Shown here one piece after another: positions 1 through 64,000 of a stretch of 64,000 bases of DNA. The stretch is from the NCBI GenBank assembly GCA_009777955.1, contig WRKW01000002.1, positions 152,155 through 216,154 of the forward strand, read 5' to 3'. The notes beneath the pieces were generated by a model. That model saw nothing but the letters and a program-made list of their open reading frames with translations, was not told the origin of the DNA and ran no database searches. The position numbers and the translations under genes are program-made. This DNA comes from Alphaproteobacteria bacterium. Lineage in GTDB: Bacteria; Pseudomonadota; Alphaproteobacteria; Rs-D84. Position 1 is the first letter of the stretch. Each line of letters begins with the position of its first letter.

Positions 1-252
1 GAGCTTTCACTAGGTGCACGTTATCAAGAAGCTGGTTACGCCTAATATCCAGGGTTGCTTCTTTTTCTTCCAAAGTTTGTCTTACTTGCTTCATTATAAA
101 AAAGGTGCTCCCGAAGCAAGTCCACAGGAGCATAAGGTTGTTTTTTATAAGGACTTGCTTTTATATAGAACTGTTTCTTTCACAATAGTTACCCTATGTG
201 AACTATTTTTCAATCATTTAATTTCAGTTTTTTGATAGAAGGTATTTGGTCA

Positions 253-618
253 TTATTTTGTCTCTGTTAGTGAACGCCCCAGCTGAGAAGCATCAAACTC
301 GAACCCAGAGCGATAATAAACCTCAAGGGCCGCTCGCATATTTGATTCTTTTTGCTCAATTTTATACTGTGGCTGGTTCAATATCTGCTGAATTGCCGCG
401 TCCACTTCAAGCTCGTCATTCATATCAATCCATGAAAATCCCTTTGGCATGTCGATAAGGAAATACCCCGGAATACCGCACTCAGGATGCTTTTTAATTT
501 TTATTCCACTGATACAAAAGCTGTCGTTTATCGTAACGGAACAGGTTGCCAAGACCCCGTCCTTTTTGTCTGTTCGGTCGATGACTATTTGAGTTACAGT
601 TGCTGACATGATTTTCAT
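253..618 (-). CDS. SpoVG-like small protein (putative)
   Basis: MSATVTQIVIDR...LATCSVTINDSFCISGIKI...GYFLIDMPKG resembles the SpoVG fold pattern; likely start at the internal MSATV. Confidence 0.5.
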   Translation of the reverse strand: MKIMSATVTQIVIDRTDKKDGVLATCSVTINDSFCISGIKIKKHPECGIPGYFLIDMPKGFSWIDMNDELEVDAAIQQILNQPQYKIEQKESNMRAALEVYYRSGFEFDASQLGRSLTETK

Positions 619-997
619 CCTTGCTTTTGATTGTAAATTTAGAATCAGAGAGTGGCAACGGAATCAAGCTAAACCACTCTCTATACATAAATAGAACTAT
701 GGATTACGATTTGGATGCATTTACCATAATTTTCATCGGGGAAAAATTAGCTCAATTAGGCGTTTCTGTGCAAAAACGGCATAAAATTGCTTTTTTAACT
801 TGATTTTTGCTAATTTTGGGGTTATTATGCGCCACGTGATTTGATTGGGACGTGAACTGTGACGTGAAACGACTGAATCAATGACCAAAAGCTTTGGGTT
901 TGATAGACAAAACCTCTGAAATCTAACAAATTTGGAATTTCAGCGGGATACCCGTCAATCCCGCCATTTTTTATAAAGTGGTACCACGCAAGTTTTT

Positions 998-1073
998 GGC
1001 CCCATCGTCTAGAGGCCTAGGACACCGCCCTTTCAAGGCGAGAACGGGGGTTCGAATCCCCCTGGGGCTGCCA
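998..1073 (+). tRNA. tRNA-Glu (anticodon TTC)
   Basis: ggccccatcgtctagaggcctaggacaccgcccTTTCaaggcgagaacgggggttcgaatccccctggggctgcca; cloverleaf and encoded CCA. Confidence 0.93.
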
Positions 1074-1200
1074 AAACTAACCGCGTATCAAAGCTTTTCC
1101 GGATAATCAGAACTGAATAACCAATGGTGCCTTTGGTCGCCAAAAGGGATAAGGATTTTGTTAAACGTCTGGACAGTAATAAAAACCAAAAGGATAAAAA

Positions 1201-1833
1201 ATGGCACGCGCAGGCGCAAAGCGCAGCACACGCAAACTTAAAATCGGCCGCCGTCTTGGTGTAAACCTTTGGGGTCAGGCCAAATCCCCATTTAATAAAC
1301 GCAAATACAAACCCGGACAGCATGGCCCGACCAGCCGTGGCGGAACAAACTCTGACTATGGCAAACAGCTGAAAGCAAAGCAGACCCTGAAAGGTTATTA
1401 CGGTAATATCGGCGAAAAGAAATTCCACAGATATTATTCCGAGGCCGTGAATATGAAAGGCGACACTCCCCATAATCTCATCGGGCTTTTGGAATCCCGG
1501 CTTGATGCGATCGTATACCGCGCCAAACTGGCACCGACGGTATTTTCCGCGCGCCAGCTGGTAAGTCACGGTCATATCAATGTTAATGGAAAACGCGTTA
1601 AGATTTCCAGTTACCAGGTAAAACCCGGTGATGAAATTACCGTTTCCGCAAAGGCAAAAGAAATGCCGTTGGTGGTTTTGGCTTTGGAATCAGCGGAACG
1701 CGACTTCACGGACTATGTAAAAGTAAATTCCGGTGAATTTACCGCAACCTTTGTCCGTGTACCCGCATTGGAAGATGTCCCCTATCCGGTACAAATGAGT
1801 CCGGAACTGGTTATCGAATTCTATTCAAGATAA
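1201..1833 (+). CDS. rpsD: 30S ribosomal protein S4
   Basis: [26 protein letters not shown]...[11 protein letters not shown]4 domain [14 protein letters not shown]. Confidence 0.97.
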
Positions 1834-1993
1834 TGAATCCGAACATTTATAAAAACTCGCAAACTTTGCGGGTTTTTATTTGAACATAATCTATATGCAA
1901 AACTGTGTCACTTTGTGCATTTTTATGACGATTTATGACGCAATCCAATCGGGCAACAAAAACCAAAAATCCGCAGAAACCTGCGGAAAACCT

Positions 1994-2068
1994 TGGTAGC
2001 GGAGGAGGGATTTGAACCCCCGACCAAAGGATTATGATTCCTGTGCTCTACCCCTGAGCTACTCCGCC
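1994..2068 (-). tRNA. tRNA-Met/Ile2 (anticodon CAT)
   Basis: Reverse complement GGCGGAGTAGCTCAGGGGTAGAGCACAGGAATCATAATCC...GGGGGTTCAAATCCCTCCTCCGCTACCA. Confidence 0.88.
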
Positions 2069-2181
2069 AACGGCACAAATTATATACCACAAAATCACGA
2101 AAATCAAGCGCAAATATGGGTCATTATTTTTGAATGCGCGATTTCTATGTCATGTACATGTACGATTTTCCAAAACTTCAT

Positions 2182-2682
2182 CTATCTGCTTGACACCAAA
2201 TTACGTAACACTATTCGCGTTGAGGCATCTATATCATAAAAACGAAATAATTTTCCCCGGACAAAATAATCGTCATATTTATCAGAAAAATACTCCATTC
2301 GATTATGAATTTTATCTGCCGCTTCGGGGGTCCATTTGCGTTCACGTATGGTATCCAGCCTGTGCATCCTTGATTTGGATGCAGATTTGTGGCGCGGTGC
2401 GTATTCCAAAAACCTTTCAATTGTTTTATGGTACGGCTTATTTTCAGCTTCTGCTAACATTCCCAGTTTTTTATCCAGGAATGCAAATTTATAAATTTTA
2501 TCTTCCCATTCCCCATCGGTAATTGCCGTCAAGATAAAATGATTTGGCACCATATAATACGTATACTCCAAATAATCTTCATTATTTGGTTCGGATACTT
2601 CGCCCATGGTGTACACAGTATTACTACTTAGCACGACCAAAACATATCGCAACAAAGAATCGGGGACTATATGATGTTTCAT
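2182..2682 (-). CDS. hypothetical protein
   Basis: 166-aa ORF; no recognised domain. Confidence 0.5.
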   Translation of the reverse strand: MKHHIVPDSLLRYVLVVLSSNTVYTMGEVSEPNNEDYLEYTYYMVPNHFILTAITDGEWEDKIYKFAFLDKKLGMLAEAENKPYHKTIERFLEYAPRHKSASKSRMHRLDTIRERKWTPEAADKIHNRMEYFSDKYDDYFVRGKLFRFYDIDASTRIVLRNLVSSR

Positions 2683-2886
2683 TTAAGTGTTAATATAAAC
2701 GAATTTTTACGTAAGTAAATATAATTTTTACTATCTGGATGCCCAGAGATAACCAGCAAGTTTCGAACTGATAATTTTTCTGACTTTGCAATACTATCAA
2801 AGAAAATCAAAGCTTTCAGAAAAATATTGAAAACCGAAAATTAAAGTTTTACAATCAAATCACTAAATCATACAAAAAGGAACGCA

Positions 2887-3246
2887 ATGACAAACTATGA
2901 AAAAGTTCGCGAATTCCACAAAAAATTCAATCGACCGCTTGATATAAAAAACACACCACCGGAACAAGAAGCGTTTCGAATATCACTTATTCAGGGAGAA
3001 CTGGATGAACTCCGCCAAGCAATCGCCAATAATGATATTGCCAATATTATGGAAGAATTGGTTGATGTATTATATGCAGCTTATGGAACCGCGGCAGAAT
3101 ATGGATTTGATATTGATAAAGCATTTGATTTAAAACATCAAAGCAATATGACAAAAACCGAAACCCCGGGCATTGGAAAACTCGCCAAAGGTTCTGATTT
3201 CAAGCCGGCTGATTTTTCTGAACTTGTTCGAAATTGGCAGAAATAA
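2887..3246 (+). CDS. MazG/PRA-PH-like nucleotide pyrophosphohydrolase
   Basis: LIQGELDELRQAI...IMEELVDVLYAAYGTAAEYGFD: EExxE/ExxD all-alpha NTP-PPase pattern. Confidence 0.75.
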   Translation: MTNYEKVREFHKKFNRPLDIKNTPPEQEAFRISLIQGELDELRQAIANNDIANIMEELVDVLYAAYGTAAEYGFDIDKAFDLKHQSNMTKTETPGIGKLAKGSDFKPADFSELVRNWQK

Positions 3247-3325
3247 TCGCAATTTTCACAAATTAGCTTTGAACAAACTGTGAATTTTTTTGTTTATAAT
3301 CAAATAAGAGAATGCATACAAATTA

Positions 3326-3616
3326 GTGATTGATATAAATACGAGCAATACCGCATGTATTTTTAATAATAATATTATCTGCGAAGCGAAGCAAAATTGC
3401 GCCACTTATACATTTCCTGATAATATAACAGACGAAGAATTACGATTCACAAAGAAAATTATCAGCAAAAATAAAAAAGATGGATTTCCGATTGTTGGTG
3501 ATATATTGCTTTATGATCGCTTTATGCAACCAAACCTGATAGTAAAAGCAATCATATGTACAAACTATCGGCCAATGACAGTTATTCCGATGTCGCCGGC
3601 ACAAAAATTTAGATAA
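3326..3616 (+). CDS. hypothetical protein
   Basis: 96-aa ORF only. Confidence 0.3.
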   Translation: MIDINTSNTACIFNNNIICEAKQNCATYTFPDNITDEELRFTKKIISKNKKDGFPIVGDILLYDRFMQPNLIVKAIICTNYRPMTVIPMSPAQKFR

Positions 3617-3858
3617 TTAAAAAATTCCTTAATTTTCTTTGCCAATTTCACAGATTCATCAAAATTATTTGCTCGAAACTTGCCAGTTATCTCCGACATC
3701 CGCAAACACAGTCAATTTTCATTATATATTTGAATAATTGCTTTGGGTGTGTCATAATTCATCCAAAGTAATCCGTACTTAACTATTAAAAGGATAACCG
3801 CCGCGACATAAGCCACAAAACCATCATAAAATCGTATAATAATAAAATCAAAGCAAGC

Positions 3859-4458
3859 ATGAATATATTCCTTACCCTTGATACTTGTGTGTTCGAAAAT
3901 TACAACATGAACACCGAAACAATGCTGAAACATCTGACCCCTGTTTTAAAGGCTGATACAAAATTTGTTTTGTCGGAAATCGTATTACTTGAACTTAAAA
4001 GCCATTATGAAACTACATATCGGGCGGTTTCCAGGTCGATTGAATCGGTTCAGAAAAAACTTTCAAGCTTTACAAACAATCAAGCAGTTTTCAACAAGGT
4101 TGCTGAACTGCAAAATTTCTTGCAAAAAGAAAAGGCATCAAATAACGCGTTGGATAAATATATTAAAGAAACAAAAACCGAAATCATACCATACGGAAAC
4201 ATAACTTTGAACGAAGTTGTTCATGCTTATTTCAACATGGATGCTCCGTTTCGCCCTGGCAAGAAAAAGGCCGAATTTCCAGATGCCATAGCCGTTTATT
4301 CGCTGGACAAATGGGCGGCGAACAACAATTGTAAAATAATGGCCATATCCAGCGATAACGACTGGTGCGTTTTCGCCGAAAAATATCCAGAACGGTGGAG
4401 TTGTGATAAGACGATAGAAGCCGCGGTAAAACGACTGGGATACCATGTACGTGGGTAA
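3859..4458 (+). CDS. PIN-domain (DUF4935-like) protein
   Basis: N-terminal FLTLDTCVFEN with later ELKSHYE and PDAIAVYSLDKWA...ISSDNDW acidic residues. Confidence 0.7.
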   Translation: MNIFLTLDTCVFENYNMNTETMLKHLTPVLKADTKFVLSEIVLLELKSHYETTYRAVSRSIESVQKKLSSFTNNQAVFNKVAELQNFLQKEKASNNALDKYIKETKTEIIPYGNITLNEVVHAYFNMDAPFRPGKKKAEFPDAIAVYSLDKWAANNNCKIMAISSDNDWCVFAEKYPERWSCDKTIEAAVKRLGYHVRG

Positions 4459-4482
4459 TTGATTTGCGCCCCTTAGATTCGC

Positions 4483-4511
4483 TTGCAATCTCCAATCCTA
4501 CGCACTATAAT
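4483..4511 (+). promoter_or_regulatory. sigma70-like promoter of ssrA
   Basis: TTGCAA (4483-4488), 17 bp, TATAAT (4506-4511). Confidence 0.8.
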
Positions 4512-4517
4512 GTGCTT

Positions 4518-4890
4518 GACGCGAAAGCGTAGAAGATGCTGAATGCTTTATGTAATAGGCTTTTTGGACTGGGGGGCGGTACCCCACAGCTCCACCATTG
4601 ATTTTTACCAACCCCGCCAGAATGCCGGGAGAGGAACTGAAAACTAAGTAAATGCAATTACTTAATTTATTTTATATGGGGCTGACATAGTTTCGACAAT
4701 GGCTGAAAGATAAAGAGTGTATCCGGGGTTGTTCCCGCAAAAGACTGAACAAAATGAATGCGAACGATAACGTTCCGCTTAATCTGAAAATGGCTGCTTA
4801 ATGCAGGGGCGAAAGTGCCGATTGGCATCCAGCCCTTTCCATCAGATTGGGGCTTTTCCGTGTGCCTTGCAACAGAAACACGGAATTTTT
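4518..4890 (+). ncRNA. ssrA: Circularly permuted two-piece tmRNA; acceptor piece ends CCA at 4597, coding piece starts at 4678, tag ORF 4760-4801
   Basis: 3' piece ...tggggggcggtaccccacagctccacca precedes 5' piece ggggctgacatagtttcgac; GGGGCTG pairs with CAGCTCC; tag GCG..TAA = ANDNVPLNLKMAA*. Confidence 0.9.
4856..4890 (+). terminator. intrinsic terminator of ssrA
   Basis: TTCCGTGT...ACACGGAA followed by TTTTT. Confidence 0.7.
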
Positions 4891-4909
4891 GTAAAAAAAG
4901 GATTTCAAA

Positions 4910-5155
4910 ATGCTATCCAAAATCAAAAAAATATTTTTTGTGGGAATGTTCGGTGCATTATACATTTCTTTTGTTGCCCAATTTATTTATGTCCTGACCA
5001 TGTTATTCAGTGGAAGTATAGATACGGGATTCATGGCTCTGGGAATGCTATCCATTCAATGGCTTGCGCTTATCGCTGCGCGCTATCTGTCAAAAAAATC
5101 CGCTGGCGGTCGCGAAATCTATCAGGGTGGCGGTTACCATCATAACCGCAGATAA
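4910..5155 (+). CDS. small membrane protein
   Basis: 81 aa, two hydrophobic helices. Confidence 0.5.
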   Translation: MLSKIKKIFFVGMFGALYISFVAQFIYVLTMLFSGSIDTGFMALGMLSIQWLALIAARYLSKKSAGGREIYQGGGYHHNRR

Positions 5156-5237
5156 GATTCCACCGAAAGTATATTAAAGTTTAAAGTACGCCAGTTTTTT
5201 ATTGCGTAAATTGTCGTAAGTATTTAATAATATAAAT

Positions 5238-5549
5238 ATGAAGAAACTAATCGTAATTTTAACAATTTCTGCATTTATGATGCCGTCGTTCGGTTCTTTG
5301 ATACCATGTGCGGAAAATCCGCATTGCACCATTGTTCCGACAGATGGATGTTCCGTAGTAGTCAAAAATGGACGCAATGGCCCTGAGTATGTAGAATCCT
5401 GTCCACCGTCGGCAAAGGGCGGCAGTGGCACCAAGACCATATTGATTGTTGTGGCCAGTGGGCTGGCATTTGCCGGCGTGATGTATTATTTATTCAAAAC
5501 ACCATCTTCGAAAAATATAGACGGACATGTCCAGTTGGCAGCGTTTTAA
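5238..5549 (+). CDS. hypothetical secreted/membrane protein
   Basis: N-terminal signal-like helix, Cys pairs, C-terminal TM segment. Confidence 0.55.
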   Translation: MKKLIVILTISAFMMPSFGSLIPCAENPHCTIVPTDGCSVVVKNGRNGPEYVESCPPSAKGGSGTKTILIVVASGLAFAGVMYYLFKTPSSKNIDGHVQLAAF

Positions 5550-5620
5550 AATCTGCATAGCGGGGAAAATTTTCTATTATCCCTTGCAATCTGTTCCAAA
5601 TTCTTTATATTATAGCTGTC

Positions 5621-7381
5621 ATGAAACATTACATACTTCCCCTTCGCGATTTGGTATTCCAACCCGGCCTTACCGTACCGATTTATCTTGAAAATCCGAC
5701 CAGCGTGCTGGCCATGGAAACCGCCGCAAAAGAAAAACAACAAATTATCTTGGTCGCCCAAAAAGGTTGGAATTATCCCACCAAACCTGGCGAGCTTTAT
5801 ACTGTCGGAACACGCGCAGATATTATCCAGGTGTTGCGTCTGCCAGACAGCAGCATTCACGCCATGGTTCAAACTGTCGCGCCGGTTCGGATTTCCGACA
5901 TCATCGCCCTGCCCGAAGGTATTTTTGTATGCGATACCAAAGATATTCCCCAGATAGATGATTCAAAATGTGAAAAGACGCTTGCCCTGCGGGACAAACT
6001 TGCGGATAATCTTTCACGCATAGCACGTTCCAAACGAATAGACCTTGGGCGGTTGCGCGTTGTTGTTAATTCATATCCCATTGCTGCATTCATAGATGCC
6101 GTAATACAGATGACCGGTATAGAGCCAGATGTAGCGGTACAGATACTTGGCATGAAAACTTTTTCCGAAAAACTGAATGCCCTGTTGGAACAAGTTGCAT
6201 TGTTTGTTGAAATGGCGAAAATTGACGAAGCAATAAACCGTCGTGTAAACAACCAAATGGATTCTGGTCGCAAAGAAGCGATTTTGCATGAAAAAATGCG
6301 CGCTATTCAAAAAGAGCTGGGCGACGACGATGAAATGGACAATTTATCGTTGCAAAAACGTATCGATGCCACCACCCTGCCCGAAGATGCCCGTAATAAA
6401 GCAATGTCCGAATGCAAGCGGTTACGCCATCTGCAACCTATGTCAACAGAAGCATCTGTTCTTAAAACATATCTGGATGAATTGCTTTCAATGCCATGGG
6501 GAAAATCCGACAACATACAAATCGACCTGATGGCTGCGCGGACAGAATTGGATAAAGAACACAGCGGAATGGATGGTGTAAAAGAAAGAATCCTGGAACA
6601 CCTTGCCGTAATGAAAAAGACTGGCAATATGCGCGGAAGCATTTTATGCCTGGTCGGTGCACCGGGCGTTGGAAAAACTTCGCTTGGCCGATCAATCGCG
6701 AACGCATTGGGACGAAAATATCACCGTATGGCTTTGGGCGGCGTTCATGACGAAGCGCATTTCCGCGGCCACCGCAAGACCTATATCGGGTCGCAACCGG
6801 GTCGTATCATGGATGCTCTGAAGCGTTGTGGCGCGAATAACCCGGTTATAGTGTTGGACGAAATCGATAAGATGGGGCGCGATTATCGCGGCGATCCCGA
6901 AGCTGCTTTGCTTGAAATACTTGATCCGGAACAAAATAAAACTTTCCGTGACCACTATCTGGAGGTCGATTTTGACCTGTCAAACGTATTGTTTATAGCA
7001 ACAGCGAATTCTCTGAATCTTTCACCGGCACTGAAAGACCGTATGGAAATAATAGAAATACCGGGCTATGCAGAAGATGAAAAGGTCACAATCGCACGTA
7101 ATCACCTGATTCGCCGTGCGGCGGCGGATACCGGATGGGATTTTGAAAACATTACCATGGGCGACGATGCTTTACGGCATATAATAAGCAAACATACGGC
7201 AGAGCAAGGTGTCCGCGAACTGCGGCGCGAAATAACGGCTGTATTACGCCGGACATTGCTAGAGCTTGGCGGTGACGACGCACCCACAGAATTTACAAAA
7301 GACAAAATCGACTGCTTGCTGGCGAACCGTAAATCATGCGGTTTCAGCAAACGCATAGGATTTAATGCCGCAAGGGCTTAA
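5621..7381 (+). CDS. Lon-family protein: N-domain plus AAA+ only, peptidase domain absent
   Basis: Walker A GAPGVGKTS, Walker B VIVLDEIDKMG, arginine finger LKDRMEII, sensor 2 GVRELRREI; ends IGFNAARA* before the Ser-Lys peptidase domain. Confidence 0.92.
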   Translation: MKHYILPLRDLVFQPGLTVPIYLENPTSVLAMETAAKEKQQIILVAQKGWNYPTKPGELYTVGTRADIIQVLRLPDSSIHAMVQTVAPVRISDIIALPEGIFVCDTKDIPQIDDSKCEKTLALRDKLADNLSRIARSKRIDLGRLRVVVNSYPIAAFIDAVIQMTGIEPDVAVQILGMKTFSEKLNALLEQVALFVEMAKIDEAINRRVNNQMDSGRKEAILHEKMRAIQKELGDDDEMDNLSLQKRIDATTLPEDARNKAMSECKRLRHLQPMSTEASVLKTYLDELLSMPWGKSDNIQIDLMAARTELDKEHSGMDGVKERILEHLAVMKKTGNMRGSILCLVGAPGVGKTSLGRSIANALGRKYHRMALGGVHDEAHFRGHRKTYIGSQPGRIMDALKRCGANNPVIVLDEIDKMGRDYRGDPEAALLEILDPEQNKTFRDHYLEVDFDLSNVLFIATANSLNLSPALKDRMEIIEIPGYAEDEKVTIARNHLIRRAAADTGWDFENITMGDDALRHIISKHTAEQGVRELRREITAVLRRTLLELGGDDAPTEFTKDKIDCLLANRKSCGFSKRIGFNAARA

Positions 7382-7382
7382 A

Positions 7383-7931
7383 ATGTCCATATTGGTTATC
7401 GACACATCTTCATCGGGAATCGGATTGGTACTGAATGGCACAGTAAAACACATCGATACGGACAAACAGTCTTTGGCGTTACCCATTGAAACCGAAAAAT
7501 TTCTGATTGAAAACGATGCAAAATGGCACGACCTGACTGCCATAGGGGTCGTCGTAGGTCCGGGCAGCTTTACCGGAATTCGCATTGGGATTGCCTATGC
7601 AAAGGGACTTTCGATTGGTTTGGATATACCGGTCATACCTGTTAATGCTTTTGAAATTTATCTGCAACGCACACCGGACGCATTTGTCGCAATTGATTCA
7701 AACCGTGGGGATTTCTTTACCGCATCGGCGGATCTTGCACCCGGAATAATGACAATTGAACAGGTCGAAACCGAACAAATGAAATGTGCACAGACAACCG
7801 GACACCGGCCTTATGATTTAGCAGATGCTTTGTTTGTAGTGGAACGCAAGCTATCTACCGGGAATAAAGAGCCTGTAATTCCAATGTACCTTCGACCGCA
7901 TTATGCTGAACAATCTTGTAAATCTTCATAA
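7383..7931 (+). CDS. tsaB: tRNA threonylcarbamoyladenosine biosynthesis protein TsaB
   Basis: MSILVIDTSSSGIGLVL...VGPGSFTGIRIGIAYAKGL. Confidence 0.9.
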   Translation: MSILVIDTSSSGIGLVLNGTVKHIDTDKQSLALPIETEKFLIENDAKWHDLTAIGVVVGPGSFTGIRIGIAYAKGLSIGLDIPVIPVNAFEIYLQRTPDAFVAIDSNRGDFFTASADLAPGIMTIEQVETEQMKCAQTTGHRPYDLADALFVVERKLSTGNKEPVIPMYLRPHYAEQSCKSS

Positions 7932-8328
7932 ACTGTGCTTTCCTGACAAACCCTGGTCAGCAAAGGAATTCGCATCGCTACAAAAATCTGGTGCAGAAAT
8001 AGTTGGCAGTGATAACGGATTCATAGTCTGGCGCATAGCGGCAGATGAGTGCGAAATTATTACAATTGGCGTTCATCCCGAATATCGTGGCACTGGCATT
8101 GCAAGTGCTATGCTGCAATTGATGGAAAGGGAAATACTTAAAAAAAACCATATGAATCAAATTAAAATATTTCTGGAAGTTTCGGTGGATAATCTGACCG
8201 CGCGTGCATTATACGAAAAACACGGTTACAAACAGATTGGTATCCGGCCGGGATATTATATGTCACCAAGATCTTTGGCAAAAGTGGATGCGGTTGTTAT
8301 GGAAAAAATCATAAACCCAACATTATAA
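7903..8328 (+). CDS. rimI: ribosomal-protein-alanine N-acetyltransferase (GNAT)
   Basis: CFPDKPWSAKEF, IGVHPEYRGTGIASAML; tsaB-rimI arrangement. Confidence 0.85.
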   Translation: MLNNLVNLHKLCFPDKPWSAKEFASLQKSGAEIVGSDNGFIVWRIAADECEIITIGVHPEYRGTGIASAMLQLMEREILKKNHMNQIKIFLEVSVDNLTARALYEKHGYKQIGIRPGYYMSPRSLAKVDAVVMEKIINPTL

Positions 8329-11319
8329 CTGTTTTTTATCATGAATAACTTTACGCCTGACGCTTTTTGATACAGTATTTTTTGATACTTTGCGCTTTGC
8401 ATCCCGCAGTGCAACACGTTTTTTGGCGGCCATGATGGAATGCCCCCGCAACAATATTTGCTCTGATTTGCTTACCGCCGCAATCAGCCTGTAATAATAT
8501 TCTTTTTCTTCGTAACTGAACGCTTTGTTAAATTCCGGCAATAATTCCGCATGTATTTCTGCATATAGTTTTGCAAAATGATTTCGAATATCGCTAATAT
8601 TAATCTTATCTTTCTTAAAAATTTTATCTCTCAATAAAATCCTGGTCAATGTATCGGCCAAGATGTAATCATCTTTGATTTTTATAAATAAAGATTCGCC
8701 AAGCCCATCGCCAAAATCAGCAATTATATCTTTAAACAATATACGGGTCTGATGCATAGACGGCAAAGCATAATATTTATTTATTATACTTTCCATAACA
8801 CGTTGACGATCGGCAACCTCGCACAATCTTTTAAAATTATCATCACGATCTCCCTGGAACCATGCATGTGCCGCTTGTTCCGCCAATTGATCACGAATAT
8901 CTCTGGGTAAATATCTTGGCAATTCTTTAATACCCCGATCAACAACAATTTTATTTGCCCAGGATATTATAGCCGTGGTTTCTTCTTGGGACAACCCGGT
9001 TTCTTCCAAAATTCGTGAAACCGAAAATATATTATATTCTGACAGCGCACCTTTAACCATTTCAGAAATAAGACGTGTTTTTATTTTTTCGCGGATATAT
9101 GAACTATTTGTCTGCTGGCCAATATATATCAAATTGGCGATACCCAAAAACTCTGTATTGAACGTAATTCCGATATCTATATCTTCGTCATTTACATTAC
9201 TTATAAAATATGAAAATTCTGATATACAATCTTCCGACAGCCCGCCCTTTGAAAAATCAGATATAGCATGAGTGACTATTTTTTTACCCAGTGGTGTTCC
9301 CGTTGTCATTTTATAAAAACCATTGAAACCTGAGTAACCAAAAATCCAAGAATCCAACATCATTTCAATACCGGAATTTCTATCCTCTATATCGGTAACT
9401 CTTTTTATAAACCAATAAAGATTGTCTTTAAATTTTTTATCAAGACTGTCTTTTTCCTGAACCGCCAAACGGGCTAATTCTTTTGCGGTTATTGGTATCT
9501 GTGTACCCCAACTATTTACAAAAGGATTTAACACACTTAATATACAATCGGGTAAATTATCAATCAGTCCAGCTTTTGCAAATGTATGCACCATGGAAAG
9601 CTTTGTATCAACAGCTATATCTTTGATCCAAACCCTGTTATCAATATAATTTTTACAAAATTGTTTAAAATTTTCCGGAATTTGGGTATTGTCGCGCGCC
9701 CATTGATATACTTTTGCCATTGCACCCGGGTCTGTTTTTAATATTTCTATTTTTTCAATTTCCGGTAAAGAGTACAAATCCAAATATCCACCCTTTAATA
9801 AATCTATAATCCCATCCGCATTTTTGACAATATAGTAGATATTATGGGCACCATCCAGATAAATCCGGCGGTCTGTCTTGTATATTCCCTGTTGTTCTTC
9901 TATATTCATCGCTTGGTTAAAAGCGGACTGCAATATATCACCTATCTCTCCAAATGATTTTCCATAAACGTTGGGGTTTCGATAAATTGTTTTGCCAGAA
10001 TCCGAACGAGCCGGATAAAATTCGGCGTTAAAAATATTATGGCCGGGATTATTCGAATTGCGACCGAAACAGGCAATTCCGCCGTACCCTATGTCATATT
10101 GAATCATATGAGCATTAGTACCCAAAGCATGCATACAAGTCTGCCAATCCTGATATGTATTTTGTGTCGCGATATCCCATGGATATTTGGAAAATACCAG
10201 CAAATCCGCTATATCTATGCGCCCACGCCCCGCTTTACCGGTATTTGCGCCAAATTCTTCGGCGTATGGCGCGTATTTTCCCGATAAATCTTCCAGTGCG
10301 CCAGTAAAACATTCCCGGTACTGGTCGGCATCCATATCAGAGCTTGCACCCATGTTATACATTTCTTTGCTGATATGCATCATGAATATGGGATTATTCT
10401 TGAAAAAATTTATAAATTTTTGGTTTTGAACCCTTTTTTTACCGCTGACATGGGCTTCCTTTGCCCTTTCGGCAGAAAGGGCAAAAAAACCTTGCAACGA
10501 GTACGGATATTTATGAAAATCTACCAGTATACGTAATAATTCAATATCAGAACAATCCAATTTTTCGGCATTTTCCTTGGATAGATCTTTGATAAATGAA
10601 TTAAACTTCTGTACCAATCTTGATAATTTTTGCCGTCCCTTTGCACTTGTTCCCACAAAATCCCAGTCTATATAAAATACCCCCCGATCATCTTGGTGCA
10701 TACTTATATTGGTACTGGAATCCGATATTTCCGAAAATACATTAAAAGCTTTTGCCTGTCCCGGTTCCAACGGTTGTTCCAGCCGGGCGTATATGATATC
10801 TCTGCCACCGAATGCCGCCGGAAACGAAGTGTTGTTTTGTCTGCGGATTTCACTTCCTTTTTCTACTATATCCCGAAGTTTTTCATGCCATTTGGTACTG
10901 CTTTTATACAAAGTTTCTACATAATCCAATATTGCACGCGCCGGATCTTTTTTTTCTAACAGCGTGAATATTATGTCGGATGCAATCTGTCCCGCTGATC
11001 TTTTTTCTATGTCGCCGATAAAATTTTCACCCCCGAAAACTTCTTTTAATTCCTGACGCAACTCGTCCGGGCTTTGCGCTTGATAATAGATGGGATGAAG
11101 TATCTTTTGTTCTATTCCGTATATATACTTTCTTGTAATTACGATAATTCTTTGAATATTGTATAAAATATGCTTTCTTTCAGATTCCGATAAATTCAAC
11201 ATATCAATACGCGCACTGTATAATCCGCGCACCTCTTCACCCACGCGATCCCAATCCGCACGGAACATGTCGGTTACTTCATCGTCTGATAAAATATGAA
11301 TTTTTGGCGTATCCATCAA
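8323..11319 (-). CDS. 998-aa protein of unknown function
   Basis: Intact long ORF; internal segment KYPWDIATQNTYQDWQTCMHALGTNAHMIQYDIGYGGIACFG. Confidence 0.8.
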   Translation of the reverse strand: MMDTPKIHILSDDEVTDMFRADWDRVGEEVRGLYSARIDMLNLSESERKHILYNIQRIIVITRKYIYGIEQKILHPIYYQAQSPDELRQELKEVFGGENFIGDIEKRSAGQIASDIIFTLLEKKDPARAILDYVETLYKSSTKWHEKLRDIVEKGSEIRRQNNTSFPAAFGGRDIIYARLEQPLEPGQAKAFNVFSEISDSSTNISMHQDDRGVFYIDWDFVGTSAKGRQKLSRLVQKFNSFIKDLSKENAEKLDCSDIELLRILVDFHKYPYSLQGFFALSAERAKEAHVSGKKRVQNQKFINFFKNNPIFMMHISKEMYNMGASSDMDADQYRECFTGALEDLSGKYAPYAEEFGANTGKAGRGRIDIADLLVFSKYPWDIATQNTYQDWQTCMHALGTNAHMIQYDIGYGGIACFGRNSNNPGHNIFNAEFYPARSDSGKTIYRNPNVYGKSFGEIGDILQSAFNQAMNIEEQQGIYKTDRRIYLDGAHNIYYIVKNADGIIDLLKGGYLDLYSLPEIEKIEILKTDPGAMAKVYQWARDNTQIPENFKQFCKNYIDNRVWIKDIAVDTKLSMVHTFAKAGLIDNLPDCILSVLNPFVNSWGTQIPITAKELARLAVQEKDSLDKKFKDNLYWFIKRVTDIEDRNSGIEMMLDSWIFGYSGFNGFYKMTTGTPLGKKIVTHAISDFSKGGLSEDCISEFSYFISNVNDEDIDIGITFNTEFLGIANLIYIGQQTNSSYIREKIKTRLISEMVKGALSEYNIFSVSRILEETGLSQEETTAIISWANKIVVDRGIKELPRYLPRDIRDQLAEQAAHAWFQGDRDDNFKRLCEVADRQRVMESIINKYYALPSMHQTRILFKDIIADFGDGLGESLFIKIKDDYILADTLTRILLRDKIFKKDKINISDIRNHFAKLYAEIHAELLPEFNKAFSYEEKEYYYRLIAAVSKSEQILLRGHSIMAAKKRVALRDAKRKVSKNTVSKSVRRKVIHDKKQL

Positions 11320-11369
11320 TATACATTATAATAGGATACGTATAATTTGCAAGCTCCCCGGCCTTGTAT

Positions 11370-12647
11370 TCAAGAACAAAATTCCAGAACCCGGGGATCA
11401 AAAATAACATCTCTGGCGCGCAACGGCGTTGCAATATGCATATCGCTTGCCTTGCGGGTTCGTGATAATGCCACATATGTCTGGCCATGCGCGAATGCTC
11501 CACGCGAAATATCAACCACCACTGTGTCCAAAGTCTTGCCCTGGGCTTTATGTATCGTCATGGCGTACCCAAGTGCCAGCGGGAATTGTTTATAACTTCC
11601 GACTTCATTCTCTGTTAATTTATCGTTTTCATCGCGCGAATACTCCATTTTTTCCCATTTTTCTTGCTTGACTTCGACTATCTTTTTTTCACCATCTAAC
11701 AGCCGCACTTTTATGTCCTTTGCATTCAATTCGCATATTATACCCATACTCCCATTATGCCATTCACCACGATCGGAATTTTTTACAAATACCACCAGGG
11801 CACCGATTTTCAAGTTAAGATTCATGGGCGCGGGCACGTCTTTTTCATTAAAGGTGCCGGACAATTCCCCGGAATAAGCAACCACAGGTGCCGCAATTTG
11901 CGCCAACCGTACGGAATTTATGTTATCTGCCACCGCACGGAATGGGGTAATTATCATGGCATTAGCCAGACGGACGGCATCTTCGATTTTACAGGCATTA
12001 AAATATTCCAATGCCTGTGCTGGATTTTCAGCACCGCGCAATACTGTCAAATTATGCAACAATGCATCGTCGCTCTGCCGGTATACAAGGTCAAAATCCG
12101 CACGTGAAAAATCTGCTCTTTGATATGCATAAGAATCAAAAAAATATGCATTCGGATGACCGTATGCTTCGGAATAGTATTGTTCTGCATCACGGGTGAT
12201 TACGGGCGGTAATTGAAACAAATCCCCAATCGCGACAACTTGCAAACCACCGAACGGTGCATTATTCTTTCGTGCCTGACGGGCCAATATATCCATGGCA
12301 TCCAACAAATCTGGTGGCACCATTGATATTTCATCTATGACAAGCAAATCCGCCGCGGCAAGAACATTGCGTGGACGGGATTTAAGTTTCAGTAATTCTG
12401 GCGCAACAAAACCCCGCGGCGCGATTTGAAAAAGCGAATGGATTGTCTGCCCCCCGATATTCAGTGCCGATACCGCTGTCGGACATGCGCAAATTATGCG
12501 TTTCTTTGATGCTGATTTCAGATAATTAACGAATGTCGATTTTCCGGTTCCGGCCTGTCCCAATATAAGCATATTTCGCAAATCACTTTCGATCAGATTA
12601 AATGCGTGTAATTGGATATCGTTTAAAATCGGTGCAATCAAAGACAT
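11370..12647 (-). CDS. Pif1/RecD-like SF1B helicase
   Basis: GQAGTGKST, VIDEISMV, VAIGDLFQLPPV, LALGYAMTIHKAQGKTLD, GQTYVALSR. Confidence 0.88.
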   Translation of the reverse strand: MSLIAPILNDIQLHAFNLIESDLRNMLILGQAGTGKSTFVNYLKSASKKRIICACPTAVSALNIGGQTIHSLFQIAPRGFVAPELLKLKSRPRNVLAAADLLVIDEISMVPPDLLDAMDILARQARKNNAPFGGLQVVAIGDLFQLPPVITRDAEQYYSEAYGHPNAYFFDSYAYQRADFSRADFDLVYRQSDDALLHNLTVLRGAENPAQALEYFNACKIEDAVRLANAMIITPFRAVADNINSVRLAQIAAPVVAYSGELSGTFNEKDVPAPMNLNLKIGALVVFVKNSDRGEWHNGSMGIICELNAKDIKVRLLDGEKKIVEVKQEKWEKMEYSRDENDKLTENEVGSYKQFPLALGYAMTIHKAQGKTLDTVVVDISRGAFAHGQTYVALSRTRKASDMHIATPLRARDVIFDPRVLEFCS

Positions 12648-12672
12648 GGTAACATAGTTACCTAGTTCTCTC

Positions 12673-13047
12673 TTGAAAAGCAAGTATAAAAAAATTTATA
12701 ATACTTTGATGTCACAAGAATACCAGGATTTATTTTTTATTTTGACTGTGTCAAATCCACGTACTGCCCTTTATAACTCTGTGCTTTTTCATTGTCCAAA
12801 ATACCCGCATAAAACTGAATCAGATTGTATCTGTAAAACGTGGGATACAGATAATGATGTACGCATAAAACTTGCCGGGGAAGAATTGCTTTTCAGAAAA
12901 ATTTCTTATAAAACCTGTGACTCTGTTGGCTTTCATTTAACCGCAGATGAAAGATCTATAAAATTGTTGCACAAGCATATGATGGATACATGCGAATATT
13001 ACCGAAATGCATCCTGTAAAAAAATAAAATCTACGCAACATATCTGA
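12673..13047 (+). CDS. hypothetical Cys-containing protein
   Basis: 124-aa ORF divergent from the helicase. Confidence 0.45.
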   Translation: MKSKYKKIYNTLMSQEYQDLFFILTVSNPRTALYNSVLFHCPKYPHKTESDCICKTWDTDNDVRIKLAGEELLFRKISYKTCDSVGFHLTADERSIKLLHKHMMDTCEYYRNASCKKIKSTQHI

Positions 13048-13145
13048 TTTATTGAAAACGCATACTGTACGCAAACAGACTTTAAATGGTAACAAAATTG
13101 CCGTCATGTATGCGGCTGTGGATTATGATTAAACCGCGCCGGGGA

Positions 13146-14690
13146 TTATTTACATAATTCAGATGCGCCGCCGATTTGCTGCAGTTCGTTACAGGCCGCC
13201 CGCAATTCATCAATGGCTTTTTGATATTCAATCCTTTCATCTGGTGTCATTCGCAAATGCAATAATTGTTCAGGGTTAAGCGCGGCCTGACCCTGAACCG
13301 CCCCGCCGATCATACTATTCCCGAATAATTCCATCGCACCAACACCCACTGCGGCACCACCGACAGCACCGCCAACCGTGGCCCAATTGCGACCACGTCT
13401 GCGTTGATCTAAGATTTGTTTTTCCAAATCGGATTTATTTACCCAATCACCACAGTTTATATTCTGGTCAACCATAAAATATCGCGGACGAATACCGGTC
13501 AATATTACACGCGGATCTGATGATGTTATCTCTACACGCGCCCAACAGGCATTATTACTGGGACTGTTAACATTTTCTGTCAGCATATAATATTCTGCAC
13601 CGTTTGCCCCGGCTTTGGCCGCCCAAACAAAATCCATACTACGGGAATTTGCATTACACTCTTCTTTGCTTCTTGCCCCGGTTAATACAAAATCATCGCC
13701 AAAGTCCGAAACCGCATTACTGGCTACATTGCACTTTATATCTTCGAATCCTTGGTTTAATTGCCGATTTTTAACAATACGGTTTACTATGATTCCGCCC
13801 AGTGCGCCCAGTGCGACACCTGCGACAGCATTGGACGTAAGACGGGCTGTATTAAAGTCGCCATCGGCATTTCGCCAAACGTTTGCCGTCTGATCGACAT
13901 ATTTGTCTTTTATACGCTTGATTTCCGTGTCTAAATTTCGAATCTTTTCCAAAAGTTCCGATAATCGCAATCTGTTTGCTTCCGCAATTTGTGCCTGTTG
14001 TATACGCTGTTGTTCCATTTGTTCTCGCTGATTTATAACGCTTTCCAGATATGTTACCATTTCTTGATATCCTACTCTTCTTGCTATATCAAGCGCGGTT
14101 TCTCCCCGGTCATTTCTTGCATCTATATCAATATTGTGTTCATTTATCAAAAGTTTTGCGATTTCAATTCCATTAAGTGTTGCTAAGTCTGAGAACCAAT
14201 CGGCATCCGCAACCCTATGCAATAATGTATCATTATTGTCACATTTTACATTTGCATTACCTCCCTTTCCAATTAAAAATTGAAAAACGATTAACCCACC
14301 CTGCCTTGCAGAGTGACATAACGGATCATACTCGCTATGTATTGCTCCGCGGTTGATTAATAATTCTACGAGCTTTACATGTTCCTGTGTGTTTTCATAA
14401 GAACGATCTATAGCCCAATCCAAAGCAGTCATATGAGAATCATCACGTAGATTAACATTTGCTCCTTGGTTTATCAAAAATTCAGATATATCGTAATTTA
14501 ATCTTCGGATACTATTCATCAACGGGGTATAGCCATAATCAGTCTCACGAGTATCAATCAATCCTGGATTGGCTGCAAATGCGGCTCTTACTTCATCTAT
14601 ATTGTTCGAAAAATAATCGTCATTTGCAAATGTACAGGTAGAGTAGACTGTCATCACCAAAACCATCAAAATTGGCAAAAATTTATTCAT
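13146..14690 (-). CDS. secreted ankyrin-repeat protein with C-terminal glycine-zipper segments
   Basis: Signal peptide; ankyrin repeats (GYTPLMNSIRRLNYDISEFLINQGANVN etc.); GGAVGGAAVGVGAMELFG. Confidence 0.82.
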   Translation of the reverse strand: MNKFLPILMVLVMTVYSTCTFANDDYFSNNIDEVRAAFAANPGLIDTRETDYGYTPLMNSIRRLNYDISEFLINQGANVNLRDDSHMTALDWAIDRSYENTQEHVKLVELLINRGAIHSEYDPLCHSARQGGLIVFQFLIGKGGNANVKCDNNDTLLHRVADADWFSDLATLNGIEIAKLLINEHNIDIDARNDRGETALDIARRVGYQEMVTYLESVINQREQMEQQRIQQAQIAEANRLRLSELLEKIRNLDTEIKRIKDKYVDQTANVWRNADGDFNTARLTSNAVAGVALGALGGIIVNRIVKNRQLNQGFEDIKCNVASNAVSDFGDDFVLTGARSKEECNANSRSMDFVWAAKAGANGAEYYMLTENVNSPSNNACWARVEITSSDPRVILTGIRPRYFMVDQNINCGDWVNKSDLEKQILDQRRRGRNWATVGGAVGGAAVGVGAMELFGNSMIGGAVQGQAALNPEQLLHLRMTPDERIEYQKAIDELRAACNELQQIGGASELCK

Positions 14691-14798
14691 GAATTAACCT
14701 TTCCGGTTTTTGGCGGACATCGCGAAAACCATCAAAATCGCGATGCGATTTTGGTGGTCTTATGCCCCTTGCCCTGTAATCCAAGAAGTGTATTACAT

Positions 14799-14812
14799 GT
14801 GTGTGTGTGTGT
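14799..14812. repeat. (GT)7 microsatellite
   Basis: acatgtgtgtgtgtgtgtag. Confidence 0.9.
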
Positions 14813-15097
14813 AGATTTCTGCGGGTTTCGGCCGAACGATCATTCCGGCTTTGGCAATCCATAATTTAAATGGTTCATTTTTTACTTTGGATTGACCAAT
14901 GTTTTCATACCCGAATAATTTTATACTTGTCGATTTCATCATACGATCAGTATAAAAAAATTCGACTATAAAGTCCAGAATAATTCTGTAAAAGACACAT
15001 CCAGGGTCATGACCCAAAAATTTCCACTTGCAAAAGCCCAAAAAAGCCATATAATACGCCAAGTTGTCCGCCTGCGCTTGCGCTACGGCGTGACTTT

Positions 15098-15174
15098 GGG
15101 TCGGTAGCTCAGTTGGTTAGAGCGGAGCGCTCATAACGCTTTGGTCCGGGGTTCGAGTCCCTGCCGACCCACCA
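15098..15174 (+). tRNA. tRNA-Met/Ile2 (anticodon CAT)
   Basis: gggtcggtagctcagttggttagagcggagcgctCATaacgc...gttcgagtccctgccgacccacca. Confidence 0.9.
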
Positions 15175-15246
15175 CCGTTTTTGTCCGAACGAAGTGAGGA
15201 TTACAAAAACGAGTGCCCGCCGTAGCCCGCAGGGCGAAGGCTGGGC
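15175..15246 (+). repeat. tRNA-trailing structured element (copy A)
   Basis: GTTTTTGT...ACAAAAAC then GCCC GCC gta GCCC gca GGGC gaa GGC t GGGC. Confidence 0.65.
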
Positions 15247-15403
15247 TGACCAAGTTCGGAACTCCGCCACGAAGGTTCACCATCATTTCTGTCCGAACGA
15301 AGTTATAAATACCGCCGCAGCACGCGGGACAAAGGCTGGACTGACCAACTATCAAATAGCACGGGATAAATCAAAAGGCTCGCAATTTGCGAGCCTTTTG
15401 TTT

Positions 15404-16990
15404 TCATTCCGACCTATCTGGAAATTCCCCGCGGTCAAGCATTGCGGAAACTTCAAAGTGTTTGATTTTTTTCGCAGATGTTTGTGGCAAATCATCTTCC
15501 GTTATCGCAAAATGATTTACCCATTTATATGGCGCAATCGTAAGGTTCGAAGCTTTTATCAACAAATTGACTTTCATCAGCGAAGTGCCCGGCTTTACTT
15601 GAAACACTGCATACGGAACAACTTTACCTTTTATCGTCCTTTCCAACACCGCCGCAGCAAGGATTTCGTCGTTCCCCAGGTACAGATCTTCCAATTCGTC
15701 CGGCCATACTTTTTTACCGCTTTCTAAAACTATGACCTGTTTCTTTCTGCCTTTGATAATCAGGCGTTTTTTTGCATCCAATATTCCCAAATCCCCCGTT
15801 TTGAACCATCCGTCTTCAAATGCTTCTGCATTCGCGGCATCATTGCCAATATATCCATTCATGACAAGATTTCCGCGAACCCAAATTTCGCCGACCCCAT
15901 GTTTGTCGGGATTATGGATTTTGATTTCATTCCCGGGAAGCGGACCTGCATAATGCATAGTTCCATCGGCTTGTCTGAATTTAAAATTAAAGTTCGATGG
16001 TCCGGTGGTTTCGGTAAGGCCATAGCAATCACCCACAACAAACCCCAACCGTTCGAAAAATTTGCGAATTCTTGGCTTCAGGGTCGCACCAGCAGACACA
16101 AGCACTTTTACCCGCCCGCCGAATATTTCGTGTATCGGATCCGTAACTTTTTTAACAATCCCGCCCAGACCCACGGCGCGCAAAAGGCCACGCATTCCCA
16201 TGATTATTTTCATCGCTGCGTATTTTTTCTTTTCTTTTGCACCATCTATTATCTTTTTATAAAATCCTTCCCATACACGCGGTACCGCGGGAATAACATG
16301 CGGACGATATTGTGCAAAATCTTTCAGAAATTCTTTCGGATTCAACACCGGTTGCAGTAAAATGCTGCATCGCAACACAATCGGCGCGATTATGTTGATA
16401 ACAACACCATATATGTGATACAATGGAAGAAACCCGTAAAACATATAACCCGGGTTTATAACGGGTTTGTATTTTAATGCACCGTTACCCAATGCCACCA
16501 GATTGCTGTGTGTTAACCCGACAATTTTTGGATTCCCCGTAGAGCCCGAAGTAAAAGACAACATTGCCATATCTTCATGCCCCACGTCGACAGCGACAAA
16601 ATCAGATTCGCTGGTGGTATCCAAAGTTTCAATATCGTACATTTCCGGGCCATTTTGGATAAAATAAGGTTTCTGAGCCAATACCAGCCTGCAATCAGTA
16701 TGTCTTATCATGTTCAGATGTTCTGTCTTTGACAATCCCGTATCCAGCATAAGCACCTTTGCGCCCTGCGAAAGCAGTGCAAAATACGACTTTATAAATT
16801 CGGGGGTATTGCCGGACAAGATGGCAACCGTATCACCTTTTTTGATTTTAAATTTTTGTTTCAGCATTACCGCGCGCTGTTTTACTTTGGTTAACAAATC
16901 CGCATAAGTTTCGTTTTGTCTGACAAAGAATATCTTGTCTTTGTTCTCGGTACAAATCTTTTGCATCATGTCATACATATTTTTAAACAT
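15404..16990 (-). CDS. AMP-forming acyl-CoA synthetase
   Basis: LSFTSGSTGNPKIVGLTHSN, YGLTETTGPSNF, GWFKTGDLG, IIKGRKKQ. Confidence 0.9.
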   Translation of the reverse strand: MFKNMYDMMQKICTENKDKIFFVRQNETYADLLTKVKQRAVMLKQKFKIKKGDTVAILSGNTPEFIKSYFALLSQGAKVLMLDTGLSKTEHLNMIRHTDCRLVLAQKPYFIQNGPEMYDIETLDTTSESDFVAVDVGHEDMAMLSFTSGSTGNPKIVGLTHSNLVALGNGALKYKPVINPGYMFYGFLPLYHIYGVVINIIAPIVLRCSILLQPVLNPKEFLKDFAQYRPHVIPAVPRVWEGFYKKIIDGAKEKKKYAAMKIIMGMRGLLRAVGLGGIVKKVTDPIHEIFGGRVKVLVSAGATLKPRIRKFFERLGFVVGDCYGLTETTGPSNFNFKFRQADGTMHYAGPLPGNEIKIHNPDKHGVGEIWVRGNLVMNGYIGNDAANAEAFEDGWFKTGDLGILDAKKRLIIKGRKKQVIVLESGKKVWPDELEDLYLGNDEILAAAVLERTIKGKVVPYAVFQVKPGTSLMKVNLLIKASNLTIAPYKWVNHFAITEDDLPQTSAKKIKHFEVSAMLDRGEFPDRSE

Positions 16991-17115
16991 AATCCAACCT
17001 TTTTGTTTGTTTTGCCACTATGGCAGTGGCCATTATACAAAATTCCGATAATAGACCACAACTTAATTAATTGTTTGACATCCCCAGTGACGTGAATTAC
17101 CATGAAAAGCCGAAC

Positions 17116-17202
17116 GGTCTTGTGGCGGAATGGTAGACGCTGAGGACTTAAAATCCTTTGGGCATTGCGCCCGTGTGGGTTCAAGTCCCACCAAGACCAC
17201 CA
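17116..17202 (+). tRNA. tRNA-Leu (anticodon TAA)
   Basis: ggtcttgtggcggaatggtagacgctgaggactTAAaatcc...gggttcaagtcccaccaagaccacca. Confidence 0.92.
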
Positions 17203-17372
17203 CCAAATTTCGTTATTGAGCGGAAAAGCCGCGAAATTAAGAAATTTGAGTGCCCGCCGTAGCCCGCGGGGCGAAGGCTGGGCAAAATTCCCCGATTTTT
17301 CACATCTGCCTTATAATCGGACAAATTATAGCTTAAATTTTGTAAAAATTATTGATTTTCAGCCGGTTTCGA
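17200..17372 (+). repeat. 173-bp direct repeat copy 1 (contains structured element copy B)
   Basis: Near-identical to 18362-18534; differences are transitions. Confidence 0.92.
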
Positions 17373-17543
17373 ACTCTTTGAATAAAAAGTTTATATCCCC
17401 ATGCCCTGCAATCGTTGCCGTTCTAGTTAGAGTTCATAGTCGTATTTCAACCTATATATTTTTAGGTAGAGAGATTGATTTTCCAATTTTTAAATATACA
17501 ATAAGCATTCGGAGAAGATACAAACTAAATAATATGGATCATT

Positions 17544-18284
17544 TTGAATCGCTCTGAAATCAATCTTATCAATATTGGGGCATACAACAAACTTGCACCT
17601 GTTTACAAAAAACGAACCATCACTACGGGTCGCTATCCTGTTTTAACATCTATATTATTGGATGATGGCGACAAAAGACAATTCTTTGTCATAGATTCTT
17701 GCCAGTATAATTTTGAAATGGCATTTATTGATTTTTATACAAAGCAAAATGGCAATCAATCGCTCAAGATGCTAGATATTGGGTTTGGCGCTGGAAATAC
17801 ATTAAATTATTTTGCAGGTTCAGATTATGAAACAACAGGCGTGGATTTCTCAAAAAAGATGTGTGAAACAGCAAAAAAAGTCAGTCCAAAGTCAGAGATT
17901 CATTGCGCTGATATATTTAATGTTGATTTTAAAGATGAATGTTTTGATGTCATAACGATGATGTCTATGCTGTGCCAGTTGCCAACACGCGATGCGCGAG
18001 CATTATTGACGCAGGTTAGACAGTGGTTGAAGCCAAACGGATACATTTATGCCTCTACATCCGTGGAAAATAATAGCGAGTCAGGAGTGTTTGTAAAAGA
18101 AACCATTGGTTGTTATAACTTAGGGAAGTCGACGATTAAACGCTTTCGCACAAATTATACAATAGACCGGTTTATCAAACTACTCGAATCTTCCGGGTTT
18201 GGAATTGTGATGCCATTTATAACATACGAGAAAAACAAAAAATCAAAACGTCAGTTCCAAGGTTATATATGTAAGTTGCGATAA
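17544..18284 (+). CDS. class I SAM-dependent methyltransferase
   Basis: LDIGFGAGNTLNYFAGSDYETTGVDFSKKM motif I/II. Confidence 0.82.
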   Translation: MNRSEINLINIGAYNKLAPVYKKRTITTGRYPVLTSILLDDGDKRQFFVIDSCQYNFEMAFIDFYTKQNGNQSLKMLDIGFGAGNTLNYFAGSDYETTGVDFSKKMCETAKKVSPKSEIHCADIFNVDFKDECFDVITMMSMLCQLPTRDARALLTQVRQWLKPNGYIYASTSVENNSESGVFVKETIGCYNLGKSTIKRFRTNYTIDRFIKLLESSGFGIVMPFITYEKNKKSKRQFQGYICKLR

Positions 18285-18361
18285 TTCTTGAAAATTTGAA
18301 TCTGTTGTACCAACCTTTAAAAGGATTGGAAATCGTTAGTTAGAAACTCGTGTAATATATT

Positions 18362-18534
18362 CCACCAAATTTCGTTATTGAGCGGAAAAGCCGCGAAATT
18401 AAGAAATTTGAGTGCCCGCCGTAGCCCGCAGGGCGAAGACTGGGCAAAATTTCCCAATTTTTCATATTTGCCTTATAATCGGACAAATTATAGCTTAAAT
18501 TTTGTAAAAATTATTGATTTTCAGCCGGTTTCGA
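18362..18534 (+). repeat. 173-bp direct repeat copy 2
   Basis: See 17200-17372. Confidence 0.92.
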
Positions 18535-18548
18535 GCTACTATAAAAAC

Positions 18549-19196
18549 ATGATTAAACATCTATATATTTTCAGACACGGCGAAACAGATTATAATAAGG
18601 AAAACCGCACAATGGGTTGGCTGGATATCCCGTTGAATGACAAAGGCATTTCACAAGCAAAAGATTTAGCCAAAGTTATTAAACCTATCAATTTAGATAT
18701 AATATTTTCTTCGCCTTTATCCAGATGTTTAGAAACCGCCAAAATTGTCGCAGAGTCTGCAAATACAAAAATAATAACAAATGATGATTTAAGAGAACGG
18801 AGTTTTGGCGTATTTGAAAACCATCTTGTATGGCTGACAGATGATCCCAGTAAGGTTAGTTTAGATTTGTCACAGGACCGAATTGTGCTGTTGGCGAGCG
18901 ATATGAAAAACCCAAATTTCGCACCTGAAAATGGTGAAAGTTATAATGATTTAAAGCATCGTGCACTTGCCGCAGTAATAGATATAGCCAAAAATTCTGA
19001 ACATAAAAATATAGGCATATCTGCACACGGCGGTGTGGCAAGGGTATTATTATCACAATTTACAGATTTCCCTTTTGGTGGCATGCCAAACGCTGGCTAT
19101 ATAAAACTGGATTGGGATGGCACAGCATTATCGCTGAACGAGCACCCGGAATGGTTTTTGCCATTTTTAACTCCGAACGGCGTTGCAGGCAACTAA
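18549..19196 (+). CDS. histidine phosphatase (phosphoglycerate mutase-like)
   Basis: MIKHLYIFRHGETDYNKENRTMGWLDIPLN; start moved downstream of the repeat. Confidence 0.88.
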   Translation: MIKHLYIFRHGETDYNKENRTMGWLDIPLNDKGISQAKDLAKVIKPINLDIIFSSPLSRCLETAKIVAESANTKIITNDDLRERSFGVFENHLVWLTDDPSKVSLDLSQDRIVLLASDMKNPNFAPENGESYNDLKHRALAAVIDIAKNSEHKNIGISAHGGVARVLLSQFTDFPFGGMPNAGYIKLDWDGTALSLNEHPEWFLPFLTPNGVAGN

Positions 19197-19201
19197 CTTT
19201 T

Positions 19202-19236
19202 GGGTCATACCTAATTAACTTTAACTAGGCATGACC
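19202..19236. repeat. palindrome resembling two abutted IS ends
   Basis: GGGTCATACCTAATTAA ct TTAACTAGGCATGACC; compare GGGGTCATGCCTAGATTAA at 63727. Confidence 0.5.
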
Positions 19237-19240
19237 TATA

Positions 19241-19783
19241 TTATAAGCTCTTTGCAAAATACAATTTCATATGCCGACTGTAATCCGGTGCGGCGTATGC
19301 CATATCGAATCCAAAATCCAAAGCATTCTGCCAACTGGCCTTGTTTTTTTCTGAAATTTTACATATCGCGGTTTTTCTGCCTTGCGCGATCGCCCTTTCC
19401 GCACGCGCATGTTGCATTAATCCCATAAAACCCCGCCCCCGGTACCTTGCGTCAACCAATACTGATTGAAATATCGCCAGCTCTTCATCCGGCGCAACTT
19501 TGAATTCCGGTGCATCACGCATTCCGCCAGACCTTGGGAAATGTACAGTTGCAATCGCGGCAAGAACATCATTATCAAATGCCCCCAATACCGCATAATC
19601 CCGATTTGCCAGAAATTGCGCCCATTCACCAGGCTTCTTATGCACAAAATAATAATCATGTTTCAAAGTACAGATATTATAGTTTATAAATTTCATTACC
19701 TGTCCCAGATGTACACTATCCAGATCTTTTATTTTTAACCCTGGATACTGTTTTATAAAATCATATGTTGATACGGTTTTCAT
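19241..19783 (-). CDS. GNAT family N-acetyltransferase
   Basis: SVLVDARYRGRGFMGLMQHARAERA acetyl-CoA loop. Confidence 0.7.
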   Translation of the reverse strand: MKTVSTYDFIKQYPGLKIKDLDSVHLGQVMKFINYNICTLKHDYYFVHKKPGEWAQFLANRDYAVLGAFDNDVLAAIATVHFPRSGGMRDAPEFKVAPDEELAIFQSVLVDARYRGRGFMGLMQHARAERAIAQGRKTAICKISEKNKASWQNALDFGFDMAYAAPDYSRHMKLYFAKSL

Positions 19784-19812
19784 CTTGATTTACCCTTTTT
19801 TTTATACAAGAA

Positions 19813-19844
19813 AACCCCCGCAATTTTTTCAATTTGCGGGGGTT
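19813..19844 (-). terminator. intrinsic terminator/attenuator hairpin
   Basis: 11-bp stem AACCCCCGCAA/TTGCGGGGGTT followed on minus strand by TTTTCTTG. Confidence 0.75.
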
Positions 19845-19868
19845 CCAAATTTCACAAGCGGAAAGGAT

Positions 19869-19958
19869 TTAATCAGCAATCCGCGCAAAAAACGCCCCAC
19901 ATCGGAGACGACGACGCGCGATATTGTTTTTAACGATGATAATTACCGTGTTTTCCAT
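19869..19958 (-). CDS. putative leader peptide MENTVIIIVKNNIARRRLRCGAFFARIAD
   Basis: 29 codons between a strong promoter and a terminator-like hairpin. Confidence 0.4.
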   Translation of the reverse strand: MENTVIIIVKNNIARRRLRCGAFFARIAD

Positions 19959-19965
19959 GATGCTT

Positions 19966-19993
19966 ATTGTATCATAACCCTATAAAAAGTCAA
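19966..19993 (-). promoter_or_regulatory. sigma70-like promoter
   Basis: Minus strand TTGACT, 16 bp, TACAAT. Confidence 0.65.
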
Positions 19994-20006
19994 ATTAATA
20001 AAATAT

Positions 20007-21734
20007 TTATTTTATGTCACGTGTCATCGCAAAGAATTTTTCTGCACGATGGATCGGTAATTTAGCAGCTGGAATTTTCGAAAGCTCTTGCAAAGCATTG
20101 GTAACAGCCGCGCCCAGATTTTCCATTGTCGTCTGCCAATCCTTGTGCGCGCCCCCTTCCGGTTCCGGCACTATGCCATCTATAATATGCAGTGCCGACA
20201 AATCCCCCGCGGTAAGTTTCATTGCTTCTGCCGCATGGGCTTTCATTTTATTATCTTTCCACAATATGCTGGCGCATGATTCTGGTGCGATTACCGAATA
20301 TATCGCGTTTTCTAACATCAGGACTTTATCCCCGGTCGCAATAGCAATCGCACCACCGGAACCACCCTGTCCCACAATTACCGCAACATACGGTGTCGCC
20401 ACCGAAAGTCCTGTCTGTATTGCTTTTGCAACCGCTTCTGACTGGCCACGTTCTTCACCTTCTTTGCCGGCGAACGCGCCCGATGTATCTACCAGTGAAA
20501 TAATCGGAATGCCAAATTTTTCCGCCATCCGCATCAGACGTGCGGCTTTTCTATATCCTTCGGGTGTCGGCATTCCAAAACGGTGTTTTTGACGCGTAGC
20601 TATGTCACGCCCCAATTCTTGTCCCATTATCATTACCGGCATCCCACGAAAAAATCCCAATCCGCCCAATAATGCGGAATCTTCCCCGAATGTCCGGTCG
20701 CCAGAAAGGGGAACCCATTCCGTAACCAGTCCGCCTATATAGTCTAAAAAATGCGGGCGATTTTCATTGCGTGCCAGCATAACTTTTTCATACGCCGGGG
20801 TGCTGTCTTCTTTTTTATTGGAACGAAATGTATTACGGTCGTCTATCTTTGGTTGGACAACTTTGATTTCACCGGCCAGATTTGGTTGTTTTGTCACAAC
20901 GGCCATAATTTTATCCAAGACTTCTTTTAAGTCGGAACGTTTTGCAACAATATCGACCATTCCATGTTCCAAAAGATATTCTGCGGTTTGAAAATCCGCC
21001 GGTAACCTTTCGCGCATATTCTGCTCTATAACCAAACGACCGGCAAAACCGATACGGGCACCCTGCTCTGCAATATGTATGTCACCCAGCATAGCAAATG
21101 ATGCCGTAACCCCGCCGTACGTCGGATCGGTAAGTATGACGATATAGGGAAGCTTTGCTTCATGCAACCTATTTACTGCCGCGGTTGTACGCGCCATTTG
21201 CATCAGCGAAAGGACATTTTCCTGCATGCGGGCTCCCCCGCTTGCCACAACAATTATATAAGGTTGTTTTTTTGATATTGCATGCTCTATGCTTGCAACA
21301 ATTCCATCCCCTACGGCACGCCCCATGGAACCCATCATAAATTCGGGATTCATAACGGCAATGGTTGCCTGTGCGCCGCTGATTTTGCCGTCTGCTGCGG
21401 ACACGGCATCATCGAAACCGGTTTCTTCCCTTGCCTCTGCAAGACGCTCTGCATACGGTTTTCGATCTATAAAGCAAAGCGGATCATCGGAAACGCGCGG
21501 CAATTTTATTGGTGTCCAATTATTATTGTCGAAAAGAAGATTAAATCGTTGCGGCGGGGTAAGAAGGAATACATGGTTACACTTTGGACATATACGTGCA
21601 TTTTCCTTGAAATCTTTGTAATATATAAGACGGCCACAGCTTTCACACTTCAACCACATAAGACGGCGGACACTGTCATATTTCCCGCGATCGTTGTTTC
21701 TTATTCCTCGGGCGGAACGTTTAAAAAGGGACAT
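20007..21734 (-). CDS. accDA: fused acetyl-CoA carboxylase carboxyltransferase beta-alpha subunits
   Basis: N-term AccD zinc ribbon CESCGRLIYYKDFKENARICPKCNH; C-term AccA (LGRDIATRQKHRFGMPTPEGYRKAARLMRMAEKF, GQGGSGGAIAI). Confidence 0.92.
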   Translation of the reverse strand: MSLFKRSARGIRNNDRGKYDSVRRLMWLKCESCGRLIYYKDFKENARICPKCNHVFLLTPPQRFNLLFDNNNWTPIKLPRVSDDPLCFIDRKPYAERLAEAREETGFDDAVSAADGKISGAQATIAVMNPEFMMGSMGRAVGDGIVASIEHAISKKQPYIIVVASGGARMQENVLSLMQMARTTAAVNRLHEAKLPYIVILTDPTYGGVTASFAMLGDIHIAEQGARIGFAGRLVIEQNMRERLPADFQTAEYLLEHGMVDIVAKRSDLKEVLDKIMAVVTKQPNLAGEIKVVQPKIDDRNTFRSNKKEDSTPAYEKVMLARNENRPHFLDYIGGLVTEWVPLSGDRTFGEDSALLGGLGFFRGMPVMIMGQELGRDIATRQKHRFGMPTPEGYRKAARLMRMAEKFGIPIISLVDTSGAFAGKEGEERGQSEAVAKAIQTGLSVATPYVAVIVGQGGSGGAIAIATGDKVLMLENAIYSVIAPESCASILWKDNKMKAHAAEAMKLTAGDLSALHIIDGIVPEPEGGAHKDWQTTMENLGAAVTNALQELSKIPAAKLPIHRAEKFFAMTRDIK

Positions 21735-21735
21735 T

Positions 21736-22011
21736 TCAATTCATCTTTTTTGTTAATTCATTGCTTGGGCGGAAAAGTATTGTACGACCGGCATCCAAGC
21801 GCATGGGTTTTCCAGTACGCGGATTAAAAGCGTCCTTTGTTGCACGGACACGTGGCATGAATCTGCCAAAACCCCGGATTTCTATGCGATCACCGCGCAT
21901 GACGGCATCGGTTATGTCATTCGTCAGAATTTCAACGATTCTGTCTGCATCTTCGGGTCGCATGCGGTTGAATTTTACTTGGACTGAACGGACAAGATCT
22001 GAACGTTTCAT
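21736..22011 (-). CDS. IHF/HU family DNA-binding protein (IHF-beta-like)
   Basis: RIEIRGFGRFMPRVRATKDAFNPRTGKPMRLDAGRTILFRPS. Confidence 0.85.
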   Translation of the reverse strand: MKRSDLVRSVQVKFNRMRPEDADRIVEILTNDITDAVMRGDRIEIRGFGRFMPRVRATKDAFNPRTGKPMRLDAGRTILFRPSNELTKKMN

Positions 22012-22320
22012 TTTTTAATTCCTTTATTAATAGCGGTGCGATAATTACACCATATCCCCAGCTTACATGAATTCAGCTGGCTTGTCAATCCGACCCTGTC
22101 TTTGTATTCCTGATTCACAGCGACAGGCATCCACTGTACAAAAGGGCATGTACGCATCTAAGAAACTTGTCAAAAACGACTGCGTCACTAATAATATAGA
22201 TTGACTCCTTACCAAATTGTGTGATACATATAAAAAGTAAAGAATCTTATATTTCGGGGCTTAATAAAAATTAAAAATCCAACTCAAACACCAATTTGCG
22301 AATTAAAAAAGGTAAAAATT

Positions 22321-25300
22321 ATGAAAAAACTTCCAGGCTCTTGCATTCTTGCAATTATACCAATCTTGACATACAGCAATGCAACCGCATTCACACCAGA
22401 GGTTAATAATGGCGCTGTGGTAAACAATGAAATTGTTTTTGATGGACTTCAAATAGTATCCGATGGTATTGCGAATTACACGACTATAAATCAAGGCGGT
22501 GAACAATTGGTTTGGAATAATGGTATTGCAAATCATACTATAATAAGCAATGACGGTATGCAAGTCGCACTGGGGCAGCTTGGCGGAACAACGACTGTAA
22601 ATCAAGGCGGATGGCAGATACTTGGCAATTTTTCTGGCGATTCTTTCAGATTCACAGATACCGATGCCAGAATAATCATCAATGGCGGGATTCAATACAT
22701 AGGAGAGCCGGATCATGGCTGGGAAATTAATATTGATGCTGACACGGCCGCACAAATTCAAATGAACTGGGGACAACAACGGATTGTCGGTGGAAGCAGT
22801 ATTGATGGCATGACTGTCAAAGGCGAATCCGCAACAATATTGGGCAATCAATTTGTGTTTGCAGACGGAACAGCGACAAATACAATTGTAAATGCATATG
22901 GACGGCAATTCATACTGGATGGTGGATTTGCATCGGATACAATCGTTAATGAAAATGGAATGCAAATAGTCGAAGAAACCGGCATAGCAACCGGAACCAT
23001 TGTCAATTCGAACGGCCAACAAAGGTTGCAACTGGGCGGCACCGCGGAATCGGCCATTATACAATCCGGCGGGATGCAATATGTTAATGCCGACTCTACC
23101 GCAAAAAGCACAACGATAAACAACGGCGGTGGACAGTCGGTTTTCGCGGACGGCATTGCCGAAAGTTCTATTATCAATGACGGTGCCCAACAGGCTGTTT
23201 GGGGCTTTTTGGCGGGCGATACAATCCTGAATACCGATGGTATGCAGTTTTTACTTGATGGTTCTGATATTCTTACCGGGGCGACCGTTACTATCCGTGG
23301 GGGACAACAAAACATAGGACAAGGCAGTGGATCAGATGCAATGGATGTCAGTGCGGAAATGGCTGCGAAAATAATTTTTGAATATGGCATACAGCATATT
23401 AACAAAGATAGCAGCATCGACGGCATGATCGTTGCCGGCAATGGCGGCACAGCACTGCAAAACGTGAATTCTTATGGCACAGCCACAAACACAATTGTTG
23501 GAAATAATGGCCAGCAAAACGTATACAGCTATGCGGCCGCAACTGGCACGGTGCTGGACGGCGGGATACAGATCGTATACAACTCTGCCGATGTTGCAAA
23601 TACTGAAATAAACAATGGCGGACAACAGACACTTTTCACAGGGGCAATAGCAAGCGACACAATCGTAAATTCGGGCGGAACGGTAACCGTGAACCGTGGT
23701 GCGACACTGAATGGCGTGACTGTGAATACCGGTGGAACATTGTCATTGGTAAATACTATAAACGGCACCGTCAGTAATATGAATTCGACAGTCAATAATG
23801 TTACACTTGATGGCGGAATTTTAAATATGCATGGTGGGGGCTATACCATCGGCGGGGTTACATACAGCTCTGTCGCAAATACTACAATGATTACGAACGG
23901 CGGAATTATGAATGTCGGTTCTACATCGGCACAGAATAATGCAACCGCGAACAATACCACTATTGCTGACGGAACCATGAACGTTTATGGAAAGCTTGGC
24001 GGAACAACGATAATCAAAGCGGATGGCGAACAAAATCTATTCAATGGAACATCATTTGGTACCGATGCAAATATTGTGATTGACGGCGGAATACAAAATG
24101 TCAAAAGCGGCCTTACTTTATCCGGAATTAATGTGACATTCGATTCCGGTATCCAGAATATAGAATCTGACGCTACAGCTTATTTTATGACGATTTCCAG
24201 TTCAACAACCGCGCAACAAAATGTATATGGCTTGACATTACACAATATGGTCGGAAACAATGGATTGCAGGTTGTGCATCTAGAAGGAACAGCCAATAAT
24301 TCCATTGTTGGCACTGGTGGTGTTATGGATGTGTTCGGTACGGCGGGTAACGCAAGTATCAATGGCGGAACACAAAATTTCAAAGCCGGGTCAATTATTT
24401 CGGGCACAACCACAACGATAGGTAATAACGGAATCCAGAATATCGAAACAGGGGCAGATATCGGATCGGTGGCGGCATATGCGACAATAAATACCGGCGG
24501 CATTCAAAATGTAATTGGCACGGCAAACTATATGGTATTGAATGGCGGCATTCAAAACGTGTCTGGTACTGCGGCAAATACAACAGTAAAATCAGGGATA
24601 CAAAATTTTCATGCCGGATCCGCAATATCTGGTACGGGAACAATTGTTCATGATGGTGGCATCCAGAATATTGAATCTGGCGCAGACATAGGATCAGACA
24701 TAGCGCATGCAACAATCGGAATGGGCGGCATTCAGAACGTATTTGGTATTGCGAATAATATGATTATAGACACCGGCGGGACACAATTTGTAAATGCCGG
24801 CGCATTTGCCCGAAATACTATCGTTAAAAATTATGGCACGCAAATATTCCGGGATAATTCTACGATCGGGGGAACCGGGAACTTTTTCAACAACGGCGGT
24901 CGGGTAGTATTTGAATCAGCATCAATTGGTGGCGGCGGCGGTATAAATGCGGATGCCGAAACAGTCTTGACTTTCAATAACGGAAGATTGGCCGTAAATA
25001 ATGTTATTGGGCAACAGACTCATTTCCATGACACTGTCGCAATCCGTACCAGTTTAAACAGAACCGGGGTTATTGAATTAAGATTAACAAACGATGGAAA
25101 TGATTTTTACATATTTGATAATATTATTGGAAGATTTAATCTGGCCTTTATGCACAGTGGTTTGGATTTTGATCTTTTCAATGATATGGATAGCTATGAT
25201 ATTATCCAAAATAATTCTATTGATACATCGCTGGCCGTTTTCAAATCTCTTGGCAACGGGGTGGATATTGGACAACATAATTGGGATGTTGTGACTGATT

Positions 25301-26310
25301 ATGATACGGGTATCACTTCGATGGTAAAAACAAACCGGGCCAGCACATTGATAAATAATACTGTCAATTTTGTACATTCTGTGCGTAGCGTGGTTGAAAA
25401 ATTATCGAACTCTATGCACAAACGTGTGGGAGAACTTCAATGGCTTGAAAACGATGGTAAGTCATCCAGCGGTGCCCAGGCCGATAAAGGCATTTGGGCG
25501 CGTGGAATCTATAAAAAATCGGAACTCTCGGAAAAGTCCGGTGCAAATGTTGGCGTGTATGGCGCAGAATTTGGATATGATTTCAAATTAAAAAATTCCG
25601 ACAGCAACAAAATATTTTTGGGTGTGTTGGGATATATGGCAAGTGGCGATGCTGAATTTAGCACAGCTAATATAAATAATGACAAGGCCGACTTAACAGC
25701 TTATGGCATCGGATTGTATGGAATCTGGCTGGGGGCAGACGGCTGGTTTGCCGATCTTGCACTACGCCAGCATTTTATATCACAGGATATAACCGCTTAT
25801 GCTGCGGGATTTTCTGATGCCGTAACCTATGATTCAAGAAATCTGTCTACATCGTTGAACTTGAATTTCGGACGCGAATTTGTTTTCAGCGGCAAAGACA
25901 CCATGTCATGGTTCCTGACACCGCATGCACAGATAAACGGTGCGTATATATCGGGAAAACAGTTTACAATGTCCAACGGTGTAACCGGCGAATTCAAGGA
26001 TAGCTTCAACCAGCAAATCGGCATCCATGCGATGGGCGGCCCGCGTTGGAATATGGCCAGGGGTGCAAAGTTGCAGCTTTATGCAAAGGCTGGATATATT
26101 ACCGATTTATCTGACGATTCATCCGTGGAATTTGACGCGGTAAAAAGTCCCATAGAAAGAAAATTCAACGCTGGCGGAACCGAATTTGGTGGCGGTCTGA
26201 ACTATCGCAGTCCGAACAAACGATTCATGTTGTATATCGATGCCGCAACCCGTATCGGGGATCAGTATAACGAAATATCGGGAACAACAGGTATAAGATA
26301 CGAATTTTGA
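22321..26310 (+). CDS. autotransporter adhesin: beta-helix repeat passenger plus C-terminal beta-barrel
   Basis: Signal peptide; repeated NxGGxQxVxxxGxAxxTxI units; barrel ending in GTTGIRYEF. Confidence 0.93.
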   Translation: MKKLPGSCILAIIPILTYSNATAFTPEVNNGAVVNNEIVFDGLQIVSDGIANYTTINQGGEQLVWNNGIANHTIISNDGMQVALGQLGGTTTVNQGGWQILGNFSGDSFRFTDTDARIIINGGIQYIGEPDHGWEINIDADTAAQIQMNWGQQRIVGGSSIDGMTVKGESATILGNQFVFADGTATNTIVNAYGRQFILDGGFASDTIVNENGMQIVEETGIATGTIVNSNGQQRLQLGGTAESAIIQSGGMQYVNADSTAKSTTINNGGGQSVFADGIAESSIINDGAQQAVWGFLAGDTILNTDGMQFLLDGSDILTGATVTIRGGQQNIGQGSGSDAMDVSAEMAAKIIFEYGIQHINKDSSIDGMIVAGNGGTALQNVNSYGTATNTIVGNNGQQNVYSYAAATGTVLDGGIQIVYNSADVANTEINNGGQQTLFTGAIASDTIVNSGGTVTVNRGATLNGVTVNTGGTLSLVNTINGTVSNMNSTVNNVTLDGGILNMHGGGYTIGGVTYSSVANTTMITNGGIMNVGSTSAQNNATANNTTIADGTMNVYGKLGGTTIIKADGEQNLFNGTSFGTDANIVIDGGIQNVKSGLTLSGINVTFDSGIQNIESDATAYFMTISSSTTAQQNVYGLTLHNMVGNNGLQVVHLEGTANNSIVGTGGVMDVFGTAGNASINGGTQNFKAGSIISGTTTTIGNNGIQNIETGADIGSVAAYATINTGGIQNVIGTANYMVLNGGIQNVSGTAANTTVKSGIQNFHAGSAISGTGTIVHDGGIQNIESGADIGSDIAHATIGMGGIQNVFGIANNMIIDTGGTQFVNAGAFARNTIVKNYGTQIFRDNSTIGGTGNFFNNGGRVVFESASIGGGGGINADAETVLTFNNGRLAVNNVIGQQTHFHDTVAIRTSLNRTGVIELRLTNDGNDFYIFDNIIGRFNLAFMHSGLDFDLFNDMDSYDIIQNNSIDTSLAVFKSLGNGVDIGQHNWDVVTDYDTGITSMVKTNRASTLINNTVNFVHSVRSVVEKLSNSMHKRVGELQWLENDGKSSSGAQADKGIWARGIYKKSELSEKSGANVGVYGAEFGYDFKLKNSDSNKIFLGVLGYMASGDAEFSTANINNDKADLTAYGIGLYGIWLGADGWFADLALRQHFISQDITAYAAGFSDAVTYDSRNLSTSLNLNFGREFVFSGKDTMSWFLTPHAQINGAYISGKQFTMSNGVTGEFKDSFNQQIGIHAMGGPRWNMARGAKLQLYAKAGYITDLSDDSSVEFDAVKSPIERKFNAGGTEFGGGLNYRSPNKRFMLYIDAATRIGDQYNEISGTTGIRYEF

Positions 26311-26377
26311 ACTTAAAAACACAAAGCCCTGAACATGTTTGCGTGAATATTACCAATCATCCGCGTATGTCTTGCTA

Positions 26378-27409
26378 TCAGCTTTGCCGACAGCGGGAAT
26401 CAAATATTGTGGCGGCCAGTTCGAACTTTAATCTCGTGTTATTTTTATATCCGCCGTCCGGAAGCTTGTATGTCGTACAGAACATTTCACCGGATCGGTT
26501 ATCGATCATAAACGCATCATCATTCGCGCTGAAATACATTGTCATGCTTAAACAATTGCCATGGGGTTTGCACTTTGATACGAATTCGGAAAGTGGAGCC
26601 CGTCCAATTTCCGCAGATCCGGATCTATCTGGCTGTGCACGACCCACCATCATTATTGGCGAATCATTTTGTAAGACTATTTTAAGCCTTTTGTTTTTTG
26701 GCTTTATGATTTTCTTCGCCAACTTTTTGGTGTCTGAAAAAGCTTTTACCCCGATAAGTCTATCCTGATCCCATTGCGCCTTGTTTGCATTTATACGCTC
26801 ATCAACAGCACCGATAAAAGAATTAACTTTACCCAGACATTTTTCAGGACTTTCATAATGCCAAGAAGTCAGTGGTAATTGTACAGCCATATTCGCATGC
26901 ATATCATAAAGTCGGTATATCGTATTCATGTACCGCACCCCGTCCGGCCAATCAATCCAATTCGCATTCGTCATAATATTTATCAGTCTTCGCCCACCAG
27001 TTGCCTGTAATATCTGTTGGAAATATCCGGGCTGTGCACGTTCGGCCAGCATTGGCTCGCCCCCACCGATAGAAATCGTACAGCACCGACAGCCTGAAAA
27101 TTCTGTACAATAATTCACAACATCGGCCACAGGCACGATTTGGGCATTGCCGCCACTGTTTGTACAACAGGGTTTACAATTCAGATCGCAACCCTGGGTC
27201 AACATGATTTCCGGATGGGTCTTTGCCATCAAAAGCAGATAAAACAGATCATAAGCGGATTCTGTCCGAAATTTGCGAATATCTGGAAAGCGACCGGCTT
27301 TGTAATCACCCAGAGCCGTATCTATCGTGCGATTAATAATGTTTATATCGGCCGGGATGCGTTTTGCATCATAACGGTAAACTGCCTTTGCAGTGGAATA
27401 AATACTCAT
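26378..27409 (-). CDS. radical SAM protein
   Basis: TQGCDLNCKPC (CX3CX2C) and SIGGGEPML. Confidence 0.82.
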   Translation of the reverse strand: MSIYSTAKAVYRYDAKRIPADINIINRTIDTALGDYKAGRFPDIRKFRTESAYDLFYLLLMAKTHPEIMLTQGCDLNCKPCCTNSGGNAQIVPVADVVNYCTEFSGCRCCTISIGGGEPMLAERAQPGYFQQILQATGGRRLINIMTNANWIDWPDGVRYMNTIYRLYDMHANMAVQLPLTSWHYESPEKCLGKVNSFIGAVDERINANKAQWDQDRLIGVKAFSDTKKLAKKIIKPKNKRLKIVLQNDSPIMMVGRAQPDRSGSAEIGRAPLSEFVSKCKPHGNCLSMTMYFSANDDAFMIDNRSGEMFCTTYKLPDGGYKNNTRLKFELAATIFDSRCRQS

Positions 27410-27447
27410 AACACAATCCTTTTATGGATAATATATTCACATCGGGT

Positions 27448-27936
27448 CTATATTTTGCGTATTAATGGCATAACGTGTTTTTCAAAATACTCACGTTGAT
27501 CTGGATATATTATAATATTTTCATCAACCAAACTTTCGGAATCTACCCAGATAACCTTTACATCACCCGAACATTTTTCACAAAAACAAAGCTTAATATA
27601 ATCTGGGATTTCCGCGACAAAAAATATATGCACTTCATTGTACGCCTTGCGAATTGGAACATTATGCTCCTTTACCTTGTATCTATATGGCACAGGTATT
27701 TCGATGGCGATATCGGCCATAAACCAAGCACTTTCATCTAATTCTTCGATTAATTCTCTGCGTAAAGCTTCCCGCGCAATGGTTTCGCCATCTTCAAAAC
27801 GTCCGCCTATATTTCCATATGCACCGGGGGCATACTGCATTATAGCGACTTGCTTTTTCCCATTATGTATACGCACCGGTATTATATATGATGCATAACT
27901 GACTTCTTTTATCATTATAAATGTCTCGAATTTCAA
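27448..27936 (-). CDS. Nudix hydrolase-like protein
   Basis: GGRFEDGETIAREALRRELIEELD, Nudix-box-like (one residue longer than canonical). Confidence 0.72.
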   Translation of the reverse strand: MKFETFIMIKEVSYASYIIPVRIHNGKKQVAIMQYAPGAYGNIGGRFEDGETIAREALRRELIEELDESAWFMADIAIEIPVPYRYKVKEHNVPIRKAYNEVHIFFVAEIPDYIKLCFCEKCSGDVKVIWVDSESLVDENIIIYPDQREYFEKHVMPLIRKI

Positions 27937-28109
27937 CCGTTTTCACTTTTACATCCCCCATATAAATTTCACATTAATACATAAATATGCAAAAGTCTAC
28001 ATTCTTTAAGCATTGACTGGGCAAAAATAGACATTATATAGAAAGCCGGATATATAGTCGTATTAGCATTGTTTATCGCGGAAATAGCCCAGCCTTCGCA
28101 TGGCGTAAG

Positions 28110-28140
28110 CCACCCGTAGCTTCGCAGAGGCGAAGGGTGG
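28110..28140 (+). repeat. free-standing copy of the GTA/GAA hairpin
   Basis: CCACCC gta GCTTCGCAGAGGC gaa GGGTGG. Confidence 0.5.
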
Positions 28141-28188
28141 AAAAGTAAATAGTTAAACTTGAATCTTCTTAAAAATTGTTGTATAAAT

Positions 28189-28878
28189 ATGTATATAAAA
28201 GATTATAGTGACGCGCTGAATAAGATAATTAAAATGCAACTGAAACACCTGCACAAAGAATTTGATAAACTGCAACGAAAGCATGGCTCTAAGAACCTTG
28301 ATTCTATCTATGGTTGCGGATGCATTTCGGATCCCGATGTTTGCTTTATTTTTATGAATCCAACGGGGCGAAATGTCGCAAGTGTTAAAACATGGAACGG
28401 ATTGAAAGCACCATGGATTGGCACGAAGAACAGTTGGAAGCTATTTAATTCGGTCGATATTCTTTCGGATAAAACATTGGATCAGATCCTATCAAAACGC
28501 CCCGCGGAATGGGATTATGATTTCGCAGAAAAAGTGTATAAAGAATTGGCGGAAAAGAAGATATATGTCACAAACATTGGCAAATGCACCCAAGACGATG
28601 CTTCACACGTTGCGGATTCTGTATTCAAAGAATATCTTGGGTTATTAGAGCAAGAGATTTCAGAGATAAAACCAAAGAAAATAATTTCATTCGGCAACCA
28701 AGTTAGTTCGTTATTTCTCGGGCAGTCAATAAAGGTTTCCGAAACCCGCAAACAAACAAAAGTAAAAGTTATTGATGGCAAACCATATATCGTATTTCCT
28801 GTATATTATCCTGTTGGGCAAGGCATGAGAAATATCAATAAAGCGATTGAAGATATCAAATTTGCCATAAACTATTAA
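28189..28878 (+). CDS. uracil-DNA glycosylase superfamily-like protein
   Basis: VCFIFMNPTGRN, APWIGTKNSWKLFN, VTNIGKCT, IISFGNQVSSLFLG, FPVYYPVGQGMRN. Confidence 0.65.
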   Translation: MYIKDYSDALNKIIKMQLKHLHKEFDKLQRKHGSKNLDSIYGCGCISDPDVCFIFMNPTGRNVASVKTWNGLKAPWIGTKNSWKLFNSVDILSDKTLDQILSKRPAEWDYDFAEKVYKELAEKKIYVTNIGKCTQDDASHVADSVFKEYLGLLEQEISEIKPKKIISFGNQVSSLFLGQSIKVSETRKQTKVKVIDGKPYIVFPVYYPVGQGMRNINKAIEDIKFAINY

Positions 28879-28927
28879 CTTTGTTTATCTGTCTCTAATC
28901 AATAATGAATAAAACAAGAGAGCATGC

Positions 28928-29521
28928 ATGAAACAAGTTGAAATCACAGTCAAAGTAATTGGGAATTTGGATGATGTGATAAAGTGTTTGGCCGACCAAG
29001 GTTTTTACATCAGCAAAAAATCACGCGTTGAAGATCAGTATCTTTCTAACCAGATTGACTCTCTAGCAAATGACAATATTATTCATACTCTATCCGGCTC
29101 TGTTATGTTGCGATATTTGGACACAGGCGACCGTATTTGGACCGGCATTACTCATAAAAACAAGACATACGGCGCAAATGGCGATGTTTTGTCGGAAGAA
29201 AAAATAAATATAGACTGCAATGATCTGGTTTCTGCAAAAAAATTGTTTAATGCATTGGGATTTCAGACCCTTGTAAATGTGAATTATGATGTTATCAGAA
29301 TGCAAAATGATAAAATTCAATTCGCATTTCAGAACGTAGAAAAGCTTGGGCTGTTGCTTGAATGCGAAAGCGAAAAAGATGCAACTGGATGGACTGAACA
29401 AGAAATCAATACGGAAAAGAAAAGTCTTGTTGATGCAATCCGTGCACTTGGCATTTCTATCAGTGAAGATTCTGACATTAAAAAAGCTTACGAATTGATA
29501 AAAATTCAAAAGATTGACTGA
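28928..29521 (+). CDS. CYTH-domain (class IV adenylate cyclase-like) protein
   Basis: VEITVKV start, LRYLDTGDRIWTGITHK, GLLLECES. Confidence 0.65.
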   Translation: MKQVEITVKVIGNLDDVIKCLADQGFYISKKSRVEDQYLSNQIDSLANDNIIHTLSGSVMLRYLDTGDRIWTGITHKNKTYGANGDVLSEEKINIDCNDLVSAKKLFNALGFQTLVNVNYDVIRMQNDKIQFAFQNVEKLGLLLECESEKDATGWTEQEINTEKKSLVDAIRALGISISEDSDIKKAYELIKIQKID

Positions 29522-29658
29522 CGCAAATGGGGCATTGTATAGAAAGGCGTATGTAATGGGCGAAATGGGGCGTTTTTGGCGGTATACCTGAGTCACTCCA
29601 TGCGAAAGGCCCGCACACAGCGGGCCTTACAGGGTATATCATGTATACATCAGATTAC

Positions 29659-29748
29659 TGGCGGAGAAGGAGGGATTTGAACCCCCGATACCCTTGCGAG
29701 TATAGACGATTTCGAATCGTCCGCATTCGACCACTCTGCCACTTCTCC
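29659..29748 (-). tRNA. tRNA-Ser (anticodon CGA)
   Basis: Reverse complement ggagaagtggcagagtggtcgaatgcggacgattCGAaatcgtc...ccttctccgcca, long variable arm. Confidence 0.92.
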
Positions 29749-29801
29749 ATAGGAACCATTATATATAATTTATCGGCATTTGCAAGCGTGGAAAAGTTAA
29801 T

Positions 29802-30126
29802 AGATGGGCTATAAGCCGGATTCTGTGGTGCGGTCGCACCGGTTTCCCGCACACGGTACCACACCGGTCATAATTAATCTGTCACACCACATTACTGCGG
29901 CGGATCAAGCCTTCTACCCGCTTCCAATCCGGAACTGATTAACAGAAGCCTATTTGAAGTTGCACCGCATAGAGATTGCCCGTTTCATCCACCGCTTTCC
30001 GTGGCTCGTTTCTGTTGCTCTGATCGTCGGGTTGCCCCGCGCGGCCGTTAACCGCTATGCTGTTCCGTGGTGTCCGGACTTTCCTCTGCCGCGTTTCCGC
30101 GACAGCTATGACCCGCCCATCTATCG
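29802..30126 (-). ncRNA. rnpB: RNase P RNA
   Basis: Reverse complement contains GAGGAAAGTCCGGACACCACGG and CCGGCTTATAGCCCATC. Confidence 0.92.
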
Positions 30127-30164
30127 TAGATATAAAATAGTAAATTCAATCGAAATTGCAAGGT

Positions 30165-30476
30165 TTAATTCGCACCCTGCTTTTTCGCGGCACCCAAAGC
30201 CGTGCGCAAGGATTGTTCCGCTATCTGTCGGATACGTGGTGCCATTGCCCGCATATTAAGGGCATTTGTCATAGAATTAGCAAACAATTCGGATATATAG
30301 GATATCTGGGACGGGGATATTACATAAACCGCAGAAGTAATCTGATCTGATGAAAGCATGGTCGCACCAACGCTCTCTTTTGCATTATTGTCGTCCCCGG
30401 TCGACCCAAGATTGGCCGCAGAGCCATCAAGCTGTGTACGCAGTTTTTCCAAAATTTTATCTATACTCTCTGCCAT
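30165..30476 (-). CDS. hypothetical protein
   Basis: MAESIDKILEKLRTQL... between rnpB and secA. Confidence 0.5.
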   Translation of the reverse strand: MAESIDKILEKLRTQLDGSAANLGSTGDDNNAKESVGATMLSSDQITSAVYVISPSQISYISELFANSMTNALNMRAMAPRIRQIAEQSLRTALGAAKKQGAN

Positions 30477-30625
30477 AGTCCGGATTTTACCACAAAAAAA
30501 ACTGATTGCAAATAAAACGCATAAATGCGGCGACATATCGGAAAACAAAAATTATAAATCGTCTTATTCCACTTGATATTTGCCCTTTTTTTTACTATAT
30601 ATCCTTGGCAAATAAAGGAATAGTT

Positions 30626-33241
30626 ATGATTTATAAAATTATCGGCAAAATATTGGGTAATGCGAACGACAGAATTGTAAAGTCTTATGGCAAAACCGTA
30701 TCCCTTATAAATGACCTGGAACAAAAATACCACTCTATGTCTGATGAACAGCTTCGCGAATGTACGATGGAATTTCGGGCGCGAATTGCCGGTGGCGCGA
30801 CAGAGCGTGAAATTCTGCCCGATGCTTTTGCCGCTGTGCGCGAAGCTTCCATAAGAACACTTGGCATGCGGCACTTTGATGTCCAAATGGTCGGCGGGAT
30901 GGTTCTTAATAACGGACAAATAGCTGAAATGAAAACCGGCGAGGGAAAAACCCTTGTCGCCACACTGGCCCTTTATTTAAAAGCCCTGCATGGCAAAGGC
31001 GCGCATTTGATTACCGTGAACGACTATCTTGCTAACCGTGATGCGGAATGGATGGGTGTCATTTACAAATTCTTGGGACTTTCTGTCGGCGTTATCCAAC
31101 ATGACATGGACGATGCCGAACGACGCGATGCATACGCCTGTGACATCACTTATGTAACAAATTCCGAACTTGGGTTTGATTATCTGCGTGACAATATGAA
31201 ATTCAGCAAAGAACAACAGGTTCTGCGCACATTTTTTTATGCCATAGTCGATGAAGTCGATTCTATCCTTATCGACGAAGCGCGCACCCCGCTTATCATT
31301 TCCGGCCCGGCCGAAGATACATCGGAACTATACAACAAAATAGATGCGGTTGTCGTAAAACTATCGCCATCCGACTATAAAAAAGATGAAAAAGATCGCC
31401 ACGTTACTTTGACTGAATCCGGGGTTGATACCATTACCGGACTATTGACAGAGGCGGGTATGATGACGGGTAACAATCTTTACGCACCCGAAAACGCCAT
31501 GTTGGTGATGCATATCCAGCAATCTCTTATGGCACATCACATGTTTAGAAAAGAGGTCAATTATGTCGTGCGCGGCGGCGAAGTCCTTCTTGTCGATGAA
31601 TTCACTGGCAGGGTAATGACCGGCCGCCGTTTCAGCAAAGGCCTGCACCAGGCATTAGAGGCCAAAGAACACGTAACAATACAACCGGAAAACCAGACCG
31701 TATCATCTATTTCTTATCAGAACCTTTTCCGTCTTTACCCCATGCTGGCAGGAATGACCGGAACCGCGATGACCGAAGCCGCAGAATTTGAAGAAATATA
31801 TAAACTGCGTGTCGTATCAATACCAACAAACCGCGATGTTGCGCGCAACGATCACAATGATGAAATATACCGAAATAGATCCGAAAAATTCGCCGCGATT
31901 CTGACACAGATAAAAGATTGCCACGAACGCGGCCAGCCTGTTCTGGTCGGCACTGTATCAATTGAAAAATCCGAAGAACTGGCGGAAATAGTAAAAAAAG
32001 AACTTGGCATCGAACCCGCCGTCCTTAACGCAAAGCATCATGAAAACGAAGCCAAAATAGTGGCACAAGCCGGCGTTCCCGGCGCGCTTACCATCGCCAC
32101 AAACATGGCAGGACGCGGGACGGATATAAAGCTGGGCGGAAATGCAGAACAGCTTATCGCGGAACTGGATGATTCAGACGAAAACCTTGAACAAAAGAAA
32201 AAAGAAATATATGCCCGGGTCGAATCCGATAAAATAAAGGTCTTGGATGCTGGCGGATTATATGTAATCGGAACAGAACGTCACGAATCCCGCCGCATAG
32301 ACAACCAGCTTCGCGGGCGTTCCGGTCGCCAGGGCGATCCCGGCGATTCAAAATTCTTTCTGTCCTTGGACGATGATCTTATGCGTATTTTCGGCGCGGC
32401 GCGCCTTGACGGAATGCTTACCACGCTGGGCATGCGGGCGGGCGAAGCGATTACCCATCCCTGGATAACCAAAGCACTTGAAAAGGCGCAAAAACGCGTG
32501 GAAGCCCGTTATTTCGAATCACGTAAAGAATTGCTGAAATATGATGACGTTATGAATGAACAACGCAACGTTGTCTATAAACAACGCGCCGATTTGATGA
32601 CATCCGACAATCTGGAACCGTTTATAAGGGAAATCATGGGCGACGTTGTAGAACAGATAGCCGAAAACAATATCCCCGAAAAAGCACATGTTGACGATTG
32701 GAATCTGAAAGGCATACATGAAACCATGAAGCGTACATTTGGCGTTGATATAACCGATTTGGACGAATGGAGAAAAAACGACGGTGTGACCGAACAAAAA
32801 GCTTTCGAAGGCTTGATGCGCATCGCCCGCGGGCGGTACGAACACCAGCTGGAAAGATACGGTGCAGAAATGATGAGAAAAGCCGAACGCCAAACCGCGT
32901 TGCATGCCCTGGACACAACTTGGCGCAGACATCTGGCCAGTATGGATTATTTGCAGACAGGAATCGGACTTCGCGGATACGCCCAGAAAAATCCACTATA
33001 TGAATACAAGAAAGAGGCGTTTGAATTATTCCGTAATATGATGAGCAGTTTTAAATCCATGGCATTGTCATATGTATGCCGGTTAGAATTATCCATGGAC
33101 GAAGTGAATGAAATGAAACGCGAGCAAGACGAACGTGATGCCACATTAAATCCTGCGGACAAGGCACCAAAAAGCCGCAACGACACCTGTCCCTGTGGTT
33201 CAGGCATAAGATTCAAACATTGTTGTGGAAAATTGAAATGA
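30626..33241 (+). CDS. secA: preprotein translocase subunit SecA
   Basis: AEMKTGEGKTLVATL, YLRDNM, IDEARTPLIISGP, TNMAGRGTDIKLGG, C-terminal CPCGSGIRFKHCCG. Confidence 0.98.
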   Translation: MIYKIIGKILGNANDRIVKSYGKTVSLINDLEQKYHSMSDEQLRECTMEFRARIAGGATEREILPDAFAAVREASIRTLGMRHFDVQMVGGMVLNNGQIAEMKTGEGKTLVATLALYLKALHGKGAHLITVNDYLANRDAEWMGVIYKFLGLSVGVIQHDMDDAERRDAYACDITYVTNSELGFDYLRDNMKFSKEQQVLRTFFYAIVDEVDSILIDEARTPLIISGPAEDTSELYNKIDAVVVKLSPSDYKKDEKDRHVTLTESGVDTITGLLTEAGMMTGNNLYAPENAMLVMHIQQSLMAHHMFRKEVNYVVRGGEVLLVDEFTGRVMTGRRFSKGLHQALEAKEHVTIQPENQTVSSISYQNLFRLYPMLAGMTGTAMTEAAEFEEIYKLRVVSIPTNRDVARNDHNDEIYRNRSEKFAAILTQIKDCHERGQPVLVGTVSIEKSEELAEIVKKELGIEPAVLNAKHHENEAKIVAQAGVPGALTIATNMAGRGTDIKLGGNAEQLIAELDDSDENLEQKKKEIYARVESDKIKVLDAGGLYVIGTERHESRRIDNQLRGRSGRQGDPGDSKFFLSLDDDLMRIFGAARLDGMLTTLGMRAGEAITHPWITKALEKAQKRVEARYFESRKELLKYDDVMNEQRNVVYKQRADLMTSDNLEPFIREIMGDVVEQIAENNIPEKAHVDDWNLKGIHETMKRTFGVDITDLDEWRKNDGVTEQKAFEGLMRIARGRYEHQLERYGAEMMRKAERQTALHALDTTWRRHLASMDYLQTGIGLRGYAQKNPLYEYKKEAFELFRNMMSSFKSMALSYVCRLELSMDEVNEMKREQDERDATLNPADKAPKSRNDTCPCGSGIRFKHCCGKLK

Positions 33242-33424
33242 ATAATGTATGTATCGTGCGCTATGCGCACGATGCCTTATTGAACAATGGAGCCTGCCGC
33301 CGCCTTGTCGCGCCGGAGCGATAGCAAAGGTGGAAGGCATGACAATGGTGTCGCGCTTTGCGCGACGCATTAATTATTCATTATTCACTATTCATTATTC
33401 ATTTGTCCGCTGCCGGGGCTATAC

Positions 33425-35821
33425 TTAATTCAATGTAATCCGTGAAATTCTTACATATCCATGTCTTCCGGCGGCGGCTGGCCGGACGACCCCGTTGCCC
33501 CAGTTATAATGCCCGTTTCCACCATGTGTAAGGGTTGCCCAAGCCGGGGCGGTACAAAGATTTTCCCCGCCTTGATTTAATCCTTTGACAAACCCTGAAC
33601 CGCCACCCGCCGACCTTTGCGAACCCGACATTCCACCAAACCAACCACCGCCACCACCAGATCTTATATTATTACTACCTGGGGCAGCACTAGCTGTTCC
33701 GTTGCTCCCCCCTTTTCCAAATCCTGGGATATTATCTCCAATTGTTTGAGCTGCTAACGGATCATTCGTTCCAGGCCAAGAGTGCGGTGACGATGTTTGT
33801 GTTCCTGGCTGCCCGCCATTTGCGCTAGAATAATCTATCGGCTGATGATGGCCTTCTTGCGCAACATCACCACCGCCATTACCACCCCATCCGCCAGTCC
33901 ATAAATACGGACTCGTCCAACTTGCTTCACCACCACCACCACCCGATACTATAAACCTGGTGTTAAGGCTTGTCGCCAAATCCCATGCACCGCCAGTTGT
34001 CCTTATATCGGATGCACCACCACCTGTTCCCATTCTATCACCTCCTGCACTAGAACCTTGTCTAAAGCCACCCCCACCATTCCATCCGCCTGGGTGGTTT
34101 GTACCACTTGTCTGGATACCATAAGCCCCACCCGCACCACCAACATAAATATAAACCGTTTGCTGTGCGGTCAGGGTCAGGATTCCCCTTGAATATCCGC
34201 CATTGCCGCCCCTGAACATAGTTCCACCGGCCGGAAACTGAGATGGATCATTGATTCTTCCACCACCGTCTGCGCCCCAAACCTCTAAAAGATACGTACC
34301 CGCTGGAAGCGTACGTGACTGGACGGTTCCATTGATTCCTGTTCCATGGGTTGCAACTGTGCTTCCATTAAAAGCATGATTCCAAGTTTCCAAAACTGTC
34401 ATCGATGGTGGGGGCGGAATTGTGCCAGGCACATCATAACCAACACTGCCCGATACACATGTCGCGGTTGGTGTTCCGTTATTCTGCGCCGTAAATCCAC
34501 TGTTACACGTGGTTATATTTATATTGCATCCTGTCGCTGTTGCCGCCCCACTGCTGCGATTCCAAGTGGTTGCATTCGACGGGCTGTTTGTACATGCCGT
34601 GCATGACAGGGAATTCGTAGTATTCGTAACACCATGATTCGCATTCCAGAACCCGTTGCTGCAGTTTTTTGTATAGGTACAACCGGCCGCGGTCGTGGTC
34701 GGATAATTCACATTGGCTGTCGCCAGGGTTATGGTTCCGTTTGTGGCGGTCGCGGCCACAGGACAGTTCGCTATACACGAAGTATTGAACATCGAACTGA
34801 CACACTCTGTTCCGTCACGATATCCGGCCGGACACTGGGTACAGCTATTGCCCGCACCGGTTCCGGAACGGAAATACCCGGCGGCGCAATTTGCAATTGT
34901 ATAGGACGCGCCTGTGCATGTATTCCATGTCGCAACTGTCGTGCGACAACCATTCGCACTGTTACAACTGGCCGCTGTTTGCGTTCCGACCTCCGCTGTT
35001 CCGGGGTTTGTCGCGCATACATTCAAAGGTGTCGGCGAGATGCATATTTGGCTGGTCGTACCTATGGTACAGGTATTGGCACAACACCCACCTGTATTGT
35101 TTGATGTCCCACTGTTGCATGCTGTGCTGTCGCGGAAACCAGCCGCACATTGTGTACAGGTATTTCCAGCCCCGGTTCCAGATCGATAATATCCACCGTT
35201 GCAAGTTGCGACCGTATACTGCGCACTGCATGCACCAAATGTTGTGCATACTGCATTGGAACAATATTCTATGCCACTGCCGGATGAACCGCTACAACTC
35301 TGCGCCGGGGGGGATGCAGTACAATTTTTATTGCATATTGATGTCTGATTCTGTGCACATTCGTCAAAGGTGCCCAGCAATCCCGAAACAATCGCAGAAC
35401 AGGCCTTTGACACACTGCAAGCCTTTACCAGCCGACCAACGGCATCATGTACCGCGATTGTATCCACCGCCTGGGTTGTTGCCAGCGAATGGCTGCAATA
35501 CTGTGGGGCATTACTGTTGAATTGTTCGTTCACCCGATCCACCGCACATAGCAGATATTTTACATTTGCAGCGCGTTGTACGTTTGTTTCGTTAATGGGA
35601 ACGGTTATTCCATGTGTTTGAAATATGTACTGGTGAATATAATCCACATTGGCAATATGCGCCGCATGTGTCCCCACAGAGAAAAGCATCAATGAAAGAC
35701 AAAATATGAATTTTATGCGAGTATGTGTGGTGGCATTTCCGAAAAATAATCGCGCCGTTGGCGCGAACGGGCGAATGACATTCGCCCTTGCGAAACTGTA
35801 AATATTAGAAATCATTTTCAT
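33425..35821 (-). CDS. secreted Cys-rich repeat plus Gly-rich (ALK/LTK-GRD-like) surface protein
   Basis: Repeats C..GYYRSGTGAGNTCTQCAAGFRD; Gly-rich C-terminal half LEVWGADGGG...GGGGGWFGGMSGSQRSAGGGSGFV. Confidence 0.75.
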   Translation of the reverse strand: MKMISNIYSFARANVIRPFAPTARLFFGNATTHTRIKFIFCLSLMLFSVGTHAAHIANVDYIHQYIFQTHGITVPINETNVQRAANVKYLLCAVDRVNEQFNSNAPQYCSHSLATTQAVDTIAVHDAVGRLVKACSVSKACSAIVSGLLGTFDECAQNQTSICNKNCTASPPAQSCSGSSGSGIEYCSNAVCTTFGACSAQYTVATCNGGYYRSGTGAGNTCTQCAAGFRDSTACNSGTSNNTGGCCANTCTIGTTSQICISPTPLNVCATNPGTAEVGTQTAASCNSANGCRTTVATWNTCTGASYTIANCAAGYFRSGTGAGNSCTQCPAGYRDGTECVSSMFNTSCIANCPVAATATNGTITLATANVNYPTTTAAGCTYTKNCSNGFWNANHGVTNTTNSLSCTACTNSPSNATTWNRSSGAATATGCNINITTCNSGFTAQNNGTPTATCVSGSVGYDVPGTIPPPPSMTVLETWNHAFNGSTVATHGTGINGTVQSRTLPAGTYLLEVWGADGGGRINDPSQFPAGGTMFRGGNGGYSRGILTLTAQQTVYIYVGGAGGAYGIQTSGTNHPGGWNGGGGFRQGSSAGGDRMGTGGGASDIRTTGGAWDLATSLNTRFIVSGGGGGEASWTSPYLWTGGWGGNGGGDVAQEGHHQPIDYSSANGGQPGTQTSSPHSWPGTNDPLAAQTIGDNIPGFGKGGSNGTASAAPGSNNIRSGGGGGWFGGMSGSQRSAGGGSGFVKGLNQGGENLCTAPAWATLTHGGNGHYNWGNGVVRPAAAGRHGYVRISRITLN

Positions 35822-35846
35822 TATGCGCGATTATACAAATTTACTG

Positions 35847-36479
35847 TTACGGCAATGCCGGGGTCGGAACATTTAACACACCGGTCACAGTTCCGCCAGA
35901 TGCTACTATATTATTAAACGCCTCTGTCTGGTTTGTGCCACCGGTTCCACCGTTGCCAATCAGCAAAGTTCCACTGACACCGGTTGCCAAAGGCACCGTC
36001 GGAAACGGAACCCAGGATGGTGCTGATGTTGGACCGGTCGCTTGCAAAACATGACCCGCTGTTCCGCCGGCGGTGGGGGCATACATCACCACAGCATTGG
36101 TCGCAGTATTGTTCAATGTTATAGTCGGTACGTTCGGCTTGTTTAATATTTGCGCCGCACCACTGACCGCATTCCAATCAGATTGCACATTACCCAGTCC
36201 CGCTACAATACTGTCTACATAGCCCTTTGTCGCGGCATCGGATGCATTGCTTGGTTCCACAACATTTTGCAACACGATTGTATTATTTTGTTCTCTCCGC
36301 AGAATTTTGGTATCGTCATTTATCGCGTTTACAATTACATCTGCAAGACCCGCGGCCGATGCACGGGTAGCAATCGCAGTATCTACATAGTATTGCGATG
36401 CTATAACCGGTGCATCGCCGTACACCCCCAGCGGCAGCACGGCCAAAAGCACAGTAAAGATTTTTGCAGCACGATTCAT
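35847..36479 (-). CDS. secreted tail-fibre-like protein
   Basis: Signal peptide; DAPVIASQYYVDTAI; ATKGYVDSIVAGLGNVQSDWNAVSGAAQILNKPNVPTI. Confidence 0.65.
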   Translation of the reverse strand: MNRAAKIFTVLLAVLPLGVYGDAPVIASQYYVDTAIATRASAAGLADVIVNAINDDTKILRREQNNTIVLQNVVEPSNASDAATKGYVDSIVAGLGNVQSDWNAVSGAAQILNKPNVPTITLNNTATNAVVMYAPTAGGTAGHVLQATGPTSAPSWVPFPTVPLATGVSGTLLIGNGGTGGTNQTEAFNNIVASGGTVTGVLNVPTPALP

Positions 36480-36588
36480 GTTTCATCCATGTCTTAATTC
36501 TGCTTGTTTCCCAAAGAAATACCTGTTACCCGATGACGGCCTTTTATCATTTGTTAAATGATAAAATCGCCAGCCATCGTTTCTATAA

Positions 36589-37233
36589 CTATTCCGTATA
36601 TGGCCCTGTCGCAATGTTAACACAATTAAATCCACCAGAACCAGTCGAAAGCAACATCTGTCCCGCGGCACAACTTAAATCATCTTCATGAACCAATCCC
36701 GTCAAAGCGGCACTGGTCAGATATCCGGCATCATTGGTCAATTCTGAAACATTGTTACCAGCCTGCAAAGCAGTATTTGCCAAAGTGCCCTGGGCGGCAG
36801 TAGCAAATCCGGCATCGCGATTTTGGAATGTATTCAAATTACTTTGTACAGTTGCGGCAGATCCGGCGGCATCAAATGACTCTGTGCCAACATATGCGGC
36901 GGTACCCAAAGAATCTTCCAGTGTAGAAACCTTTGTTTCTATTGCCTCCCCGACTTTTTCTTGGACATGATCTCTGATCGTGGTGTTTAATTCGGTCTTG
37001 GTTACATAATCGTCCAGGGTGTTTTCCAGATCAAGCCCCTGGATTGCTGTATCTGTATACAGATTCGCGGCTGATTCCGCCGATGCGGCCGCCGTGTTTG
37101 CATGGCTTTTTGCATGTTCGATCCCGCTACGCACAAACTGCTCTGTCGCAATAACAGGATCCGCAGCATACGCAGCACCGACAGACATTAATATCGCGCC
37201 CATTGCGCCCGCAAATATAAGTTTGTTTTTCAT
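36589..37233 (-). CDS. secreted tail-fibre-like/coiled-coil protein
   Basis: Signal peptide MKNKLIFAGAMGAILMSVGAAYA; ADPVIATEQFVRSGI; NVSELTNDAGYLTSAALTGLVHEDDL. Confidence 0.65.
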   Translation of the reverse strand: MKNKLIFAGAMGAILMSVGAAYAADPVIATEQFVRSGIEHAKSHANTAAASAESAANLYTDTAIQGLDLENTLDDYVTKTELNTTIRDHVQEKVGEAIETKVSTLEDSLGTAAYVGTESFDAAGSAATVQSNLNTFQNRDAGFATAAQGTLANTALQAGNNVSELTNDAGYLTSAALTGLVHEDDLSCAAGQMLLSTGSGGFNCVNIATGPYTE

Positions 37234-37264
37234 TCTCTTTCCTTTCGGTTGGTTTTTTTGATTT

Positions 37265-37951
37265 CTATTGTTCCGTGAATACATTGCCGGTTATTGAAAC
37301 CGACATGCAATTCTCTATCCCGCTGTTTACATTGATTAAATAAATTCCATCGCCGCCTATTGTGCATGTCGCGCCAGCAATACTGCCGGGTTCGCCCCTG
37401 TCACCTTTCAGCGATGCCAGCCATTCATCCACAGTTCCGGTAAATCCACCCCGTACCGCAATTTCATACGCAGACAATCCTTCATCACCCTTGTCACCCT
37501 TATCACCAACAGCACCCGAAATCATGCTGTCGATTTCATCTTTTGTATATATGTTGTTAATGTCTGACAATGTGCGATCGGAAATATCGTCAACGCGATT
37601 TTCCAATGTATCAATACGACTTGCCAGACCATCAAGCTCAATCAAAGATATATTCCCGCCGCCTGCAACACTTCCGCCCGATGAACCCGCTGCTACACCG
37701 GCATTCAGCTTTCCACGGCTGCCAAGAAACTGTGATGCAGAAACGCGCGCGCCGCTTGATACCGCCGCATTGCGCGCAGATGAAACGGTACCTGCTCTGA
37801 CGGTCGATGCGGTGGTCGCGTTGCGGGCGGCACTTGTCACCCCGGCACTTGCGTTGCGGACATTATTTGATCCGACGCGAACCGATGCCGCAGAATACGC
37901 GGCACCAGCAAACATGGCCATAAAAGCAAAACTTGTAATGAAGTTTTTCAT
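37265..37951 (-). CDS. secreted collagen-like protein
   Basis: Signal peptide; GDKGDKGDEGLSAYEIAVRGGFTGTVDEWLASLKGDRGEPG. Confidence 0.72.
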   Translation of the reverse strand: MKNFITSFAFMAMFAGAAYSAASVRVGSNNVRNASAGVTSAARNATTASTVRAGTVSSARNAAVSSGARVSASQFLGSRGKLNAGVAAGSSGGSVAGGGNISLIELDGLASRIDTLENRVDDISDRTLSDINNIYTKDEIDSMISGAVGDKGDKGDEGLSAYEIAVRGGFTGTVDEWLASLKGDRGEPGSIAGATCTIGGDGIYLINVNSGIENCMSVSITGNVFTEQ

Positions 37952-37971
37952 ACTCTCCCCGTTTGTGCCAC

Positions 37972-38760
37972 TCAGAACAATACGCGTATTCCCAAACCGA
38001 ACGTATTCATAAACAGGCCGCTGGTTTTAATCCTGAATATATCCTGGTCGCCCATCAATATGTCTTGGCTGTGTCCGGTAATGTATCCCAATTTGTAATA
38101 CGCACCCAACACAAGATTGTCCGATACTTTTTCTTCCATGCCGATTTGTAACTGACCCGCAAAGCCGGTCGATAATTTGTCAGTTTTTGCATACAGGTCA
38201 AATGTCCCCGGTGCCGAAAATTTTGTTGCCAGGAATCCGATGCCAACACCCGCACCTGTATATATGCTGGTCGTTGTCCATTCCCTTATGGTATATATGC
38301 CGTTCAATGTCAGATACTGTGCACCGATACTAAACGATACAATATCGTTATCTTCATAAGTTCCCGTGTATCCATAATTAATTTCTGCCCGCCATTTCGG
38401 GTGGAATCGGTATCCGGCTGTAACATCGAACCCCAACATCCGTTCCATCGAAAAATTATCCCGACCAGTATCCGACGGATCGGACACCAACATGAATGTC
38501 TGATTAAAACTGGAAAGGGTCAAATCAAACCGTGCACCGACGTACCGATTTTTTGGTTGTTGTGGCCTGGCACCGCGTTCCCACCGTTCTTCCATATATA
38601 CATTGGGCACATTGTCACCGTATACTGGCCGCAGCACAACACCCGACTGTCTTACGACATTCGCCGCAAGTACGCTGGACGTGGACATGGCCACAGTGAT
38701 GCCGATTATCGCCGCAACAAACCTGTTTACTTTCATGTAAGAACTCTTTCTTTCGTGCAT
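37972..38760 (-). CDS. outer-membrane beta-barrel protein
   Basis: Signal peptide, alternating strands, C-terminal FGLGIRVLF; likely start MKVNRF. Confidence 0.72.
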   Translation of the reverse strand: MHERKSSYMKVNRFVAAIIGITVAMSTSSVLAANVVRQSGVVLRPVYGDNVPNVYMEERWERGARPQQPKNRYVGARFDLTLSSFNQTFMLVSDPSDTGRDNFSMERMLGFDVTAGYRFHPKWRAEINYGYTGTYEDNDIVSFSIGAQYLTLNGIYTIREWTTTSIYTGAGVGIGFLATKFSAPGTFDLYAKTDKLSTGFAGQLQIGMEEKVSDNLVLGAYYKLGYITGHSQDILMGDQDIFRIKTSGLFMNTFGLGIRVLF

Positions 38761-38916
38761 ATTGCCCGACCCCTATGGGTTACTTTATTACACGCATTAT
38801 ACCATATTACATGAAAGTAAAAAAACGATTTTTTCGTATTATGGCATTTTTTTTAACAAAAAATGCCCAGAGAGTATTCCAGGCATCTTGTATCTAACAT
38901 TTCGCGTTTTACACAC

Positions 38917-40344
38917 TTATACTTTATGTTTTACACTCATTCCATCCTTGCCATCCATAACCGTATATCCCGCGGAATCAATAGCATCACGAAGCTGATC
39001 CGCCTTTGCCCAGTCTTTTGCCACCTTTGCGGCAATACGCGCATCAACCAGTGCCTGAATTTCTGCTGGAATTGGTGCGGCATCTGCCGCCAACAGCTTT
39101 TGTGCCTGGTCGATAAATTGCAAACCCAGCAGATCGTCAATAAATTTGAATAACGAATATTTCGTTGCGGCATCCACTGTATCATCAGCCAACAATTCTT
39201 GGATATGCGTCAATGCCACCGCGGTTTTCAGGTTATCGTTTACTGCGGACAGAATCTTGTCATGCCATTCGTTGTATTTGTCTTGGTTCGGCAAAGACTG
39301 CTTTGCTTCACCTGTAATAACAGCCAACTTTCGTACTATATTTTTGTATCCAGCAGCCGCCGCATCCAAAGCCGCAAAAGTAAAATCCATCGGCTGGCGA
39401 TAATGCCCCAGCAACATCATATATCGAAAATGCATCGGATCATAGCCCAACCCTTTGATATAGGGAATCGTCAGGGCATCGCCCGCAGACTTTGCAATCT
39501 TGCCATCCTTTGCCATCAGAAAGCCGAAATGCACCCAATAACTGACCCACGGCTTTCCCACAACCGGTTCGGACTGTGCGATTTCGTTGGTATGATGAAT
39601 ATTAATGTGTTCGGCGGCGGCGGTATGTATGTCGAAATGTTTTCCCAATAACTTCATGCTCATGGCGGAACATTCGATGTGCCAACCCGGAAATCCCCTG
39701 CCCCATGGGCTGTCCCATATCATTTCATTTTTTGCATCATCGGGCAAGAAAGCCCACAAAACAAAGTCGGCAGAGCTTCTTTTTCCCTCGTCCGATATCC
39801 TGACCCCGCCAAGTTGTTTCGATAAATCCCGACCGGATAGTGCGCCATAATCGGCAAACTTCGCAGTGTCGTAATACACGCCCCGCCCCGGGATGATATA
39901 TGCGTATCCCAGCTCTTCAAGCTTTTTTATCAAATCTATCTGTTCCTGAATATAATCTGTTGCACGCGGGGTAAAGGTCGGCGGAATGTTATTCACTGCG
40001 GCCATATCCGAAATAACGGAACCTATATACATTTGCGCGATTTCCCAAACTGATTTGCCCTCACGAACCGCCCCCTTTTCCATCTTGTCTTCGGCACCTT
40101 CGTCCTCGTCACCAACCAAATGCCCAACATCCGTATAATTCATCACATGTGTGACCTCATATCCGTTCTGGATTAACATTCTTTTAATCAAGTCATTGCT
40201 TATCGATGTTCTCATGTTGCCCAGGTGCGGATGCCAATATACCGTCGGGCCGCAACCATAAATGCCGACTTTACCCGGAACAATGGGTTTAAATTCTTCC
40301 AGCTTTCTGGACATTGTATTATATAATTTGATTGGTGTTGGCAT
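38917..40344 (-). CDS. cysS: cysteinyl-tRNA synthetase
   Basis: VGIYGCGPTVYWHPHLGNMR, FPGWHIECSAMS, KIAKSAGD. Confidence 0.95.
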   Translation of the reverse strand: MPTPIKLYNTMSRKLEEFKPIVPGKVGIYGCGPTVYWHPHLGNMRTSISNDLIKRMLIQNGYEVTHVMNYTDVGHLVGDEDEGAEDKMEKGAVREGKSVWEIAQMYIGSVISDMAAVNNIPPTFTPRATDYIQEQIDLIKKLEELGYAYIIPGRGVYYDTAKFADYGALSGRDLSKQLGGVRISDEGKRSSADFVLWAFLPDDAKNEMIWDSPWGRGFPGWHIECSAMSMKLLGKHFDIHTAAAEHINIHHTNEIAQSEPVVGKPWVSYWVHFGFLMAKDGKIAKSAGDALTIPYIKGLGYDPMHFRYMMLLGHYRQPMDFTFAALDAAAAGYKNIVRKLAVITGEAKQSLPNQDKYNEWHDKILSAVNDNLKTAVALTHIQELLADDTVDAATKYSLFKFIDDLLGLQFIDQAQKLLAADAAPIPAEIQALVDARIAAKVAKDWAKADQLRDAIDSAGYTVMDGKDGMSVKHKV

Positions 40345-40469
40345 GATAAATTCCTGTGTTTGTTATTTCTATGATAATTGAAATGGGCGAACGATGCAAG
40401 CCCACGAAAAGCAATTTAACGACAACAACAGGAAAAAGATAAAAATAATTTCATGGCTATACTATATCA

Positions 40470-40820
40470 TCAAAGGATTAAAAAGTCAAGAACGACAAAA
40501 AACCAGATGATACCGGCATTTATAATCGAAAGCAAAACCAGCGCACTGCCAATATCTTTGGCTTTTTTGGACAAAGGATGGCGATCTGTGGATATGCGGT
40601 CAACAACAGATTCTATCGCAGTGTTTGCCAGTTCTGCCAACAATACCAGAATCATGGATGAAACCATCAGACTCCTTGCCAAAAATCCGACTGGCAACAA
40701 AATTGCAATCAAAAGGCCAACAGCAAAAACAACGGTTTCTTGTCGGAAAGCCGGTTCGCTTTGCCAGGTGGCAACGATACCTTGCACGGAATATTTAAAA
40801 GCCTTTATAATACGGTTCAT
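40470..40820 (-). CDS. dgkA: diacylglycerol kinase
   Basis: AFKYSVQG, EPAFRQE, ELANTAIESVVDRIS, KKAKDIGSALVLLS. Confidence 0.92.
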   Translation of the reverse strand: MNRIIKAFKYSVQGIVATWQSEPAFRQETVVFAVGLLIAILLPVGFLARSLMVSSMILVLLAELANTAIESVVDRISTDRHPLSKKAKDIGSALVLLSIINAGIIWFFVVLDFLIL

Positions 40821-41008
40821 GATTTAAAATTTTTGCAATTTTATGAATACGATGGGTATTCTGTTATCATGATTATAGGCAGTTTTTTGACGAAAGTAAA
40901 TGGTTTTATGTATTTTCACTTTAATCCCCCCCCCATTTGCATTTACATTAAAATAGTGATTTCTTTTTTGTCACTTTTAGTGTAAAATGTAACCAAAGGA
41001 GAAATCCA

Positions 41009-41761
41009 ATGTTTTTATTCTTTCAACTTTCAAATAAAATTTCCCGTGCAATGCGAAACAAATTGGTTCTAAGTACCTTGATTTGTTTACATTTTGGAAG
41101 CATTTATGCCGAAGAATGTCCGCCGTCGGATTCGGGCAATTGCAGTTATATCAGTGATTATTACACAGGCTTGGGTTACTCTTGTTCCGCAACACTTGCC
41201 TCGGCAGATTCAAATTGTAACAATATTCCCGGCGGTGGAACAGTTGTTTCGATGGGACCTTGCTGTGATGGATCAAATCCAGGGGGGCAATATAGCCTAA
41301 ATTATTGTTGTAAAACTATCCCTTGCGTTCCAACTTGCCCGGGATGCAGCGGCACATCGCAAAGTTGTACAACAGGATTAACCAACGCATCGGGAACCCA
41401 GACCAGGTCTATTACCAACAGTGGCTATTGCACTTCTTGTACTTGCGCCTCGGGCAGCCAAACTTGTTCCGGCACCCGAACGGGTTGTGCATACAGCAGC
41501 TGGGGAACATGCAACTGGTCAAGTTGCAACCAGGGATTTTACAGACCCAATGGAACCGGTAATTCATGTACCGGATGCACAATACCGGCCACAAATGTCA
41601 TAAGACAAACGAACGACAACGCGTTGGTTCGTGGCACCCATATACTCAGAAGCGGAACCGGAACCAATGGCATAGGGGATTGTTATCTGGTCAGCGGAAC
41701 ATACAATGATGATGTCGGAACGTTTACAACCAGCGGCACAACCTGCAAATGGGTGCAATAA
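41009..41761 (+). CDS. secreted Cys-rich protein
   Basis: Signal-like N-term; CSGTRTGCAYSSWGTCNWSSCNQGFYRPNGTGNSCTGC, related to repeats in 33425-35821. Confidence 0.68.
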   Translation: MFLFFQLSNKISRAMRNKLVLSTLICLHFGSIYAEECPPSDSGNCSYISDYYTGLGYSCSATLASADSNCNNIPGGGTVVSMGPCCDGSNPGGQYSLNYCCKTIPCVPTCPGCSGTSQSCTTGLTNASGTQTRSITNSGYCTSCTCASGSQTCSGTRTGCAYSSWGTCNWSSCNQGFYRPNGTGNSCTGCTIPATNVIRQTNDNALVRGTHILRSGTGTNGIGDCYLVSGTYNDDVGTFTTSGTTCKWVQ

Positions 41762-42045
41762 TATACCCAACAACTAAAACTGATTAAGATTAACAAATAA
41801 TCGTTAAAACACTGTTTTGTTCGGTATCTGGGTCGGCACCTATGATTGCCCCGTACATCACTATTTTCATTTTTTCACCCTTTTGTGTGAAAATGCTGTA
41901 ATTATTGGATTTGCTGAAAGAATTTCGGGTAAATAAACTTTGACTTCTGGTCATGATACTAATTTAATTAGCGTTTGACAAATAAACAAGCGTCTATTAT
42001 ATTAGCCGCATTAATTGAATTATTTGTAAACAAAAGATTATAAAA

Positions 42046-42951
42046 ATGAAAAATACAAAAAAGTATTTCCTGATTGCTCTGGCGGCTTTGATAATAGGGA
42101 CTTTCATTCGTGAAAAGCGTATTGAACAAAAGCTGGATAACCTGGAAAACGAAAAACGCAAAGTAATCGACCTGGGGAATATTCATGCATATAATTCTTA
42201 TGTCCGGAATCCGGAAATTCAGCGTGTTGACTATGAAATCCATAGACAATCTCAGTTGGTAGATTCGCTTATCAAACAATTGGATAAAATGAATGATTCG
42301 ACCCGCATGGATTACCTGGTGCGCAAAACGCAAGAAAATTATAACAGATTGTCACGGGATGAATTGCAAAATTTGACGCAAAAGGTCGCAAATTTTTCAA
42401 AACCCGATTTGACTTTGGAAATGTGTGATATTGTGGACAGCGCAAAGGCCGGAAACTTGCTTTCAAAAGAACAAGTGGCTACTTTTGTCGATAACATGCC
42501 CTGTTTTTTCAGTTCAACGTCGTCAAGAAGTCAAATTAGCCGGCAAGATATACCGAACCTTTTGCTAGAGTTATATGAAATAAGCACCAATCCCCTGATT
42601 ATCAGTGCTTATGCCGTTGCGGAAAAATTGTGGGAAAAGACACAAGATGAAGAAGCCGTCTTAGAATACAAGAAAAGAAACGGATATGATACGGATGAAC
42701 TGTTCGGCATAAGTTATCCGGATTTCGACATACCGGAAAACCGGTTGATCCGCAACAAATTTGACAGTACTTTTAATGCCTCATTACAGGCATTTGAAAA
42801 ACACCAGTCAATGAAAAACAGGCGCGTTGTATTATCAGAGAATATTATTCGGCAAGAAATGGAAAAAGCAGATGCCTTGTATGCCACGCGACTTTCTGAA
42901 CTGAACAGACGGATCGATCGTTGCCAGAATAAGAGAAGGATAATAAAATAA
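42046..42951 (+). CDS. membrane-anchored coiled-coil hypothetical protein
   Basis: N-terminal TM helix then charged helical sequence. Confidence 0.6.
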   Translation: MKNTKKYFLIALAALIIGTFIREKRIEQKLDNLENEKRKVIDLGNIHAYNSYVRNPEIQRVDYEIHRQSQLVDSLIKQLDKMNDSTRMDYLVRKTQENYNRLSRDELQNLTQKVANFSKPDLTLEMCDIVDSAKAGNLLSKEQVATFVDNMPCFFSSTSSRSQISRQDIPNLLLELYEISTNPLIISAYAVAEKLWEKTQDEEAVLEYKKRNGYDTDELFGISYPDFDIPENRLIRNKFDSTFNASLQAFEKHQSMKNRRVVLSENIIRQEMEKADALYATRLSELNRRIDRCQNKRRIIK

Positions 42952-42966
42952 GGGGGGAATGAAACC

Positions 42967-43932
42967 ATGGTTGAATGCAGCTTTCGTATAAAAGACAACG
43001 TGGATTTCGCGCGTGTCGTGCGCGATGCAGAGAATCTTTTCGCCAAAAACTATTCCGTAACTTTGGATTTAAATAATACCGCCGGGCTGAAATCATCCGA
43101 TGTTGAAACACTTTTACAAAACAAAAATTTTAAAATCATAGTGCGCGGCGGCCTTGATACCGATAAACAGCTGAAATATGCGACCAAAAAAAAATACGGT
43201 CGGCGCGTTACTTTCGAACCAACGCAACTGATCGACATAATACGCGCCATGGAAGGCCTGGGGGCGGGAATAAATCCCCGCTGGTCGGATTTGGCGAAAG
43301 CATTGTACATCTATAAAAAATTGATGATGCACATCAAATACAAAAAAATTGATTCCGTCATCGACAGCGGCCTTTTCGCATTGATAAACCGCGCCGCCGT
43401 TTGTGCAGGATATGCCTTGATTTATAAAGAAATGTGCGATCGTGCCGGAATCAAATGCGAATATGTACGCGGCAACGCGGGGGGGAATAACCACGCATGG
43501 AACGTGCTGACCATTAACGGAAAGAGTTATCCGGTGGATTTGACATGGGATTCAATAGACTTTCACAAGAATCCCGGCGCAGCGGCGTATTCGGTACAGT
43601 ATTTCGGGACAAGTCGGATCAGTGCGTATTCGCATAAGCCCGACGAAGGGGAATATCAGTATACAGAAGATGTATTTCAGCACGGTCAATTGGAAGCGGC
43701 TGAAAAAGAAATCGGCGATGTGAAAGTGTCTAAGAAATTTGATCTGACAAAACTTAACAAAATGCTGGCCGAAAAGGCGACAATTCAAAATACAAACAAG
43801 GGTAAATACTATGTTCCGCGCGATCCGAAAGATCTGGAATTGATCGTTTCTATTCTGAAAGACATAGGCATTATGACACAAAGACACGACAGCAAGCTGT
43901 TCGGTCAGACCGTACTTATAGATTCGCGATAA
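42967..43932 (+). CDS. transglutaminase-like cysteine protease-fold protein
   Basis: Cys-His-Asp order: RAAVCAGYALIYKEMCDRAGI, NNHAWNVL, YPVDLTWDS. Confidence 0.8.
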   Translation: MVECSFRIKDNVDFARVVRDAENLFAKNYSVTLDLNNTAGLKSSDVETLLQNKNFKIIVRGGLDTDKQLKYATKKKYGRRVTFEPTQLIDIIRAMEGLGAGINPRWSDLAKALYIYKKLMMHIKYKKIDSVIDSGLFALINRAAVCAGYALIYKEMCDRAGIKCEYVRGNAGGNNHAWNVLTINGKSYPVDLTWDSIDFHKNPGAAAYSVQYFGTSRISAYSHKPDEGEYQYTEDVFQHGQLEAAEKEIGDVKVSKKFDLTKLNKMLAEKATIQNTNKGKYYVPRDPKDLELIVSILKDIGIMTQRHDSKLFGQTVLIDSR

Positions 43933-44133
43933 AGTATAATTCAAATTTTCAAATAAGCTTTGATCTGGGGTATTTTAATTCGCCGTGTTTTTTATTCATG
44001 GTTGCACCGCAAATACCATTTTTAACACTTGCATTCCGGCAGATGTCATGTATAATATGCCACAGAAGCGGCGTAGCGAGCCAAAGGCGAACGATAGCAA
44101 GTTTGCGAAAATTCCCCTTAAAATCGTCTAAAT

Positions 44134-44221
44134 GGAGCGTTGGCAGAGTGGTAATGCAGCAGATTGCTAATCTGTGAGGGCGAATAGCCCTCCATAGGTT
44201 CGAGTCCTATACGCTCCGCCA
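44134..44221 (+). tRNA. tRNA-Ser (anticodon GCT)
   Basis: ggagcgttggcagagtggtaatgcagcagattGCTaatctg...ggttcgagtcctatacgctccgcca. Confidence 0.93.
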
Positions 44222-44313
44222 CAAATTTTCGTTAATGAAACGGCGCCTTTGAGCGCCGTTGAATTTAAGAAAATTTAGTGCCCACCGAAGCCCCAAAGGG
44301 GCGAAGGTCGGGC
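44222..44313 (+). repeat. tRNA-trailing structured element (copy C)
   Basis: AAATTTTC..ACGGCGC ctttga GCGCCGT..GAAAATTT then GCCC ACC gaa GCCCC aaa GGGGC gaa GGT c GGGC. Confidence 0.75.
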
Positions 44314-44447
44314 TGTTTCCGCGAATTCTAAAACAAATAAACTGCGGAATTTTTATCGCGATGACTATATATACCCGCGAAAACACCACAACAGTTCAAT
44401 TTATTCACCCAATCTATATAATGGGCTAAAACTGAGAGTCAATAGCA

Positions 44448-44780
44448 ATGAAATACAAATTCACAGAAGCAGAAGCATTTAAATTCGGATGGAACGGGCT
44501 GGACGGTTTGGCTTATAGTTCAAAAGACGATTTCGACTTTGCCAGTACTGCGGTCTTTAATGTGACGAAAAGTCATGGAAAATGCAAGTCTACGTTATGT
44601 AATCGCGTGTATTATGTGATAGAAGGACAAGGAAAGTTCATTATTGCGGGAAAAGACATAGAAGTAAGCGCAAGCGATGTCGTAATAGTTCCAAAGAATA
44701 CCGAATATGACTATGTCGGAAAAATGAAATTGTTCCTTGTTCATACGCCCGCGTATGATGCAAGTTGTGAAGTTGGGTAA
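44448..44780 (+). CDS. cupin-domain protein
   Basis: YYVIEGQGKFIIAGKDIEVSASDVVIVPKNTEYDY. Confidence 0.7.
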   Translation: MKYKFTEAEAFKFGWNGLDGLAYSSKDDFDFASTAVFNVTKSHGKCKSTLCNRVYYVIEGQGKFIIAGKDIEVSASDVVIVPKNTEYDYVGKMKLFLVHTPAYDASCEVG

Positions 44781-44937
44781 AGGAAAGGTATAATTCTTAT
44801 ATGGCAATGTTTGCAACAGAATACTGCCCCGCCACTAACTTTATGTTGTGAAACCCCGAAAAATCCTGGGTTTTTATTTTTGGCTATGCTGCCACTGCGT
44901 ACCACCAAATTCTAAGAAATCACTGCTATATATATTT

Positions 44938-45774
44938 TTAAGTACCAACAGTCTTTAAAGTCAGCATTTTTTCTGGAACATTTGTGATAATTCCCGTAAT
45001 ATTTTTCTGGATCAGGCATGTAGCGGACGCGACATCATCAACGGTCCAAACAAATACAGGTCTTTTTTTGAACAACCCTATACTTGATAAATCGCCCTTG
45101 TTCTGCAAACCCGCACAATATGACAGCATAAAATCAGGATTGTGAATAAACCTTCCCTGCCCACGTTTAAGATACCAGGGTACTTCTGGACTGTAACCAT
45201 AAAGCAAACCTGTCGGAATCACCAGATTCAACTTTCTTGCTTTTGACCTGAATGCATTTAAGGCAAGCGGATTAAATGAAGAAACAATAACATTATTTAC
45301 CGAATGCTTTTTTGAATATTCACATAAAAAGTTTGCAATCGCAGTGGATAATTTTCTGAATGGCTTCTTTCTGTCTGCCTTTATTTCTATATTCAACAAA
45401 ATATCTGAACCTATTAAATCCATTACTTCTTCAAGAGTTGGTATTTTTTCACCGGAATATTTATCTGAAAACCAAATACCAAAATCATATTTCCTTAATT
45501 CGGCTAAGGTTAAGTCTTCTACATTCAATCTGGATTTCAAAGGTTTCCCATCCGGCATTCTTGCGGTACGATTCAATTCGTAATCATGAATGACGACAAT
45601 ATCCCCAGATGCAGACAAATGCACATCTATTTCAATTCCATCCACCCCCATACGCTTTGCCAATTTGAAAGCTGCCAATGTGTTTTCCGGCGCATCCGCA
45701 GACGCACCACGATGAGCAATGATGATTGGAACTTTTGATTTTATAATTTTAAAGACAGACATTTTATTTTTCAT
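44938..45774 (-). CDS. glycerophosphodiester phosphodiesterase
   Basis: IIAHRGASADAPENTLAAFKLA, DGIEIDVHLSASGDIVVIHD. Confidence 0.93.
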   Translation of the reverse strand: MKNKMSVFKIIKSKVPIIIAHRGASADAPENTLAAFKLAKRMGVDGIEIDVHLSASGDIVVIHDYELNRTARMPDGKPLKSRLNVEDLTLAELRKYDFGIWFSDKYSGEKIPTLEEVMDLIGSDILLNIEIKADRKKPFRKLSTAIANFLCEYSKKHSVNNVIVSSFNPLALNAFRSKARKLNLVIPTGLLYGYSPEVPWYLKRGQGRFIHNPDFMLSYCAGLQNKGDLSSIGLFKKRPVFVWTVDDVASATCLIQKNITGIITNVPEKMLTLKTVGT

Positions 45775-45803
45775 ATTACTATCTGATTTTATAATCATAA
45801 TTT

Positions 45804-45875
45804 GGGGTCATTGTTTATTTACCCCAAACTCTTTCAAGAATAGTTTATAAATTTCATCCTGTCTATGATTATATT
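45804..45875 (-). pseudogene. IS1595-like transposase C-terminal remnant
   Basis: Minus-strand YNHRQDEIYKLFLKEFGVNKQ*; homologous to YNHRQDDIYKLLLKEFRARPLS* at 63742. Confidence 0.65.
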
Positions 45876-45954
45876 ACTATACTATCCGGTTATCAACCCA
45901 TCTACACGAACGATTTTCACGCTTTTTAATGCGTTTGATGGTAATGCTGAAAAT

Positions 45955-45999
45955 TGGCACATCCCACAGGATTCGAACCTGTAACCGGCAGATTTAGAA
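45955..45999 (-). pseudogene. tRNA 3' half (Arg-TCT-like) truncated at anticodon loop
   Basis: Reverse complement TTCTAAATCTGCCGGTTACAGGTTCGAATCCTGTGGGATGTGCCA; no matching 5' half adjacent. Confidence 0.7.
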
Positions 46000-46167
46000 A
46001 GCACATGGACGAAATCAATGTTTCCACGGATTTCCACCCACTTGCACTGTTTTTATTTTCACAGATTTTCATCCTGTGTCGCGTATATGTAGCATTTTGC
46101 CCAGACCAACCGGGAACCCGCCACTTTTATGTGGCATTTTTATCGCTACTTACAGGCATAAAAATAC

Positions 46168-46246
46168 TTTTTACATGGTAAAAACGATGTTCTAAATTAT
46201 TTTTACAGGGTAAATTGCTATTTTCTTGCATTTTTTACAGGATAAT
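46168..46246. repeat. three palindromic TTTTTACANGGTAAA-type repeats at 32-bp spacing
   Basis: Centres at about 46176, 46208 and 46240. Confidence 0.75.
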
Positions 46247-46284
46247 GGCATGATACAGCCACAAACCCAAAAAATGAGATCAAA

Positions 46285-47607
46285 ATGAAAAGACTTGCAT
46301 TAACATCCCTTGAAAAATGGAAAAATACTGCTGGCCACAAGCCCCTGGTCATCCACGGCGCACGTCAGGTTGGCAAAACCTGGCTGATGAAAGAATTCGG
46401 CCGCACAAACTACAAAAACATCGCCTATATCGGATTTGAGAAAAACCCAAGAATGCAGGAACTGTTTAGCGACGACCTTGATCCACACAGAATTTTAACC
46501 GGACTGGAATTGGAATCTGGGCAAAGAATTATTCCAGGCAAAACACTGATCGTATTCGATGAAATCCAGGAATGCCCAAATGCGCTAACTTCGTTGAAGT
46601 ATTTTAATGAAAATGTGCCTGAATACGACATTGTTGCGGCGGGCAGTCTGCTTGGCGTATATATGCACAAAGACACATCATTCCCAGTCGGTAAAGTTGA
46701 CTTTATGGATTTACGACCTATGTCATTTTGCGAATTTTTGGATGCGCTGGGCGAAGAAAGACTTTGCAATCTGATCACGAATAGAGATTGGAATTTAATC
46801 AAAGTATTTAAAAATAAATTGATTTCGTATCTTAAAATGTATTTCTATGTTGGCGGCATGCCAGAAGTGGTAAAAACTTTTATCCAAGATAAAGATTTTG
46901 TTGGCGCACGCAATGTCCAAAAAAAGATCTTAAAATCGTATGAAAACGACTTTTCAAAACACATCCCAGCTGATCAAATTCAAAAGGTGAGTTTGGTATG
47001 GAATGCCATCCCAAGTCAGCTGGCGAAAGAAAATAAAAAATTCAAATATAAAGATATCAAACAAGGGTCAAGCTCTGCGACACTTGAATACGCGATGGAA
47101 TGGTTATCTCGTGGCGGACTTATTTATCGTATTCCGCGCGTATCCAAACCAGCCATGCCTTTAAAGAGCTATGCAAACTCCAGTGGCGCATTCAAGTTGT
47201 TTATGGTTGATATTGGACTACTGTCTGCCCAGTCCGAAGTTGATAGTCGTGCGATCTTGGAAGGTAATGCGCTGTTTACAGAGTTCAAAGGCGCACTAAC
47301 CGAACAGTTCGTATGCCAAGAGCTGAAAGTACATGATGATGTTTATATGGCATATTGGGCAAACGAAGGTTCTGGACAAGCAGAGATCGATTTTATCCTG
47401 CAAATTGGTATGAATATTGTTCCAGTAGAGACAAAAGCCACAACAGATTTGCGTGCAAAAAGTCTTTCGGTTTACCGTAATAAATTCAAACCAAAAATCG
47501 AAGTTCGAACATCCCAGGCTGACTATAAAAAAACAGGTAATCTGTTCGATATTCCGCTATATACATTGAGCAATCTAAAAGAAATTATCGAAGATAATAA
47601 GGGGTAA
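46285..47607 (+). CDS. AAA_14/DUF4143 ATPase
   Basis: VIHGARQVGKTWLMKEFG, LIVFDEIQECPNALTSLKYF, VAAGSLLGV, C-term IDFILQIGMNIVPVETKA. Confidence 0.9.
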   Translation: MKRLALTSLEKWKNTAGHKPLVIHGARQVGKTWLMKEFGRTNYKNIAYIGFEKNPRMQELFSDDLDPHRILTGLELESGQRIIPGKTLIVFDEIQECPNALTSLKYFNENVPEYDIVAAGSLLGVYMHKDTSFPVGKVDFMDLRPMSFCEFLDALGEERLCNLITNRDWNLIKVFKNKLISYLKMYFYVGGMPEVVKTFIQDKDFVGARNVQKKILKSYENDFSKHIPADQIQKVSLVWNAIPSQLAKENKKFKYKDIKQGSSSATLEYAMEWLSRGGLIYRIPRVSKPAMPLKSYANSSGAFKLFMVDIGLLSAQSEVDSRAILEGNALFTEFKGALTEQFVCQELKVHDDVYMAYWANEGSGQAEIDFILQIGMNIVPVETKATTDLRAKSLSVYRNKFKPKIEVRTSQADYKKTGNLFDIPLYTLSNLKEIIEDNKG

Positions 47608-47614
47608 TACAGTT

Positions 47615-47710
47615 ATGACTAAATTTAACAAACTGACCGAAGAAGATACAAAACGGATAGAGATCACGCCTGCGATCACAAGTCGCGGGTGGGATAATAT
47701 AAGCGGATAA
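47615..47710 (+). pseudogene. N-terminal stub of type I restriction R subunit (HsdR-like), 31 aa
   Basis: MTKFNKLTEEDTKRIEITPAITSRGWDNISG*, typical TExDTRxxxITPAxxxAGWD start. Confidence 0.6.
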
Positions 47711-47712
47711 AT

Positions 47713-49098
47713 ATGAAAATAGTAGACTCAAAACAAGAATTTATAGATTCAACAACATCTTTTTATAACCATATTATAAAAAATAGCATGGTCGCATTCT
47801 CTAAGCATCCAGATAAAAACATTTTGTTGTCAAAATTATATGATAATATTAGCTGGAATACATATCAGCCTAGTCTTCCAAGAGAATATATTGTTTACAA
47901 TAAAGGCAGATGTGTAGCCCGCATTGTTCCGACATTTGAATTAAATGATTATTGTGTATATTTTTATTGTTTAAATAAATTGCAAGATTTTGTATGTGAC
48001 GCAAACGATAGAGTAGAAAATACATTCGGCGGATGGCGAATTGATAACCCAATTAAAAAAGTTGAAGATCTAGAACAAGAAGTATTGCTTGATTTTAGTA
48101 CATACAGTCCATATGCTACGCTCAAAATCCAAGGTTGGTTGAATGAATGGAAGCAATTTTCTCAAGTTTCGCTCGGTATATCTGAAGATTACAAAGAAAA
48201 ATATGGGGATTGTTTCTATGTCGCTACTTTCGATGTTGCCAATTTTTATGATGGTATTCGAATAGATATTTTAGAAAAACTATTACGTAGCAAAGTTTCA
48301 AATCTCTTTAGCGGTGAAATTGACCTGTTGTTGTATTTCTTAAAATATTGGAATAAGCCATTTGATGGATACTTCCCAAGAACTTCAGGCATACCGCAAG
48401 ATGAAGTTGGAGATTGCTCAAGACAATTAGCGAATTTTTATTTGCGAGATTATGATAAAAAAATGTATCTCTTGACACAAAAAATGGATGCTACATATTT
48501 AAGATATGCCGATGATATGATGATATTTGGCAAAAGCAAAAATGATATTGAAAAAATTGTATTTGAAGCATCCAAGCTGCTACATAAGATAGGTCTTAAT
48601 ATAAATGTTGGCAAGGTTTGTATTATGTCCGCAGCAGAATATCATATATATGAAGGGTTTGATATTTTAACGAAAATCAACTCAGATGATAGAACGTTAT
48701 TTAATGATGGCGTTAGGTTATATTTTGAGTACAAAAAACAAGAACGTAATTGTCGGTATGATAGACAACTCAAACGCATAATGACATTGCTTGCTAAAAA
48801 TACGTTAAAATATCTTGACGATGATTTACATAATAAAATCATTGGGGAAATTTTATCAGAAACGATGCTTTCTGATTATCCTGTTTATCAGTTTAACAAT
48901 CTTCATAAGCTGATTCAGGAAAAAGGACAAGAAAAACAATTCTTTGCTGTATTAGATAAAATGATTATATCAGTAAATCACAATTCGTTTCATTACTCTT
49001 TGTTAAGATTTTACAAATCTATAAAAAGAAAAGATTTCGACTATGAAAATCTTCAAAATGAAATAGATAAAAGAAAATTACGTTTGGGGTTTTTATAG
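47713..49098 (+). CDS. reverse transcriptase, UG/Abi (DRT)-like
   Basis: TFDVANFYDGI, SGIPQDEVGDCSRQLANFYL, YLRYADDMMIFG; helical C-terminal extension, no maturase or HNH domain seen. Confidence 0.82.
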   Translation: MKIVDSKQEFIDSTTSFYNHIIKNSMVAFSKHPDKNILLSKLYDNISWNTYQPSLPREYIVYNKGRCVARIVPTFELNDYCVYFYCLNKLQDFVCDANDRVENTFGGWRIDNPIKKVEDLEQEVLLDFSTYSPYATLKIQGWLNEWKQFSQVSLGISEDYKEKYGDCFYVATFDVANFYDGIRIDILEKLLRSKVSNLFSGEIDLLLYFLKYWNKPFDGYFPRTSGIPQDEVGDCSRQLANFYLRDYDKKMYLLTQKMDATYLRYADDMMIFGKSKNDIEKIVFEASKLLHKIGLNINVGKVCIMSAAEYHIYEGFDILTKINSDDRTLFNDGVRLYFEYKKQERNCRYDRQLKRIMTLLAKNTLKYLDDDLHNKIIGEILSETMLSDYPVYQFNNLHKLIQEKGQEKQFFAVLDKMIISVNHNSFHYSLLRFYKSIKRKDFDYENLQNEIDKRKLRLGFL

Positions 49099-49167
49099 AT
49101 TTTCATATCAAATAAAACAAATTGAAATCCGCAAAAAAGTGGTGTAGAATGGTGGCTATCTGTATAT

Positions 49168-49244
49168 GATCCCGTAGCTCAGCTGGATAGAGCAACTGCC
49201 TTCTAAGCAGTAGGTCAAAGGTTCGAATCCTTTCGGGATCGCCA
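49168..49244 (+). tRNA. tRNA-Arg (anticodon TCT)
   Basis: gatcccgtagctcagctggatagagcaactgcctTCTaagcag...ggttcgaatcctttcgggatcgcca. Confidence 0.93.
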
Positions 49245-49263
49245 TTATTTTAAGGAGTTTTTT

Positions 49264-49608
49264 ATGGCAAAAGGTTCAATTGGTACATATTCTCATAATG
49301 TTTTAACTGTGAACGTAAACCAAAGCAAAAACATTGTTGATACTGCATGGAAAGTAAATAAAGATGTCGATTTTTCGAAAGTCGAACTTGTTTTAGGAGA
49401 ACACGAAGGCATAATTATTTATGTTTATAAGCCAGAAAAATGGTTTAAAGAAATAAATGCGGATAAAACAGAAAAACCGCAACCACGATACAGATTCGAA
49501 GGTAAAATGGTATCCCATGAATATCCCGATTATTTAGGTAAAAAAATTACAAAGAAACAAGGCGAGCAATGGCCCGCAAGATTCCGTAAAAAAGGCGATA
49601 GCTTTTAA
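49264..49608 (+). CDS. hypothetical protein
   Basis: 114-aa ORF with upstream aaggag and downstream ACCACCTTTGGGTGGTTTTT terminator. Confidence 0.6.
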   Translation: MAKGSIGTYSHNVLTVNVNQSKNIVDTAWKVNKDVDFSKVELVLGEHEGIIIYVYKPEKWFKEINADKTEKPQPRYRFEGKMVSHEYPDYLGKKITKKQGEQWPARFRKKGDSF

Positions 49609-49871
49609 ACAACACCACCTTTGGGTGGTTTTTCTGTATGTATTTTCTGTTATTTTGATAGGGGTTTGTTTCTATGATACCGCCATAATACCAATGCTTA
49701 CAAGTGGATAATTGGGGCATGCCCGATAATTTATTTGCTTTTCCATTCAAAGTATTGTATAATGGCCAATGAAACAGACTTTGAACGCCGTGCGCCAGGC
49801 CTTGACTATTCGATTTCTGTACTTTCCAATAAAATAAATTAACAATTGGTGTTTATGCTGTCCATATTTTT

Positions 49872-50813
49872 ATGGCGGTAATGACGCATATATTCATAAA
49901 ACAACAGGGTGATGAAATGTCGGAACTGAATAAATCTTGCGATCGCCAAACGGTGGAAAAATTTTTGAAATCCAGGTTCGCGCCCATCACACCGGAATTT
50001 ATCGGCGAAGGATGGTTCAGTATCGCGTTTCGTATCGGCAGTTACATAGTTCGGTTTCCAAAGGATGGCGGGACACAATATATACACGAAGCGGCTGTAT
50101 GCCGATTTATTGCGCCATCCTTGTCGGTACCTGTGCCGGAAATTCAAAACGTCAGCGATGAAATGCAATATGCAATCCATCGCGAATTAAAAGGACGGCT
50201 GTGGGACGGCAAAACTCTGTTATCAATGTCCGTTACGGGGCGTGCAAATCTTGCCAAAGATTGTGCAAAATTTTTATCGGAATTGCATGCGATTGACCGT
50301 GATGCCGCATCCAGGGAGGTACCCGACCTGCGGTATATAACCGACAGTGGAAAAGATCCTGAAAAATGCGCGGCTGCATTTCATGGATTTTTATCCCCGA
50401 CACAAATTGAATCGCTGATTTCGAAATATGTCGCTGCAAACGTTGCAAAGCACGACGAATTGGTCATTTCGCATCGCGACTTTGAAGGATGCAATTCTGT
50501 ACTGGACGAACAAGGCCGGCTGGCCGGTGTATTTGACTGGGGAAATTGTGGCCTTGTTGAGCCAGCATATGATCTTTCGCGAATCTGTATATATGATGAT
50601 ACGCCAGATTTCACAATGAATATTATTGCTGAATACAACAGGCTAAGTGGCAGAAATATCAGCGAAACGAAAGTTATGAAACAGCGTATGATATCATACA
50701 TAGCGTCATCGTGCGGACTGGCGGAAGAGCCATGTTCGGACACTGCTCGTGACAAACTTATGACCAGAAATATATCTTTTATAAGAACATTTTTACAACA
50801 ATATATGGAATAA
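49872..50813 (+). CDS. APH-like phosphotransferase
   Basis: GEGWFSIAFRIG, VISHRDFEGCNSVLDEQGRLAGVFDWGNCGLVEPAYDL. Confidence 0.75.
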   Translation: MAVMTHIFIKQQGDEMSELNKSCDRQTVEKFLKSRFAPITPEFIGEGWFSIAFRIGSYIVRFPKDGGTQYIHEAAVCRFIAPSLSVPVPEIQNVSDEMQYAIHRELKGRLWDGKTLLSMSVTGRANLAKDCAKFLSELHAIDRDAASREVPDLRYITDSGKDPEKCAAAFHGFLSPTQIESLISKYVAANVAKHDELVISHRDFEGCNSVLDEQGRLAGVFDWGNCGLVEPAYDLSRICIYDDTPDFTMNIIAEYNRLSGRNISETKVMKQRMISYIASSCGLAEEPCSDTARDKLMTRNISFIRTFLQQYME

Positions 50814-50818
50814 CAGAC

Positions 50819-52324
50819 ATGTCATTATTGTCGATTGAAAACGCTTTTTTTGCATATAATGATGTACCAATTTTGGACAGGGTGTCTTTTAATATCAATC
50901 CGGGCGACAAAATCGGGCTGGTCGGAAATAATGGCTGTGGAAAATCGACACTGGTAAAATGCCTTGTTGGGGAACTTGAACTGGACAACGGTACAATCAC
51001 CCGCAGTCGTAAAGTTTCAAAAATTGGATACATTGAACAAGACATTCCAAAAAACTTGGAAAACGAAACCTTATATAATGTCGTTTTGACCGCATTGCCT
51101 GTGGAAGAACGCGGCTATAACAGCTGGAAAATCGATGCCGCATTGGATGCCATCGGCGCACCGACCGAATTATGGACACGTAAAATATCGGAATTGTCTG
51201 GCGGATGGCGACGGCTTGCACTTATTGTGCGGACGAATATTGCCGCCCCCGATTTGCTGATACTGGACGAACCAACAAACTATTTGGATCTGGAAAAAAT
51301 CCTGCATTTAGAAAATTGGTTCCGGGATAGCGTTACCTGTCCGTATTTGTTAATCAGTCACGACCGCCAATTTTTGGACAATGTAACCAAACGAACAATT
51401 ACATTGCGAAATGGTAAGATTGTCGACCATAATATTCCTTATTCCAAATCGCGCGAAATGATTATAAAGCAAGATATTATGGACGCAAAAAAACACCAAA
51501 AAGAACAAGAAGAAATAAATCGACTGGAACGTGCAGCAAAGCGAATGCTTATATGGGATAAATTCACCACCCGTCATAAACCCTTGCTGACCCGTGTGAA
51601 CAGGATAAAGGACAATCTGACCGATGTTCATAAAGAAATCCGCCGAGATATAAACCTGTCTGGTGAAAAAATCCGACCAAATATAGTCCTGAACATAAAG
51701 GATTTTACTGTTAAAACCCCTGACGGAAAGCCACTGTTCCATATCGGCGATTTATCTGTTGCTAAGGGCGATCGGATTGCAATCCTTGGGCCGAATGGAT
51801 GTGGCAAAACTCAATTTTTGCGAAAACTGAACTTGTCCGATTTACCCGCAAATATTCGCTTCAATCCACAGGTTGGCATCGGGTATTTTGATCAGAATAT
51901 GGATACGCTGGATAAAGACAAAACTATTGCCGAACATCTATCAAACTCCACGAACATTGGCGACGCTGCTATCTTAATCGAACTTATAAAGGCCGGATTC
52001 CCATATAAGCAACATGGAAAAAAGATAGGTCAATTAAGTTTTGGCGAACGCGCAAGATTCTTTTTTCTGTTACTTCATTCTTTACGACGAAACTTTTTCA
52101 TTCTGGACGAACCGACTAATCACCTGGACATAAACGGCCAGGAAAAGTTGGAAGACGAATTACTGGAAAATGAGAATACCTGTATACTGGTATCACATGA
52201 CCGGCATTTTGTGAACGGTGTCGCCAACCGTTTTTTGATGATAGATCGTGGCCGTCTGCGTGAATTATCATCACCGGAAGAGTTTTATAAAACATTGGGT
52301 TATGACACGAAAATCCCGGTGTAA
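50819..52324 (+). CDS. ABC-F family ATPase
   Basis: Two NBDs: GNNGCGKST...LSGGWRRLALI...LILDEPTNYLD and GPNGCGKTQ...LSFGERARFFF...FILDEPTNHLD; no TM helices. Confidence 0.9.
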   Translation: MSLLSIENAFFAYNDVPILDRVSFNINPGDKIGLVGNNGCGKSTLVKCLVGELELDNGTITRSRKVSKIGYIEQDIPKNLENETLYNVVLTALPVEERGYNSWKIDAALDAIGAPTELWTRKISELSGGWRRLALIVRTNIAAPDLLILDEPTNYLDLEKILHLENWFRDSVTCPYLLISHDRQFLDNVTKRTITLRNGKIVDHNIPYSKSREMIIKQDIMDAKKHQKEQEEINRLERAAKRMLIWDKFTTRHKPLLTRVNRIKDNLTDVHKEIRRDINLSGEKIRPNIVLNIKDFTVKTPDGKPLFHIGDLSVAKGDRIAILGPNGCGKTQFLRKLNLSDLPANIRFNPQVGIGYFDQNMDTLDKDKTIAEHLSNSTNIGDAAILIELIKAGFPYKQHGKKIGQLSFGERARFFFLLLHSLRRNFFILDEPTNHLDINGQEKLEDELLENENTCILVSHDRHFVNGVANRFLMIDRGRLRELSSPEEFYKTLGYDTKIPV

Positions 52325-52584
52325 ACAGGGTGTAAAAAAATCGCACACGTCGCACTACAATTCAAAAAACTAAAAAAGATAGCGACATTCTTGATTTTCT
52401 TAGAATTTGTACTACAATAAGTGGGATTTCAAATCAATGAAATCTTTGTCCAACATTTTTACCAAAGGAGTTGCCGATATGACATATACAAGTACATCTA
52501 TAAAATAGTGTTCTGAACCTGTCATGTGGCGAATCCGTCCTGTCTGGTTCAGGACAACTCAAAAACTGAACCACAGGAAATTAT

Positions 52585-53592
52585 ATGGAAAAATATAAAC
52601 TCTCAAAATGGGAACGCGGGCATCTTAATAAGCGCGCGCTCCATAACAAAGAATTGCGCAGGTTGCGACTGGCTGCACTCCAGACCGAGTCCGAGCAGTT
52701 CGACAATATCGCGGGTGCAATTCGTGGGGTTATGGTAACAGGCTTTGTGAATAACACAGGTATGGCAAAATTATCGGACGGCGGCATTGTTGAAACAACC
52801 ATATCAAACGTTGCGCCGACCGTACCGGTCATTGGCGATAATGTTTTGCTGGATGAATCCGGCAAAATATTGGCGGTTGAACCGCGCCGTTCAAAAATCG
52901 TGCGTCTGCGCGGAGATGTTTCGCGCCGTATGTCGCGCCGCGAACACGTAATCGCGGCAAATATCGATACGGCGATAATTGTCGCAACGGCTGCACAACC
53001 CACATTTTCACCCGAATTTGTGGATCGGTATTTGATTGTATCGCAATACGGAAACGTGACACCGATAGTCATACTGAATAAATGTGATCTGACATCTGAA
53101 CGCCACCCGATACTGGACTGGTATCGCACGGCCAACATCAATGTCATAGAAGTTTCTGCACTGACCGGCATCGGAATCCCAGAATTGCGGGCAGCCATCG
53201 CTGGCAAAATGGTGGTGTTTGTCGGAAAATCCGGTGCAGGAAAATCGTCTTTGATAAATTGTCTGTATCCGAACGCCGATATTAAAACACAACCGATAAA
53301 TACAAAGCAGAATCAGGGTCGGCACACGACCACTGCGAGTGCGATGTATGACCTGGATGATGGCACACGAATGATTGATACACCTGGCATTCGGTTGATG
53401 GAGCTTTCTGGAATATCAAAAGACGAATTGAAATTTTATTTCAGCGAATTCGATGAATATTTTCCGGAATGCAAATATACCGATTGCAGTCACAGTCATG
53501 AAGACGGTTGCGGGGTCAAAGCGGCCGTGTTTGCAGCCAAAATCCCCGCCGACCGATATGACAGCTATCTACGAATGCTGCGCGGAATGTAA
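52585..53592 (+). CDS. rsgA: small ribosomal subunit biogenesis GTPase RsgA
   Basis: FVGKSGAGKSSLIN, GRHTTTASAMYDL, DTPGIR, C-terminal Cys/His Zn region. Confidence 0.93.
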   Translation: MEKYKLSKWERGHLNKRALHNKELRRLRLAALQTESEQFDNIAGAIRGVMVTGFVNNTGMAKLSDGGIVETTISNVAPTVPVIGDNVLLDESGKILAVEPRRSKIVRLRGDVSRRMSRREHVIAANIDTAIIVATAAQPTFSPEFVDRYLIVSQYGNVTPIVILNKCDLTSERHPILDWYRTANINVIEVSALTGIGIPELRAAIAGKMVVFVGKSGAGKSSLINCLYPNADIKTQPINTKQNQGRHTTTASAMYDLDDGTRMIDTPGIRLMELSGISKDELKFYFSEFDEYFPECKYTDCSHSHEDGCGVKAAVFAAKIPADRYDSYLRMLRGM

Positions 53593-53692
53593 CAAAAAAC
53601 GGCTTTCAGAGAATATCTGAAAGCCGTGATGGCTATGGGCGGAATAGAAAGCAGTGTGATTCTTATAAAAATCCCGTGCCTAATAAAATAGA

Positions 53693-53770
53693 GCCATTCT
53701 TCGCAAAGGCTACGAATGGCACTAAAAAATCTTAAACGTCCGCATTTCTGCGGACGCTAACGATTTTTTG
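53693..53770 (-). repeat. tRNA-trailing structured element (copy D, after tRNA-Phe 3' half)
   Basis: Minus strand CAAAAAATC..CGTCCGC agaaat GCGGACG..GATTTTTTAGTGCCATTC gta GCctttGC gaa GAATGGC. Confidence 0.75.
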
Positions 53771-53815
53771 TGGTGGCTGCGACGGGATTTGAACCAGTGA
53801 CACACGGATTTTCAG
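53771..53815 (-). pseudogene. tRNA-Phe 3' half
   Basis: Minus strand CTGAAAATCCGTGTGTCACTGGTTCAAATCCCGTCGCAGCCACCA; acceptor CGCAGCC pairs with GGCTGCG at 57796-57802. Confidence 0.88.
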
Positions 53816-54341
53816 CATTATGCGCTATTTTTTAGATAACGCGGATTTCCGCCGATTGCAGGGGTTTTTTTACCCCGCCATAAAATCTCGTGTGTCCGTG
53901 GTGTAAAATCACGCATAAACTAAAACAGGTTTCGCTTGTATCGCAATCCTATTTTTTCCAAACCATTTTTTATTTCTGACCAGCCGATATTCCAATCGAG
54001 CTGAAAACAAAAAACGATTTCCCCGACCACTTCTTGCGATGAATATAACACGCAGGTTTTCTTTTTTCAAGGCAATTTTTCTTAACACTTTTTCCCCGCG
54101 TTTCCCGCCATAGAAATCCACCGCCAATTTTGTGAAATTACGCTAGCGATTTTTTGATTTTTATTTTTTAGATTTTGGTCGTTCAACCAACAACAAAGGA
54201 AACCTGTGTAAAACGGACTTAAATAGACACATCATGGCTTATTGCTGTTCTAGACACGGGGGAATTTTAGTCCCATGTTCCACCAATATTCGCATAAAAA
54301 ACGCCGTAAAATACGGCGTTCAAAAACACAACCGGATGAGT

Positions 54342-54668
54342 TTATACATGCCAGTTTTGTGTTTTTGGGACGTTTGTATTCCCTGACGAACTTACGGACG
54401 TTTGCCACTTGGGGTAATCATCGCATTTTGTACGATTATTCTCCCAGTGCAATGGGTTCAAGTTGGCCAAGTCGTCTGTTCCGCCTTTGGATACTGGCTT
54501 ACGATGATCTACTTCCCACGCATAATTTGTGGTTTTTCCGTAGTCATCATATTTAATCCAAGCACCTGCATAATCTTTACGCCAGACTTTTGGATCAACG
54601 TTGGGAACAATTATCGCTTTTTTCCAGACATCATCCGGATTAAAAGCAACTTCGTTTTTAAGTGACAT
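54342..54668 (-). CDS. HNH endonuclease
   Basis: WEVDHRKPVSKGGTDDLANLNPLHWENNRTKCDDYP. Confidence 0.82.
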   Translation of the reverse strand: MSLKNEVAFNPDDVWKKAIIVPNVDPKVWRKDYAGAWIKYDDYGKTTNYAWEVDHRKPVSKGGTDDLANLNPLHWENNRTKCDDYPKWQTSVSSSGNTNVPKTQNWHV

Positions 54669-54812
54669 TTCAGTCCCTTTTGGTTATGTCAAATCGACCT
54701 GGCAACAAACAATTTGACAATTGGTTAGGGACTTTGCTATAATAGGTACGTCGAAGATGCCTATTATCAGGTATCCCATAAAATCCGCTGCACTCGCAGT
54801 GGATTTTATTTT

Positions 54813-55196
54813 CTAGAGAGAATCCGACCTTGTGCCACCTCTCTCTCGTGCAGTTGATAGTTTTATAATTACCATCCCATCACTGACATCAAACTCATAA
54901 AAACTAGTTTTTTCCGGTAAAATCGAATAATACTCAAAAAATGACTTTGCGGAAAAATCCAACCCTTTTTCTCTATATCTTACATTCGTAACCCCATTTC
55001 CGTCATCTTCCTCCAGAAAATGGATTCCGATTTCTTGAGAGTCCTTATTATAAAATACAGCGGCGAATTTTTGCCTGTCTTTGTTCAGGCCGAGTTTTTC
55101 ACGTGCGCCCTCATTGAAACTGACATTTCCTATGTTTGATATGGATACTCTCGCCTTAAATATCCCCCCAAACTTATTAAATCTCTCAAAAGCCAT
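54813..55196 (-). CDS. hypothetical protein of the RM island
   Basis: 127-aa ORF; no recognised domain. Confidence 0.55.
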   Translation of the reverse strand: MAFERFNKFGGIFKARVSISNIGNVSFNEGAREKLGLNKDRQKFAAVFYNKDSQEIGIHFLEEDDGNGVTNVRYREKGLDFSAKSFFEYYSILPEKTSFYEFDVSDGMVIIKLSTARERGGTRSDSL

Positions 55197-55423
55197 CGTT
55201 TTCTCCTTTTGTTAGGTCCATCGATTTGCTTTATTTACATTTTACATAAAATTATACGACTTGTCAAGGAAAATTTAACGACTCCTGTAACTGCAAGTCG
55301 CGTTCACATCTGTCAGTTATAGCTTTACAAACAAAACCCCATAAGGTCGTTCTTATGGGCAAATTATCAGAAAAGACAAATGCGCATAAAATTAATAAAC
55401 TCCTACTTGCGTTTATTTATGTT

Positions 55424-56485
55424 TTACAAAAGGTTCATTTCCATTTTATAGTAAAATTCTATATCGTTTATAAGGATATTGGTGTCGGATTCATTCATAT
55501 CAGCTAACCAATCTTTCAATTCGTTTATGGTTATTATTTCTTCGATCGCTTGAATTATTCTATCTTTTATAACTTTCATTCCGCCATGCTTGGCATTTAT
55601 AAAATCTGCAATTTCTTTGTTTATAACTTTGGCTGGCTTGTTTGTTTTTACAACAAATGTTATAGGAAAGTGCAAAACCTTATCTATATCCAAAAGATAT
55701 TTGCTGTAATTATCAACCTCTGTTACTTGAAAAAAACGACCAAGTGGACGCATGACGAAGTCGATACCACCATCGTTCGCATTTGTGCGACCTGTTTTAT
55801 ATAGAGTTAAATAATGCTCTTCCAGATCCTTTTTAGTATATCCAAAATAGACTTTGGTGTTTTTGTAATGATTTTTCAGAACTGCAAAAGCAATTATTTC
55901 AAATATACGGGCTTCTGCGTCGTCTTTCAGGAAACTTTCTAATTTTCGCTTTTTATCTGCGATACTAGAAATCCCACGTAATTCTTCTAAATCTGCCACA
56001 AGAGCATTATCTTTGGCTTTCAATAGATCTATATATTTTTCAATAATTTCCAAAATTGCTTTAGATATGTCAATTTTGCCAACATACAAATATTTAATGT
56101 TCAGCAAGTATTTGCCATTTTCAATAATTATCGGTGGGGTTTGATCGTTCGTTTTATTCGCAAACTCGAAATTGACACGATTATTCAATCCATGGTTTTG
56201 TAATTTTTCTCCCCCATACTGACTTCTGCAAAATTCAAATAAAGTCATATATGGAAATCCTGCGAACTTTTTATATTCTTCGCGTTTATTATAAAATTTT
56301 TGGGCATAAAAGTGTGCCAGAGAGTATATAGCATATATATTAGCCAAACTCTTGCGAGTTTTAGTGTTCCCGCTAATCGCTCCCATTTTAGAATCTAGAT
56401 ATTGTATCATCGGGCTGCTGTCATAAATCGCTTCAAAATCTTTTTTGAAATTACTTTGTAAAATTTGTTTGATAAAATCTTTCAT
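55424..56485 (-). CDS. putative type II restriction endonuclease
   Basis: Overlaps MTase by 4 nt; possible PD-(D/E)XK motif GGIDFVMRPLGRFFQVTEVDN. Confidence 0.65.
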   Translation of the reverse strand: MKDFIKQILQSNFKKDFEAIYDSSPMIQYLDSKMGAISGNTKTRKSLANIYAIYSLAHFYAQKFYNKREEYKKFAGFPYMTLFEFCRSQYGGEKLQNHGLNNRVNFEFANKTNDQTPPIIIENGKYLLNIKYLYVGKIDISKAILEIIEKYIDLLKAKDNALVADLEELRGISSIADKKRKLESFLKDDAEARIFEIIAFAVLKNHYKNTKVYFGYTKKDLEEHYLTLYKTGRTNANDGGIDFVMRPLGRFFQVTEVDNYSKYLLDIDKVLHFPITFVVKTNKPAKVINKEIADFINAKHGGMKVIKDRIIQAIEEIITINELKDWLADMNESDTNILINDIEFYYKMEMNLL

Positions 56486-57402
56486 GCAGCTATCCTAAAT
56501 AAGTTGTGTTCGTTGCTGTGTTTAGACCGGTTTGTTGTTTTTCGTTCTTTTATTTTGGTTAATGATTTGCCATTGTATTCTTGACGCAATCCAGTTCGGC
56601 GCAATCCAATTTCATAAAACTCTGGATTTAAGTCAATACCAACCGTTTTTCTACCAAGTTTAAGCGCAACCGCAGATGTTGTAAAACTTCCAGAAAATGG
56701 ATCAAGGATCACATCGCCTTTATTACTGGACGCTTTGATTATGCGTTCTAGTAATAATTCTGGTTTCTGCGTTGGATGATTTTCATATTCATCCATACGA
56801 AATCTTACTCGTGAGAAATCCCATACATTACCAGGCACCTTCTGATTGTTATATGGTTGTGGCGGATCTTTTCTATAATCTATCAATCCGCGAACCGCAC
56901 CAGTTTTCGCTTCTACCAATATATCTTCGTAGTTGAATGTATAATCGGAATTCTTAGATTTATTTATCATTAAAATCGGTTCATATAGAGACCCATACAT
57001 TTTTTTGGATTGCACGCCGGAACTATCATACGACCAAATTATACGCGACAGGACATTATATTTTTTCGACGCATGTACATCTAGAAATGACATGAATTGG
57101 GTGGCGGTCATAAAATACATTGTCCCATCATCTTTTAAGACACGCATACACTCGTCGATCCATTGTTCGCACCACTTCAAATATGATTCTGTTGAATCCC
57201 ACTTATCCATATTATTTCCAAAATCCTTGCCTATATTGTATGGCGGATCAGCAAAAATAAGATTTATTGATTTAGATTTTATAGATTTCAATACATTGAT
57301 AGAGTCACCAAGAGCAACCAAACAATCACGATTCGCTTCATGCGATTTGCAAGCATCAAAATTATTAAATAGCTCTAGCATTTTTCCTTCCCTGCAAACC
57401 AT
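56482..57402 (-). CDS. adenine-specific DNA methyltransferase, YhdJ-like
   Basis: IFADPPYNIGK, WSYDSSGVQSKKMYGSLYEPILM, LIDYRKDPPQPYNNQKVPGNVWDF, HPTQKPELLLERII, LDPFSGSFTT. Confidence 0.92.
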   Translation of the reverse strand: MVCREGKMLELFNNFDACKSHEANRDCLVALGDSINVLKSIKSKSINLIFADPPYNIGKDFGNNMDKWDSTESYLKWCEQWIDECMRVLKDDGTMYFMTATQFMSFLDVHASKKYNVLSRIIWSYDSSGVQSKKMYGSLYEPILMINKSKNSDYTFNYEDILVEAKTGAVRGLIDYRKDPPQPYNNQKVPGNVWDFSRVRFRMDEYENHPTQKPELLLERIIKASSNKGDVILDPFSGSFTTSAVALKLGRKTVGIDLNPEFYEIGLRRTGLRQEYNGKSLTKIKERKTTNRSKHSNEHNLFRIAA

Positions 57403-57519
57403 AGTTTATTGATTTACAGATAAAAATGCAATAGAGAAATTATTTTACATATGTTATACATATAGAAATTTTTACAAAAAATCGGCTCTCGGAGAAACCT
57501 CTGAAAGCCATGGATTTAC

Positions 57520-57595
57520 TGGTGGCTTGAACTGGATTTGAACCAGTGACACACGGATTTTCAGTCCGATGCTCTACCAGCTGAGCTATCAAGCC
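57520..57595 (-). tRNA. tRNA-Phe (anticodon GAA), intact, inside the RM island
   Basis: Reverse complement GGCTTGATAGCTCAGCTGGTAGAGCATCGGACTGAAAATCCGTGTGTCACTGGTTCAAATCCAGTTCAAGCCACCA. Confidence 0.93.
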
Positions 57596-57764
57596 AAAAC
57601 TTTTTCACCCGATTTTTTACGCGGTTTTCCGTGTAAAATCCGGTGTATCAAATGTGTAAAACGAATATTGGTGTAAATCGCTTTTTATCACATTTTATCT
57701 GTTTTTATCCTCTTTTTAGCGCACAAACCTGCGGCGTTTATATCTCTACCTATAAATGTTAAGC

Positions 57765-57802
57765 TTTTCAGTCCGATGCTCTACCAACTGAGCTACGCAG
57801 CC
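57765..57802 (-). pseudogene. tRNA-Phe 5' half
   Basis: Minus strand GGCTGCGTAGCTCAGTTGGTAGAGCATCGGACTGAAAA, then unrelated sequence. Confidence 0.88.
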
Positions 57803-58007
57803 ATAAGTGCCAATCAATATATAACAACATTACCGGAAAATCAAGCTAAAAAAATTTGACTTTTGTGGAATAATCATTTATAATGCGTTTATTCCAGTTT
57901 GTCGCTTTATATCAGCGGCCAAAATTTTTCAGATTTTTCCCGAACAGCCGGCCGCAGCAAAGCGGTTCCAAAGAGAAAATAGGTCTTGTCAAAAACAGGA
58001 GGCTGAT

Positions 58008-59273
58008 ATGGCAAAAATTTCCACCGGAATTGATTTCGGAACAACTAATTCCACGGCCGCGATCACCGATATTGATGGTGTGCGGCTGGTGCCACTGGAA
58101 GCGACACATACAACAATACCAACAGCCTTGTATTTTCCGGGTGATAGTCACAAAGTATATTTTGGGCGCGATGCTGTCGCACAGTATATAGATGGAAATT
58201 CCGACGGACGCTTGATGCGCAGCATAAAACGTATTCTTGGTTCTCCATTAATGAATACGACCGGAACAAAAGTCGGTGGACAGCTTTTGGCATTCGAGGA
58301 AATCATAAAGACATTTATCCGGTATTTGAAAGAAAAAATAGATTCAGCCGCAGGTATGGGCATAGAAAATGTAGTTTTGGGTCGCCCCGTACATTTCCGT
58401 GACAATGATCCGGATGGCGACCATGCAGCCGAATCCCAATTACGCCATATCGCAATTGCGGCCGGATTTAAAAACATAGAATTTCAATTTGAACCCATAG
58501 CCGCGGCATTTGCACATGAACGCTTGCTCTCTGCCGAAAAACTTGCCTGTGTTCTTGATATCGGCGGCGGAACCAGCGATTTTACGGTTATCCGTCTTTC
58601 CCCCCTGCTTTGTAATCGTATGGACAGGTCTGCCGATGTCTTGGCCAGTACTGGTGTCCGGGTTGGCGGTAATGATTTCGACAAAAATCTTTCATTGAAA
58701 TCATTCATGCCAGAATTCGGAATGGGAACAAAATTGACCGGCAGTGGAAAAATACTCCCCATGCCATCGGCACCATATTTCACGCTTTCCACTTGGAATG
58801 AAATAAATGATTTATACGAATGGAAATCAATCAAACAAATTGAAAAATGGCTTTTTCAATCAAAATCCCCCGAAAAATTGGAACGACTATTTGAAATCGC
58901 TCGGCAACGGCTTGGACATAAAAATCTTGGCATAGTAGAAGATACCAAAATAAGATTATCTGATACTGCCAAAGTTGAAATAATTATGGACTTTTTGTCG
59001 GACAATCCTGTTATTACAGCAACACGTAAAAATTTTGATGCGGCAATCAGCGACAGTATTATGCGAATAAAAAAATCCATAGACATATGCTTGCGACAGG
59101 CCTTTGTCACATCGGGCGAAATAGACCTGGTCATCCTTACCGGCGGATCCACCGAAATCCCACGTATAAATGAATTGGCACGGGCACAATTTCCCAATGC
59201 GGAATTATCCGTATCAGATAAATTTTCAAGTGTCGGCATGGGCTTGGCTTATGACAGTGCAAGAAAATTCTGA
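58008..59273 (+). CDS. Hsp70-family chaperone (YegD-like)
   Basis: GIDFGTTNSTAAI, EPIAAAFAHE, LDIGGGTSDFTVI, LTGGSTEIPRI. Confidence 0.88.
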   Translation: MAKISTGIDFGTTNSTAAITDIDGVRLVPLEATHTTIPTALYFPGDSHKVYFGRDAVAQYIDGNSDGRLMRSIKRILGSPLMNTTGTKVGGQLLAFEEIIKTFIRYLKEKIDSAAGMGIENVVLGRPVHFRDNDPDGDHAAESQLRHIAIAAGFKNIEFQFEPIAAAFAHERLLSAEKLACVLDIGGGTSDFTVIRLSPLLCNRMDRSADVLASTGVRVGGNDFDKNLSLKSFMPEFGMGTKLTGSGKILPMPSAPYFTLSTWNEINDLYEWKSIKQIEKWLFQSKSPEKLERLFEIARQRLGHKNLGIVEDTKIRLSDTAKVEIIMDFLSDNPVITATRKNFDAAISDSIMRIKKSIDICLRQAFVTSGEIDLVILTGGSTEIPRINELARAQFPNAELSVSDKFSSVGMGLAYDSARKF

Positions 59274-59412
59274 ACCTGGGATTCGTGATAATGTCGGATT
59301 TTGGATCTGAAACCTGGATATCATAAACCCTTAATCAAAATTCAACAATCCACTTGCCCTTGCCGGTGTTTTTTTGTTAGTGTATTTAATATACACAAAA
59401 AAAGGTCATCCA

Positions 59413-60786
59413 ATGCTTACCAATAAAAACAGATTCCTTACCCTTGTATTGATATTCCTTACCGGATACGTTGGACTGGCACTGCAACTGATGGTTTTGC
59501 GACAAGTATCACACTTTGTGGGCAGTACCACAGCAATCACCAGCATAGTGATCGGAATATATTTGGGTGCGATGACAGTTGGGTATTTCATAGGAACGAA
59601 AAAACTGAATATAAATATCAATAAAACCGTCAGTTTCAGCTTTCTTGCAATCGCTGTTCTGACCATTCTGGCATGCAGTTTTCCGCTATTATCATACTAT
59701 TGGGGGCTGATGACTGTGGATAAAATACATTCTCCGATTATACAAACCTTTATTTACTCTTTGCTGTTCATGTCTGTTGCACCGCTTTTATCCGGTTTTA
59801 ATACCGCCGCCCTGTCACATAATATGCACGAATCTGAACGTAATAATACTGGCATCATCCTTGGCGTTGGAACTATTGGTTCTGTATTGGGATCACTGGT
59901 CACAACTTTAATCTTTATGGCGTTACTCGGCGTAAATTACACTATCCTTCTTACGGTCGCACTGGCGGGAATCGGTGCCTATATAGCGCATCGAAAACGT
60001 TGGATTCTTGCGACAGGCATTGCAATTCTGGCCATTGCATGGATGTTCAACAATGATGGAATTCTATACAAAAGATACAGAATAGTATCCAATAACGATG
60101 TAAATACCGTCGCAGTCATAGAAAGTTTAGAGGGGCGGTATCTTTTGATAGAATCCGCACTTCATTCTTATATATCCGACGACGGCAAAAGAGCCGCAGA
60201 TTACATAGATTACATAAATAATCATTTCGTATATAGTATCCGTGGCGGCACACCAAAAGAAATCCTTGTGCTGGGTGCGGGCGGATTTACACTTGGTAAC
60301 TTGGACGATCACAATAATTACACTTTTGTCGATATAGACAGGGCATTGAAAAACATCTCTGAAAAGCATTTCCTGAAAAACAAACTATCCGACAATAAAC
60401 GTTTTCTTGTACAAGATGCCGGTCAGTTTTTACGAACCGACGGTATCGATTATGACCTGATAGTTATGGATGTATTTTCGCGTTGGACAATTCCGGAATC
60501 CGCTATTACGTTGGAATTTATGGAGAATATGAAAAAACGCTTGCGTCCGGGCGGAATTATAGTAATCAACACCATTGCCAATCCAATGTTTGGTGACGAA
60601 TTCAGCAAAAAGCTGGATAATACCATGCGAATGGCTTTTCCACACAATCTCTCACGGCAAATAGTGGGTCCATACGATGGATGGCCACCGGATAATTATG
60701 CGAATATTTTATACATATGGAACAATGTCCCAAATTCCGGCAAAATATATAATGCTAATAAGAATTTCACGGTGTATGATAAGTGA
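59413..60786 (+). CDS. membrane-fused spermidine synthase-like protein
   Basis: N-terminal TM helices; ILVLGAGGFTLGNL, DYDLIVMDVFSRWTIPESAITLEF. Confidence 0.8.
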   Translation: MLTNKNRFLTLVLIFLTGYVGLALQLMVLRQVSHFVGSTTAITSIVIGIYLGAMTVGYFIGTKKLNININKTVSFSFLAIAVLTILACSFPLLSYYWGLMTVDKIHSPIIQTFIYSLLFMSVAPLLSGFNTAALSHNMHESERNNTGIILGVGTIGSVLGSLVTTLIFMALLGVNYTILLTVALAGIGAYIAHRKRWILATGIAILAIAWMFNNDGILYKRYRIVSNNDVNTVAVIESLEGRYLLIESALHSYISDDGKRAADYIDYINNHFVYSIRGGTPKEILVLGAGGFTLGNLDDHNNYTFVDIDRALKNISEKHFLKNKLSDNKRFLVQDAGQFLRTDGIDYDLIVMDVFSRWTIPESAITLEFMENMKKRLRPGGIIVINTIANPMFGDEFSKKLDNTMRMAFPHNLSRQIVGPYDGWPPDNYANILYIWNNVPNSGKIYNANKNFTVYDK

Positions 60787-60821
60787 ATTAAAGTCGCGCG
60801 TTTCCGCGCGACACAATAACT

Positions 60822-62594
60822 TTAATCTCTGATAAACCCACCACTTTGCATTTTCCAAAGCCTGGCATATATGCCTTTCTTTTTAAGCAATGCAGAATGT
60901 GATCCATTTTCTACCACCCTGCCCCTGTCCAACACCACAATACGATCCATGTTGCGTAATGTCGAAAGACGATGAGCAATGGCAATGGTCGTACGACCTT
61001 TGGATAATTCTTCAAAAGACTTTTGTATAGTGGCCTCTGTTTCGCTATCCAATGCTGCTGTTGCCTCGTCCAATATAAGTATGGGGGCATTCCTTAAAAA
61101 TGCACGTGCGATCGCTATGCGCTGACGTTGACCACCGGAAAGTTTTATTCCGCGATCACCCACCAAGCTGTCATATTTTTTTGGTGCTTCCATTATAAAT
61201 CCATCCGCGGAAGCACGCTTTGCCGCACGGCGAATTTCCGCATCCGTCGCACCCGGTCGGCCATAACCGATATTCTCTTTCAAAGTACGGTTGAACATTG
61301 TCGGCTCTTGCGGAATGAATGCGATATTTTCGCGCAGACTGTTCTGTGTCACAGTACTGATGTCTTGGTCATCGATTAAAATCGCCCCTTTGACAGGATC
61401 ATAAAACCGCATCAAAAGATTTACCAACGTGGTCTTTCCTGCCCCACTGGTTCCAACCAGGCCGACTTTTTCGCCCGGCCGGATAATCAGCGAGAGATTA
61501 TCCAGAACCTGCCTGCGGCTATATTTGAAAGACACACCTTTAATTTCGATTTTTCCGGTTTGTACGCATAATGCGGCCGCACCAGGAATATCTTGAATTT
61601 CGATGGGTTTTACAAGTTCTTCATAAGACTTTTGCGCCGAACTTATCACGTCAACCATATCTGGAATCTGGTTTACTATGTTGCTTATCGCGCTTGATAC
61701 TGAAAAATATATCGACATAGTAAATACCACATCCGATATTTTCATCTCTCCAGACACGTAAAGTGTCGCGCACAAAAGCATGGTCAATCCAAATGCCATG
61801 TCCCACACGAACATTGGCACAGTCCAAAAAATCCGTTGAAAGAAACTGGCATGGATGCGATCGCGGATATTTTTTGCACGCGGCGGTTCCAGATGCTGTT
61901 TTTCCTGTCTTGTCCCCGCAAACAATTTTACAATAGAATAATTGGATATGCTGTCTATAATCTTTCCGGATAAATGCGAAGAAGAATCCGATGCTGTTTT
62001 TGATGCTCGGTTCATCGGCTTCATCATGATCAGGCTGAACACCAGACGAAACGCGAACACCCCGCCCAACAACATCGCGACCGAAGAATTCATTCCGATA
62101 ACAAGCCCGGAATTTATAATGATTATACATACCGCCGCGAACATGTGCACAAAGTTTCTTATGGTCATGAATCCGCCGGCAACATAGTCAATTTGTCTGT
62201 TAATTTTTCCAACCAACCGGTTTGTCCAGAATGCCATTGACTGATGATGAACATAATCATTCAGTATTTCGGAAACTTGGTTCTGGACTTTCGGCCGCCA
62301 TCTAGAACTTATAAGTCCATCAAAGGTATCAATCACGTCTATCAACAACCAAACCACAGTAATAAGTATTATCGTTGGCAGGGCAAAATCTATGAACGTT
62401 ATTCCATCTGGCACAGTTTGTTCAAACAATGATACAAACTTTTTTTGGAATACCGGCCACAAAACACCGTTCGATATTATAACAAATGCGAACATAAACG
62501 CCCAGATGAAAACGGTAAACAAATGCCCACGCGCGCCATAGCGCACGTAAAAGCCCAAAAGGGTTTTTGGAAAATTAAAGTTTTTGTCTGTCAA
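60822..62594 (-). CDS. ABC exporter (TM-NBD fusion)
   Basis: GTSGAGKTTLVNLL, LSGGQRQRIAIARAFLR, ILILDEATAALD. Confidence 0.92.
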   Translation of the reverse strand: MTDKNFNFPKTLLGFYVRYGARGHLFTVFIWAFMFAFVIISNGVLWPVFQKKFVSLFEQTVPDGITFIDFALPTIILITVVWLLIDVIDTFDGLISSRWRPKVQNQVSEILNDYVHHQSMAFWTNRLVGKINRQIDYVAGGFMTIRNFVHMFAAVCIIIINSGLVIGMNSSVAMLLGGVFAFRLVFSLIMMKPMNRASKTASDSSSHLSGKIIDSISNYSIVKLFAGTRQEKQHLEPPRAKNIRDRIHASFFQRIFWTVPMFVWDMAFGLTMLLCATLYVSGEMKISDVVFTMSIYFSVSSAISNIVNQIPDMVDVISSAQKSYEELVKPIEIQDIPGAAALCVQTGKIEIKGVSFKYSRRQVLDNLSLIIRPGEKVGLVGTSGAGKTTLVNLLMRFYDPVKGAILIDDQDISTVTQNSLRENIAFIPQEPTMFNRTLKENIGYGRPGATDAEIRRAAKRASADGFIMEAPKKYDSLVGDRGIKLSGGQRQRIAIARAFLRNAPILILDEATAALDSETEATIQKSFEELSKGRTTIAIAHRLSTLRNMDRIVVLDRGRVVENGSHSALLKKKGIYARLWKMQSGGFIRD

Positions 62595-62867
62595 AGTGAT
62601 ACCTTTGTATGATTTCCGATGTAAAATACATGAAAAACCAGGCGGTATGCTACGTTATTTTTACAAGAAGTCAAGCAACGTGAATTAAAAAACTTAACTG
62701 CAAGAACACTTTTGTTGGCAATAACCAATATAGCATTCATAACCAGTGAAATTAATTCTGGCGGAATTCCCATTAAAAACCACAAAGTTACCACACAGTT
62801 TTCCAAAAAATTTCTTTGCAATTTTTTCTTTTGTGATATAATCCCGACACAACAAAAGGAGTAAAAA

Positions 62868-63488
62868 ATGTCATCTATCACAGGAACACAGACAGAAAAA
62901 AATCTTTTAATCGCGTTTGCCGGTGAATCCCAGGCACGCAACCGCTATACCTTTTTTGCCAGCAAGGCGAAAAGTGAAGGTTACGAAGCCATAGGTAAAA
63001 TATTTACAGAAACCGCGGAACAGGAAAAAGAGCATGCCGAAACCTTATTTAAACTGCTGACCGGCGGTGGTGAAATCGAAATTACAGCGGGCTTTCCAGC
63101 GGGCAAAATCGGAACCACATTGGAAAATCTGAAAGCGGCAGCATACGGCGAACGTCAGGAAAATACAGAAATGTACCCGGAATTTGCGCAAACGGCGGCA
63201 AAAGAAGGCTTTCCGGCAATTGCAGATATATTCAAGAACATCGGCCTTGCAGAACGTTATCATGAAGCCCGCTATCGCGCACTGATAGAAGCTTTGGAAA
63301 AAGGCACCTTGTACAAACAGGATAGAGATGTTATGTGGCGTTGTACAAATTGCGGCAACTGGCATATCGGCACAGAAGCACCAACGGTCTGTTCGGCATG
63401 TCTGCATGCACAGGGATATTTTGTCGCCGAAAGCACCCTGTCAAAATGCGACACAAACGAAGGCTTTTGCGAATACACAGGGGACTAA
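62868..63488 (+). CDS. rubrerythrin
   Basis: AFAGESQARNRYTFFA, EQEKEHAE, C-terminal rubredoxin WRCTNCGNWHIG...CSACLH. Confidence 0.95.
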   Translation: MSSITGTQTEKNLLIAFAGESQARNRYTFFASKAKSEGYEAIGKIFTETAEQEKEHAETLFKLLTGGGEIEITAGFPAGKIGTTLENLKAAAYGERQENTEMYPEFAQTAAKEGFPAIADIFKNIGLAERYHEARYRALIEALEKGTLYKQDRDVMWRCTNCGNWHIGTEAPTVCSACLHAQGYFVAESTLSKCDTNEGFCEYTGD

Positions 63489-63741
63489 ATCCCCAGATTC
63501 CATACAGCTATTTAAGTTCATAGCGTATTGTACATAATAGTGTCACGGCTTTGCCGCGACACTATTATTATAGGGGTTGTATTAAGCAAACAGCGAAATG
63601 CTACCAAAAAAACAAGTCATCATTCCTGTACAAGTCAATACCCGCGAATACAAATTAGTATCGTGCCATAGTGCACGATGCATGCCGCTACAAATGTGGT
63701 GCTTTTGGAATAGTCCAGAAAATAATGGGGTCATGCCTAGA

Positions 63742-64000
63742 TTAAGATAATGGTCTTGCCCTGAACTCTTTCAAGAGTAGTTTATAAATATCGTCCTGTC
63801 TATGATTATATGTGCTCTTTACGGCATTTTGGAACTATCTTTGCATAGACTCGACCGGCCGAGTCTATGCAGCCGAACACAACAATTTCTTCGTGTGGGA
63901 GTTTCCATTTTGGGAAGTATTCTTTGGTCTTGGTAAAATAGGTTTCATCCATCTGAACAAAGTCTGCGTTTCGCATTTTTTCTTGCTCTACCATGACAAC
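63742..64000 (-). pseudogene. IS1595-like (ISXO2) transposase, internally deleted, runs off window
   Basis: FVQMDETYFTKTKEYFPKWKLPHEEIVVFGCIDSAGRVYAKIVPKCRKEHI* then +1 frame YNHRQDDIYKLLLKEFRARPLS*. Confidence 0.75.

What the first reader, a model, noticed from the sequence alone, without database searches (positions are those of the whole stretch)
44222..44313. Structured element directly 3' of at least four different tRNA genes, with compensatory stems
Seen in sequence: immediately after the tRNA CCA there is a common layout of outer stem 1, inner stem 2, stem 1', (A)GTGCC, then a hairpin with a 3x3 internal loop GTA/GAA or GAA/GAA. Copies: A 15175-15246 (tRNA-CAT), B 17203-17283 (tRNA-Leu), C 44222-44313 (tRNA-Ser), D 53693-53770 minus (tRNA-Phe 3' half). 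Stem 1 changes on both sides: GTTTTTGT/ACAAAAAC, AAATTTC/GAAATTT, AAATTTTC/GAAAATTT, AAAAAATC/GATTTTTT. Stem 2 changes too: GCGG/CCGC, ACGGCGC/GCGCCGT, CGTCCGC/GCGGACG (not evident in A). The 3' hairpin closes with GCCC-GCC/GGC-GGGC, GCCC-ACC/GGT-GGGC or GCCATTC/GAATGGC. Paired changes imply selection on RNA (or cruciform) structure. Inference: a tRNA-linked trailer RNA, a processing signal, or a small element that targets tRNA ends.
Basis: seen in the sequence. Interest (0 to 1): 0.85.

Follow-up and report, generated by a model that had tools for sequence, protein, structure and literature searches.

The report
Mobile hairpin element at tRNA ends
Directly behind the CCA end of many different tRNA genes, and of the split tmRNA gene, alphaproteobacteria carry a short structured element that comes and goes between related genomes and base-pairs with the tRNA end itself; it is in no RNA family library searched here and looks like a mobile element addressed to tRNA ends.

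Summary
A covariance model from five copies finds 12 strong copies in this 1.02-Mb genome, copies in 40 of 101 related genomes, and others elsewhere in Alphaproteobacteria (35 of 192 genomes in one other order). Of 101 distinct family copies, 70 start at the first base after the tRNA and 5 three bases earlier, beside 29 anticodons; most others follow a tRNA 3' remnant ending in CCA. Some sit behind the CCA of the permuted tmRNA. Covariation passes a tree-based null (11-12 of 22 pairs). New here: the base just after CCA covaries with N of a conserved NUG, so the helix extends into the tRNA's CA. Syntenic empty and filled sites (tRNA-Trp/secE, tRNA-Arg/secG, tRNA-Lys) and decayed copies argue for mobility. 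Complete copies are about 110-150 nt and end in CCA again. Rfam has no match; REP transposases are absent from this genome. Best reading: a non-autonomous mobile element specific for tRNA/tmRNA 3' ends, tolerated because the trailer is removed. The mobilising enzyme, and whether it moves as RNA or DNA, are unknown; a processing role is the main rival.

The parts
15098..15174 (+). tRNA-Met(CAT), host tRNA of copy A
15175..15247 (+). element copy A (hairpin 1 + AGTGCC + hairpin 2) directly after tRNA-Met(CAT)
   Evidence: E 4.5e-11
15248..15282 (+). 3' tail of full-length copy A: gacc-AAGTTCGGAAC...CACCA
15281..15340 (+). decayed second copy in tandem behind A (weak, E 1.5)
   Evidence: (C2:167435-167494)
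17116..17202 (+). tRNA-Leu(TAA), host tRNA of copy B
17203..17284 (+). element copy B
   Evidence: E 7e-21
18365..18446 (+). element copy E behind a bare CCA; duplicate of B with a methyltransferase gene (17544-18284) between them
44134..44221 (+). tRNA-Ser(GCT), host tRNA of copy C
44222..44314 (+). element copy C; predicted fold pairs tRNA A76 and the next C with UG of the element
53692..53770 (-). element copy D
   Evidence: E 2.6e-14
53771..53815 (-). displaced 3' half of tRNA-Phe, followed by copy D
57520..57595 (-). intact tRNA-Phe(GAA) with a terminator-like hairpin right after CCA and no element

Best explanation
It is a short (about 75-105 nt core, roughly 110-150 nt when complete) non-autonomous mobile element that inserts directly 3' of the CCA of tRNA genes, and of the acceptor half of the permuted tmRNA, in the tRNA's orientation. 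Shown: hairpin 1 closes on the tRNA end itself, since the CA of CCA plus the next base pair with a conserved NUG of the element; this is followed by YC and hairpin 2 with a loop-E-like or tandem G-A internal loop. Complete copies end in a conserved tail with a new CCA, so that copies can stack in tandem. Shown: presence differs between syntenic sites of related genomes, and copies decay in place. Inferred: the folded single strand is the mobile form, the NUG acts as a short guide that selects CCA as target (as guide bases do in IS200/IS605 and REP elements), and a trans-acting enzyme not identified here moves it. The site is tolerated because processing removes the trailer or the tmRNA intervening segment.
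For: Target precision: 70 of 101 distinct copies at +1 and 5 at -3 relative to the tRNA end, 29 anticodons; wider count 78 of 104 family copies next to a tRNA 3' end and 21 more directly behind CCA. Empty versus filled sites: tRNA-Trp/secE spacer 20 nt here, 95 nt in a same-genus genome (77 + 18); tRNA-Arg/secG 23 nt here, 150 nt in another genus (127 + 23); tRNA-Lys filled in 5 and empty in at least 7 species of one genus with the same downstream gene. Tandem copies and duplicates. Decayed remnants behind other tRNAs. Copies inside the permuted tmRNA. Inverted copies at tRNA 5' ends with the hairpin-1 side facing the tRNA. Pairing with CCA: +1 C with G 58 of 62, G with C 3 of 3, T mostly with A, and predicted folds. 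Structure: 20 of 22 pairs with two-sided changes, tree-based null, 66 copies mostly not used to build the models. G-U 54 versus A-C 19 puts the fold on the tRNA-sense strand.
Against: No transposase, integrase or other enzyme could be tied to it: REP-type Y1 transposases are absent from this genome and reverse transcriptases do not track it. Movement was not observed; empty and filled sites come from different species. Conserved loops, the AGT conserved in 96 of 101 copies and G-U tolerance also fit a functional RNA. In one genus hairpin 2 is followed by a T-run and may serve as terminator. No phage or plasmid record carries it.
Confidence: 0.55

Rival explanations
1. A host-serving tRNA trailer: pairing of NUG with the CA of CCA and the two hairpins shield the 3' end of pre-tRNA, or set a cut for an endonuclease, or stop transcription; it is kept and spread by selection for this role.
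For: Covariation, sense-strand G-U bias, conserved internal loops; CCA pairing; T-run behind hairpin 2 and loss of the ordinary terminator at filled tRNA-Lys sites in one genus; copies lie between genes likely co-transcribed with the tRNA.
Against: At least half of the tRNAs of the same genome lack it and many have an ordinary terminator instead; absent at the orthologous tRNA in relatives; decayed remnants; only 12 of 101 copies have a T-run; inverted copies at 5' ends put the antisense in the transcript.
Confidence: 0.25
2. It is the arm of an attachment site left by islands that integrate into tRNA 3' ends by a tyrosine recombinase.
For: Displaced tRNA 3' halves followed by the element (D; L101, whose contig carries a phage-type integrase gene); cargo genes between two copies (B-E with a methyltransferase; contig C12).
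Against: Most copies have no cargo and no second tRNA fragment; attachment arms do not need compensatory hairpins; at D the crossover lies upstream, in the tRNA, and the element looks like a bystander; family integrases were not shown to track the element.
Confidence: 0.1
3. Passive spread: recombination or gene conversion between tRNA genes copies the trailer from one tRNA to another.
For: The junction lies where tRNA similarity ends; the Tyr and Val copies share about 200 nt including the downstream flank.
Against: The tRNAs of 29 anticodons share too little sequence at the 3' end; stems differ between copies of one genome; clean insertions at the secE and secG sites.
Confidence: 0.06
4. Ordinary REP sequence moved by a RAYT transposase.
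For: Small palindromic repeat, tandem and inverted pairs, G-U pairs; REP families exist in Bradyrhizobium (PMC3733652).
Against: No Y1 transposase in this genome and few in the family; not scattered over intergenic regions; GTAG lies inside the hairpin rather than at its foot.
Confidence: 0.04

Closest known systems
REP sequences and RAYT (GTAG/CGTC palindromic repeats)
   Same: short palindromic repeats, sub-families with compensatory stems, tandem and head-to-head pairs, non-autonomous
   Different: nearly exclusive to tRNA/tmRNA ends, two-hairpin architecture with GUU/UAA and GNA/GAA loops, no RAYT in this genome
IS200/IS605-type single-strand hairpin elements
   Same: a works-like resemblance only (own knowledge): orientation-specific insertion 3' of a short target, hairpin-foot bases that pair with the target
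   Different: no Y1 transposase found in this genome; the pairing bases lie at the 3' foot of hairpin 1; the tail ends in a new CCA
Integron attC sites
   Same: imperfect hairpins with variable stems and conserved structure; cargo between two copies in places
   Different: no RYYYAAC...GTTRRRY arrangement, sits at tRNA ends; an unrelated weak sRNA-Xcc1 match lies nearby in one genome only
Rickettsia palindromic elements
   Same: alphaproteobacterial palindromic elements of about 100-150 nt (own knowledge)
   Different: those insert in many genes; sequences were not compared here
Repetitive element in the intervening segment of a permuted tmRNA (PMC11915505)
   Same: a repeat in the same kind of place is mentioned in passing
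   Different: no sequence, structure or tRNA link is given there

Membership tests
Any described RNA family (Rfam 15) | score at or above the family's gathering cut-off | tested here: not met
   nothing over the element
REP/RAYT | Y1 transposase (PF01797) in the genome | tested here: not met
   0 in this genome, 6 of 61 genomes searched
REP/RAYT | GTAG or CGTC tetranucleotide at the foot of the palindrome | tested here: not met
   GTA occurs in the internal loop of hairpin 2, in only part of the copies
REP/RAYT | scattered over intergenic regions | tested here: not met
   nearly all copies follow a tRNA or CCA
IS200/IS605 derivatives | Y1 transposase able to act in trans | tested here: not met
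IS200/IS605 derivatives | insertion 3' of a fixed short target recognised by base pairing with a hairpin-foot guide | tested here: inconclusive
   fixed target CCA and pairing of NUG with CA plus the next base are there; recognition was not tested
Integron attC | R boxes RYYYAAC and GTTRRRY in that order | tested here: not met
   by reading: 5' side GTT, 3' side TAA, no AAC box
Integron attC | IntI-type integrase in the genome | not tested
   PF00589 proteins are present but were not typed
Intrinsic terminator | GC-rich hairpin followed by a T-run | tested here: not met
   12 of 101 copies, mostly one genus
Rickettsia palindromic element | sequence similarity to RPE families | not tested
   no RPE set was at hand; Rfam gave no match

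The most novel reading that the evidence does not exclude
A mobile element that uses the mature CCA end of tRNA and tmRNA as its address at the RNA level: its RNA is joined to, or copied from, the CCA 3' end, and the joined product is recombined back into the tRNA gene, which would explain why any tRNA and the permuted tmRNA can serve as target.
Probability: 0.12. Interest if true: 0.9.

Novelty: new variant of a known kind. Interest (0 to 1): 0.72.

Why it matters
A short element tied by base pairing to the universal CCA end of tRNAs would be a new way for mobile DNA to find safe sites: any tRNA or tmRNA 3' end can be hit without harm because the trailer is cut off. It affects annotation of tRNA trailers, tmRNA intervening segments and island boundaries across Alphaproteobacteria, and gives a concrete test case for whether structure in small repeats is kept for the host or for transposition.

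Tried and rejected
Rfam at gathering and at relaxed thresholds: nothing over the element. REP/RAYT: no Y1 transposase in this genome. Reverse transcriptase as driver: present in about 12 of 24 genomes with and 6 of 13 without the element, no association by eye; the one in this window is a defence-type RT. Phage and plasmid carriage: none in one IMG/VR pattern scan (one stem variant only) or in the phage and plasmid collections. Terminator: T-run in 12 of 101 copies only. A simple tail-motif count was weak (12 versus 4.4 expected); the fixed 21-nt distance from GTTCNNAA to the end of CCA is better (4 versus 0.2 expected downstream, plus cases upstream of tandem copies) and was kept as part of the full-length element with caution. 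The first MAFFT alignments misaligned the inner stem; pair counts therefore leave the inner part of hairpin 1 out. The pattern had a wrong spacer and found nothing. Literature searches found no description; subscription papers are not covered.

Full report
Check of the observation. ARAGORN finds eight tRNAs in the window; copies A, B and C start at the base after CCA of tRNA-Met(CAT), tRNA-Leu(TAA) and tRNA-Ser(GCT), and D follows the 3' half of a tRNA-Phe on the minus strand. A pattern scan gave a fifth copy, E at 18365, which duplicates B and 90 nt behind it at 96% identity and stands behind a bare CCA. All folds tested are far below shuffled energies. Stem 1 and stem 2 are one long hairpin: eight base pairs, a GUU/UAA 3x3 loop, then a variable inner stem often with tandem GA; then AGTG(C/T)C; then hairpin 2 with a GAA/GAA or GTA/GAA loop.

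Distribution in the genome and family. A covariance model from five copies finds 12 strong copies in this genome (E at most 1.2e-9). Seven follow intact tRNAs (Leu, two Ser, Pro, Tyr, Met, Val), one the tRNA-Phe half, and four follow CCA-ending remnants. Weaker matches stand behind tRNA-Gly(CCC), Ser(TGA) and Leu(CAA). The genome has 42 tRNAs; many have an ordinary terminator-like hairpin after CCA, and several show decayed remnants of the element. Of 101 genomes of the neighbourhood 40 have matches, nearly all in the same family. Named database records with the most common stem variant are all proteobacterial assemblies, mostly labelled alphaproteobacterial, many from rumen or gut samples. 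In 101 distinct copies 70 begin at +1 after the tRNA, 5 at -3, beside 29 anticodons; most of the rest directly follow a CCA remnant.

Wider distribution. A class-wide scan gave weaker matches in six other families; of the seven places read, four begin within two bases of the end of a tRNA (Asn, Val, Met, Arg). With a second model one other order has matches in 35 of 192 genomes. Large-genome families of the class have matches directly behind tRNA-Ala, Tyr, Val, Leu, Gly and Ser. Several copies lie inside the permuted tmRNA gene, directly behind the CCA of its acceptor half, in four genomes as an inverted pair in the intervening segment. Three copies stand inverted before a tRNA 5' end, with the hairpin-1 side facing the tRNA. 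All hits of the phylum-level scan are in the same class; the listed non-hits were too, so nothing is claimed about other classes.

Structure under selection. On 101 distinct family copies 95.7% of cells pair, 20 of 22 pairs show changes on both sides, and every slide of the structure collapses the score. My own tree-based null, in the manner of R-scape (substitutions kept per branch, positions redrawn), leaves 12 structure pairs at E up to 0.05 with uniform and 11 with rate-weighted positions (two of these pairs lie close to a loop and are outside the general pair list), against one or two neighbouring off-structure pairs. On 66 copies from other families the score is higher still; these alignments are fitted to the model, which favours it. 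G-U cells number 54 and A-C cells 19, so the fold belongs to the tRNA-sense strand.

Pairing with the tRNA end. The base just after CCA and the base N of the conserved NUG change together: C with G in 58 of 62 distinct cases, G with C in 3 of 3, T with A in 4 of 7 with the remaining cases wobble or a parsing miss, and copies with A at +1 read as UUG by eye. The helix thus includes the CA of CCA. The predicted fold of tRNA-Ser plus copy C pairs tRNA A76 and the next C with UG and keeps the acceptor and T stems; element-level folds of other variants agree. The last G of GUG can instead pair inside hairpin 2; that pair almost never varies and is undecided.

Mobility. At tRNA-Trp/secE this genome has 20 nt between CCA and the gene; a same-genus genome has the 77-nt element plus 18 nt. 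At tRNA-Arg/secG this genome has 23 nt; another genus has 150 nt, of which 127 nt run from hairpin 1 to a tail ending in CATCA and 23 nt remain. At tRNA-Lys five species of one genus are filled and at least seven are empty, most with a terminator-like hairpin behind CCA. Five complete copies from four genera and two orders align through a tail AGTTCTRAAC...CACCA, with 21 nt from GTTCNNAA to the end of CCA. In tandem copies the next element starts at that CCA. These are comparisons between species, not observed events.

What it most likely is. A non-autonomous mobile element addressed to tRNA and tmRNA 3' ends (confidence 0.55). The target, orientation, insertion, tandem stacking, decay and inverted 5' copies are shown; the guide role of NUG, the folded single strand as mobile form and the unknown enzyme are inferred. 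The chief rival is a trailer with a role in 3' processing or termination (0.25). It is weakened by the patchy presence inside one genome and across syntenic sites.

Relation to known things. It works somewhat like REP or IS200/IS605 elements, but cannot be filed with them: this genome has no Y1 transposase, and the GTAG/CGTC foot of REP families (PMC3733652) is missing. It is not an attC site by its boxes. Rfam has no family for it. A 2025 tmRNA survey mentions a repetitive element in one permuted tmRNA intervening segment without details (PMC11915505). Earlier mention in subscription papers cannot be ruled out.

Limits.

Noticed in passing
window 46285-49098: Candidate defence genes: PDC-S01 protein (46285-47607) followed by a UG13b-type defence reverse transcriptase (47713-49098), ending 69 nt before tRNA-Arg(TCT).
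   Followed up: partly
window 53771-57519: A 3.7-kb island with a type II restriction enzyme (55424-56485) and DNA methylase (56482-57402) sits between intact tRNA-Phe and a displaced tRNA-Phe 3' half; no integrase gene was recognised in it.
   Followed up: partly
window 17203-18446: A methyltransferase gene lies between two near-identical element copies, like cargo.
   Followed up: partly
L086 1-1746 (contig C12 of this genome): Two exact 127-nt copies of element plus flank, 1.6 kb apart, enclose two ORFs without Pfam match; the contig ends in the repeat.
   Followed up: no
L037, L038, L039, L046 between tRNA-Val(TAC) and the element: A structured unit of about 150-200 nt beginning GGGGATGTGGGACGAAAACCCC and ending CATCCACCA, whose ends can pair like an acceptor stem: a possible tRNA-like RNA.
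   Followed up: no
L039 1738-1826: Sub-threshold match to sRNA-Xcc1 (42.3 bits, cut-off 53) upstream of an open reading frame.
   Followed up: no
L243, L247, L220: Elements inverted in front of tRNA 5' ends; in L243 the same tRNA-Tyr has copies on both sides.
   Followed up: partly
L092, L093, L168, L134, L135: A second subtype whose hairpin 1 is replaced by a larger branched structure (CTTCG...GGTGGCNNGCCACC...GAAGG), also common in the large-genome families.
   Followed up: no

What the first reader, a model, noticed from the sequence alone, without database searches (positions are those of the whole stretch)
53771..57802. RM island splits a tRNA-Phe at the anticodon loop and carries its own intact tRNA-Phe
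Seen in sequence: the 5' half GGCTGCG...ATCGGACTGAAAA (57802-57765, minus) and 3' half CTGAAAATCC...CGTCGCAGCCACCA (53815-53771, minus) reassemble into one tRNA-Phe whose acceptor strands pair (GGCTGCG/CGCAGCC). They lie 3956 bp apart with CTGAAAA at both junctions. Between them are an HNH nuclease, a putative REase, an adenine MTase and a complete tRNA-Phe with a different acceptor (GGCTTGA/TTCAAGCC) and its own T-run terminator. Integrases normally restore the target tRNA; here neither junction does. Inference: the island supplies a rescue tRNA, making itself costly to lose. No integrase ORF is visible inside.
Basis: partly seen in the sequence, partly recalled or inferred. Interest (0 to 1): 0.85.

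Follow-up and report, generated by a model that had tools for sequence, protein, structure and literature searches.

The report
Restriction island carrying replacement tRNA-Phe
A 4-kb restriction-modification island has inserted into the anticodon loop of this bacterium's only ordinary tRNA-Phe gene, leaving it broken in two, and it carries a complete replacement tRNA-Phe: the scheme known from some phages as tRNA-dependent lysogeny, here in an island that has no visible phage genes or integrase.

Summary
A host tRNA-Phe is split at a 7-bp core (CTGAAAA, anticodon loop); neither junction restores it. The 3,956-bp insert carries an HNH protein, an unknown protein, a Type II restriction enzyme, a YhdJ-like methylase and a complete tRNA-Phe. 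That tRNA is the only intact tRNA-Phe found in the assembly (42 tRNAs, 98.6% complete). Relatives normally have one uninterrupted gene. The broken gene keeps a promoter conserved in its genus, so it is the host gene. Both insert ends carry same-direction GTGTAAA repeats. A near-identical copy of their 19-bp block lies 14 bp upstream of a tyrosine integrase in a relative, so these are probably integrase arm sites. This is the architecture of tRNA-dependent lysogeny (mBio 2024, PMC10865867), but in a small island with no phage gene or integrase found. "Costly to lose" holds only for imprecise loss: precise excision would rebuild the host tRNA, whereas recombination between the duplicated tRNA halves would give mismatched acceptor stems. 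The replacement tRNA has no recognisable promoter and lies 169 bp beyond the split in the host gene's direction, so it may use the host promoter (inferred). New variant of a known kind.

The parts
57816..57844 (-). host tRNA-Phe promoter TTGATT-17-TATATT
   Evidence: promoter scan; the same TTGATT...TATATATT arrangement lies upstream of tRNA-Phe in genus mates G003 and G004, and similar ones in G001 and G026
57765..57802 (-). 5' half of the host tRNA-Phe gene ('A'), ending in the core CTGAAAA
57765..57771 (-). core copy 1, CTGAAAA (anticodon loop)
57596..57764 (.). promoter-proximal insert end with three GTGTAAA sites (57631, 57654, 57671, + strand); includes the 19-mer GTGTATCAAATGTGTAAAA; putative integrase arm sites
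57520..57595 (-). complete replacement tRNA-Phe (GAA) ('B'), with encoded CCA
   Evidence: ARAGORN and Rfam 72.4 bits; folds as a cloverleaf, z -2.48
57466..57519 (-). hairpin plus T-run downstream of B (terminator-like)
   Evidence: fold -17.2 kcal/mol
56482..57402 (-). adenine-specific DNA methyltransferase (YhdJ/PRK11524-like, Type II)
   Evidence: PF01555 6e-59; PADLOC MTase_II 3e-124; NF008572 445.7 bits against cut-off 292
55424..56485 (-). Type II restriction endonuclease
   Evidence: PADLOC REase_II 3.5e-75; 433 relatives found, many of the best in other phyla
54813..55196 (-). protein of unknown function, 127 aa
   Evidence: no Pfam, NCBIfam or PADLOC match; no viral relative found
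54342..54668 (-). small HNH nuclease, 108 aa
   Evidence: PF01844 7e-7
53816..54341 (.). promoter-distal insert end with two GTGTAAA sites (53901, 54206, + strand)
53809..53815 (-). core copy 2, CTGAAAA
53771..53815 (-). 3' half of the host tRNA-Phe gene ('A')

Best explanation
A small integrative element inserted by tyrosine-integrase-type site-specific recombination between a 7-bp core in its attP and the anticodon loop of the host's single tRNA-Phe gene. The shared core is too short to rebuild the tRNA, so the host gene was destroyed. The element carries a complete tRNA-Phe that replaces it, so the cell survives. The tRNA lies at the promoter-proximal end in the host gene's direction and without a recognisable promoter of its own, so it is probably read from the broken gene's promoter and released by RNase P. 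The element's cargo is a Type II restriction-modification system. The integrase has been lost or acted in trans. SHOWN by sequence: the split, the core, the sole intact tRNA-Phe found, the conserved host promoter, the shared end repeats and the RM genes. INFERRED: the recombinase type, replacement function in vivo, promoter sharing, and the order of events.
For: Exact 7-bp core at both junctions; rejoining gives a complete tRNA with a 7/7 acceptor stem. Only one intact tRNA-Phe found in a 98.6%-complete genome. In the 81-genome set, most relatives have one 5' half and one 3' half of tRNA-Phe, i.e. one uninterrupted gene; 178 of 190 family genomes match the 3'-half pattern, nearly always once. 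Host promoter conserved at the split gene. GTGTAAA is the top 7-mer shared by the two insert ends, 5 of the 11 + strand copies in 64 kb, all in one direction; random zone pairs did as well in 0.4% of trials, probably ones overlapping this locus. The block GTGTATCAAATGTGTAAAA occurs exactly only here and 32 bp after the tRNA-Phe of G026 among 208 genomes of the order; the only 1-mismatch copy, in G121, lies 14 bp upstream of a tyrosine integrase gene that sits beside a tRNA-Asn 5' half cut at the anticodon loop. In G026 a tRNA-Phe 97% identical to the broken host copy lies 3.9 kb from a tyrosine integrase that itself adjoins a displaced host 3' half. The published precedent has the same anatomy.
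Against: No integrase in the island, and the genome's other phage-type integrase belongs to a conventional tRNA-Pro island with different end repeats. No empty-site or free form of this very element was found. Expression of B is not shown. The assembly is a draft and reads could not be inspected. G026 and G121 are incomplete, so neither fully proves a second un-restored case.
Confidence: 0.84

Rival explanations
1. A conventional island that originally restored the tRNA; later insertion, deletion or tandem elements separated the restored parts, leaving B as a leftover of a second element.
For: Conventional anticodon-loop islands occur in the same genus (G004: restored tRNA-Phe plus displaced 3' half 2.7 kb away) and in the same genome (tRNA-Pro). 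The block shared with G026 suggests related elements met at tRNA-Phe before.
Against: The two outer halves are each other's match (7/7 acceptor; 5 or 4 of 7 in hybrids with B) and the cores are identical; B is complete and self-consistent.
Confidence: 0.09
2. Misassembly or chimeric contig at one or both junctions.
For: Draft assembly; the two tRNA copies share 34/38 and 41/45 bases, which can confuse assemblers; the locus is 6 kb from a contig end.
Against: A misjoin between similar tRNA copies would give hybrid acceptors, but the outer halves match each other; the junctions fall exactly at a 7-bp core flanked by putative arm repeats.
Confidence: 0.04
3. The two halves are transcribed separately and joined in trans into a functional tRNA, with B redundant.
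For: The 60-nt flanks of the halves pair slightly better than shuffles (-24.1 against -16.0, 2.7% of shuffles as good).
Against: No bacterial tRNA splicing machinery of this kind is known to me; an intact tRNA-Phe is present; the pairing signal is marginal and used mononucleotide shuffles.
Confidence: 0.01

Closest known systems
tRNA-dependent lysogeny (Guerrero-Bustamante & Hatfull, mBio 2024, PMC10865867), actinobacteriophages such as Fionnbharth, Gaia, Mollymur
   Same: Short attP/attB core (8-17 bp there, 7 bp here); host tRNA not rebuilt at attL or attR; [quoted passage not shown] host has a single copy of that tRNA; putative arm sites flank the core.
   Different: There: temperate phages of Actinobacteria with their own tyrosine integrase; targets Lys, Ile2 and Leu; the Fionnbharth phage tRNA has a strong promoter of its own. 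Here: a 4-kb RM island in a gut-type alphaproteobacterium, no integrase or phage gene, target tRNA-Phe, and a replacement tRNA apparently without its own promoter.
Lj965 prophage of Lactobacillus johnsonii (as cited in PMC10865867)
   Same: Fails to rebuild the tRNA and codes for a cognate tRNA.
   Different: A prophage in a Firmicute; the original papers were not read here.
Conventional anticodon-loop islands (Islander, PMC4383910)
   Same: Tyrosine-integrase islands whose crossover lies in the tRNA anticodon loop.
   Different: They carry a fragment of the target and restore the tRNA at one junction; this one does not. The same genome has a conventional example in tRNA-Pro.

Membership tests
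tRNA-dependent lysogeny | Short common core, so no functional tRNA at either junction | tested here: met
   7-bp core CTGAAAA; both junctions broken
[quoted passage not shown]
   tRNA-Phe (GAA) at 57595-57520
tRNA-dependent lysogeny | Disrupted host tRNA is single-copy | tested here: met
   Only one intact tRNA-Phe found in the assembly and typically one in relatives; essentiality itself not tested
tRNA-dependent lysogeny | Element encodes a tyrosine integrase | tested here: not met
   None in the island; other PF00589 matches in the genome lie elsewhere, one of them in a tRNA-Pro island
tRNA-dependent lysogeny | Element is a temperate phage | tested here: not met
   Only RM, HNH and unknown genes found
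tRNA-dependent lysogeny | Arm-type sites flank the attP core | tested here: inconclusive
   Directional GTGTAAA repeats at both ends; similar block upstream of an integrase in G121; binding not tested
tRNA-dependent lysogeny | Element tRNA is required for viability of the integrated state | not testable with these tools
   needs a deletion test
Conventional tRNA-targeting genomic island (Islander type) | Target tRNA restored at one junction by an element-borne fragment | tested here: not met
   5' half runs into GCTTAAC; 3' half is preceded by CATAATG
Type II restriction-modification system | REase gene adjacent to a DNA methylase gene | tested here: met
   Overlapping genes, matches; adjacent pair also in L181 and L231
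Group I or II intron | Intron RNA family match | tested here: not met
   No intron match at E<=1

The most novel reading that the evidence does not exclude
A non-phage defence island persists by tRNA replacement with promoter capture: its promoterless tRNA is expressed only after insertion behind the host tRNA promoter, and the divergent acceptor stems make recombination between the duplicated halves lethal, so an integrase-less RM island is locked into the genome.
Probability: 0.3. Interest if true: 0.72.

Novelty: new variant of a known kind. Interest (0 to 1): 0.56.

Why it matters
tRNA-dependent integration was described for phages, mainly of Actinobacteria, and its authors asked how far it spreads. 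This is a clear anatomical case in an alphaproteobacterium, for tRNA-Phe, in a 4-kb defence island rather than a phage. It shows how a mobile element can take over an essential RNA gene and fix itself in a small genome without a classical toxin-antitoxin pair. It also warns that island finders which require a restored tRNA plus an integrase would miss such elements.

Tried and rejected
Second intact tRNA-Phe elsewhere: none found. Group I/II intron: no Rfam match. Trans-spliced split tRNA: marginal pairing only, 2.7% of shuffles. Resident integrase acting in trans: the phage-type integrase on contig 1 belongs to a conventional tRNA-Pro island with different end repeats (TTGTTGAGT). Free or viral form of the element: no viral contig has the joined attP, the tRNA body, a relative of the G026 integrase or of the 127-aa protein. 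RM genes as a marker for the island: relatives are widespread and the two alphaproteobacterial ones are not beside a tRNA-Phe. tRNA-Phe next to the REase homologue in Sunxiuqinia (L259): intact, no split copy.

Full report
WHAT IS THERE. On the minus strand the 5' half of a tRNA-Phe gene lies at 57802-57765 and its 3' half at 53815-53771; both include CTGAAAA, the seven bases of the anticodon loop, and joined they give a 76-nt tRNA-Phe with a fully paired acceptor stem. Between them lie, in order on that strand, 169 bp of spacer, a complete tRNA-Phe (57595-57520), a hairpin with a T-run, a methylase, a restriction enzyme, a 127-aa unknown protein and a small HNH protein. Below, 'A' is the split tRNA and 'B' the complete one. 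No integrase or integrase remnant lies inside, and no intron family matches.

B IS THE ONLY INTACT tRNA-PHE FOUND. The assembly has 1.02 Mb in 14 contigs and is 98.58% complete. Searching it with B returns B, the two halves of A, and weaker matches that ARAGORN types as tRNA-Thr, tRNA-Met and tRNA-Val. RF00005 finds 42 tRNAs. The 30 best-scoring were fetched and typed and contain no second Phe; the remaining 12 were not typed one by one, but the DNA search would have shown a close tRNA-Phe among them. A divergent copy among those, or any copy in the missing 1.4%, cannot be excluded.

A IS THE HOST GENE. Upstream of A's 5' half is TTGATT-17-TATATT, in a stretch (TTGATTTTCCGGTAATGTTGTTATATATTG) that resembles the region upstream of the uninterrupted tRNA-Phe of genus mates G003 and G004, and more loosely G001. 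Genes near the locus also lie near tRNA-Phe in G003, although the local order has been rearranged. In 81 genomes most relatives show one 5' half and one 3' half, that is, one ordinary gene, and 178 of 190 family genomes match the 3'-half pattern, nearly all once.

THE ENDS LOOK LIKE INTEGRASE SITES. An unbiased 7-mer test puts GTGTAAA first among words shared by the two insert ends: three copies in the 170 bp next to the 5' half and two in the 526 bp next to the 3' half, all in one direction, out of 11 on the + strand in 64 kb. Of 1,000 random zone pairs 0.4% did as well, with an identical p-value, so they are probably placements overlapping this same locus. The longer block GTGTATCAAATGTGTAAAA occurs exactly in only two of 208 genomes of the order: here, and in G026, 32 bp downstream of that genome's tRNA-Phe. 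The only one-mismatch copy, in G121, lies 14 bp upstream of a 406-aa tyrosine integrase gene, with a second similar block (GGTGTAGACAATGTGTAAAACG) further upstream; next to it is a tRNA-Asn 5' half that ends at CTGTTAA, also the anticodon loop, with a promoter-like sequence before it. In about 0.91 Mb of G121 that I could fetch (89% complete) no intact tRNA-Asn was found. G121 could be a second non-restored case, or a conventional island that displaces the 5' half and restores at the end missing from the assembly; I cannot tell.

G026. This genome of another genus in the family has a tRNA-Phe 97% identical to the broken A of our genome, against about 80-84% for other relatives, with a similar promoter. 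Its anticodon-stem and T-arm pattern was found in no other of the 190 family genomes searched. It lies 3.9 kb from a tyrosine integrase whose start adjoins a displaced 3' half of a different, presumably native, tRNA-Phe; a decayed second 3' half lies 0.9 kb on the other side. The native 5' half was not found. The simplest reading is that a tRNA-Phe from a relative of our genome moved into G026 with a mobile element and took over. That is inference.

HOW IT PROBABLY WORKS. Recombination between a 7-bp core in the element and the anticodon loop destroyed A; B replaces it. B points the same way as A, lies 169 bp beyond the split, and has no promoter-like match in front of it (a simple consensus scan, so weak evidence), while A's promoter is intact and no terminator was seen between. 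I therefore think B is transcribed from A's promoter and cut out by RNase P, at perhaps 60% given the main explanation. If so, the tRNA is expressed fully only after integration at this site.

ON 'COSTLY TO LOSE'. Precise excision at CTGAAAA would rebuild A, so loss by that route should cost little. Recombination between the duplicated tRNA stretches (34/38 and 41/45 identical) would give hybrids with 5 or 4 of 7 acceptor pairs, probably non-functional, and a deletion that removes B without rejoining A would leave no tRNA-Phe. With no integrase in the island, the imprecise routes are the likely ones, so the island may in practice be locked in. That is an inference.

WHAT IS KNOWN. Guerrero-Bustamante and Hatfull (mBio 2024, PMC10865867) described tRNA-dependent lysogeny: short cores of 8-17 bp, no rebuilt tRNA, a phage-borne tRNA of the same isotype that is required, arm sites, and a lambda-like tyrosine integrase. 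They cite Lj965 of Lactobacillus johnsonii as a possible case elsewhere. A Sinorhizobium study states that its authors had described the mechanism for other prophages (PMC12429752). Our island works like this but fails two defining features, being a phage and encoding an integrase, so I call it a variant and not a member. Conventional islands restore the tRNA (PMC4383910); G004 and the tRNA-Pro island of this same genome are conventional and serve as contrast.

THE CARGO. The methylase passes NCBIfam's YhdJ model well above its cut-off, and the restriction enzyme matches a PADLOC Type II model. Relatives of the enzyme are widespread in gut and environmental genomes of many phyla, the closest found being two alphaproteobacterial MAGs at 61%, where the same enzyme-methylase pair is not beside a tRNA-Phe. 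The RM pair is therefore ordinary mobile cargo; the tRNA arrangement is what is unusual.

LIMITS. No reads were available, expression is untested, the integrase is missing, and the two supporting genomes are incomplete. The literature search covered open-licence papers only.

Noticed in passing
L160 (own genome, contig 1, 142000-158000): A conventional integrative island of about 7.8 kb with a tyrosine integrase sits in the anticodon loop of tRNA-Pro (GGG): displaced 3' half near 4000-4050, restored tRNA at 11843-11919 (-), end repeats TTGTTGAGT.
   Followed up: partly
L082 (G026 contig 6), 3489-9791: Two displaced 3' halves of the native tRNA-Phe in opposite orientations flank an integrase, an Abi_C protein and a foreign-looking tRNA-Phe; the native 5' half is missing.
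   Followed up: partly
L268 (G121 contig 25), about 8115-8158: tRNA-Asn 5' half cut at the anticodon loop beside a tyrosine integrase; no intact tRNA-Asn found in the fetched assembly (89% complete).
   Followed up: partly
L145 (G004 contig 11), 8922-11690: Conventional small island in tRNA-Phe: restored gene plus displaced 3' half 2.7 kb away, no integrase recognised.
   Followed up: partly
L147 (G031 contig 52), 334-408 (-): Odd tRNA-Phe-like sequence with a mismatched 5' acceptor strand near a contig end; may be another island junction.
   Followed up: no
own genome contig 2, 142370-142837: Weak PF00589 match in a 563-aa open frame about 1.1 kb after tRNA-Asp; nature unknown.
   Followed up: no
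window 57765-57802 and 53771-53815: The split tRNA and G026's tRNA-Phe share an unpaired T-stem position (ACTGG/CCCGT), while the island's tRNA pairs fully (ACTGG/CCAGT); this may reflect past exchange between the copies.
   Followed up: no
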